Source: Dehalococcoidales bacterium
GTDB taxonomy: Bacteria; Chloroflexota; Dehalococcoidia; Dehalococcoidales; RBG-16-60-22
Length of the DNA stretch: 33,641 nucleotides
Direction of reading: 5' to 3'
NCBI GenBank assembly: GCA_028714335.1
Contig: JAQTMM010000014.1
Coordinates: 1 to 33,641 of the forward strand
Below are positions 1-33,641 of the stretch, piece by piece. The first letter of the stretch is position 1, and each line of letters opens with the position of its first letter. The notes under the pieces were generated by a model. The model was not told the DNA's origin. It did not search any database and saw only the letters and a program-made list of their open reading frames with translations. Position numbers and translations under genes: made by a program.

Positions 1-456
1 CGTTACATAATGTGCTGCCGATAACTGCCCCGCGTCCTGCCCCCACGTGCAATGGCCCGGTAGGGTTCGCGCTGACGAACTCAATCTGGATTTTTTGCCC
101 CTTGCCGGTGTCAATATTCCCGTACGCCTTACCGCTCTTTAAAACCTCATCCACCTGCCCCGCCAGCCAATCTTCTTTAAGCGTAAAGTTGATGAATCCC
201 GGCGGCGCTATGTCCGCCTTCTCTATCTCCCGGGAGGGCGGCATGCACGCGATAATCTCCTTGGCGATGTCCATCGGCTTCATCTTGGCAACTTTGGTCA
301 GCTTTAACGGCACGCTGCAGGAATAATCACCGTGCCCTGCATTTTGTGGGTGCTCGATGATGATTTCCGGCGCGTCAAAAGCCGGCAGCTTCCCTTCCTT
401 CTGCGCCTTCCCGATGGCTTTTGAAACTAAATCATTAATCGTCTGTTTAAGCATAA
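1..456 (-). CDS. argS: Arginyl-tRNA synthetase, N-terminal part (runs off the window start)
   Basis: Charges tRNA-Arg with arginine in the cytoplasm. Translating the reverse strand from the ATG at 456 gives 152 residues without a stop, continuing past base 1. The N-terminal ~110 residues look like the ArgRS Add-1 domain that binds the tRNA elbow, including the segment NAGHGDYSCSVPLKL. The last ~25 residues are the entry to the class I catalytic core, with the ArgRS hallmark FVSANPTGPLHVG followed by AGRGAVIG; HVGA takes the HIGH position. The start is the first ATG after a TATAAT box, and no Shine-Dalgarno site precedes it. It diverges from the acetyltransferase gene at 537. Only the 5' third is present, so nothing can be said about intactness of the rest. 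Confidence 0.95.
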
Positions 457-470
457 AAATACGAGTAAAT

Positions 471-476
471 TATAAC
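471..476 (-). promoter_or_regulatory. -10 box of the argS promoter
   Basis: The reverse strand reads TATAAT here, 14 nt before the argS ATG. Upstream TTAA-containing sequence gives only a weak -35. The predicted start point leaves a 5' UTR of about 7 nt, too short for a ribosome-binding site. Confidence 0.5.
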
Positions 477-498
477 ATAGAGAAACATAGATTAACAT

Positions 499-527
499 TT
501 GCTTTTCGTTCGTGCCTGTAACATAAT
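499..527 (+). promoter_or_regulatory. Promoter of the AAC(2')-like gene
   Basis: TTGCTT (499-504), a 17-nt spacer and CATAAT (522-527). Transcription should begin near 534, only about 3 nt before the ATG at 537, so the mRNA would be effectively leaderless. No Shine-Dalgarno sequence precedes the ATG. Confidence 0.55.
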
Positions 528-536
528 TTTGATATT

Positions 537-1082
537 ATGCCGTCTGACAGTCTTTACTTAGAAGTAAAAAAGTGCACTGACCTCTCCGTTGGCGAGCCCG
601 CAGAAATCCTCACGCTGTGTAACCATGCGTATGAGAGGGATTTGACTCACTTACTACCTACTTTTCACGATGCCGTCCATGTCCTCGGGCGCGTTGACGG
701 TAAATTAGTCACCCACGCCTTGTGGGTTACGCGCTGGCTCCAAAGCGGTGATAAATCTCTCTGGTGCACCGCCTTTGTAGAAGCTGTCGCCACCGACCAC
801 GCATACCGCCGCCGCGGTTATGCCTCCGCCGTCATGCGCCGCATCACCGAAGAAATCAAGGATTATGACATTGGCGGCCTTTGCACCGGCGGTTCGCAGC
901 ATTTATATCAAACGGTAGGCTGGCAGTTATGGCAAGGGCCCCTCTCTATCCGCCTGAAAGACGGCACATTCATGCCCACGCCGGATGAACACGGCGTCAT
1001 GGTCCTTACCCTCCCCAAAACCCCTCCCTTTAACCTCGCTTCCCCCCTCTCCGCCGAATGGCGTGAAGGCGAATTGTGGTAA
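537..1082 (+). CDS. GNAT acetyltransferase of the aminoglycoside 2'-N-acetyltransferase, AAC(2')-I, type
   Basis: Predicted acetyl-CoA-dependent N-acetyltransferase of 181 residues, the same length as mycobacterial AAC(2')-Ic. The acetyl-CoA loop is RRRGYAS (residues 91-97). Against AAC(2')-Ic as I remember it, the C-terminal third aligns closely: TPDEHGVMVL (148-157) and the ending EWREGELW correspond to TPDDDGTVFVL and DWRAGDVW. Glu82 and Tyr124 fall at the places of its proposed catalytic Glu and Tyr, and the protein likewise ends in Trp181. The family can modify 2'-amino aminoglycosides, but chromosomal homologues may have a housekeeping substrate such as a cell-wall or small-molecule amine. 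The start is fixed by the promoter directly upstream. It stands alone and diverges from argS. Confidence 0.8.
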   Translation: MPSDSLYLEVKKCTDLSVGEPAEILTLCNHAYERDLTHLLPTFHDAVHVLGRVDGKLVTHALWVTRWLQSGDKSLWCTAFVEAVATDHAYRRRGYASAVMRRITEEIKDYDIGGLCTGGSQHLYQTVGWQLWQGPLSIRLKDGTFMPTPDEHGVMVLTLPKTPPFNLASPLSAEWREGELW

Positions 1083-1100
1083 AATTCACCATTTTTATCT

Positions 1101-1135
1101 CCTCTCCCCTCGCGGGAGAGGTTAGGTGAAGGGGA
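1101..1135 (+). repeat. Dispersed palindromic repeat, family A, copy 1
   Basis: CCTCTCCC-N5-GGGAGAGG palindrome (1101-1121) followed by the tail TTAGGTGAAGGGG. Further copies lie at 5017, 14108 and 19870. It sits just after the stop of the acetyltransferase gene and might also weaken read-through. Confidence 0.75.
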
Positions 1136-1164
1136 AAAACACTTCCTTTTTAAAGCATTTACTA

Positions 1165-1194
1165 TTGCTTTGTACTTTACACGCGAACTATAAT
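1165..1194 (+). promoter_or_regulatory. Promoter of the 103-residue membrane protein gene
   Basis: TTGCTT (1165-1170), 18-nt spacer, perfect TATAAT (1189-1194). The predicted start near 1201 leaves about 22 nt of leader containing a GGGGGTGG ribosome-binding site before the ATG at 1224. Confidence 0.6.
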
Positions 1195-1223
1195 TACTAT
1201 TAACATAAATATGGGGGTGGAAA

Positions 1224-1535
1224 ATGCCTGAACAACCAACTAATGAACAGCTTGAACAAAAACTAGATGAAATCAAGACTGCATTGAATATTGAAACAGT
1301 AACAACGAGTGTTATTGATGAAATTAAGTCAAAATTAGTGAATCTGGAAAAAGAAAACAAAAGAAGTACACTAATAAGTATCGCCGCTTTTTCTGGTTCA
1401 TATGTTTTAACTGGATTAGTATTGACCTTGACAGCAGCTGATATTCCTAAAGCTTTTGGATTTGGTTGGGGACTTGTTGGTATCGGTATAGCGGGTGCAT
1501 TAGTTTGTTGGTATAAATCAAGTAAAATTAAATAA
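1224..1535 (+). CDS. Small membrane protein with N-terminal coiled coil, unknown function
   Basis: I do not recognise this 103-residue protein. Residues 1-50 are charged and polar with a heptad-like pattern (LEQKLDEIKTAL, then IDEIKSKLVNLEKEN), which suggests a coiled coil. They are followed by two hydrophobic helices (about 51-72 and 80-97) and a short KSSKIK tail, so it is probably a two-span inner-membrane protein with a cytoplasmic coiled coil. Promoter, GGGGGTGG ribosome-binding site and start are consistent, supporting a real gene. Its base composition is visibly more AT-rich than the flanking genes, which could mean recent acquisition or simply a fast-evolving small gene. The nearest upstream feature is a family A repeat. 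Confidence 0.7.
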   Translation: MPEQPTNEQLEQKLDEIKTALNIETVTTSVIDEIKSKLVNLEKENKRSTLISIAAFSGSYVLTGLVLTLTAADIPKAFGFGWGLVGIGIAGALVCWYKSSKIK

Positions 1536-1548
1536 AAATGTTATTTTT

Positions 1549-1605
1549 AGGGGAGTAGCTTGCGGAGAGGGGCGCCAGCCCCTCTCTCCTAACCTCCCCC
1601 TCTCC
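1549..1605 (+). repeat. Family B repeat, copy 1, upstream of the 23S gene
   Basis: Begins AGGGGAGTAG, contains a GAGAGGGGC/GCCCCTCTC palindrome (1565-1573 with 1578-1586) and ends CCCCCTCTCC. A diverged copy in the same orientation lies at 5126-5179, on the other side of the 23S gene. Confidence 0.65.
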
Positions 1606-1654
1606 AAACAAAATCAAGAAGAAATACTGCACAAAAACCCGTTTGGAGAGGGGG
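1596..1654 (+). repeat. 14-bp perfect inverted repeat
   Basis: CCCCCTCTCCAAAC (1596-1609) and its exact reverse complement (1641-1654) enclose 31 bases. Together with the overlapping family B palindrome it resembles a small non-autonomous mobile element. It fills most of the 1536-1734 gap, in which I see no gene. Confidence 0.6.
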
Positions 1655-1734
1655 ATAAGGGGGTAAGGTATCATAATCCACCTTTTTAAAGAATTTATCT
1701 CCCAAAAATCTCCTCCAAAACCCCACAAATCTTA

Positions 1735-1764
1735 TTGACAAACACAAACGCCAGGTGATATTAT
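1735..1764 (+). promoter_or_regulatory. Promoter of the 23S rRNA gene
   Basis: A perfect TTGACA (1735-1740), an 18-nt spacer and TATTAT (1759-1764). Transcription should begin near 1771, giving a ~188-nt leader before the mature 23S. Its presence shows that this 23S gene is expressed on its own rather than from a 16S operon. Confidence 0.75.
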
Positions 1765-1806
1765 TATATCTGCATATGAAGAAGGCATACACATAGTAAG
1801 TTCCCC

Positions 1807-1868
1807 CTGGTGGTAAACAAACCAGACAACTTGGTCTGGTGGGCAAAAACCGCCAGACCTTTTCTTTT
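1807..1868 (+). terminator. Attenuator-like hairpins in the 23S leader
   Basis: GGTCTGGTGG (1833-1842) pairs with CCGCCAGACC (1850-1859) through 10 bp, loop GCAAAAA, followed by TTTTCTTTT (1860-1868): a typical intrinsic terminator between promoter and 23S. ACCAGAC (1821-1827) can instead pair with GTCTGGT (1834-1840), which would block the terminator. CTGGT (1807-1811) can pair with ACCAG (1821-1825), which would block that. This three-segment layout is that of a transcription attenuator. Downstream, TTAAAAACTGAATAT (1881-1895) resembles the antitermination region of rRNA leaders. Confidence 0.5.
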
Positions 1869-1958
1869 GCCTTCCGCACCTTAAAAACTGAATATCAACG
1901 AGCCAAAGTGTCAAAACAATTCATCTGTAAAAATGTATCTAGTATCAAACCTGAAGCA

Positions 1959-4937
<2,979 letters not shown>

Positions 4938-4982
4938 GTTTCAGAATTGATATTAGACAAACACTTTAGACTCGTTTAACCT

Positions 4983-5012
4983 GACCCCGATTTTTCATCG
5001 GGGTCTTTTTTT
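4983..5012 (+). terminator. Intrinsic terminator of the 23S transcription unit
   Basis: GACCCCGAT (4983-4991) and ATCGGGGTC (4997-5005) form a perfect 9-bp stem with loop TTTTC, followed by seven T. It lies 46 bases past the mature 23S end, leaving no room for a 5S gene in the transcript. Confidence 0.92.
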
Positions 5013-5016
5013 AATT

Positions 5017-5047
5017 CCTCTCCCTTGACGGGAGAGGTTAGGTGAGG
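5017..5047 (+). repeat. Family A repeat, copy 2
   Basis: CCTCTCCC-N5-GGGAGAGG (5017-5037) followed by TTAGGTGAGGG. It begins directly after the T-tract of the 23S terminator. Confidence 0.75.
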
Positions 5048-5085
5048 GTGAAAATCCCCTTTTACCCAACCGCCTTTTCCCACTG

Positions 5086-5110
5086 TCATTCTGGTGCAGA
5101 CCAGAATCCA
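5086..5110 (+). repeat. Short palindrome, TCATTCTGG type
   Basis: ATTCTGG (5088-5094) and CCAGAAT (5101-5107) form a perfect 7-bp stem with a six-base loop. A related but longer palindrome, ATTCCAGC...GCTGGAAT, lies at 14053-14096. The 4945-5305 gap holds only this, the terminator, repeats of families A and B, and the next promoter. Confidence 0.5.
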
Positions 5111-5125
5111 CTATTGAATTAACTC

Positions 5126-5179
5126 AGGGGAGTAGTCCCACCGAGAGGCGTCACACCCTCTCGCTTTATCCCCCTCTCC
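5126..5179 (+). repeat. Family B repeat, copy 2, downstream of the 23S gene
   Basis: Shares AGGGGAGTAG, a GAGAGG...CCCTCTC palindrome and a CCCCCTCTCC end with 1549-1605, in the same orientation. The two copies bracket the whole 23S unit as imperfect direct repeats about 3.5 kb apart. Confidence 0.6.
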
Positions 5180-5247
5180 ACATTCGTTACCTTTTCCCCC
5201 AAACCATCCCGGCGAAAGCCGGGAACCAGACCTTACCCCCCAATTCC

Positions 5248-5276
5248 TTGACACCCAAAACCCACCCCCTTACAAT
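5248..5276 (+). promoter_or_regulatory. Promoter of the 63-residue membrane protein gene
   Basis: Perfect TTGACA (5248-5253), 17-nt spacer, TACAAT (5271-5276). The predicted start near 5283 leaves about 22 nt including the AGGAGG ribosome-binding site. Confidence 0.75.
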
Positions 5277-5305
5277 AAAACTATCCCGTATTCTAGGAGG
5301 CCGCA

Positions 5306-5497
5306 TTGAAAGACAAAGAAAAAACCGCCAAAAAAACTCATGATAGAATGGTCACCGGAGGACTCTGTATCGCGGCTGGTATTCTAATAGGTATCGGGAT
5401 TGGAGGTGCGTTAGGTCACCTTGTCAGCGGCATGCTCATCGGCCTTGGAGGTGGCTTTTTTACCTTCGCCATGATACTCATATTAAAACGAAACTAA
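5306..5497 (+). CDS. Small membrane protein, unknown function (TTG start)
   Basis: A 63-residue protein that I do not recognise. The N-terminus is highly charged (MKDKEKTAKKTHDR). Two glycine-rich hydrophobic segments follow (about 16-36 and 39-59), and the protein ends LKRN, so it is probably a two-span membrane hairpin with positively charged cytoplasmic ends. The GIGIGGALG and GLGGG spacing is typical of tightly packed helices. TTG is chosen as start because AGGAGG (5295-5300) lies five bases upstream and a consensus promoter precedes it; no ATG is available in this frame nearby. It is monocistronic, since the next gene has its own promoter. Confidence 0.75.
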   Translation: MKDKEKTAKKTHDRMVTGGLCIAAGILIGIGIGGALGHLVSGMLIGLGGGFFTFAMILILKRN

Positions 5498-5539
5498 ATG
5501 ATTCCCCAATAAAACCCCACATCCCCTTTCCCCCCACTC

Positions 5540-5569
5540 TTGACAAAATCCCACACCGCAAGCCATAAT
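5540..5569 (+). promoter_or_regulatory. Promoter of the DUF4177-like gene
   Basis: Perfect TTGACA (5540-5545), 18-nt spacer, CATAAT (5564-5569). Confidence 0.65.
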
Positions 5570-5618
5570 CTACGTGTAGTTTTATCTAACTGCGAATAAA
5601 ATAATGAAAGGAATAAAG

Positions 5619-5828
5619 ATGGCATACGTCTATAGGATGGTACAGCTCCCCCAGAATATCGCCGCCACCCCTGGGCAGGAAGGTGAAGTAGCCGCCTACC
5701 TCGAATCCACCGTCAACGCTCACGCCAAACAGGGCTGGGAGTTCTATCGCGTGGACACCATCGGCATGCCCGCCCGCTCCGGACGGCCCGAATACTTCGT
5801 CGCCACCTTCAGGGCGGAAGTACAGTAA
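5619..5828 (+). CDS. DUF4177-like small protein
   Basis: A 69-residue soluble protein. The central AHAKQGWEFYRVD, followed after a short loop by a hydrophobic strand (EYFVATFRA), matches the general pattern of DUF4177-type proteins: strand, helix ending in a GWE motif, strand, strand. Function is unknown for the family. The ATG at 5619 is preferred over the in-frame ATG at 5604 because AAAGGAA, the likely ribosome-binding site, lies between them. It has its own promoter and converges on the cupin gene, from which it is separated by a terminator serving the other strand. Confidence 0.6.
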   Translation: MAYVYRMVQLPQNIAATPGQEGEVAAYLESTVNAHAKQGWEFYRVDTIGMPARSGRPEYFVATFRAEVQ

Positions 5829-5851
5829 AGCTCCAACTATATTATAAAGGT

Positions 5852-5883
5852 AAAAAGGGAGGGGGCCTTAAGTGCCCCCTCTC
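5852..5883 (-). terminator. Intrinsic terminator of the 10.9-5.9 kb leftward operon
   Basis: On the reverse strand a 10-bp GC-rich stem (5883-5874 with 5866-5857, one G-U pair) with loop ACTTAAG is followed by TTTTT (5856-5852). It begins directly after the cupin stop codon. Confidence 0.85.
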
Positions 5884-5885
5884 CG

Positions 5886-6242
5886 TTACTCTGCCAGCCT
5901 GATTCCCGGCCTCTGCATACAAATGTGGGCGAACGTACTATCATTCGTCGCCCCGTGCCAGTGTGCCTCTCCCGGCGCAATATAAACCACCGACCCCGGC
6001 GTCACCACCTTCTCCTCATCCTTTGTCGCCACGATGCCCTTCCCCTCGGTCACATAAAGAATCTGCTCGTAATCATGCACGTGGAAGTTCAACCGCGCCC
6101 CCTTCCCGAAACTCACCAGCAAAACGCTGAATCCCCCCGTATCCTTAGAGCTGACCAGTTCCTTGCGGTGCACCGGACCCTGCTTTACTATTTCATCCTT
6201 GGTTTCAACTACGCCAACGTCATTAACGTGATTAACTATCAT
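5886..6242 (-). CDS. Cupin-domain protein
   Basis: A single-domain cupin of 118 residues. Motif 1 is FHVHDYEQILYVTEG, with His54 and His56 and an acidic or amide ligand at Glu59/Gln60. Motif 2 is PGEAHWHG, with His94. These residues would bind one divalent metal in a beta-barrel. Such small cupins act as isomerases, dioxygenases or ligand sensors, and the substrate cannot be read from sequence. The ATG follows AGGAGG by five bases. It is the last gene of the leftward group and lies 12 bases after the beta-hydroxyacid dehydrogenase gene, so it may act on the same small organic acid or its product. Confidence 0.8.
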   Translation of the reverse strand: MIVNHVNDVGVVETKDEIVKQGPVHRKELVSSKDTGGFSVLLVSFGKGARLNFHVHDYEQILYVTEGKGIVATKDEEKVVTPGSVVYIAPGEAHWHGATNDSTFAHICMQRPGIRLAE

Positions 6243-6254
6243 CTTTGCCTCCTG

Positions 6255-7145
6255 TTATTTAGATGTCCTCACCTCTACCCCCGCCGCCTTCTCCAGCGGC
6301 AGTATCACCGCGTCCACGCCTTTATCAACGTAACCCGCCGCTATCGTGTCCTCCAAATCCTTCTTCACCGCGTCCCCCACCGGCAGCGGTACGCCGTATT
6401 CCTCTCCCAGCCCCAGTGCCAGCCCGATGTCCTTATACGCCAGGCTGATTTTAAAGCCCGGTTCGAAGTTCCCCACGAACGTCGTCTTGGGGTATTGCTT
6501 GGCGCACCAGTTCTCGCCGGTGCTCGTCGAAATTATATCTAAAAGAACCTGTGGGTCTATCCCCGCTTTAACCCCCAGCACAAACCCCTCCGCCGATATT
6601 GAGTTGATGGCTAATGATATCAAATTATTCACCAGTTTCGCCGCGTTGCCGCACCCCACGTCGCCCACGCGCACTACCTTCTGCCCCATCGCCATCAGCG
6701 CCTTATTGACCTTCTCCAGCGCGTTGGCGTTGCCCCCCACCATTATCGTTAACGACCCCGCCTCCGCGCCCCTCACTCCCCCGCTGACCGGCCCGTCCAG
6801 CACCGTGACGCCTTTCTTTGCGGCGTCTTCGGCTATCTTTCTCATCAACGACGGCGAATTGGTACTCATATCTACGTAAATATCCCCCTCTTTCCACCCC
6901 TTTAAAAGCCCGTTTTCGCCGTAAACCACTTCCTCCACGATTTGCGGCGTCGGCAAACTGGATAAGATTACATTACACTGTTGTGCCATATCTTTAGGCG
7001 TGTCCGCCCACTTGGCGCCCTTTTCCAAAAGCGGTGCGGCGGCTTCTTTCACCGCGTCGTATATCGTTAAATCGTACCCCGCCTCCATCACGTTCCGCGC
7101 CATGTGCCGCCCCATTTGCCCCACCCCGATAAATCCAATCTTCAT
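6255..7145 (-). CDS. NAD(P)-dependent beta-hydroxyacid dehydrogenase (3-hydroxyisobutyrate dehydrogenase / tartronate semialdehyde reductase family)
   Basis: Oxidises a beta-hydroxyacid to the semialdehyde, or the reverse, with NAD(P). The Rossmann nucleotide loop is GFIGVGQMGRHMA at the N-terminus. The substrate signature is DGPVSGGVRGAEAG, and the catalytic lysine lies in GCGNAAKLVNN, where the family has GxGxxxKxxN. The all-alpha C-terminal domain is complete, including the K-D pair in SLAYKDIGLAL. The start is placed at the ATG at 7145 because GGAGG lies five bases before it; an upstream in-frame ATG would put that site inside the gene. The 296-residue length is normal. It lies between an MFS transporter and a cupin, which suggests uptake or export and conversion of an organic acid. 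The exact substrate is uncertain. Confidence 0.88.
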   Translation of the reverse strand: MKIGFIGVGQMGRHMARNVMEAGYDLTIYDAVKEAAAPLLEKGAKWADTPKDMAQQCNVILSSLPTPQIVEEVVYGENGLLKGWKEGDIYVDMSTNSPSLMRKIAEDAAKKGVTVLDGPVSGGVRGAEAGSLTIMVGGNANALEKVNKALMAMGQKVVRVGDVGCGNAAKLVNNLISLAINSISAEGFVLGVKAGIDPQVLLDIISTSTGENWCAKQYPKTTFVGNFEPGFKISLAYKDIGLALGLGEEYGVPLPVGDAVKKDLEDTIAAGYVDKGVDAVILPLEKAAGVEVRTSK

Positions 7146-7179
7146 CTTGGCCTCCATTTCGCTGTGCTGTTATAGCACG

Positions 7180-8583
7180 CTAGACTTTACCGGGCGACGC
7201 TTTGCCCGACCGCCTTGCCACCATTTGCGCTATCACCCCGACGAATGCCAGTGCCGCAAAGATGATGAAGCCCACCTTGACGCTCGTCAGGAACTGTGGG
7301 TAATAAACCGGCGTAATCTCTGCGTCCCCGATGTACACGGAGAACAGTATCATCATAACGCCCATACTCAACATCATGCCTGCCGTGCGCATTGTCCCTA
7401 GCGTCCCCGAAGCCACCCCCAGCACCTTATTTTCCACCGAACTCATTATCACATTCGTGTTCGGCGACACGAACAACCCGATGCCCATGCCGTAAATAGC
7501 CAGCGCCATAATGATATACCACAGCGGCGTGTTGTTCCCCAGGAATATCAGCATTATCAGCGCCACGCAGTTGATTGCCATGCCTACCGTCGCCACCAGC
7601 CGGGGTGCGAATTTTATGGATATCCACCCGGCTAGCACTGTGAAAATCGTCATCACTACCGACGATGCTATCAGCACGACGCCTGCTTGCCCCGGGTCCA
7701 TCCCGTTGATGTACTGCAAATGCAGACTTAATAAAAAGTTCACCGCGAACGTTGAAATATAAGTTACCAGCGCCGCTACGTTGGAGAACATGAATATCGG
7801 GTTTTTCGCGAACAGCGTCAGGTCTAAAATAGGGCTCTTTACCCTCGCCTCCCACCATACAAAGAAGAGTAGCCCCGCTGTCCCCGCCCCGAACATGATA
7901 AAACCTAGCGTCGTCGGCAGGCTGGAAAAGCCGTACATGAACAGCGCTATGGAAAATACGTAAGCAACCGCCCCGATGACGTCTATCTTTTCGCCCTTGG
8001 CTTCCTGCCACTCTGCCCTTATCCCCACGAAGGCCAGTATCACCAGCAATACCCCCAGCCCCCCGCTCAAGAAGAAGATGCTTTGCCACCCCAGGTGGTC
8101 GGTCAACAGCCCCCCGATTAGTGGCCCCAAAGATAATCCTAAATACGTTCCCGCTTGGCTGATGCCCAGCGCTTTAGCTCTTTCCTGTTGCGAGAACACC
8201 GATGTTAATATCGCCACGCTGTTGTTGAACGTCATCCCCGAGCCTAGCCCCTGGAAAACCCGCGAGACTATCAGTAGCGGTACGGAATTGGCGAATCCCC
8301 CGGCAAACGATGCCAGCGTTGCTATCACCAGCCCGATGATGAACAACCGCCTCCGCCCGAAGATGTCGGCGAGCCGTCCCAGCGGCACCTGCACTATCGC
8401 TATGGCGAGGAAATAAGATGTGCTGACCCAGCTCATCACTACCGCGTCCATGTTGAACTGTCGTCCCATTACCGGCAGGGCGACGTTGATGGAAGCTACG
8501 AGAAATGGCAGGATGAAAGCCGTGGTTGTGGCAACGATGAGGATGATGTTTTTGTTGACGGAAGCGTTTTGCTGGGTGGTCAT
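7180..8583 (-). CDS. MFS transporter, DHA2 (EmrB/QacA-like) drug or solute exporter
   Basis: A proton-coupled transporter of 467 residues with about 14 hydrophobic segments, the number typical of the DHA2 branch. Motif A is complete in the loop between helices 2 and 3 (GRLADIFGRRRLF). The antiporter motif C region reads GTYLGLSLGPLIGG. The C-terminus is short and basic. The ATG follows AGGATAAAAAC on the coding strand, a modest ribosome-binding site. It lies 72 bases after the oxidoreductase fusion gene and 34 bases before the dehydrogenase gene, so the four leftward genes probably share a transcript. The cargo could be a drug, or the acid handled by the neighbouring enzymes; sequence alone does not decide. 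Confidence 0.9.
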   Translation of the reverse strand: MTTQQNASVNKNIILIVATTTAFILPFLVASINVALPVMGRQFNMDAVVMSWVSTSYFLAIAIVQVPLGRLADIFGRRRLFIIGLVIATLASFAGGFANSVPLLIVSRVFQGLGSGMTFNNSVAILTSVFSQQERAKALGISQAGTYLGLSLGPLIGGLLTDHLGWQSIFFLSGGLGVLLVILAFVGIRAEWQEAKGEKIDVIGAVAYVFSIALFMYGFSSLPTTLGFIMFGAGTAGLLFFVWWEARVKSPILDLTLFAKNPIFMFSNVAALVTYISTFAVNFLLSLHLQYINGMDPGQAGVVLIASSVVMTIFTVLAGWISIKFAPRLVATVGMAINCVALIMLIFLGNNTPLWYIIMALAIYGMGIGLFVSPNTNVIMSSVENKVLGVASGTLGTMRTAGMMLSMGVMMILFSVYIGDAEITPVYYPQFLTSVKVGFIIFAALAFVGVIAQMVARRSGKASPGKV

Positions 8584-8588
8584 GTTTT

Positions 8589-8609
8589 TATCCTATTGAA
8601 ATAAGGATA
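8589..8609. promoter_or_regulatory. Inverted repeat before the MFS gene, possible operator
   Basis: TATCCT and AGGATA arms separated by nine bases, lying 6-26 bases upstream of the MFS start. One arm also serves as its ribosome-binding region, so the symmetry may be incidental. Confidence 0.3.
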
Positions 8610-8655
8610 GCATGACCCGCCGAAAAATAAAAATCTGTTTTTGGGGTGGAATAAT

Positions 8656-10866
8656 CTAAACGGGCACGTCGGTTCTTTTAGCCTTAACCGGGGGCCTTGG
8701 CGCCGGTGTTATCTGCGCCCTGAAGCCGCACTGGAAGCACCTGTTGCCTTCGGCAATGGCTCCGTCTTCAACCAGCCCTGTCTCCACCTCGATGAAGTTG
8801 TTAACGACTTTTTCCGCCGGCAGGTGCGGCATCTCTACGCGCTTTTGTTTGGCGAAGTCCTCGGCGGTAATGCCCGCGCACGCGTTAATCCTTCGTTCGC
8901 TTGTTAAAATTTCTTCGATGTTGCCGTTGCCGCCCAGGAACTTATCCATGGCGCTGGCTGCTTTGCGCCCCGCTTGAATCGCTTCGATAACTGAAGCCGG
9001 GCCGCTGACGGCGTCGCCGCCCGCCCATACGCCTTTACGGCTGGTCGCCATCGTCTTGGTGTCGGCGGTAATCCTGTTCCATTCCGACTTAACCTTAAAG
9101 CCTTCGGGTATCTCCGGCACCTGCCCTATGGCGCCGATAATAACGTCGTATTCCACGTCGTATTCGCTGTTCTTAACCGGCACCGGTCGGCGTCGTCCGC
9201 TTTCGTCCGGTTCACCCAGCTCCATGCGCTGGCAGGTCAGTACCAATCCGTTGCCTTTCTTGGTCACCTTAACATGGCCGGTTAAAAAGTCTATCTTGAT
9301 GTTTTCTTCTAAAGCGGCTTCCACTTCTTCCGGGCTGGCAGGGGCTTCGGCGCGCGTCCTGCGGTAGATGATGTGGACGTCTTTAGCCCCCAGCCGCAAA
9401 GCCACCCTCGCGCTGTCAATAGCTACGTTGCCCATCCCTATCACCGCTACCCGTGTGCCCACATCTACCTTATTTCCCAAATTGATATCTCTTAAGAATG
9501 AAGCGCCGTCGTAAACGCCCGGCAGGTCTTCACCCTCAACGCGCAATGTCTGCCCGCGGTGCGCCCCCGGCGCCGCGAATACGGCGTCGTAGCCCTTGCT
9601 GAACAGGTCGTCAATGGATTCGACCTTCGAGTTCAGTTTAATGTCCACGCCGGCTTTCTTTATAACGTCTATTTCCCCGTCGAGAATTTCTGGCGGCAGG
9701 CGGTAGTCCGGTATACCCACGCGCATCATCCCGCCCGCTTTAGAGAACTGCTCGAATACGGTTACGCTGTGTCCCGCTTTGGCTAAATAATATCCGGCTG
9801 TCAATCCCGCTGGGCCCGACCCTATAATCGCCACCTTTTTGCCGGTGGCGCGTAGTTTCGTTGCGTTCTTTTGCCACAACCCCTTATCCTGGTCTGCTAC
9901 AAAACGCTTTAAGAACTTGATGGAAATCGGGTCGTTTACCTGGCAGCGGCGGCAGGCTTCCTCACAGGGGTGGATGCAAACACGCCCCAGCGTCCCCGGG
10001 AAGGGTACTTTCTCCCTGATAACCGCCAGCGCTTCCTGGTACTTACCCTGCCCGATGAGGTAAACGTAGAGCGGGATGTTGATACCTGCCGGGCAGGCAT
10101 GACGGCACGGTATCGCCGTCTCCATCCAGTTGGCATCCGGCTTGTAAGCCGCCGAGGCGTCCACCAGTGCCCCTGTCGGGCAAACCTGGATACATGCGCC
10201 GCAAAAGCGGCAGCCGCCGTCCTGCAGCGGTCTATCAAATGCCGTGCCGACCACCGTATCGTGCCCGTGCATCGCAAAGCCTATTGCCCCGATGCCACGC
10301 ACGTCCTGGCACATCTGCACACAGCGTCCGCATAAGACGCATAAGTTATAATCACGCTGTATCAGTGGTTCTCTGTCAAAATCAACCGGTAGATTCTTGT
10401 ATTTATACGGCAGCGGCAATTCCTTGCTGATGCCTATATAATCCACCAGGTCCTGCAGTTCGCAGTTCTTGTTCTTCGGGCAGGTGACGCAACGCTCGTT
10501 GACCGCTACCTCGCGTAAACAAACGTCGTTGGGTTCGCACCTCTCCCGCCGCTCGCAGGTCAGGCACGCGTTAGGGTGCTCGGTAAGGATTAACTCCAAA
10601 AACGACTGTCTTAACTCCTGCAGCTTCTCCGACTTCGTCGTAACGACCATGCCCTCGGTCGCCGGCGTCGTGCAGGCTGTTGGGAGTCCCCGCATTTTCT
10701 CAATCTCCACGATGCATAAGCGGCATCCGCCGTAGGGCTGTAAATCCGGGTGGTAGCAAAGGGTGGGAATATATATTCCCCCGCGTTGTGCCGCCTGGAG
10801 CACTGTAATACCGTTATCAACTTCTACCGGGGTTCCATCAATGGTGAGTTTGATTTTTTCAGTCAT
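8656..10866 (-). CDS. Fe-S/flavin NAD(P)H oxidoreductase: NuoG-like ferredoxin module fused to a GltD/NfnB-type module
   Basis: A 736-residue soluble electron-transfer protein. Residues 1-75 form a [2Fe-2S] plant-type domain (Cys37, 48, 51, 65). Residues 90-140 hold the NuoG-like His-Cys cluster (His97, Cys101, 104, 110) with four more cysteines (116, 126, 129, 135). Residues 170-235 carry two [4Fe-4S] ferredoxin motifs (Cys176/179/182/186 and 219/222/225/229). Residues 250-310 hold the N-terminal cysteines of glutamate-synthase small-subunit-like proteins (254, 258, 297, 301, 305, 308). Then come FAD (GSGPAG, 349-354) and NAD(P)H (GMGN, 477-480) folds and the closing AGGDAV FAD motif. A Cys pair (CFQC) sits near the C-terminus. 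Related proteins pass electrons between NAD(P)H, ferredoxin and partners such as formate dehydrogenase or hydrogenase. No catalytic partner is adjacent. It is first in its operon. Confidence 0.9.
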   Translation of the reverse strand: MTEKIKLTIDGTPVEVDNGITVLQAAQRGGIYIPTLCYHPDLQPYGGCRLCIVEIEKMRGLPTACTTPATEGMVVTTKSEKLQELRQSFLELILTEHPNACLTCERRERCEPNDVCLREVAVNERCVTCPKNKNCELQDLVDYIGISKELPLPYKYKNLPVDFDREPLIQRDYNLCVLCGRCVQMCQDVRGIGAIGFAMHGHDTVVGTAFDRPLQDGGCRFCGACIQVCPTGALVDASAAYKPDANWMETAIPCRHACPAGINIPLYVYLIGQGKYQEALAVIREKVPFPGTLGRVCIHPCEEACRRCQVNDPISIKFLKRFVADQDKGLWQKNATKLRATGKKVAIIGSGPAGLTAGYYLAKAGHSVTVFEQFSKAGGMMRVGIPDYRLPPEILDGEIDVIKKAGVDIKLNSKVESIDDLFSKGYDAVFAAPGAHRGQTLRVEGEDLPGVYDGASFLRDINLGNKVDVGTRVAVIGMGNVAIDSARVALRLGAKDVHIIYRRTRAEAPASPEEVEAALEENIKIDFLTGHVKVTKKGNGLVLTCQRMELGEPDESGRRRPVPVKNSEYDVEYDVIIGAIGQVPEIPEGFKVKSEWNRITADTKTMATSRKGVWAGGDAVSGPASVIEAIQAGRKAASAMDKFLGGNGNIEEILTSERRINACAGITAEDFAKQKRVEMPHLPAEKVVNNFIEVETGLVEDGAIAEGNRCFQCGFRAQITPAPRPPVKAKRTDVPV

Positions 10867-10955
10867 CTATACCAAAAAAGCCGCCGCCGCATTAAACGGA
10901 AACAGCTACCTCCCGCTTATTTTCTCTCACGTGGATTCTTGCCTGCATCTCTTAA

Positions 10956-10985
10956 ACTTTAGCATTTTTTTGGCTATTTATTCAA
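10956..10985 (-). promoter_or_regulatory. Promoter of the oxidoreductase-MFS-dehydrogenase-cupin operon
   Basis: On the reverse strand TTGAAT (10985-10980), an 18-nt spacer and TAAAGT (10961-10956) preceded by TGC, an extended -10. Transcription would begin near 10949, leaving about 83 nt of leader. Confidence 0.45.
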
Positions 10986-11017
10986 GGCTTATTTATCAAG
11001 CTCACACTTATTCCCTG

Positions 11018-11044
11018 TCATCCTGAGTGCAACGAAGGATCTCG
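11018..11044 (+). repeat. TCATCCTGAG repeat (family C), copy 1
   Basis: TCATCCTGAGTGCAACGAAG followed by GATCTCG. A second copy lies inside mutS at 15512. The element is imperfectly palindromic (ATCCT...AGGAT). Confidence 0.75.
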
Positions 11045-11055
11045 TTTCTTCTCCG

Positions 11056-11087
11056 TCATTGCGAGGAGCGTAGCGACGTGGCAATCT
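11056..11087 (+). repeat. TCATTGCGAGGAGC repeat (family D), copy 1
   Basis: TCATTGCGAGGAGC, then GTAGCGACGTGGCAATCT. It is nearly identical to 13997-14028. The ends ATTGC and GCAAT are inverted. It sits 11 bases after the family C copy. Confidence 0.8.
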
Positions 11088-11117
11088 CTATCTCCGTCTT
11101 CTCCCCCAACTACTCAA

Positions 11118-11145
11118 TTGACACTCCGCGTCTCCTCCATATAAC
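11118..11145 (+). promoter_or_regulatory. Promoter of the RimJ/L-like gene
   Basis: Perfect TTGACA (11118-11123), 16-nt spacer, TATAAC (11140-11145). The predicted start is near 11152 and the ATG is at 11154, so the message would be leaderless. Confidence 0.65.
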
Positions 11146-11153
11146 ATATATCT

Positions 11154-11726
11154 ATGACAAATCCCAACCCCGACCGTAAAAAAACCACCCTGACCGATGG
11201 TAAAATCCTCCTCCGCCCCTATCAAAAGAACGATGTGGATGATATCCATCGGGCTATCCGCGAATCGCTTAAGGAAATGGGCGCTTGGCTGCCCTTTGCC
11301 CACCCCAATTACAACATTAAAGAAACCCGCGAATGGCTTAATAAACGCGATAAAGAATGGAAGCAGGGCATCGCCTACGACTTCGGCATCTTCGATGCTA
11401 AAGACGGCTCTTTCATCGGCGGTTGCGGCATTAGCGGTGTCGTTAAAACAATGCGCCATGCTAATCTTGGCTACTGGGTACGCACCAGCCGCATCGGGGA
11501 GGGCATTGCCCCCGCCGCCACCCGTCTCCTCGCCAAATGGGCGTTCGACGTTATAGGTCTGACCCGTGTTGAGGTTCTGGTCGCCGTCGGCAATAAAAAG
11601 AGTTTAAGGGCGGCGCTCAAGTCCGGCGCCAAAAAAGAAGGTATCTTAAGGAATCGTTTGGTGATGTACGGTAAAGCCTGCGATGCCGTGATGCACTCTA
11701 TTATCCCCGGCGACTTGAAGGCTTAG
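11154..11726 (+). CDS. GNAT acetyltransferase, RimJ/RimL type
   Basis: Predicted acetyl-CoA-dependent N-acetyltransferase of 190 residues, the usual length of RimJ/RimL proteins, which acetylate ribosomal-protein N-termini or small amines. The substrate-side start LRPYQKNDVDDIHRAI is typical. The acetyl-CoA loop region is GYWVRTSRIGEGIAPAATRLL, and the motif B region VEVLVAVGNKKSLRAALKSGAKKEGILRN is characteristic of the subfamily. The Ala-Leu-Lys-Ser-Gly-Ala stretch occupies the AxxKxGF position. No Shine-Dalgarno site precedes the ATG, and the promoter lies immediately upstream. Its 3' end overlaps the end of the convergent DedA-like gene by 26 bases. The substrate is unknown. Confidence 0.85.
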   Translation: MTNPNPDRKKTTLTDGKILLRPYQKNDVDDIHRAIRESLKEMGAWLPFAHPNYNIKETREWLNKRDKEWKQGIAYDFGIFDAKDGSFIGGCGISGVVKTMRHANLGYWVRTSRIGEGIAPAATRLLAKWAFDVIGLTRVEVLVAVGNKKSLRAALKSGAKKEGILRNRLVMYGKACDAVMHSIIPGDLKA

Positions 11727-12426
11727 CCTTTTTCTTCTTGGGCTTTTCTTCCACTTGTTCTTCAACCGGCTGTAAGGCTTTCTGCCGTTTTTTAATGATG
11801 AATCTTATGAGGAAATTCAATAGGTAAATAACTGCCAGCAAGCCGAGCGTAATCCCTACGGTATAAAGAGGATTGAAGTTCTTATAATCATCTATCGTTA
11901 GCCCGAACACCGCCCCGATGAATATAAACAATCCGTCGAATATCATACTGGCGATAAACACGCCGGCGGCAAGCATCCAGGGTTTCTTTTTCGCCGCCAG
12001 GAAAAGCGTCATGGGGATTCTCATTCCCACCAGCCTGGCTAGGGCTATAGAGAACGGAGAAGTGAGGTTAATATTTTTAACGGCGCCGGCTCTAGACATT
12101 AGTTTGTCAAAAGCGCGGTCCAGATGCACTTTATGATAGAGGGCTTTAATCGCCGGCATCACCAGGTAGCCAACGTGATAAAGGATGACCGCTCCTATTT
12201 GGCGTCCTACCTGGGCGGCAAACCACAGCCCCAGCATGTGCCAGAATGATAGTTGCCCCGCGCCTAAGTTAAGGCCTACGTTAAGCCAGATGAATTCCAG
12301 CAGCAGCGGAACGGTTAATCCAGCCTCCCCGATGCAGCAAATGACGAGGAGTAAAAGTGCCATCCGGGGATCGAGAGTAGCGGTAAAATCAACGATACTC
12401 TGTAGAAAGTTTTGGAGCCAATCCAT
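11701..12426 (-). CDS. DedA/VTT-like integral membrane protein
   Basis: A 241-residue membrane protein with about five hydrophobic segments. The order of features resembles DedA (SNARE-associated/VTT) proteins: an early GEAGLTVPLLLEF re-entrant-like segment, a conserved-looking FAAQVGRQIGAVILYHVGY, and ARLVGMRIPMTLFLA at the place of the DedA R-x-[IV]-P motif. The match is distant and the call is tentative. DedA proteins move or scramble polyprenyl phosphates and phospholipids, which would fit its partner. The C-terminal ~35 residues form a charged Glu/Lys tail (VEEKPKKKKAKPSSRRG). Its ATG overlaps the TAA of the upstream glycosyltransferase-deacetylase gene by one base, so the two are translationally coupled. 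Confidence 0.6.
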   Translation of the reverse strand: MDWLQNFLQSIVDFTATLDPRMALLLLVICCIGEAGLTVPLLLEFIWLNVGLNLGAGQLSFWHMLGLWFAAQVGRQIGAVILYHVGYLVMPAIKALYHKVHLDRAFDKLMSRAGAVKNINLTSPFSIALARLVGMRIPMTLFLAAKKKPWMLAAGVFIASMIFDGLFIFIGAVFGLTIDDYKNFNPLYTVGITLGLLAVIYLLNFLIRFIIKKRQKALQPVEEQVEEKPKKKKAKPSSRRG

Positions 12427-13904
12427 TAACCAGCCTCGTTGTAGGCCGGAACGTCAAGCATTTCCGGGACGGTAACAAAGTGGTAGCCCTGGGCTTGCAG
12501 TTGTTCGATTATCAGCGGCAGCGCCAGTATCGTCAGCGTGCGGTCGGATTTGAAGGTGTCGTGTTCCAGCCCGTAGCCGTCGTGCAGTAAAATAATGCTC
12601 CCCGCCGAGACCCTCTTTACGATGTTATTGGCAAACGTTTGAGCATAGGCTTGCAGGTCGGTGCCCATTATCACCTGGTCGTTGTAGGAAACGCTCCAGG
12701 TTATTTCAATCATGCCGTTTTCTTTCAGGCAGTCCAGTTCCCAGGGGGTCTTTTTACCGTGCGGCGGGCGGAACAGGTGCGGCCAAACGCCCGTGACGCT
12801 GTAAATTACATCCTGTGTTTTTTCCAGGTCGCGTTCGCCCTGTGTGGTTAAAGCGTGATTGGCATCGTGGCTGTAGGTATGGTTGCCCAGCACACTCCCC
12901 TCCGCTAATATTTGCATCGCTATTTCCGGGTATAGCTCCACGTTGGCGCCGATGCAGAAGAAGGTGGCGTCTATGTCATAATTGTCGAGTATCGCTAGTA
13001 TCTGCTGTGTATATTCGCCGTTGGGCCCATCGTCGAAGGTCAGAGCCACCACTTTCTCCGAACCGTCGCCGGCGTAATACACTTGCCCGAAGACGGGCGA
13101 AACCGGCGAGAAGTAGCCGTAGCAGGCGAATCCTATAAAGCACGCCAGCATTGCGCAGAACGCTGCGACCAGCTTCTTTTTCATGCTTGTCGGGCGCGCT
13201 TTGGGTTTGGCGGAGAACAGGTTGAGGCTGTAATCCAGCATCAGCCGCGCCAGGTTGGCTAACACCGCCCCCAGCAGCACAAACCATGGCTGCTGCACGC
13301 TCCGTGCCGATGTCAGCACGATAATGTCGCTGTCGTAGAGTATTGTCCCTATCTTGCGGAATCTGGAGGTGATGCCGTGCTGGTCGGCGGAATAAGCTAT
13401 ATTTCTGTAGCCCCCCACCCGGTAAAAAGCCTCGCGGCGGAAGGCAAAGGTGGCGCCGCAGACTAAAAACGGACGTTTGAAAAACGCCGCCGATATTTTA
13501 TTCATCCAGTTGCGCAGGTTCAGCTCGATGAACGCCCACAAGAAGTGGTCGCGGTAAAGAAATCTGCCCGATAGTGCTACGGCTTCCGGGTGCTCCTCAA
13601 ACCTCTTGGCTATCTTTTCCAGCCAGTGGCGGGGATACAGCGTGTCGCCGTCCGCCTGCACGATGATGTCTCCGTCGGTAGCGTCCACTCCCATCTGGCG
13701 GGCGTAGGTGACGTTTCTTTCCTCGTTGGCGCTGATGACCCTTATGCCAAAGCCCTTGGCAATCTGCGCCGTCTTGTCGGTGGAGCAGTTGTCCACGACT
13801 ACAATTTCATAATCGCCTTTATATGTTTGGTCCTTGAGCGACTCGAGTGTTTTCGCAAGGAATTGCTCCTCATTGCAGGCCGGTAAAACAACACTGATTT
13901 TCAT
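12426..13904 (-). CDS. Family 2 glycosyltransferase fused to a NodB polysaccharide deacetylase
   Basis: A 492-residue bifunctional envelope enzyme. Residues 1-235 are a GT-A glycosyltransferase: VVLPACNEE at the start, metal and nucleotide motif ADGD (84-87), and acceptor-region residues around 150-180. Residues 205-230 are hydrophobic and may touch the membrane, and 245-265 form a clear transmembrane helix. Residues 280-485 are a NodB carbohydrate esterase 4 domain with TFDDGP (289-294, Asp291 and metal ligand Asp292), HTYSH (342-346, both His ligands), RPPHG (379-383) and LLHDG (439-443). The layout suggests sugar transfer inside and N-deacetylation outside the membrane. The ATG at 13904 is chosen because GGAAG lies six bases before it. 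The catalytic residues of both halves appear intact. Confidence 0.9.
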   Translation of the reverse strand: MKISVVLPACNEEQFLAKTLESLKDQTYKGDYEIVVVDNCSTDKTAQIAKGFGIRVISANEERNVTYARQMGVDATDGDIIVQADGDTLYPRHWLEKIAKRFEEHPEAVALSGRFLYRDHFLWAFIELNLRNWMNKISAAFFKRPFLVCGATFAFRREAFYRVGGYRNIAYSADQHGITSRFRKIGTILYDSDIIVLTSARSVQQPWFVLLGAVLANLARLMLDYSLNLFSAKPKARPTSMKKKLVAAFCAMLACFIGFACYGYFSPVSPVFGQVYYAGDGSEKVVALTFDDGPNGEYTQQILAILDNYDIDATFFCIGANVELYPEIAMQILAEGSVLGNHTYSHDANHALTTQGERDLEKTQDVIYSVTGVWPHLFRPPHGKKTPWELDCLKENGMIEITWSVSYNDQVIMGTDLQAYAQTFANNIVKRVSAGSIILLHDGYGLEHDTFKSDRTLTILALPLIIEQLQAQGYHFVTVPEMLDVPAYNEAG

Positions 13905-13955
13905 ATTTCTTCCAGATAATGATACCACATTTGGTCAATACAAGTGTATTAGCCT

Positions 13956-13974
13956 CCCCCTTTTGTAAAGGGGG
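13956..13974. repeat. CCCCCTTT/AAAGGGGG palindrome
   Basis: 8-bp perfect stem with loop TGT. The following GGGGGTTTTT (13981 on) gives it some terminator-like character on the + strand. A degenerate relative occurs near 20550. Confidence 0.6.
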
Positions 13975-13996
13975 AATAAGGGGGTTTTTATTATTA

Positions 13997-14028
13997 TCAT
14001 TGCGAGGAGCCTGGCGACGTGGCAATCT
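13997..14028 (+). repeat. Family D repeat, copy 2
   Basis: TCATTGCGAGGAGC, then CTGGCGACGTGGCAATCT. It differs from 11056-11087 at only two positions. Confidence 0.8.
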
Positions 14029-14052
14029 AAATCTTTGACTTACTTTATTGTC

Positions 14053-14096
14053 ATTCCAGCTTTAACCTGAACTTGGCGAATGGGTCAGGCTGGAAT
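14053..14096 (+). repeat. ATTCCAGC/GCTGGAAT inverted repeat
   Basis: 8-bp perfect arms (14053-14060, 14089-14096), with inner CCTGA and TCAGG arms. Probably the same family as the palindrome at 5086. Confidence 0.55.
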
Positions 14097-14107
14097 ACAG
14101 TAGATTT

Positions 14108-14141
14108 CCTCTCCCCTTGCGGGAGAGGATTAAGGTGAGGG
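14108..14141 (+). repeat. Family A repeat, copy 3
   Basis: CCTCTCCCC-N3-CGGGAGAGG (14108-14128) followed by ATTAAGGTGAGGG, the same tail as the copies at 1101 and 5017. Confidence 0.75.
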
Positions 14142-14331
14142 GGTAAAAACTACTTCTCCTCTTACCCTCATCCCAACCCCGTCAAAATCCCCTTTACCCG
14201 CCCCTTTTCCTCCATGTATCATTACCATGCCTTAGTGCATTATTACCTTAACAACATAATTTACATAATACAAATAACCAATCAGCCAATCTGAACGTAA
14301 AAATAAAAAAAATTTTTAAACGAATCAATAA

Positions 14332-14360
14332 TTTAACCTTTTACGTTTATCTGCTACAAT
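14332..14360 (+). promoter_or_regulatory. Promoter of mutS
   Basis: TTTAAC (14332-14337), 17-nt spacer, TACAAT (14355-14360). The ATG is nine bases after the -10 box and has no ribosome-binding site, so the transcript is probably leaderless. Confidence 0.5.
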
Positions 14361-14369
14361 AGTCTTACC

Positions 14370-16973
14370 ATGAAAGATGACGTCACCCCCATCCGCCGCC
14401 AGTACCTCCGCATCAAGAAGCAGTACCCCCACGCCATCGTCCTCTTTCGCCTCGGCGACTTCTATGAAACCTTCGACGAAGATGCCCGCATCACCTCGCG
14501 GGAACTTGAGATTGTCCTCACCTCGCGCGAGATGGGCAAAGGCAACAAGATTCCCCTCGCCGGCATCCCGTACCACGCTTTGGATGGCTACCTCGCCAGG
14601 CTCATCAACCGCGGCTACAAAGTCGCCATCTGCGAGCAATTAACCAAGCCCGGCGAGACTAAAGGGCTGGTGGAGCGGGATGTCGTCCGCCTGGTGACTC
14701 CCGGCACCATCGTTGAGCCTAACCTCCTCGATAGCAAGACCAACAACTACCTCGTCAGCCTGGCGGTGGGAGAAGGGGAGGTCGGCCTCGCCTATGTGGA
14801 CATCACCACCAGCGAGTTTGCTGTTACCCAGTTGCCTTTAGCCCGCGCCAAAACCGAGCTTCAGCGCCTCAACCCCTCCGAGGTCATTGCCTCGGAAAAC
14901 GCTGACCTTGACGCCTTGGAGATTGACGCCAATATCACCCGGCTGGATGGCTACCGCTTCGACCTTGAGGTTGCCCGTTTATCCCTCCTCGACCACTTTA
15001 GCGTGGCTACTTTAGAGGGCTATGGCTGCGCCAACCTGCCTTTAGCTATCCGCGCCGCTGGTGCTATCATCTACTACATCGGCGAGACGCAAAAGGCCGT
15101 CGGGGGGCAACTCACTCACTTAACCACTTACACCACCGATAACTACATGGCCCTTGACGAGCAGACCCAACGCAACCTGGAGATTTTCCACGGCGCGCGT
15201 TCCGGTTCGTTGGAGGGCTCTTTGCTCTCCGTCCTCGATGCCACTAAAACCCCTATGGGCGGGCGGCTCTTAAGAAAGTGGCTCGGCCAGCCCTTGCTGG
15301 ATATTGAGGAACTAAACAAGCGCCTTGATGCCATCGAATGGTTTACCAATCACGCCTTGGAGCGGCGGCAGATTATAGACATCCTCAAAAACGTCGCCGA
15401 CCTGGAACGCCTTATCAACCGCATCCGCAGTGAAATCGCCATCCCCCGCGAGCTGGTTACGCTCCGCCGCTCTTTAGAAGCGATACCTAAAATACGAGAA
15501 ATCTTGAGTTGTCATCCTGAGCGTAGCGAAGGATATCGTGATGGGGAGGCAGATACTGCCATTAATTGGGTGAAGGATGAGCTTAAGCCCCTCCAAACCC
15601 CCATCGACATAATCGTTCAAGCCATCGTTGACGAACCTTCCTCGTCTTTAGGTGAGGGTGGAGTTATCAGGCACGGCTTTTCCGAAGAGCTGGACAACCT
15701 CCGCGAAGTATCCGGCAACGCCAAGAAATACCTCGCCGGATTGGAGCTTAAGGAGCGCGAGCGCACCGGCATCAAGAACTTGAGGGTGGGCTTTAATAAC
15801 GTTTTCGGTTATTACATCGAGGTTTCCAATGCCAACCTCAACCAGGTGCCGGAGGACTATATCCGTAAGCAAACCCTCGTTAACGGCGAGCGTTTCTTCA
15901 CGCCGGAACTTAAAGAGTACGAGTCTATGATTCTCAACGCCCGTGACCGCATTGAGCAGATGGAGACGGATTTATACCGCCGTGTCTGCCGCCAAATAGC
16001 CGCGGAAAGCGATGGTATTTTAGCGCTGGGTAGCGCCCTGGCCCATCTGGACGCTTTCACCTCTTTAGCCGAGGTTGCTGTGCATAATAACTACATCCGC
16101 CCTTTGCTGGATGAAGGCAACATTATTGATATCAAACAGGGACGGCACCCCGTTGTTGAAAGAAGCCTGACGGACGGTTCATTTGTCCCCAATGATATTT
16201 ACCTGTCTAACGATGATGCCCAGCTTATCGTCCTTACCGGGCCTAACATGTCGGGCAAGTCCACCTACTTAAGGCAGGTAGCCTTAATCGTCCTGATGGC
16301 GCAAATCGGCAGCTTTGTCCCCGCCTCCTCCGCTCGCATCGGCATCGTTGACCGTATCTTTACGCGCATCGGCGCCCGTGACGACCTTGCCGCCGGACAA
16401 AGCACCTTCATGGTGGAGATGGTGGAAACCGCCAATATCTTGAATAATGCCACCTCCCGTTCCCTCCTCATCCTCGACGAAATAGGGCGGGGCACCAGCA
16501 CTTACGACGGGCTGTCTATCGCCCGCGCGGTGGCGGAGTACATTCACGACTATAAAGGGCTCGGCGCGCGGACAGTCTTTGCCACCCACTACCACGAGAT
16601 GGTCGCTTTAGCCGCCCACCTCCCCCGTGTTAAAAACTTCAACGTCGCCGTGATAGAAGAAGCGGGGCACGTTATCTTCCTGCATAAAATTGTGCCGGGC
16701 GGCGTTGATAAAAGCTATGGCATTCATGTGGCGCAACTGGCGGGATTGCCCAAAGCGGTACTCCACCGCGCCCGGGAAGTCCTGAACGAACTGGAGAGCG
16801 ACGGCAAGCAGCCCAAGCCCTCAAAATCCCCCAAAGAGCCAACTGCCCAGATACCTCTCTTCGGTGAAAAGTCGGAACTGGAAAAGGCTCTGGACGCGCT
16901 TGATGTCGATTCCCTTACCCCGCTGGAAGCTCTTAACAAACTCCACGAGTTGAAGAAAAAACTCGGAAAATGA
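14370..16973 (+). CDS. mutS: DNA mismatch repair ATPase MutS
   Basis: Recognises mispaired bases and starts mismatch repair. The 867 residues cover all MutS domains. The mismatch-reading Phe-Tyr-Glu is at 31-33, and the connector, core and clamp follow. The ATPase has Walker A GPNMSGKS (624-631) and Walker B DE (703-704) followed by GRGTSTYDG; the ATPase-domain His motif is in ATHYHE. The C-terminal tail after about 805 ends in a leucine- and lysine-rich helix, as in other MutS proteins. Residues 381-388 (CHPERSEG) are encoded by a family C repeat inserted in frame in the core domain, between predicted helices. No mutL is adjacent. The N-terminus contains the expected residues right after the ATG, supporting this start despite the lack of a Shine-Dalgarno site. 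Confidence 0.97.
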   Translation: MKDDVTPIRRQYLRIKKQYPHAIVLFRLGDFYETFDEDARITSRELEIVLTSREMGKGNKIPLAGIPYHALDGYLARLINRGYKVAICEQLTKPGETKGLVERDVVRLVTPGTIVEPNLLDSKTNNYLVSLAVGEGEVGLAYVDITTSEFAVTQLPLARAKTELQRLNPSEVIASENADLDALEIDANITRLDGYRFDLEVARLSLLDHFSVATLEGYGCANLPLAIRAAGAIIYYIGETQKAVGGQLTHLTTYTTDNYMALDEQTQRNLEIFHGARSGSLEGSLLSVLDATKTPMGGRLLRKWLGQPLLDIEELNKRLDAIEWFTNHALERRQIIDILKNVADLERLINRIRSEIAIPRELVTLRRSLEAIPKIREILSCHPERSEGYRDGEADTAINWVKDELKPLQTPIDIIVQAIVDEPSSSLGEGGVIRHGFSEELDNLREVSGNAKKYLAGLELKERERTGIKNLRVGFNNVFGYYIEVSNANLNQVPEDYIRKQTLVNGERFFTPELKEYESMILNARDRIEQMETDLYRRVCRQIAAESDGILALGSALAHLDAFTSLAEVAVHNNYIRPLLDEGNIIDIKQGRHPVVERSLTDGSFVPNDIYLSNDDAQLIVLTGPNMSGKSTYLRQVALIVLMAQIGSFVPASSARIGIVDRIFTRIGARDDLAAGQSTFMVEMVETANILNNATSRSLLILDEIGRGTSTYDGLSIARAVAEYIHDYKGLGARTVFATHYHEMVALAAHLPRVKNFNVAVIEEAGHVIFLHKIVPGGVDKSYGIHVAQLAGLPKAVLHRAREVLNELESDGKQPKPSKSPKEPTAQIPLFGEKSELEKALDALDVDSLTPLEALNKLHELKKKLGK
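15512..15538 (+). repeat. Family C repeat, copy 2, inside mutS
   Basis: TCATCCTGAGCGTAGCGAAG followed by GATATCG, nearly the same as 11018-11044. It keeps the reading frame and encodes CHPERSEG plus flanking residues. Confidence 0.8.
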
Positions 16974-17044
16974 TATAACAATAAAATAGTTGCAAAATGT
17001 TACTATTTATAATACTCTAGATAACGATATATCGGGAGGGAGTT

Positions 17045-18007
17045 ATGAAAGACTTTAAAGATAAGGTGGCATTTATTACCGGCGGTGCTTCCGGGGCAGG
17101 GTTGGGACAGGCTAAAGTATTTTCCGAGGCGGGCTGTAAAATCGTTATCGCCGATATCCGCCAGGACCATTTAGATGAAGCCAAAGCGTATTTTAAAGGC
17201 AAGAACGCGCGGGTTCATTTTATCAAGCTGGATATAACCGATAGAAAAGCCTACACCAAAGCCGCCGATGAGGTAGAAGAGGTGTTCGGTGGGCCGCCCC
17301 AGTTGTTGTTCAATACGGCGGGAGTGAACGCCTTCGGCCCGGCGGAAGCCTCTACGTTTGAAGATTATGACTTTGTGGTGGGGATTTGCCTGGGCGGAGT
17401 CATCAACGGCATGGTGACCTTTGTGCCGCGGATGATTAAGTCTGGCCGCCCCGGCCATATCGCCACCGTAGCCTCGATGGGCGGTTTGATGGGTGCTTCA
17501 AGGTGCGCGCCGTATTCCGCCGCCAAAGCCGGCGTTATCAACCTCATGGAGAGTTATTACACGGCGCTTAAGCCGTATAACATCGGGGTGTCCTGTTTGT
17601 GTCCGGCGGGCATTAAGACAAACATCGGCGAATCGTCATATATCCGCCCCAAGCATCTGGAGAATACCGGTTACAACACCAACGAAAAAACCGTCGCTTT
17701 CATGGCGCATCATTATTCCTTTGGCATTGATCCGGTGGAACTGGCGCAGATATTCAAGAAGGGGATAGAGAACGACGTCCTTTACGTTTTGCCTTTCCCC
17801 GAGCCGGATAACGTGATGAAGAGGCTTATTGGCCGGATGGTCAACTATACCACCCCCGAAGGTATGAAACGCCAGGCGGAGTTGGATAAACAGATGATGG
17901 AAGAAAGAAAAAATAATCCCAACCCGATGATGGAAGGCGCCGAGGAAGCCGGCTGGGGTATGGCTAAAGAGGGTTTAAACTGGGTTAAAGACGCTAGGAA
18001 CAAGTAA
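17045..18007 (+). CDS. Short-chain dehydrogenase/reductase (classical SDR)
   Basis: An NAD(P)-dependent alcohol or ketone oxidoreductase of 320 residues. The cofactor loop is TGGASGAGLG near residues 14-23. The acidic residue in VIADIRQ after the second strand suggests a preference for NAD. The NTAG stretch follows, then the Ser of ASMGG, and the catalytic pair is Tyr157/Lys161 in YSAAK. The C-terminal ~60 residues, rich in Met, Glu and Asn (KQMMEERKNNPNPMM), extend beyond a normal ~260-residue SDR and may carry a dimer or partner contact. The ribosome-binding site is GGGAGGGAG before the ATG, and a TATAAT box lies at 17008-17013. The UGSC-like selenoprotein gene begins 17 bases downstream, so the two very probably form an operon. 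Confidence 0.9.
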   Translation: MKDFKDKVAFITGGASGAGLGQAKVFSEAGCKIVIADIRQDHLDEAKAYFKGKNARVHFIKLDITDRKAYTKAADEVEEVFGGPPQLLFNTAGVNAFGPAEASTFEDYDFVVGICLGGVINGMVTFVPRMIKSGRPGHIATVASMGGLMGASRCAPYSAAKAGVINLMESYYTALKPYNIGVSCLCPAGIKTNIGESSYIRPKHLENTGYNTNEKTVAFMAHHYSFGIDPVELAQIFKKGIENDVLYVLPFPEPDNVMKRLIGRMVNYTTPEGMKRQAELDKQMMEERKNNPNPMMEGAEEAGWGMAKEGLNWVKDARNK

Positions 18008-18024
18008 CTTTTTGGAGGCATACC

Positions 18025-19857
18025 ATGACAATCCAACTGCTGGATAATGTAATAAGCCCGCTAGTGGGCGTACAGATAATGACCGGCGGGCCGCCGCCTT
18101 TTATGGGCGCGAATCCGTCGGCAACGGGCAAGCGCCCGAAGGGTCAAGGTGGGCCGCCCCCAATGGCGCCGCCTCCCCCGATTCCTGACACCTTTGCCAA
18201 ACGGCTGGATACGCTGGAAAACAAGACCGTTTATCTGGTGGATACCGGTTTTGGCGGTAGTTACCAGTTCATGGTGCAGCTCCAGAAATGGTTTAAAGAA
18301 AATATGCCCTCCGTCACCACCATCCGCAAACGTAAGCCGGGCAATGTCTTTATGGACGACAACGACGAACTCTGGGAAGAAGTTAAGGAAAAGGGGAACG
18401 CTGTTGTCCTTGGGGTGGCGGGTTGACCGGGCTGTGTCGGCGGCGTTGCCGCTGGTAGCCGAAAACTGGAAGGGAAGTACGGAATCCCGGTTGCTCCGGT
18501 TTCTACGTATCAATTCAAAAGCGTGGCTGATGACAACCTTAAAGCCACCAATCAAACCATACCGTTTATTTACACGCCGCACCCGGTCATTGGGATGTCG
18601 CCGGAAGCGCTGGATAGATACATTGTCGGCAGTGACCCGGATACCCGCAAACCCATTATCGAAGAGATAATTGATGTGCTAACCAAGCCGGTTAAGGCAA
18701 CCAAAGCTACGGCAGCACCGCAGGCAATAAAACCTATTGCCATTGACAGGTTCTTGAAGGCGGATACTGAAGAAAAACTTCAGCAGCTGTTTTACGACAA
18801 GGGTTGGACGGACGGGCTGCCTATAATCCTCCCCACCGAGGAAAGAGTCAAGAAAATGCTCGCTGGGACGTGCGCGGCGCCGGACGATATCGCTGCCGAG
18901 TCGTTTAAGTTTGATACTCGGGAGATGGTCAAATACACCGTCGAGAACATAGCGGTGATTGCCGTAATGGCCGGGGCAAAACCGGAATACTTCCCGGTGA
19001 TTCTGGCCATCGCCTCGTCAAGGCAGTCATCGTTGATGCCGTCCACCACCCCGTTTGAAGCGATGCTTCTAGTCAATGGGCCTATCGCTAAAGAAATCGG
19101 GATGAACAGCGGCATCGGGGCTTTCAGCGCGGTGAACCAGGCGAACTCGGTGCTGGGCAGGGCGTGGACGCTCATGAGCATTGCGCACGGCTTTGCCATC
19201 CCCCGCCAGACGCTCTGGAGCTCGCAGGGGAACAACCATACGTATAATAACATGTGCTGCGCGGAGAATGAGGAGCGGAGCGTTTGGGAACCGTTCCACG
19301 TAACCAAGGGCTTCCGGGCGGAGGAGAGCGTTATCAGCATCTTTAGAGGGTGGACGTATGTGAACAGCACCGGCGGGGCGTCCCACCGGTCTTTAACGGA
19401 AGAACTGAATATCGAGCTTTCCGTCATGCCGCCGCTGAATTCATCGGCGACGATTATCATGGACCCGATGGTCGCCAGGGAGCTTAAAGAAGACCAAGGA
19501 TTCAAGACGAAGCTGGATTTTTGCAAGCACCTATCCGAGAACATCAAGATGAAGAACGGGCAGTTCTGGAAGACCGACTACATAGACATGCTGGTGGCGT
19601 CGGAGGCGTATAAAGGCGTGGAGCCTTATGCCTCGTGGAAAAAGCTGCCCGACGACGCTTTAATCGCGCCCTATCACAAGCCGGAGAACATCAACATCAT
19701 TGTGGTAGGCGGCGAGACCAGCCCGCTTTGGAAGGCGTCCGACTTCGGGTATTCCGGGAGTTTCCCGGTGGATAAGTGGCGGGCGGCTCCGGCAGCGGTG
19801 GAATGCAAGGACGGTGAATGCGGATTGCCGGACGCTCCGGGCCAGTACGACGACTAG
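18025..19857 (+). CDS. UGSC-family-like selenoprotein, UGA at 18424-18426 read as selenocysteine
   Basis: The frame from the ATG at 18025 runs for 610 residues with a single interruption, a TGA at codon 134, and continues open in the same frame to 19857. Around it the product reads VVLGVAG-U-PGCVGG, giving a redox Sec-Pro-Gly-Cys motif (134-137). The flanking pattern (LENKTVYLVDTG before; KYGIPVAPVSTYQF after) resembles the N-terminal domain of UGSC (seleno)proteins known from marine metagenomes, where the motif is UGSC. Residues 15-55 are Gly/Pro-rich. Residues ~250-610 form a second domain with a long conserved-looking core (MAGAKPEYFPVILAIASS). A clear ribosome-binding site (TTGGAGG) precedes 18025. 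None precedes the GTG at 18523, where a separate downstream gene would have to begin. The enzymatic role is unknown; a redox function is inferred. A nonsense mutation is the alternative. Confidence 0.8.
18424..18460 (+). promoter_or_regulatory. UGA codon and SECIS-like hairpin
   Basis: After the UGA (18424-18426), CGGCGGC (18438-18444) pairs with GCCGCTG (18448-18454) through seven pairs, one of them G-U, with loop GTT starting 19 bases past the UGA. GGCT (18430-18433) and AGCC (18457-18460) extend the stem below an internal loop. Position and size fit bacterial SelB-binding elements, which sit just downstream of the UGA inside the coding region. Confidence 0.6.
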
Positions 19858-19869
19858 ATAATCACAATA

Positions 19870-19890
19870 CCTCCCCCTTGACGGGAGAGG
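19870..19890 (+). repeat. Family A repeat, copy 4
   Basis: CCTCCCCC-N5-GGGAGAGG between the selenoprotein stop and the flavoprotein start. The degenerate tail GTATTAGTAATGAGGAAC supplies GAGG, the likely ribosome-binding site of the next gene. Confidence 0.65.
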
Positions 19891-19914
19891 GTATTAGTAA
19901 TGAGGAACATTGCC

Positions 19915-20523
19915 ATGAAAATACTGGGTATATCTTTTAGTCCGAGGAAGAATGGGAACACTGTGGCGATGCTTAAGTTAGCATTGGGCGCGGCGGCAAA
20001 GGCGGGGGCGGAGGTCGAGCTTTACAGCGTGGCGGGCAAGCGCCTTGAGCCGTGCCGCGGGTGCTGGTCTTGCCGGGAAACCGGTAAATGCGTCATCACG
20101 GACGACGCCGTACCGGAACTATTGGAGAAGATGTGCGCCGCCGACGGCATTATCTTTGGCACGCCGATATATTTTTGGGGCATGACGGCGCAGGCTAAGG
20201 CGGTTATCGACCGCACGATATCTTTAAATAAACCACCCCACACCCTGAACAACAAGGTCTGCGGCGCGGTGGCGTCCTGCGGGTCTTTAGGGATGGTGGA
20301 CGCGCTTAAGGACTTGAGTTATTACATGGTACAGCGGCGGATGCTGCCCGCCAACCAGGTCAGCGCCTACCTGATGGAGCCAACCGACTTGAAGAAGATG
20401 CCCAAGTGCCGTGAGGCTTTAAGGCTGCTGGGACAGCAGATGGCCGCGCTGGTAAAGATGAAGTTCAAGTACCCGGATAAGTTCTATAAAGGTCCCGGGT
20501 CTTTTGGAACGCACACCAAATAA
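19915..20523 (+). CDS. Iron-sulfur flavoprotein (Isf / NADPH-dependent FMN reductase family)
   Basis: An electron-transfer flavoprotein of 202 residues with a flavodoxin-like fold. The FMN phosphate loop is SFSPRKNGNT (8-17). The compact cysteine motif CX2CX2CX5C (Cys47, 50, 53, 59 in EPCRGCWSCRETGKC) is the [4Fe-4S] signature of Isf proteins from anaerobes. GTPIYFWGMTAQAKAVIDR is the usual FMN and dimer-contact segment. Isf-type proteins take electrons from ferredoxin and pass them to acceptors, often for oxidative-stress defence or reductive metabolism. The ATG at 19915 is preferred over that at 19900 because GAGG lies nine bases upstream and the protein then begins at the family's conserved MKILGISFSP. 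It lies 57 bases after the selenoprotein gene and could provide its electrons. Confidence 0.9.
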   Translation: MKILGISFSPRKNGNTVAMLKLALGAAAKAGAEVELYSVAGKRLEPCRGCWSCRETGKCVITDDAVPELLEKMCAADGIIFGTPIYFWGMTAQAKAVIDRTISLNKPPHTLNNKVCGAVASCGSLGMVDALKDLSYYMVQRRMLPANQVSAYLMEPTDLKKMPKCREALRLLGQQMAALVKMKFKYPDKFYKGPGSFGTHTK

Positions 20524-20647
20524 AGTTAAAGACAAATCTCCTTTAATCCTCCTTTTACAAAGTGGGAGACTGGATACCGAATCACGCCGGTATGGTTTGG
20601 TGAATTCCCTTTGCGTTTTCTACTTACTAAATATACGTAAAATACTA

Positions 20648-20676
20648 TTGCTGTTTGATGCGGTCTAGGCTACACT
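20648..20676 (+). promoter_or_regulatory. Promoter of the flavodoxin gene
   Basis: TTGCTG (20648-20653), 17-nt spacer, TACACT (20671-20676). About 24 nt of leader containing GGGAGG precede the ATG at 20707. Confidence 0.45.
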
Positions 20677-20706
20677 TTAGAGAAAGAAGAGCGGGAGGTG
20701 CGCAAA

Positions 20707-21198
20707 ATGAATACGCTGGTTATTTACGACTCACTCTACGGCAACACGGAAAAAGTCGCCAATGCAATGGCGGAGGCGCTGGGTAAGGAAGCTAAAGCGG
20801 TCAAGGTGGGGCAGGTTAAAGCCGGCGGTCTCAAGGACTACGCCTACGTACTCATAGGGTCGCCGACGCAGGGCGGGCGGCCGACCAAAGCCATGCAGTC
20901 CTTCCTGGCGGGCCTGACCGAAGACGATGTACTCGGCAAGCGCTTCGCCGCTTTTGATACGCGCGCCCAGGCATTTATCGTCAAGCTCTTCGGCTGGGCG
21001 GCTCCCAAGATTGAAAAAGCGTTAAAGAGCAAGCGCGCCAACTGCACAGCACAGCCGCAGGGATTCTTCGTGGAAGGCACCAAGGGGCCTTTGGCGGAGG
21101 GCGAACTGAAACGGGCGGGGACGTGGGCTAAAGCGATTATCGCGGGCCTGCCGACCAACTTAATGCCCGGCGAGTTCAACGTCAAGACGAAAGAATAA
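20707..21198 (+). CDS. Flavodoxin-like protein
   Basis: A small FMN electron carrier of 163 residues. It begins MNTLVIYDSLYGNTEKVA, matching the flavodoxin phosphate-binding signature. The isoalloxazine-contact loop is GSPTQGGRPTKAMQSFL, and a second loop lies in FDTRAQ. The ATG at 20707 follows GGGAGG by eight bases; the in-frame GTG at 20698 would overlap that site. An intergenic stretch of 183 bases and a probable promoter separate it from the Isf gene, so it is at least partly independent. It may serve the redox enzymes on either side as a carrier. Proteins of this size also act as quinone reductases or domains of A-type flavoproteins, but no such extra domain is present. Confidence 0.88.
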   Translation: MNTLVIYDSLYGNTEKVANAMAEALGKEAKAVKVGQVKAGGLKDYAYVLIGSPTQGGRPTKAMQSFLAGLTEDDVLGKRFAAFDTRAQAFIVKLFGWAAPKIEKALKSKRANCTAQPQGFFVEGTKGPLAEGELKRAGTWAKAIIAGLPTNLMPGEFNVKTKE

Positions 21199-21266
21199 AC
21201 CGATTCTTGACTTGATTGACTGCGTTACATTATCCTTTAGTCAATATCGATTAAAGGAGGCCTCCC

Positions 21267-21923
21267 ATGGCAGTTAAAAATCCCAAAGGCTGGTATGATA
21301 TCACCGTTCCCTTAAAGCAGGGGATAATTTACTTTCCCACCGACCCCTTCCCGCCCAAAATCTACCGCTACCACGACCGCGAGTTGGGCGCCAAAGTGAC
21401 GATGTCTGTCATAGATATGATATCGCACACGGGCACGCACATAGACTCGCCGCTGCACTTCATTCCCGGCGGCAGCACCATCAGCGATATGCCGCTCGAC
21501 ATTACCATCGGGCCGGCGCGGGTCATAGAAATCAAAGACAAAGAAAGCATCAAAGCCAAAGAGCTAAAACAGCACAACATCAAAAAGGGCGAGCGGGTGC
21601 TTTTTAAGACGCGCAATTCACCAAAGGGTTACGAAGGCGAAAAGTTCGATGAGGACTACTGCTATTTGGACGATGACGCCGCGGACTACCTGGCGAAGGT
21701 GGGGGTAAAACTGGTGGGGATTGACTTTATCACTATCGGGACGATAAAGCGCCCGGAAAACATCAACCACACCCACACGGTGCTGCTGGGGGCGGGGATT
21801 TACGTGCTGGAGGACTGCGCGTTGGACAAAGTGCCGCCGGGCGAATACGAGCTGCTTTGTCTGCCGCTGCTTATGTACAAAGGCGACGCGGGGCCCTGCC
21901 GGGCGATATTAAAACCGCTTTAA
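21267..21923 (+). CDS. Cyclase family protein (kynurenine formamidase-like metal hydrolase)
   Basis: A metal-dependent hydrolase of 218 residues in the cyclase/kynurenine formamidase superfamily. The metal signature HTGTHIDSPLHF (H-x-G-T-H-x-D-x-P-x-H-F) is complete, and NHTHTVLLGAGIYVLED near the C-terminus matches the second active-site strand. Family members open or close lactam and amide rings or hydrolyse formyl groups; the substrate here is unknown. The ATG at 21267 follows AAAGGAGG. That ribosome-binding site is half of a perfect GGAGGCCTCC palindrome (21256-21265), which could partly mask it in the mRNA. A TTGACT box at 21207 may be part of a promoter. Its place next to dehydrogenase and flavoprotein genes suggests a catabolic role. 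Confidence 0.85.
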   Translation: MAVKNPKGWYDITVPLKQGIIYFPTDPFPPKIYRYHDRELGAKVTMSVIDMISHTGTHIDSPLHFIPGGSTISDMPLDITIGPARVIEIKDKESIKAKELKQHNIKKGERVLFKTRNSPKGYEGEKFDEDYCYLDDDAADYLAKVGVKLVGIDFITIGTIKRPENINHTHTVLLGAGIYVLEDCALDKVPPGEYELLCLPLLMYKGDAGPCRAILKPL

Positions 21924-21983
21924 TATTAATATATTTTTTATATGAATGTGACTTTGTTAACATGAATTTAACATTCGTGTGAC

Positions 21984-22146
21984 TACAATATATCTATAAG
22001 GAGGTGCCGCAAAGTACGGGTTTATCCTCTGGAAAGCGCCGGACGGAAATATTGCACCCGCATGATTTGGGCTAAAACAAGAAAACAAGCGAATAGCGGT
22101 AACAAAAGCTATCCTGCGGCGTTATATATAGCAAGGATAGTTTTTT
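21984..22146 (+). ncRNA. Structured leader RNA with intrinsic terminator, unknown class
   Basis: A TACAAT box (21984-21989) is followed by about 150 bases of G+C-rich, hairpin-prone sequence. GGTGC (22003-22007) can pair with GCACC further on, enclosing GCCGCAAAGTACGGG and GCGCCGGACGG. The tail is a terminator: CTATCCTGC (22109-22117) with GC-A-AGGATAG (22131-22140) and TTTTTT (22141-22146). TAGC (22094-22097) can pair with GCTA (22108-22111), which would compete with the terminator. This is riboswitch-like architecture. The CGCAAAG-ACGGGT stretch recalls part of the GEMM (cyclic-di-GMP-I) core, but the required 5' half is missing, so I do not assign a class. The 21924-22256 gap otherwise holds only repeats and no convincing gene. 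Confidence 0.45.
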
Positions 22147-22183
22147 GTGAGGATTTTGTGAGAATTCTAAACAGTTTTGTGAG
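22143..22183 (+). promoter_or_regulatory. Three phased TTTTGTGAG direct repeats
   Basis: Identical nonamers begin at 22143, 22154 and 22175, spaced 11 and 21 bases, which is one and two helical turns. Spacing of this kind is typical of tandem sites for OmpR/PhoB-family response regulators. They lie 74-114 bases before the alpha/beta hydrolase start. Confidence 0.4.
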
Positions 22184-22256
22184 ATGAGCGTAAAGTGACT
22201 CTTTTAAAATTGTTTACAGTAGAAACAGATTAGCAGTTTGGCAGAATGGGTGCGAT

Positions 22257-23039
22257 ATGAATACTATTGAAAGCAAAACCATTAAAATTGACGGACGGAA
22301 CGTCCACTATTATACCGCGGGTGAGGGCGAACCTCTTGTAGTGATACACGGCGGTGCCGGAGACGCCCGCAGCTGGTGGGGCAACATCGAGGATTTGTCC
22401 CAGAAATATCATGTTTACGCACCGGACCTGCCGGGCTACGGCACCAGCCAGCCGCTGGACGGTAATTACTACATTCCCGAGCTATCCGATTTTGTTAATA
22501 AGTTCACCAAGTTCTTGCATCTAAAGCAGTTCAACCTCATCGGGCATTCAATGGGGGGCGGCATAGCTCTTAATTTTGCCCTGAAGTTCCCCTCTAAGAT
22601 AAAGAAGCTGATACTGGTCAGCAGCCTGGGCCTGGGCAAAGAGATTGCCCTGTGGCTAAGATTTGTATCCATACCGACGGTAGTTAAAGCGCTGGGGTGG
22701 CTGGTGGGTTCGGTGATACAGTTCCTCGGGTGGATGTTGGGCCAATCGAACCCGTTTGAGTTAGTAATGCCGATTACACCGGTATTCGTCAGAATCGGGT
22801 CAAGCATTGCCAACAAGCACGAACAGAGCTTTATTTTGGAGAAATACCTGCCGAAAATCAAGACCCCCACGATGTTAATCTGGGGCGGCCGCGACCCGGT
22901 GGTCCCGGTGAAAACGGCTTACCGAGCAGTAAAGGAACTCCCCAACGCCCGGCTGATGGTTTTCAAACGGAGCGGGCACAACGTCCACCGCGAGCAGAAG
23001 AAAAACTTCTCGCGGCTGGTTTACGAATTCCTCGGTTAA
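22257..23039 (+). CDS. Alpha/beta hydrolase
   Basis: A 260-residue alpha/beta-fold hydrolase acting on an ester, C-C or similar bond. The oxyanion motif is IHGGAGD, the nucleophile elbow is GHSMGG with Ser98, the acid is the Asp of GGRDPVVP and the base is the His of RSGHN. A hydrophobic cap segment (about 125-170, LRFVSIPTVVKALGWLVGSVIQFLG region) lies between the nucleophile and the acid and may bind a lipophilic substrate or the membrane. GGGTG, four bases before the ATG, is a modest ribosome-binding site. Its last four bases overlap the end of the convergent Cys-rich gene. Upstream lie a structured leader with terminator and three phased repeats, so expression is probably controlled. Confidence 0.88.
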   Translation: MNTIESKTIKIDGRNVHYYTAGEGEPLVVIHGGAGDARSWWGNIEDLSQKYHVYAPDLPGYGTSQPLDGNYYIPELSDFVNKFTKFLHLKQFNLIGHSMGGGIALNFALKFPSKIKKLILVSSLGLGKEIALWLRFVSIPTVVKALGWLVGSVIQFLGWMLGQSNPFELVMPITPVFVRIGSSIANKHEQSFILEKYLPKIKTPTMLIWGGRDPVVPVKTAYRAVKELPNARLMVFKRSGHNVHREQKKNFSRLVYEFLG

Positions 23040-23596
23040 TGGCCGTGGGCGGTTTGCTCCGCCGCGACGTATTCCTTAAATTCTTTGACGATATTCTTGT
23101 GCCTGACAACGACTTCCCCGATGCCGTAGCGCTTGCTAAGGCGTAAAGGCACACAGCAGCAGGTGCAGCAACTGCATATCGCATAGAAATTCTCGCGGCA
23201 TTTCAGTATAGATAAAACCAAACCGCGTCGCTGGCTGTCTTTTAAAATCTCACGGGCTTTTTCCGGGGTAATCTGATGTGCTTCTTTACCCATTGTTTCT
23301 TGCAGGATGTGTTCCGAAGGCGCCAGCAGTATTTCGTTATCGCGGGGGTGTTGGCATTTCTGAAAGACCACGCGGCAGGTGCACGGCGATTGCGCGATAC
23401 CGCCGGCGGCGGCGATAAGCTCATCGGCCTCGGCGGCGGTTAAAAGATAGGCGCGGTGATTGGTTTTCCCATAAGCGTTGGCGATATTCCTCACTAAATT
23501 TCCCAGCAGGGGTATCCGCGTCCATGAGGCGAAGAACATGTAAAGCCGCAAGATGCCCTTGCGGTTCAGGTTGTAAAACTTAAGCGTATGGTGCAT
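23036..23596 (-). CDS. Cysteine-rich, probably iron-sulfur protein, unknown function
   Basis: I do not recognise this 186-residue protein by name. Residues 10-40 are hydrophobic and aromatic (LRLYMFFASWTRIPLLG) and could anchor it to the membrane. Ten cysteines fall in two groups: PCTCRVVFQKC (Cys72, 74, 81), and Cys133 with the dense run CSCCTCCC (141, 143, 144, 146, 147, 148). Such runs usually bind [4Fe-4S] clusters. The ATG follows TAAGGT by nine bases. It is the last gene of a four-gene operon and lies 12 bases after the pyruvate-kinase-C-like gene, so it may be an electron carrier or sensor for that pathway. Zinc or another metal is an alternative ligand. Confidence 0.7.
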   Translation of the reverse strand: MHHTLKFYNLNRKGILRLYMFFASWTRIPLLGNLVRNIANAYGKTNHRAYLLTAAEADELIAAAGGIAQSPCTCRVVFQKCQHPRDNEILLAPSEHILQETMGKEAHQITPEKAREILKDSQRRGLVLSILKCRENFYAICSCCTCCCVPLRLSKRYGIGEVVVRHKNIVKEFKEYVAAEQTAHGH

Positions 23597-23608
23597 AGTC
23601 GTTTTACC

Positions 23609-24196
23609 TTACATGCGGGGCTTGCAGATAATTTCTTTAAGCCGCGAACTGAAAAAGCGGTGGGTATAGCCTGCCTGAATAACCACGGCGGTATCCGCGC
23701 CGCGGCCGGAGCCGCCGATGCTGATGATTTCTTCGTCGGTGCGGATGTGTCCGCCGTCGGCAGCCATGGCGGCGCATTCAAAAGCAACCTTCATGCCCTG
23801 TCCAAAGGTGCGCAGCGTCATCGCAATAACATCGCCGATATCACTGGTGGGAGCAGGTGGTGCGCCGGGCCCGCCGGCAGGGCCAAGAGAGCGGTGAATA
23901 GCGCCGAAGGCATGGGCGGTGGTAACGACAATCCCGCCTTTGGCTTCAACGGTTTTACGGGCCTCTTCGGTAAATTCCTGGGTATTGGGCTCGCGCATGC
24001 CGGTGACGTGGGTGACGACGATGACCTTAAAGCCCTTAAAAACGTCCACGGCTTTAACGGCGGTATCGCCGACGGTGGAAGCAACAACGACGGTTTTGAT
24101 GCCCAGTTCATCGGCGCGGGCTTTAGCCAGCGCGAGAGTTTTGGCGGTATTTTCTTTCCCGCCGGGTTTTTCAAAATAGGTTATTTTCTTTTCCAT
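23609..24196 (-). CDS. Stand-alone pyruvate kinase C-terminal (alpha/beta) domain protein
   Basis: A 195-residue soluble protein that begins MEKKITYFEKPGGKENTAKTL. This opening is typical of free-standing proteins related to the pyruvate kinase C-terminal domain, which in the full enzyme binds allosteric effectors. The pattern includes TVVVASTVGDTA and a central FKVIVVTHVTG strand. No pyruvate kinase catalytic barrel is present, so it is not a kinase. The family is common in anaerobic archaea and bacteria and has no settled role; phosphate- or nucleotide-ligand binding is inferred. A Gly/Pro/Ala-rich loop lies at about 104-116. AAGGAAA provides the ribosome-binding site. It lies nine bases after the FAH-family gene. 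Confidence 0.75.
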   Translation of the reverse strand: MEKKITYFEKPGGKENTAKTLALAKARADELGIKTVVVASTVGDTAVKAVDVFKGFKVIVVTHVTGMREPNTQEFTEEARKTVEAKGGIVVTTAHAFGAIHRSLGPAGGPGAPPAPTSDIGDVIAMTLRTFGQGMKVAFECAAMAADGGHIRTDEEIISIGGSGRGADTAVVIQAGYTHRFFSSRLKEIICKPRM

Positions 24197-24205
24197 TGTA
24201 TTTCC

Positions 24206-25111
24206 TTATTTCTTAGCTGCTGGTTTTTTCGCCGCCGGTTTCTTCGCGGCTGTCTTTTTGGCGGCGGGTTTTTTGGCCACCGACGGAGCCGCGGGAATAC
24301 CGCCCTCGGGAACTTTTTTCTCCTCGGGCTTGGGAGCGGCGGCTTTAGCCGCGGGCTTGGCAACGGTGTTCTTTAAAGAGCCGATGTTTTGAATCTTGAC
24401 CTCTACAACGTCGCCGACCTGCAGGGAGCCGATGCCGGCGGGCGTGCCGGTGGCAATAACGTCGCCGGGGAGGAGGGTCATCACGTTGGAGATAAAGCTG
24501 ACCAGTTCATAAACACCGAAGATAAGCTCCTTGGTAGAAGCTTTCTGTTTGGACTTGCCGTTAACCAGGGTTTCCAGCGTAAGGTTGGACGGGTCGAGTT
24601 CCGTCTCGATGCAGGGGCCGATGGGACAAAAGGTGTCGAAGCCCTTGGCGCGCGTCCACTGGCCGTCCTTAGCCTGTAAATCTCTGGCGGTAACGTCATT
24701 AACGCAGGTGTAACCCAAAATATAGTCCTTGGCTTCCTTAACGGAGACTTTCTGCGCGGTCTTCTTAATGACGATACCAAGCTCGCCTTCGTAGTCCAGC
24801 TTCTTCGTCGAGGGAGGATAGGTGATATCATCATCCGGCCCGATAACGGAGGTGGAGGGCTTAAGGAAGATGAGCGGTTCATCAGGTGTCTGGCTCTTCA
24901 TCTCCTTGCCGTGGCTGGCGTAGTTGACACCCAGCGCCACGATTTTATAGGGCTGGCAGGGTGGCAGCAGCTTAATCTCGCCCATAAGGTAAAAGCGGTC
25001 GGTCTCCTTGAAATCATCGGTGTAGGGAGAGCCTGCGGCGCTGCAGACGGCGCTGCCTTTCAGCGTGCCGTAGTAGGCCTGGTTGTTAAGCGAAAAACGT
25101 ACGATTTTCAT
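24206..25111 (-). CDS. Fumarylacetoacetate hydrolase family enzyme with a Lys/Ala-rich tail
   Basis: A metal-dependent hydrolase, isomerase or decarboxylase of 2-oxo acids in the FAH superfamily. Residues 50-250 form the catalytic fold: YKIVALGVNYASHGKE, metal ligands Glu108 and Glu110 (DYEGELG) and Asp139 (VNDVTARD), the Lys/Gly segment RAKGFDTFCPIGP and TGTPAGIG near the end. Members cleave or tautomerise products of aromatic ring fission, and some decarboxylate oxaloacetate. Residues 251-301 are a disordered extension with 15 Lys and 17 Ala in 51 positions, including AAKKPAAKK repeats as in histone H1-like proteins. This is unusual for the family. AAGGAG before the ATG sets the start. The gene lies 17 bases after the QueG-like gene. 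Confidence 0.9.
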   Translation of the reverse strand: MKIVRFSLNNQAYYGTLKGSAVCSAAGSPYTDDFKETDRFYLMGEIKLLPPCQPYKIVALGVNYASHGKEMKSQTPDEPLIFLKPSTSVIGPDDDITYPPSTKKLDYEGELGIVIKKTAQKVSVKEAKDYILGYTCVNDVTARDLQAKDGQWTRAKGFDTFCPIGPCIETELDPSNLTLETLVNGKSKQKASTKELIFGVYELVSFISNVMTLLPGDVIATGTPAGIGSLQVGDVVEVKIQNIGSLKNTVAKPAAKAAAPKPEEKKVPEGGIPAAPSVAKKPAAKKTAAKKPAAKKPAAKK

Positions 25112-25128
25112 CTTTAGCTCCTTGACGT

Positions 25129-26013
25129 TTATTTATTAAACTTTAAATTACTAACAGAGTTCAGCCAGTCTTTGGGGCCCACCGGGCAATAAGCCAGGCA
25201 CCGGCCGCAATGATAGGCGGGGACGCCCCCGATAACCTCGCCGCGCTGGCGGGGGTCCAACTGCTCCTCGGCGGCTTTCATGACATCCATGGAGGTGGGA
25301 TTCTCGGGGAAAACGATGTCCTTAAGCCCGAGGGCTTTGGTGGTCAAGCCGCGGGTGGCAATTTCACAACTGGGGAAATCCACCCAGCCGTATTTAAATT
25401 CACGGTCGCCCATCTTTACCGATTTGTAACGCGTGGGGCTGATAGCCTTGGTGGGGCAAACGTTTATACAGATGCCGCATTTAACCGGGTCGCACATGGC
25501 AATCGGGTCAAGCATGGGGTCGGGCTCGATATCCGCTCGGGTGATAACGCTGACGAGCCTGATACGCGGGCCGTAGTCCGGCGTCATGACGATGCTCAAC
25601 CAGCCAAAGGTGCCGATGCCCGCGGCGACGGCGGCGTGGCGGTTGGAAAATGGGGCGCCGGCGCTGCCGGGGCCAGAGGGAACGGGTGTGGACATATAGC
25701 CTTTGCGCTCCAGGAAGCGCGCCATCTCGTAGGCGGCAAATTTTAGATAGTAATTGGGGAAAAGAGAATAGGCGTAAGAACCGTAGATACACTGGAGGTG
25801 GCGCAGTCCGTCCTCGTAAGCGCGGAAGACGGTCTGCACGGCGCCGAGGCTTAGCTTAACCGCCATGACAACGACGGATTTTGCGCCGGGTAGCAGGTCG
25901 GTGGGGCGGTTGCCCTGCGGCGCGCCGGCAAGCCTTTCAACGTTGGCGATGCCGCAGTAGTCCATATCCAGTTTCTCTAAAGCGTACTTCTTAATTTCAT
26001 CCTTAAGCTTCAA
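25129..26013 (-). CDS. Double-cluster [4Fe-4S] protein related to epoxyqueuosine reductase (QueG-like)
   Basis: A soluble 294-residue iron-sulfur protein. The N-terminal half resembles the cobalamin-binding half of QueG and reductive dehalogenases (GIGTFGWLSIVMTPDYGPRIRL, where QueG has AGLGWxGKNxLLITPxxGS). The C-terminal half carries two clusters: Cys174/179/182/186 in CDPVKCGICINVCP, and Cys216 with Cys269/272/276 in HCGRCLAYCP. It lacks a twin-arginine signal, so it is not a typical respiratory dehalogenase. Role in queuosine synthesis is doubtful, because the family has many uncharacterised anaerobic branches and the neighbours are catabolic. The TTG at 26013 is chosen because GCAGGAGG lies eight bases before it; an upstream TTG would place this site inside the gene. 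It is the first gene of the operon. Confidence 0.78.
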   Translation of the reverse strand: MKLKDEIKKYALEKLDMDYCGIANVERLAGAPQGNRPTDLLPGAKSVVVMAVKLSLGAVQTVFRAYEDGLRHLQCIYGSYAYSLFPNYYLKFAAYEMARFLERKGYMSTPVPSGPGSAGAPFSNRHAAVAAGIGTFGWLSIVMTPDYGPRIRLVSVITRADIEPDPMLDPIAMCDPVKCGICINVCPTKAISPTRYKSVKMGDREFKYGWVDFPSCEIATRGLTTKALGLKDIVFPENPTSMDVMKAAEEQLDPRQRGEVIGGVPAYHCGRCLAYCPVGPKDWLNSVSNLKFNK

Positions 26014-26066
26014 GACGAATACCTCCTGCAAGAAAGGGAAATTACCAAAAACCTTTTCTAAAATGC

Positions 26067-26075
26067 ATTATAGCA
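26067..26075 (-). promoter_or_regulatory. Extended -10 promoter of the QueG-like/FAH operon
   Basis: The reverse strand reads TGCTATAAT, a perfect extended -10 element, leaving about 47 nt of leader. On the + strand TTACCA (26042-26047), 18 nt and CATTAT (26066-26071) may form a back-to-back promoter for the arg leader peptide and operon. Confidence 0.6.
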
Positions 26076-26120
26076 AGGGTAAGGGGGAAAGGGAAATAGG
26101 AAGTTAAAAAGGAGGCAATT

Positions 26121-26183
26121 ATGTTTGATTTAGCTTTGAGACGATTGCCCGCAGGGGTGCGATATGCTATATTTATTGCATGA
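26121..26183 (+). CDS. 20-residue leader peptide of the arginine operon
   Basis: ATG at 26121 follows a perfect AAGGAGG (26109-26115) by five bases. The product, MFDLALRRLPAGVRYAIFIA, contains three Arg (codons AGA CGA at 7-8 and CGA at 14). Its TGA (26181-26183) overlaps the argJ ATG (26180-26182) as ATGA. argJ itself has no ribosome-binding site, so argJ translation probably depends on ribosomes that finish this peptide. Tandem Arg codons in a leader before arginine biosynthesis genes suggest that charged tRNA-Arg or arginine controls the operon, either by ribosome stalling or by coupling efficiency. The alternative is that it is only a coupling device without sensing. It is too short to compare with known families. 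Confidence 0.65.
   Translation: MFDLALRRLPAGVRYAIFIA
26145..26173 (+). promoter_or_regulatory. Possible internal promoter giving a leaderless argJ message
   Basis: TTGCCC (26145-26150), 17-nt spacer and TATATT (26168-26173) preceded by TG at the extended -10 position. The predicted start coincides with the A of the argJ ATG at 26180. It lies inside the leader-peptide gene, so arg expression could bypass the leader. Confidence 0.4.
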
Positions 26184-27385
26184 GTACGGAATCGGATTAT
26201 GTACCCTCCGGCGGGGTAACTTCGCCCGGAGGATTCATGGCTGGCGCGACCAGCGCCGGTATAAAGTACCCAATCGGACAGCGCTACGACCTCGGTATTC
26301 TACTTTCCACCAAATCCTGCGTGACCGCCGGCGCATTCACGACCAATAAAGTTAAGGCGGCTCCGGTGTTGTTGTGCAAGGAGCGGCTAAAGCGGGGCGG
26401 GATACGCGCCATCGTGATGAACAGCGGGTGCGCCAACGCGTGCACCGGCCAACAGGGGATGGCAGACGCCCAGGAAATGACCGAACTGGCGGCAAAGAAC
26501 ATCGGGATTAAGAAAGAAGAGGTGCTGGTGGCCAGCACGGGGGTCATCGGGACAATGCTGCCGATGGAACGCATCCGGGCGGCGCTGCCGAAAGTCATGT
26601 TCTCGCCGGGGGGAGGGCACGACCTCGCCCGGGCGATAATGACCACGGACAGGGTGCCTAAAGAAGTGGCGGTCAAGACCGACGATTTCACCATCGGGGG
26701 GATACTTAAGGGGTCGGGTATGCTGCACCCCGATATGGCGACGCTATTATGCTTTTTAACCACCGATGCGCCCGTCGAACCCAATTTCTTAAGACAGGCG
26801 TTAAAAGAGTCGGCGGCGATTTCTTTTAACATGCTGACCGTTGACGGCGACAGCAGCACCAACGATTCGTTGATAATTATAGCGAACGGCGTGACGGGCG
26901 GCGAGACCATCCGGGTGGGGAGCCATAAAGCGAGGGCATTCCAACAGGCGCTGGACAAGGTGTGCATTTACCTGGCGAAGGAGGCGGCGCGCGACGGCGA
27001 GGGGGCGACTAAGCTCATCGAGGTAAGGGTATCCGGGGCGGTAACTCTGCACGAGGCGCAGATAGCGGCGAGAACGATTGCAGGCTCGTCACTGGTGAAG
27101 ACGGCAGTATACGGCGCGGACCCTAACTGGGGGCGGATACTGGCGGCCGCAGGACGGAGCGGGGCTAACATGGAGGAGGGGAAGGCAGAGCTGCACCTGG
27201 GGGAAACAAGCGTGGTTAAAGACGGCACACCGGTGAAATTCGATAAGGAAAGCGTTGTTAATTACTTAAAGGGCAACGAGATAAATATAAGGCTTAACCT
27301 GCACCTGGGGAGGGGAGAGGCTACAGCGTGGGGCTGTGACATGACCGAGGAATATGTGAAGATTAACGCCGAGTATACGACGTAG
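26180..27385 (+). CDS. argJ: Bifunctional ornithine acetyltransferase / N-acetylglutamate synthase
   Basis: Transfers the acetyl group from N-acetylornithine to glutamate, and may also acetylate glutamate with acetyl-CoA, making the cyclic arginine route. The 401 residues show ArgJ landmarks: FTTNKVKAAPV near the start, NSGCANACTG with the conserved Asn and Gly/Thr residues, and the autocleavage site KGSGMLHPDMATLL, where self-processing between Ala187 and Thr188 frees the catalytic Thr. DPNWGRIL is near the C-terminal end. It heads argJ-argB-argD-X-argG-argH. argC, needed between ArgB and ArgD, is not in the window. The start overlaps the leader-peptide stop, with no ribosome-binding site of its own. 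Confidence 0.96.
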   Translation: MSTESDYVPSGGVTSPGGFMAGATSAGIKYPIGQRYDLGILLSTKSCVTAGAFTTNKVKAAPVLLCKERLKRGGIRAIVMNSGCANACTGQQGMADAQEMTELAAKNIGIKKEEVLVASTGVIGTMLPMERIRAALPKVMFSPGGGHDLARAIMTTDRVPKEVAVKTDDFTIGGILKGSGMLHPDMATLLCFLTTDAPVEPNFLRQALKESAAISFNMLTVDGDSSTNDSLIIIANGVTGGETIRVGSHKARAFQQALDKVCIYLAKEAARDGEGATKLIEVRVSGAVTLHEAQIAARTIAGSSLVKTAVYGADPNWGRILAAAGRSGANMEEGKAELHLGETSVVKDGTPVKFDKESVVNYLKGNEINIRLNLHLGRGEATAWGCDMTEEYVKINAEYTT

Positions 27386-27396
27386 GTTATTTAAAG

Positions 27397-28179
27397 ATGA
27401 AAGATATTACAGTAATTAAAATAGGCGGTTCCACTTTCAATAGCGGAGATACCACTATACAGGACGTCGTGGAGTTGCAGAAAAAGAAGCACGCCATAGT
27501 AGTGGTGCACGGTGGTGGCAATACGGCCACGGAATGGCTGAAGCAGTACGGCATCCAAACAAAGTTCGTGCGGGGGGAGCGCGCCACCGATATACGGTCG
27601 CTCGCGGTGGTGACGGCAGTGCTGGCGGGGCTGGTGAATAAAGAGCTGTCGGCGGCGATAAACCTTTACGGCGGCAGTGCGGTGGGGATAAGCGGCGTGG
27701 ATGGCGCGATGATTGAAAGCAAAATGAAAGATAAAGAACTGGGTTATGTGGGGTCGGTGGAACAGGTCAATGTAAAGGTGCTGGAGACGCTGTTGAAAGA
27801 CGGCTTTATACCGGTCGTCTCCCCAATAAGCCTTTATTCGCTGGAGAGAATGGGGGAAGAGCCGGGCATTATAAACGTCAACGGCGACCCGATTGCCGGG
27901 GAAATCGCCGCGGCGCTGAAAGCGAAACGTCTCATTTATTTAACAGATACCGACGGCATCTGGGATAAAAACGGCGCGACCTTATCATATATAAGCCAGG
28001 TAGAAGTGGCGCCGCTAATAACATCCGGGGTAATCGAAGGGGGGATGATACCCAAAGTGGAAGCCTGCATCAAGGCTTTAAAAGAGGGGACTCTAGCCCG
28101 TATAATAGATGGAAGAAAACCACACGCGCTGATGGCTGAATTTGTAAAGCCTGAAGGCGGTACGACGATAGGAAAGTAA
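27397..28179 (+). CDS. argB: N-acetylglutamate kinase
   Basis: Phosphorylates N-acetylglutamate, step two of ornithine synthesis. The 260-residue amino-acid-kinase fold begins directly with the ATP loop KIGGS (8-12), followed by VVHGGG and, late in the protein, LTDTDGIWD. INVNGDPIAGEIA and GGMIPKVEA are typical NAGK segments. Arginine-inhibited kinases carry an extra N-terminal helix of roughly 20-25 residues; it is absent here, so the enzyme is probably insensitive to arginine, and control may rest on the leader peptide instead. This is inference from family knowledge. It lies 11 bases after argJ and ends one base before the argD start, as in a tightly coupled operon. Confidence 0.95.
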   Translation: MKDITVIKIGGSTFNSGDTTIQDVVELQKKKHAIVVVHGGGNTATEWLKQYGIQTKFVRGERATDIRSLAVVTAVLAGLVNKELSAAINLYGGSAVGISGVDGAMIESKMKDKELGYVGSVEQVNVKVLETLLKDGFIPVVSPISLYSLERMGEEPGIINVNGDPIAGEIAAALKAKRLIYLTDTDGIWDKNGATLSYISQVEVAPLITSGVIEGGMIPKVEACIKALKEGTLARIIDGRKPHALMAEFVKPEGGTTIGK

Positions 28180-28180
28180 G

Positions 28181-29374
28181 ATGATTGATTGGAAAGAAAT
28201 AGAAAAGAAATATTACATGCGCACATTTGACAAGGTACGCCTGCCGGTGGTGCTGGTCAGGGGTAAAGGCGCCAGGGTCTGGGACGACCGGGGCAAGGAG
28301 TACCTGGATTTTGTCGGGGGGTGGGCGGTAAACAGCCTGGGTCACGCGCATCCGGTAGTTGCCGGGGCAGTAGCCGCACAGGCTAAAAAGCTGATACATA
28401 CCTCCAACCAGTTTTATACCATACCGCAATTACAGCTGGCCGAACTGCTGGTTAAGAACAGCTGCTTTGACCGGGTATTCTTTGCCAATAGCGGATTGGA
28501 AGCCAACGAAGGCGCGGTCAAGCTGGCGCGGCGCTACGGCAAACTAAAGCTTAATGGAGCTTATGAAGTCATTACCGCGCTGGGGTCGTTCCACGGACGC
28601 TCGCTGGCAATGACGGCGGCGACGGGGCAGGAATCGTTCCACACGCCCTACACGCCGATGCCGGAAGGCTTTATCAATGTCAAATACAATGATATTGAAG
28701 CGATACAAGCCGCCACCAACGAAAAAACGGTAGCGGTGATGCTGGAGTTGATAGAAGCGGAAACCGGTGTCATCGTCCCTAATGAGGACTACATAAGACA
28801 GGTGCGCCACTGGTGCAACGAGAGGGGCATTTTGCTGATTCTTGACGAAATACAGACGGGCATCGGCAGACTCGGCGCACTGTTCGGCTATCAGCTTTAT
28901 GGCATCGAGCCGGATATCATCACGCTGGCCAAAGGGATGGCGGGTGGTGTGCCAATCGGGGCAATACTGGCTAAAGAAAGCTGCTCGGTATTCGTCTCCG
29001 GCGACCACGGCGGTACCTTCGGGGGCAATCCGCTGGTCTGCGCGACGGGCTATGCCACGATGAAATATATTATTGAAAGAAACATCGCGGGCAATGCCAA
29101 CACGGTGGGTCGGTACCTGATGGATAGACTAAATCAATTAAAGAGTAAATATCCTGTCATCATCGAAGTGCGGGGGCGGGGCTTACTGGTGGCGGTGGAG
29201 TTCACTGTTGAGATAGGGCAGGAAGTAATGATGAAGTGCATGGATATGGGACTGCTCGTCAACCGGGTAAAGCCCAACGCCATCCGCCTGATGCCGCCGC
29301 TGATTATCAACCGGCAAGACGTGGATAGAGCGGTGCGTATACTGGATAGAGTATTGGCAGGAATTGCGAGATAA
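28181..29374 (+). CDS. argD: Acetylornithine aminotransferase
   Basis: PLP-dependent transaminase that converts N-acetylglutamate semialdehyde to N-acetylornithine; it may also act on succinyldiaminopimelate for lysine synthesis. The 397 residues show subgroup III aminotransferase landmarks: DFVGGWAVNSLGH, NSGLEANEGAVKLARRYG, LDEIQTGIGRLG and the PLP lysine Lys251 in ITLAKGMAGGVPIGA. GDHGGTFGGNPL follows. The length is normal. The ATG at 28181 is one base after the argB stop, with GGAAAG upstream within argB as the likely ribosome-binding site. Another omega-aminotransferase is possible in principle, but the operon context makes ArgD by far the best assignment. Confidence 0.95.
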   Translation: MIDWKEIEKKYYMRTFDKVRLPVVLVRGKGARVWDDRGKEYLDFVGGWAVNSLGHAHPVVAGAVAAQAKKLIHTSNQFYTIPQLQLAELLVKNSCFDRVFFANSGLEANEGAVKLARRYGKLKLNGAYEVITALGSFHGRSLAMTAATGQESFHTPYTPMPEGFINVKYNDIEAIQAATNEKTVAVMLELIEAETGVIVPNEDYIRQVRHWCNERGILLILDEIQTGIGRLGALFGYQLYGIEPDIITLAKGMAGGVPIGAILAKESCSVFVSGDHGGTFGGNPLVCATGYATMKYIIERNIAGNANTVGRYLMDRLNQLKSKYPVIIEVRGRGLLVAVEFTVEIGQEVMMKCMDMGLLVNRVKPNAIRLMPPLIINRQDVDRAVRILDRVLAGIAR

Positions 29375-29376
29375 TC

Positions 29377-30312
29377 TTGAAGAAATTATCTATCAACTTT
29401 AAAAGCCTAAAAAAGGTAAACAGGCTGGGGGTACCGGGGGTTATCGCGGCGGTGGTGCTGATATTCTTTTTGTTTATAGTGGTTATCTACAATACAGGAG
29501 TAGGGCTGGCCAACGAAGGAATACAGGAACCGTCGTTTAACGGCGTGGATATTTCATTAGCGCCGGCCGGCGTAATTACCGACGCCGAGCAAATGGCGGC
29601 GGACGTTGTTGGGACGGGCGCGGCGGATTATCAGAAGATAGTTGACGAACTCGTCGGGTCTTACCTGCTGGCAAAGGACTCGGATATAGTCATCTTCTTT
29701 AATTCGGGCGGGATGGGGTGGAATTACGTCTATCAGACGCCGGGCTGGGAAAGTATTATCAACGGTATGATTGAGGAGCTCAACGACATGGGGTACCGTC
29801 CGTTGTTCTTAAATTACAGCCGCACCAACCGCGACTTCTGGAGCAATATTAAAGAGGTCATCGAAGCGGCGACGCGGTACACCCAAAAGGTCATCGCCAT
29901 GGAAAAACACGTGGAATTCCTCAACGACCATGTGCCGGGACTGCAGTTATTAATAGCGGGAGAAAGCACGGGCAGCGTCATAACCGAGGAAGCGATGAAG
30001 TATTTCCGCGACCACGCCAATGTTTATTCCATCCAGACGGGGTGTCCGTTCTGGTATAAAACTACAGACCAGCCGCGCACTTTAAGGATAACTAATAACG
30101 GCTACGGCATTGACGCCTTCAGCTACGGTAACCTCCCGGCGATGGTCTGGTGCACGGCTAAAGGGTGGTTCGGGCTGGAATCGGCGGAGGAGAACGCCGG
30201 CAATGTGTTAAAATCATTCAGGGCGCCGGGACACGACTACACGTGGGAATACGACGCTATTAAAGGCGTCATAACCGGATTTTTTGCAGAAAACTTCCCG
30301 AGGAAGAATTAA
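29377..30312 (+). CDS. Membrane-anchored protein of unknown function with a GESTG motif, inside the arg operon
   Basis: I do not recognise this 311-residue protein. The N-terminus is basic (MKKLSINFKSLKKVNR), followed by one transmembrane helix (about 20-40) and a long outward-facing domain, so it is probably tethered to the outer face of the cytoplasmic membrane. The domain has an alpha/beta-hydrolase flavour: strand DIVIFFNSGG, then GWNYVYQTPGWESIINGMIEELNDMGY and strand PLFLNYS, then LLIAGESTGS with Ser197 in a GxSxG-type elbow. His286 (APGHDYTW) is a possible base. It begins with TTG at 29377, two bases after the argD stop, and ends 12 bases before argG, so it is co-transcribed with arginine genes although it has no known place in the pathway. 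Confidence 0.75.
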   Translation: MKKLSINFKSLKKVNRLGVPGVIAAVVLIFFLFIVVIYNTGVGLANEGIQEPSFNGVDISLAPAGVITDAEQMAADVVGTGAADYQKIVDELVGSYLLAKDSDIVIFFNSGGMGWNYVYQTPGWESIINGMIEELNDMGYRPLFLNYSRTNRDFWSNIKEVIEAATRYTQKVIAMEKHVEFLNDHVPGLQLLIAGESTGSVITEEAMKYFRDHANVYSIQTGCPFWYKTTDQPRTLRITNNGYGIDAFSYGNLPAMVWCTAKGWFGLESAEENAGNVLKSFRAPGHDYTWEYDAIKGVITGFFAENFPRKN

Positions 30313-30324
30313 GGGAGTATTATC

Positions 30325-31578
30325 GTGAAAGACAAAGTAGTACTGGCTTATAGCGGCGGGGTAGATACCTCGGTCGCTATTAAGTGGATGCAGGAGCAAT
30401 ATAAAGTGGACGTCATCGCGGTGACGATAGACGTCGGTAACGAAAAGGACTTTTCTGTCATACGCGAAAAGGCTCTAAAATTCGGAGCGATTAAGGCGCT
30501 GGTGATTGACGGCAAGGAAGACCTGGTCAAATACTTCCTCTTCCCGGCGCTGCAGGCCAACGCGCTTTACGAGGGGCAGTATCCACTCGCCACGGCGCTG
30601 TCGCGTCCACTCATGGCTAAACTGCTGGTGGATGTGGCGCAGGAAGAAGGGGCGGCGGCGATAGCCCACGGCTGCACCGGCAAGGGCAACGACCAGGTGC
30701 GGTTCGAGGTGGGGATTAACGCTTTAGCCCCCGACATTAAAATACTCGCTCCAGCGCGTGAGTGGGACATGAACCGCGAGCAGACGATACAGTACGCGCA
30801 AAAGCACGGCATACCCATCCCGGTCACCAAGAAAAGCCCGTACTCTATTGACGAGTGCATGTGGGGGCGGTCTATAGAGTGCGGCGCGCTGGAAAATCCC
30901 TGGACGGAGCCGCCCGATGATGTTTACATCTGGACAAGGGACCCGGATAAAGCTCCGGCTAAAGCCCAGTATATTGAAATTGGTTTTAAGAAGGGCGTAC
31001 CGGTGACGCTCAACGGCAAAGAGATTGACGGGATAACTTTAATAAATACCCTGAACGAGATTGCCGGCAAGCACGGCATCGGGAGGATAGACCATATCGA
31101 GAACCGGGTGGTGGGGATAAAGTCGCGGGAGATTTACGAAGCCCCGGCGGCGGTGACGCTGATTCAGGCGCACCAGGCGCTGGAAGCCTTAACGCTGTCC
31201 AAGGACCAACTGCGCTTTAAGCAGAAGGTGTCCGTGGAGATATCCGACCTGATTTATAACGGGTTGTGGTTCAGCCAGTTCAACCGCGACCTTTCGGCTT
31301 ATATTTCAAGTTCGCAGCAATACGTCACGGGAACGATTAGGCTAAAGCTCTATAAAGGGCAGGCGACGGTGGTGGGACGCAAATCCCCGTGGTCTCTTTA
31401 CAATTTGAGTTTAGCAACTTATGATAAAGGAGATAAATTCAACCGCCAGGCGGCGGAGGGCTTTATCTATCTGTGGGGCCTGCCGGTCAAGACGCAGGCG
31501 CAGATACAGCTCCTGGGGGACAAAGAGGGTCCGTTAAGCATCGTGGGAAAAACGAAAGGGAAAAAGAAGAAGAAATAA
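30325..31578 (+). CDS. argG: Argininosuccinate synthase (GTG start)
   Basis: Joins citrulline and aspartate using ATP, the penultimate step of arginine synthesis. The 417 residues begin with the N-type ATP loop AYSGGVDTS (8-16). Further landmarks are AHGCTGKGNDQVRFE, PAREWDMNREQ, SIDECMWGRSIECG and IGRIDHIENRVVGIKSREIYE, all typical of ArgG. The C-terminal synthetase domain is complete and ends in a polylysine tail (KGKKKKK). GGGAG, nine bases before the GTG, supports the start. argH begins immediately after the stop. The gene is part of the single rightward arginine operon. Confidence 0.97.
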   Translation: MKDKVVLAYSGGVDTSVAIKWMQEQYKVDVIAVTIDVGNEKDFSVIREKALKFGAIKALVIDGKEDLVKYFLFPALQANALYEGQYPLATALSRPLMAKLLVDVAQEEGAAAIAHGCTGKGNDQVRFEVGINALAPDIKILAPAREWDMNREQTIQYAQKHGIPIPVTKKSPYSIDECMWGRSIECGALENPWTEPPDDVYIWTRDPDKAPAKAQYIEIGFKKGVPVTLNGKEIDGITLINTLNEIAGKHGIGRIDHIENRVVGIKSREIYEAPAAVTLIQAHQALEALTLSKDQLRFKQKVSVEISDLIYNGLWFSQFNRDLSAYISSSQQYVTGTIRLKLYKGQATVVGRKSPWSLYNLSLATYDKGDKFNRQAAEGFIYLWGLPVKTQAQIQLLGDKEGPLSIVGKTKGKKKKK

Positions 31579-32946
31579 ATGAGTAACATACGCGGCCGTT
31601 TTTCTAAACCGGCCGATAAGTTAGCCGGGCAATACACCACGTCCCTCCCCGTTGACCAACGACTCTACAAACAGGACATCGCCGGCAGCATCGCCCACGC
31701 CAGGATGCTCGCCAAACAGCGCATTATCACCCAAACTGACGCCAGGAAAATCGTGGATGGGCTGTTGGCTATTCAAAAAGAAATCGAGCTGGGTAAATTC
31801 CAGTTCAAGCCGGAGATGGAAGATATTCACATGGCGGTGGAGTCGCGTTTGATAGAGAAAATAGGTGAGGTGGGGCGGAAATTGCACACGGCGCGCTCCC
31901 GCAACGACCAGATAGCGCTAGATATACGACTCTTCACCAAAGAGGCAATTGCCGAAACGCAAAAGGGCATCCGCGCACTGCAAAAAGCGATGCTGGAAAT
32001 GGCGGAAAAGAACAGAGCCGTCGTTATCCCCGGCTATACGCATGTACAGGCGGCGCAGCCGGTACTGCTGGCGCACCATCTGCTGGCGTACTTTGATATG
32101 CTGCAGCGCGATTTCGAACGGTTCAACGACTCGCTAAAGCGGGTGGATGTGATGCCGTTGGGAAGCGGGGCTTTGGCCGGGGTGACGTACAAAATTGACC
32201 GGGAGTTCGTGGCGAAAGCGCTGGGGTTCAGCAAAGTCAGCAAGAACAGCATGGACGCCGTGAGCGACCGCGACTTTATTATAGAATACGAAGCCAACGC
32301 GGCTATCACGATGATGCACTTGTCGCGGCTGGCTGAAGAGCTGGTGCTATGGTTGTCGGTGGAGTTTGGATATATAGAAATTGACGACGCCTACGCCACC
32401 GGCAGCAGCATCATGCCCCAGAAGAAGAACCCTGATGTCGCCGAACTTGCCCGCGGTAAAACAGGGCGGGTTTACGGCAACCTCATGGCTTTATTAACGA
32501 TAATGAAGGGACTGCCGCTGGCATATAACAGCGACATGCAGGAAGATAAACCGGGCTACTTCGATACGGTTGATACACTGCAAACGACTTTAACGATATT
32601 TGCGGGCATGATTAAGTCCGTCAAGGTAAATAAAGCCAACATTCAGCGGGCATTGGGGCGGGGCTATATACTGGCGACGGACGTGGCGGACTACCTTGTG
32701 AAAAAGGGCGCCGCCTTCCGCACTGCCCATGAAATCGTCGGAAAATTGGTGAATTACGCTGTATCCAAGGGCAAAACGCTGGCAGAACTTGACATAAAGG
32801 AATACCAGCAGTTTTCACCGCTTTTTAAGGCGGACGTCCTCAAAATTACGATTGAGTCAGCTTTAGCCGCCAGAGATATCACCGGCGGCACGGCGCCGAA
32901 CCAGGTAGCCAGGGCACTAGTTGCGGCACGTAAAATTGTAGTATAA
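31579..32946 (+). CDS. argH: Argininosuccinate lyase
   Basis: Splits argininosuccinate to arginine and fumarate, the last step of the pathway. The 455 residues show the fumarase/ASL superfamily regions: HTARSRNDQIALD (the ASL-specific stretch), GYTHVQAAQPV, and the flexible catalytic loop GSSIMPQKKNPD (275-286), in which Ser277 matches the reactive serine. The tail KADVLKITIESALAARDITGG is usual. The ATG follows the argG TAA with no gap, so translation is coupled. A TATAAT overlaps the argH stop (32942-32947) and may contribute to transcription of the ABC gene that follows. Confidence 0.97.
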   Translation: MSNIRGRFSKPADKLAGQYTTSLPVDQRLYKQDIAGSIAHARMLAKQRIITQTDARKIVDGLLAIQKEIELGKFQFKPEMEDIHMAVESRLIEKIGEVGRKLHTARSRNDQIALDIRLFTKEAIAETQKGIRALQKAMLEMAEKNRAVVIPGYTHVQAAQPVLLAHHLLAYFDMLQRDFERFNDSLKRVDVMPLGSGALAGVTYKIDREFVAKALGFSKVSKNSMDAVSDRDFIIEYEANAAITMMHLSRLAEELVLWLSVEFGYIEIDDAYATGSSIMPQKKNPDVAELARGKTGRVYGNLMALLTIMKGLPLAYNSDMQEDKPGYFDTVDTLQTTLTIFAGMIKSVKVNKANIQRALGRGYILATDVADYLVKKGAAFRTAHEIVGKLVNYAVSKGKTLAELDIKEYQQFSPLFKADVLKITIESALAARDITGGTAPNQVARALVAARKIVV

Positions 32947-32998
32947 TGTATTATTCCCCCCAAATAATGATTAGTGTGATTTTGTATTGGAGAATTAG

Positions 32999-33641
32999 AT
33001 GGCTGACACGATAGTTATCGACAAATTAACCAAGTATTATAATAAGTTTTTGGCTGTTGACGAGCTCTCTTTGAGCGTGGAAAAGAAAGCCAACGTCGGG
33101 CTGCTGGGGCCTAACGGCGCCGGTAAAAGCACCACGCTTAAAATACTGTGCAACCTGATTAGCCCGACCTCCGGTACGATTTACGTTGACGGGGTGGATG
33201 TCACCAAAGACCCGGAAACGGTATTATCGAAAATCGGAGCGATTATAGAGACGCCGGAGTTTTATTCCTACCTCACGCCGATGGATAACTTAAGCTACTT
33301 CGGGCGGCTGCGGGGCATGAAGGGGGATAAACTCACTAAGCGGATTAAGGATGTCATCGAACTGGTTAAGCTCAACGAATGGACTAACGTAAAGATAGAG
33401 AAATTCTCGCGCGGCATGAAACAGCGGCTGGCGCTGGCGCAAACCTTGCTGCACGACCCGCCGATTTTAATCCTGGACGAGCCGGGGCTGGGGCTTGACC
33501 CCCGGGGCCTGGTAGAGTTCCGGGAAATAATCTCGGACGTGGGCAAAGATAAGACGCTGTTCTTCGCCTCGCACCAGCTAAGCGAAGTAGCTTTAATCTG
33601 CGATAAGGTCGCATTAATCAGCGGCGGCAAATTACTCGCGT
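32999..33641 (+). CDS. ABC transporter ATP-binding protein, N-terminal part (runs off the window end)
   Basis: Powers an ABC-2-type export system. 214 residues are present. Walker A is GPNGAGKST (37-45), the Q-loop region is IGAIIETPEFYSYLTPMDNL, the signature is FSRGMKQR rather than LSGGQ, Walker B is ILILDEP and the switch His is in FASHQLSEV. The D-loop region reads LDEPGLGLDPRG, with Gly where Thr or Thr/Asn is usual after DEP. The IETPEFY stretch recalls bacitracin/lantibiotic-type exporters (BcrA-like). The ATG at 32999 follows GGAG by seven bases. The permease should lie beyond the window. It is 52 bases after argH and is probably not functionally linked to it. Confidence 0.9.
   Translation, partial: MADTIVIDKLTKYYNKFLAVDELSLSVEKKANVGLLGPNGAGKSTTLKILCNLISPTSGTIYVDGVDVTKDPETVLSKIGAIIETPEFYSYLTPMDNLSYFGRLRGMKGDKLTKRIKDVIELVKLNEWTNVKIEKFSRGMKQRLALAQTLLHDPPILILDEPGLGLDPRGLVEFREIISDVGKDKTLFFASHQLSEVALICDKVALISGGKLLA

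Follow-up and report, generated by a model that had tools for sequence, protein, structure and literature searches.

The analysed window is a 33,641-nt stretch of DNA from a Dehalococcoidales bacterium, whose genome is represented by a 1.74-Mb draft (89% complete). As shown in Table 1, it carries, between genes for a short-chain dehydrogenase (SDR) and two putative flavin-linked proteins, a long reading frame interrupted by one TGA. When this triplet is read through, the frame encodes 610 residues and ends with TAG at position 19855; the sole TGA is codon 134, and the residues around it read GVAGUPGC, i.e. Sec-Pro-Gly-Cys. An earlier note on this DNA, which proposed an unannotated selenoprotein, described the single frame, the position of the TGA and the motif correctly, its count of 611 codons including the stop. 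Elsewhere in the window we observed (i) a complete 23S rRNA gene (1958-4939), the ORFs listed there being probably spurious, (ii) a gene for an iron-sulfur protein (25129-26031), weakly similar to reductive dehalogenases (TIGR02486, 45 bits, cut-off 160) and to QueG, and (iii) a row of apparent arginine biosynthesis genes (26180-32946), judged by their translations.

Table 1. Features of the putative selenoprotein locus (positions within the window).
Feature	Position	Strand	Remarks
Short-chain dehydrogenase (SDR) gene, directly upstream	17045..18007	+	Kept in other genomes of the clade, 69-83% identity
Gap of 17 bases between the SDR and selenoprotein genes	18008..18024	+	Contains the Shine-Dalgarno sequence TTGGAGG
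Putative selenoprotein gene: UGSC domain and conserved C-terminal domain, 610 aa with one Sec	18025..19857	+	
UGSC domain (PF24696), predicted Rossmann-like fold, very probably homologous to the GrdB Sec domain	18190..18615	+	44.9 bits, cut-off 25
UGA, almost certainly a selenocysteine codon, residue 134, motif UPGC	18424..18426	+	TGA in 11/11 aligned UPGC-clade members; Sec or Cys in 151/158 family members
SECIS-like hairpin, apical loop GUU at 18445-18447	about 18430..18460	+	
C-terminal domain, about 350 aa	18736..19797	+	Separate adjacent gene in other lineages
NADPH-dependent FMN reductase-like gene, downstream	19900..20523	+	Neighbour also kept in relative G001
Flavodoxin gene, downstream	20698..21198	+	Neighbour also kept in relative G001

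The frame is one gene, not two. Its ATG lies 17 bases beyond the SDR stop codon and is preceded by a good Shine-Dalgarno sequence, while the first internal start past the TGA is a GTG at 18523, for which a ribosome-binding site was sought and none was found, in line with what the earlier note had stated for the downstream half. From base composition, the probability that the 477 codons 3' of the TGA would stay open is about 6e-10. Standard gene calling breaks the frame at the TGA, as would be expected if the UGA were a real stop separating two proteins, a mark of a pseudogene or a sequencing error; the orphan GTG already speaks against this explanation, which we regard as highly improbable in view of the comparative data given below. 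The same behaviour of gene callers means that misannotation conceals proteins of this kind.

Close relatives of the gene product (58-74% identity) were sought in 200 related genomes, and a codon alignment was built from the gene and ten full-length relatives, derived from eight other genomes. All ten carry TGA at the Sec codon; thus, every close homologue examined has TGA at the site where residues other than Cys or Sec would have told against the proposal, and the independent genomes exclude a sequencing error. Synonymous sites are saturated among the aligned members (median pS 0.72-0.78), and pN/pS amounts to 0.22 upstream of the TGA and 0.32 downstream, with 0.23 for the C-terminal domain. 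Retention of the TGA despite such saturation, with purifying selection on both sides, is not explained by a stop codon, a pseudogene or a sequencing error.

Profile searches identified the complete Sec-decoding machinery in the source genome: selA (549.6 bits), selB (340.3 bits), selD (388.1 bits) and tRNA-Sec (72 bits; anticodon TCA, UCA in RNA). The selA, selB and tRNA-Sec genes share one contig, and selD, which has its own in-frame UGA within AGUACK, is placed on another. The earlier note had considered the proposal untenable if selB and tRNA-Sec were absent; the presence of both, together with selA and selD, makes it very probable that UGA is decoded as selenocysteine, and is difficult to reconcile with a real stop. 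The genome also contains two more genes with a UGSC domain, each with one in-frame TGA at the equivalent site (motifs UGSC and UDGC).

The GC-rich hairpin previously noted at the expected SelB distance was recovered downstream of the UGA. It has an 8-bp stem and a 3-nt apical loop beginning 19 nt past the UGA, and its energy is -18.1 to -19.7 kcal/mol, varying with the stretch folded. Taken by itself, this hairpin is not much more stable than expected (z about -1.7), and it is the comparative evidence that carries the case. A correctly placed hairpin with G within the first two loop bases was detected in 59 of 71 family members vs 148 of 710 control stretches (21%). Over all members, the hairpins are more stable than synonymous recodings (mean z -0.92 vs -0.03; Mann-Whitney p 7e-10), and for the UPGC clade the mean z is -1.74. 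Not all subfamilies show this effect, and for the UGAC, USGA and UGGC groups stability is a weak test when used on its own. When a seven-pair stem was aligned over ten UPGC and two USTC sequences, 84.5% of the cells were paired and covariation scored 0.305 (0.177 in shuffles), the stem of the gene studied here being offset by one base from this register.

We extended the analysis to 158 UGSC domains, obtained from the survey of related genomes and from a scan of 84,980 species genomes. The Sec column is occupied by Sec in 138 of them, by Cys in 13 and by other residues in seven, i.e. 96% have Sec or Cys and about 4% have neither. The Cys form occurs, for instance, in the cultured Microbacterium album. 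Invariance of Cys or Sec at codon 134 had been suggested as a check, and Sec/Cys exchange at this very column was indeed observed in the wider family. Neither selA nor selB exceeded the cut-off in seven of eight Cys-bearing genomes tested, the exception being a Bradyrhizobiaceae MAG with selA, selB and an additional Sec-containing paralogue (L171). Overall, selA was over the cut-off in 14 of 16 Sec-bearing vs one of eight Cys-bearing genomes (Fisher p 7e-4), with the same pattern for selB; the two Sec-bearing genomes without selA are drafts (80% and 55% complete). The occurrence of Cys in genomes devoid of the Sec machinery also argues against a genuine stop. Taken with the data on the reading frame, its conservation and the decoding genes, sequence comparison indicates that the UGA at codon 134 almost certainly encodes selenocysteine and that the product is a selenoprotein.

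Leu, Met, Asn, Ala or Thr was found at the Sec column in L187, L158, L170 and L068:4379-6043. The genomes of L187 and L158, the two tested, have full selA and selB, and such members therefore look like repurposed paralogues. In the USGA and UPGA branches (L047, L072, L073, L079-L083, L195-L197, L216), as well as in the UGTF forms L076 and L092, Sec is kept and the second Cys is lost. In a redox UxxC motif, it is unusual to find Sec unaccompanied by a resolving Cys. Across the family the second Cys is kept in 88% of members, compared with 96% for Sec or Cys at the Sec position, and this difference suggests direct chemistry at selenium.

The match of the N-terminal half to PF24696 confirms the placement of the protein in the UGSC family. 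The cut-off of the NF041046 equivalog (125 bits) was not reached by this protein (42.5 bits), nor by its UGSC and UDGC paralogues in the source genome (84.3 and 50.7 bits, respectively). The UPGC form was also identified in two Acidobacteriota genomes, and, judged by the sequences compared, it represents a subfamily of its own, with members in Dehalococcoidia and Acidobacteriota. The earlier suggestion of a new subfamily thus stands for the UPGC form and does not stand for the fused architecture: fusions of the UGSC and C-terminal domains are common, and one, UGSC/Unknown_1, was reported by Zhang and Gladyshev in 2008 (PMC2398784). Our C-terminal domain is probably their Unknown_1. A 5-Mb genome of the same class (G181) yielded 213 first-look candidates for relatives of the protein, six of which were scored, which suggests a very large paralogue expansion in that genome.

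An AlphaFold2 model of the protein, computed with 63 relatives in the input, has a pLDDT of 85.7 and a pTM of 0.87. In this model strand and helix alternate through five units in the UGSC domain (residues 63-225), Sec following strand 3. The structures most similar to this domain are CheY-, FtsZ- and SDR-like, the best scores being those of a designed protein (Z 11.0) and of a component of the methyl-CoM reductase activation complex (Z 10.1), and no thioredoxin appears among the best 50 matches. The fold is thus predicted to be Rossmann-like, and probably not thioredoxin-like, as was judged likely by Zhang and Gladyshev (PMC2398784) and as maintained in a 2026 review, which keeps UGSC among the Trx-like-fold families and describes it as largely uncharacterised (PMC13188914). 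On the view that both publications take of the UGSC family, the selenoprotein would belong with the thioredoxin-like oxidoreductases, acting generally on thiols and disulfides or in the manner of a peroxidase, and the UxxC motif speaks for this as well. We consider this unlikely, since the predicted strand-helix alternation and the structural matches point elsewhere, the USGA, UPGA and UGTF branches dispense with the second Cys, and the UGSC profile matches GrdB. For the same reasons (a GrdB-like domain and relatives lacking the second cysteine), the description of Sec-Pro-Gly-Cys as a redox motif in the earlier note is probably too narrow.

GrdB is the selenium-carrying protein B of glycine/sarcosine/betaine reductase, and its Pfam family is GRDB (PF07355). 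Comparison of the UGSC and GRDB profiles using hhalign gave probabilities of 95-97%, among them 96.2% (E 2.5e-9) with the Sec columns aligned. This last value was 92% with the Cys columns masked and 97.3% with 159 sequences, and the UGSC profile aligned with true GrdB and with short GrdB-like proteins when each was taken on its own; controls (a reversed profile, SDR, TrxB and MFS) gave 0.1-5.8%. The aligned block comprises only about 70 residues, and hmmscan of the protein listed PF24696 and not PF07355. These profile comparisons indicate that the UGSC domain is very probably a distant homologue of the Sec domain of GrdB, a relationship that is new here. Sequence searches of the PDB revealed no relative of the whole protein, of the C-terminal domain or of GrdB, and no grdA, grdE or pyruvoyl subunit gene is apparent within the window. 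A short GrdB-like (PF07355) protein without UGA is encoded elsewhere in the source genome (G000:C19:1521-1922).

The C-terminal domain was assigned to no Pfam or NCBIfam family. It is modelled with confidence (pLDDT 89), contains the conserved motifs DGLP, PT, VMAG..P, IGR, AENEE..W and GG, and in other lineages has its own gene (about 350 aa) beside a separate UGSC gene. Two candidate relatives, class I fumarase (Foldseek, best E 6.5e-3) and iminodisuccinate epimerase (VIA-align, best Z 4.8), were rejected as too weak. Its length, strong conservation and existence as a separate gene might mean that this domain is the catalytic one and that the UGSC domain merely supplies electrons; moreover, UGSC domains without Sec or Cys are still fused to it (L068, L158, L170). 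Such a division of labour seems rather improbable: the retention of Sec or Cys in nearly all UGSC domains fits direct chemistry there, and the structure search provided no enzyme family to which the C-terminal domain could be anchored.

The sole widely recurring neighbour in the UPGC clade is the upstream SDR gene. The FMN reductase-like and flavodoxin genes recur together downstream in one relative, and genes for glycolysis, transketolase and histidine kinase are also found near orthologues. In nine loci a thioredoxin reductase-type gene was detected near the fusion on the same strand, in most cases adjacent to it. These loci belong to Proteobacteria, mainly with USTC/CSTC forms, and not to the UPGC subfamily; their TrxB-like products score 226-282 bits with TIGR01292, below the 343-bit cut-off, and most have a CASC or CATC motif.

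In clostridia, GrdB is driven by NADPH via thioredoxin reductase and thioredoxin (PMC3091704), and cleavage of the C-F bond in fluoroacetate has been linked to a GrdB relative (PMC10838667). Together with the GrdB profile match and the thioredoxin reductase neighbours, these reports favour a GrdB-like reductase. A Sec-decoded protein acting as a GrdB-like, Sec-dependent reductase is the best explanation overall, and one that we hold to be reasonably probable; for the function as such, which we infer from sequence relationships, we would put the chances at even or slightly better. By the comparative evidence, SelB and tRNA-Sec decode the UGA with the aid of the downstream hairpin. Sec134 would occupy the turn that follows strand 3 in the Rossmann-like domain. 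As in GrdB, the selenolate may then act, by attack or by reduction, on a small organic substrate held between the UGSC and C-terminal domains. Oxidation would leave an Se-S pair (Sec134-Cys137), which a thiol or an NADPH-linked partner would restore to the reduced state. This partner could be thioredoxin reductase where its gene is adjacent, and here perhaps the flavodoxin or FMN reductase-like neighbours, while the upstream SDR probably acts in the same pathway.

More tentatively, the UGSC fusions as a whole might be GrdB-like reductases dependent on Sec and so form a large class that has gone unrecognised, with the C-terminal domain taking the place of GrdE as the substrate-binding partner and the paralogues with other UxxC motifs serving different small organic substrates. 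If this is true, selenium-dependent reductive cleavage extends well beyond amino acids, across Dehalococcoidia, Acidobacteriota and Proteobacteria. For the family as such, the GrdB link, the thioredoxin reductase neighbour and the two-gene split form provide a concrete and testable enzymatic hypothesis.

With the UGSC family (PF24696, NF041046) the protein shares the domain, the Sec column and the UxxC motif; it is set apart by having UPGC instead of UGSC and by its additional C-terminal domain. In the UGSC/Unknown_1 fusion (PMC2398784), a UGSC domain is likewise joined to a second conserved uncharacterised domain. Compared with GrdB, the protein has no N-terminal GrdB region and has a C-terminal domain of a different kind. 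In GrdB/PrdB (PF07355), the Sec motif UGTCT of GrdB resembles UGSCT of UGSC, and the motif and the block following it align; an association with thioredoxin reductase is found on both sides, for GrdB by biochemistry and for some UGSC subfamilies by gene neighbourhood.
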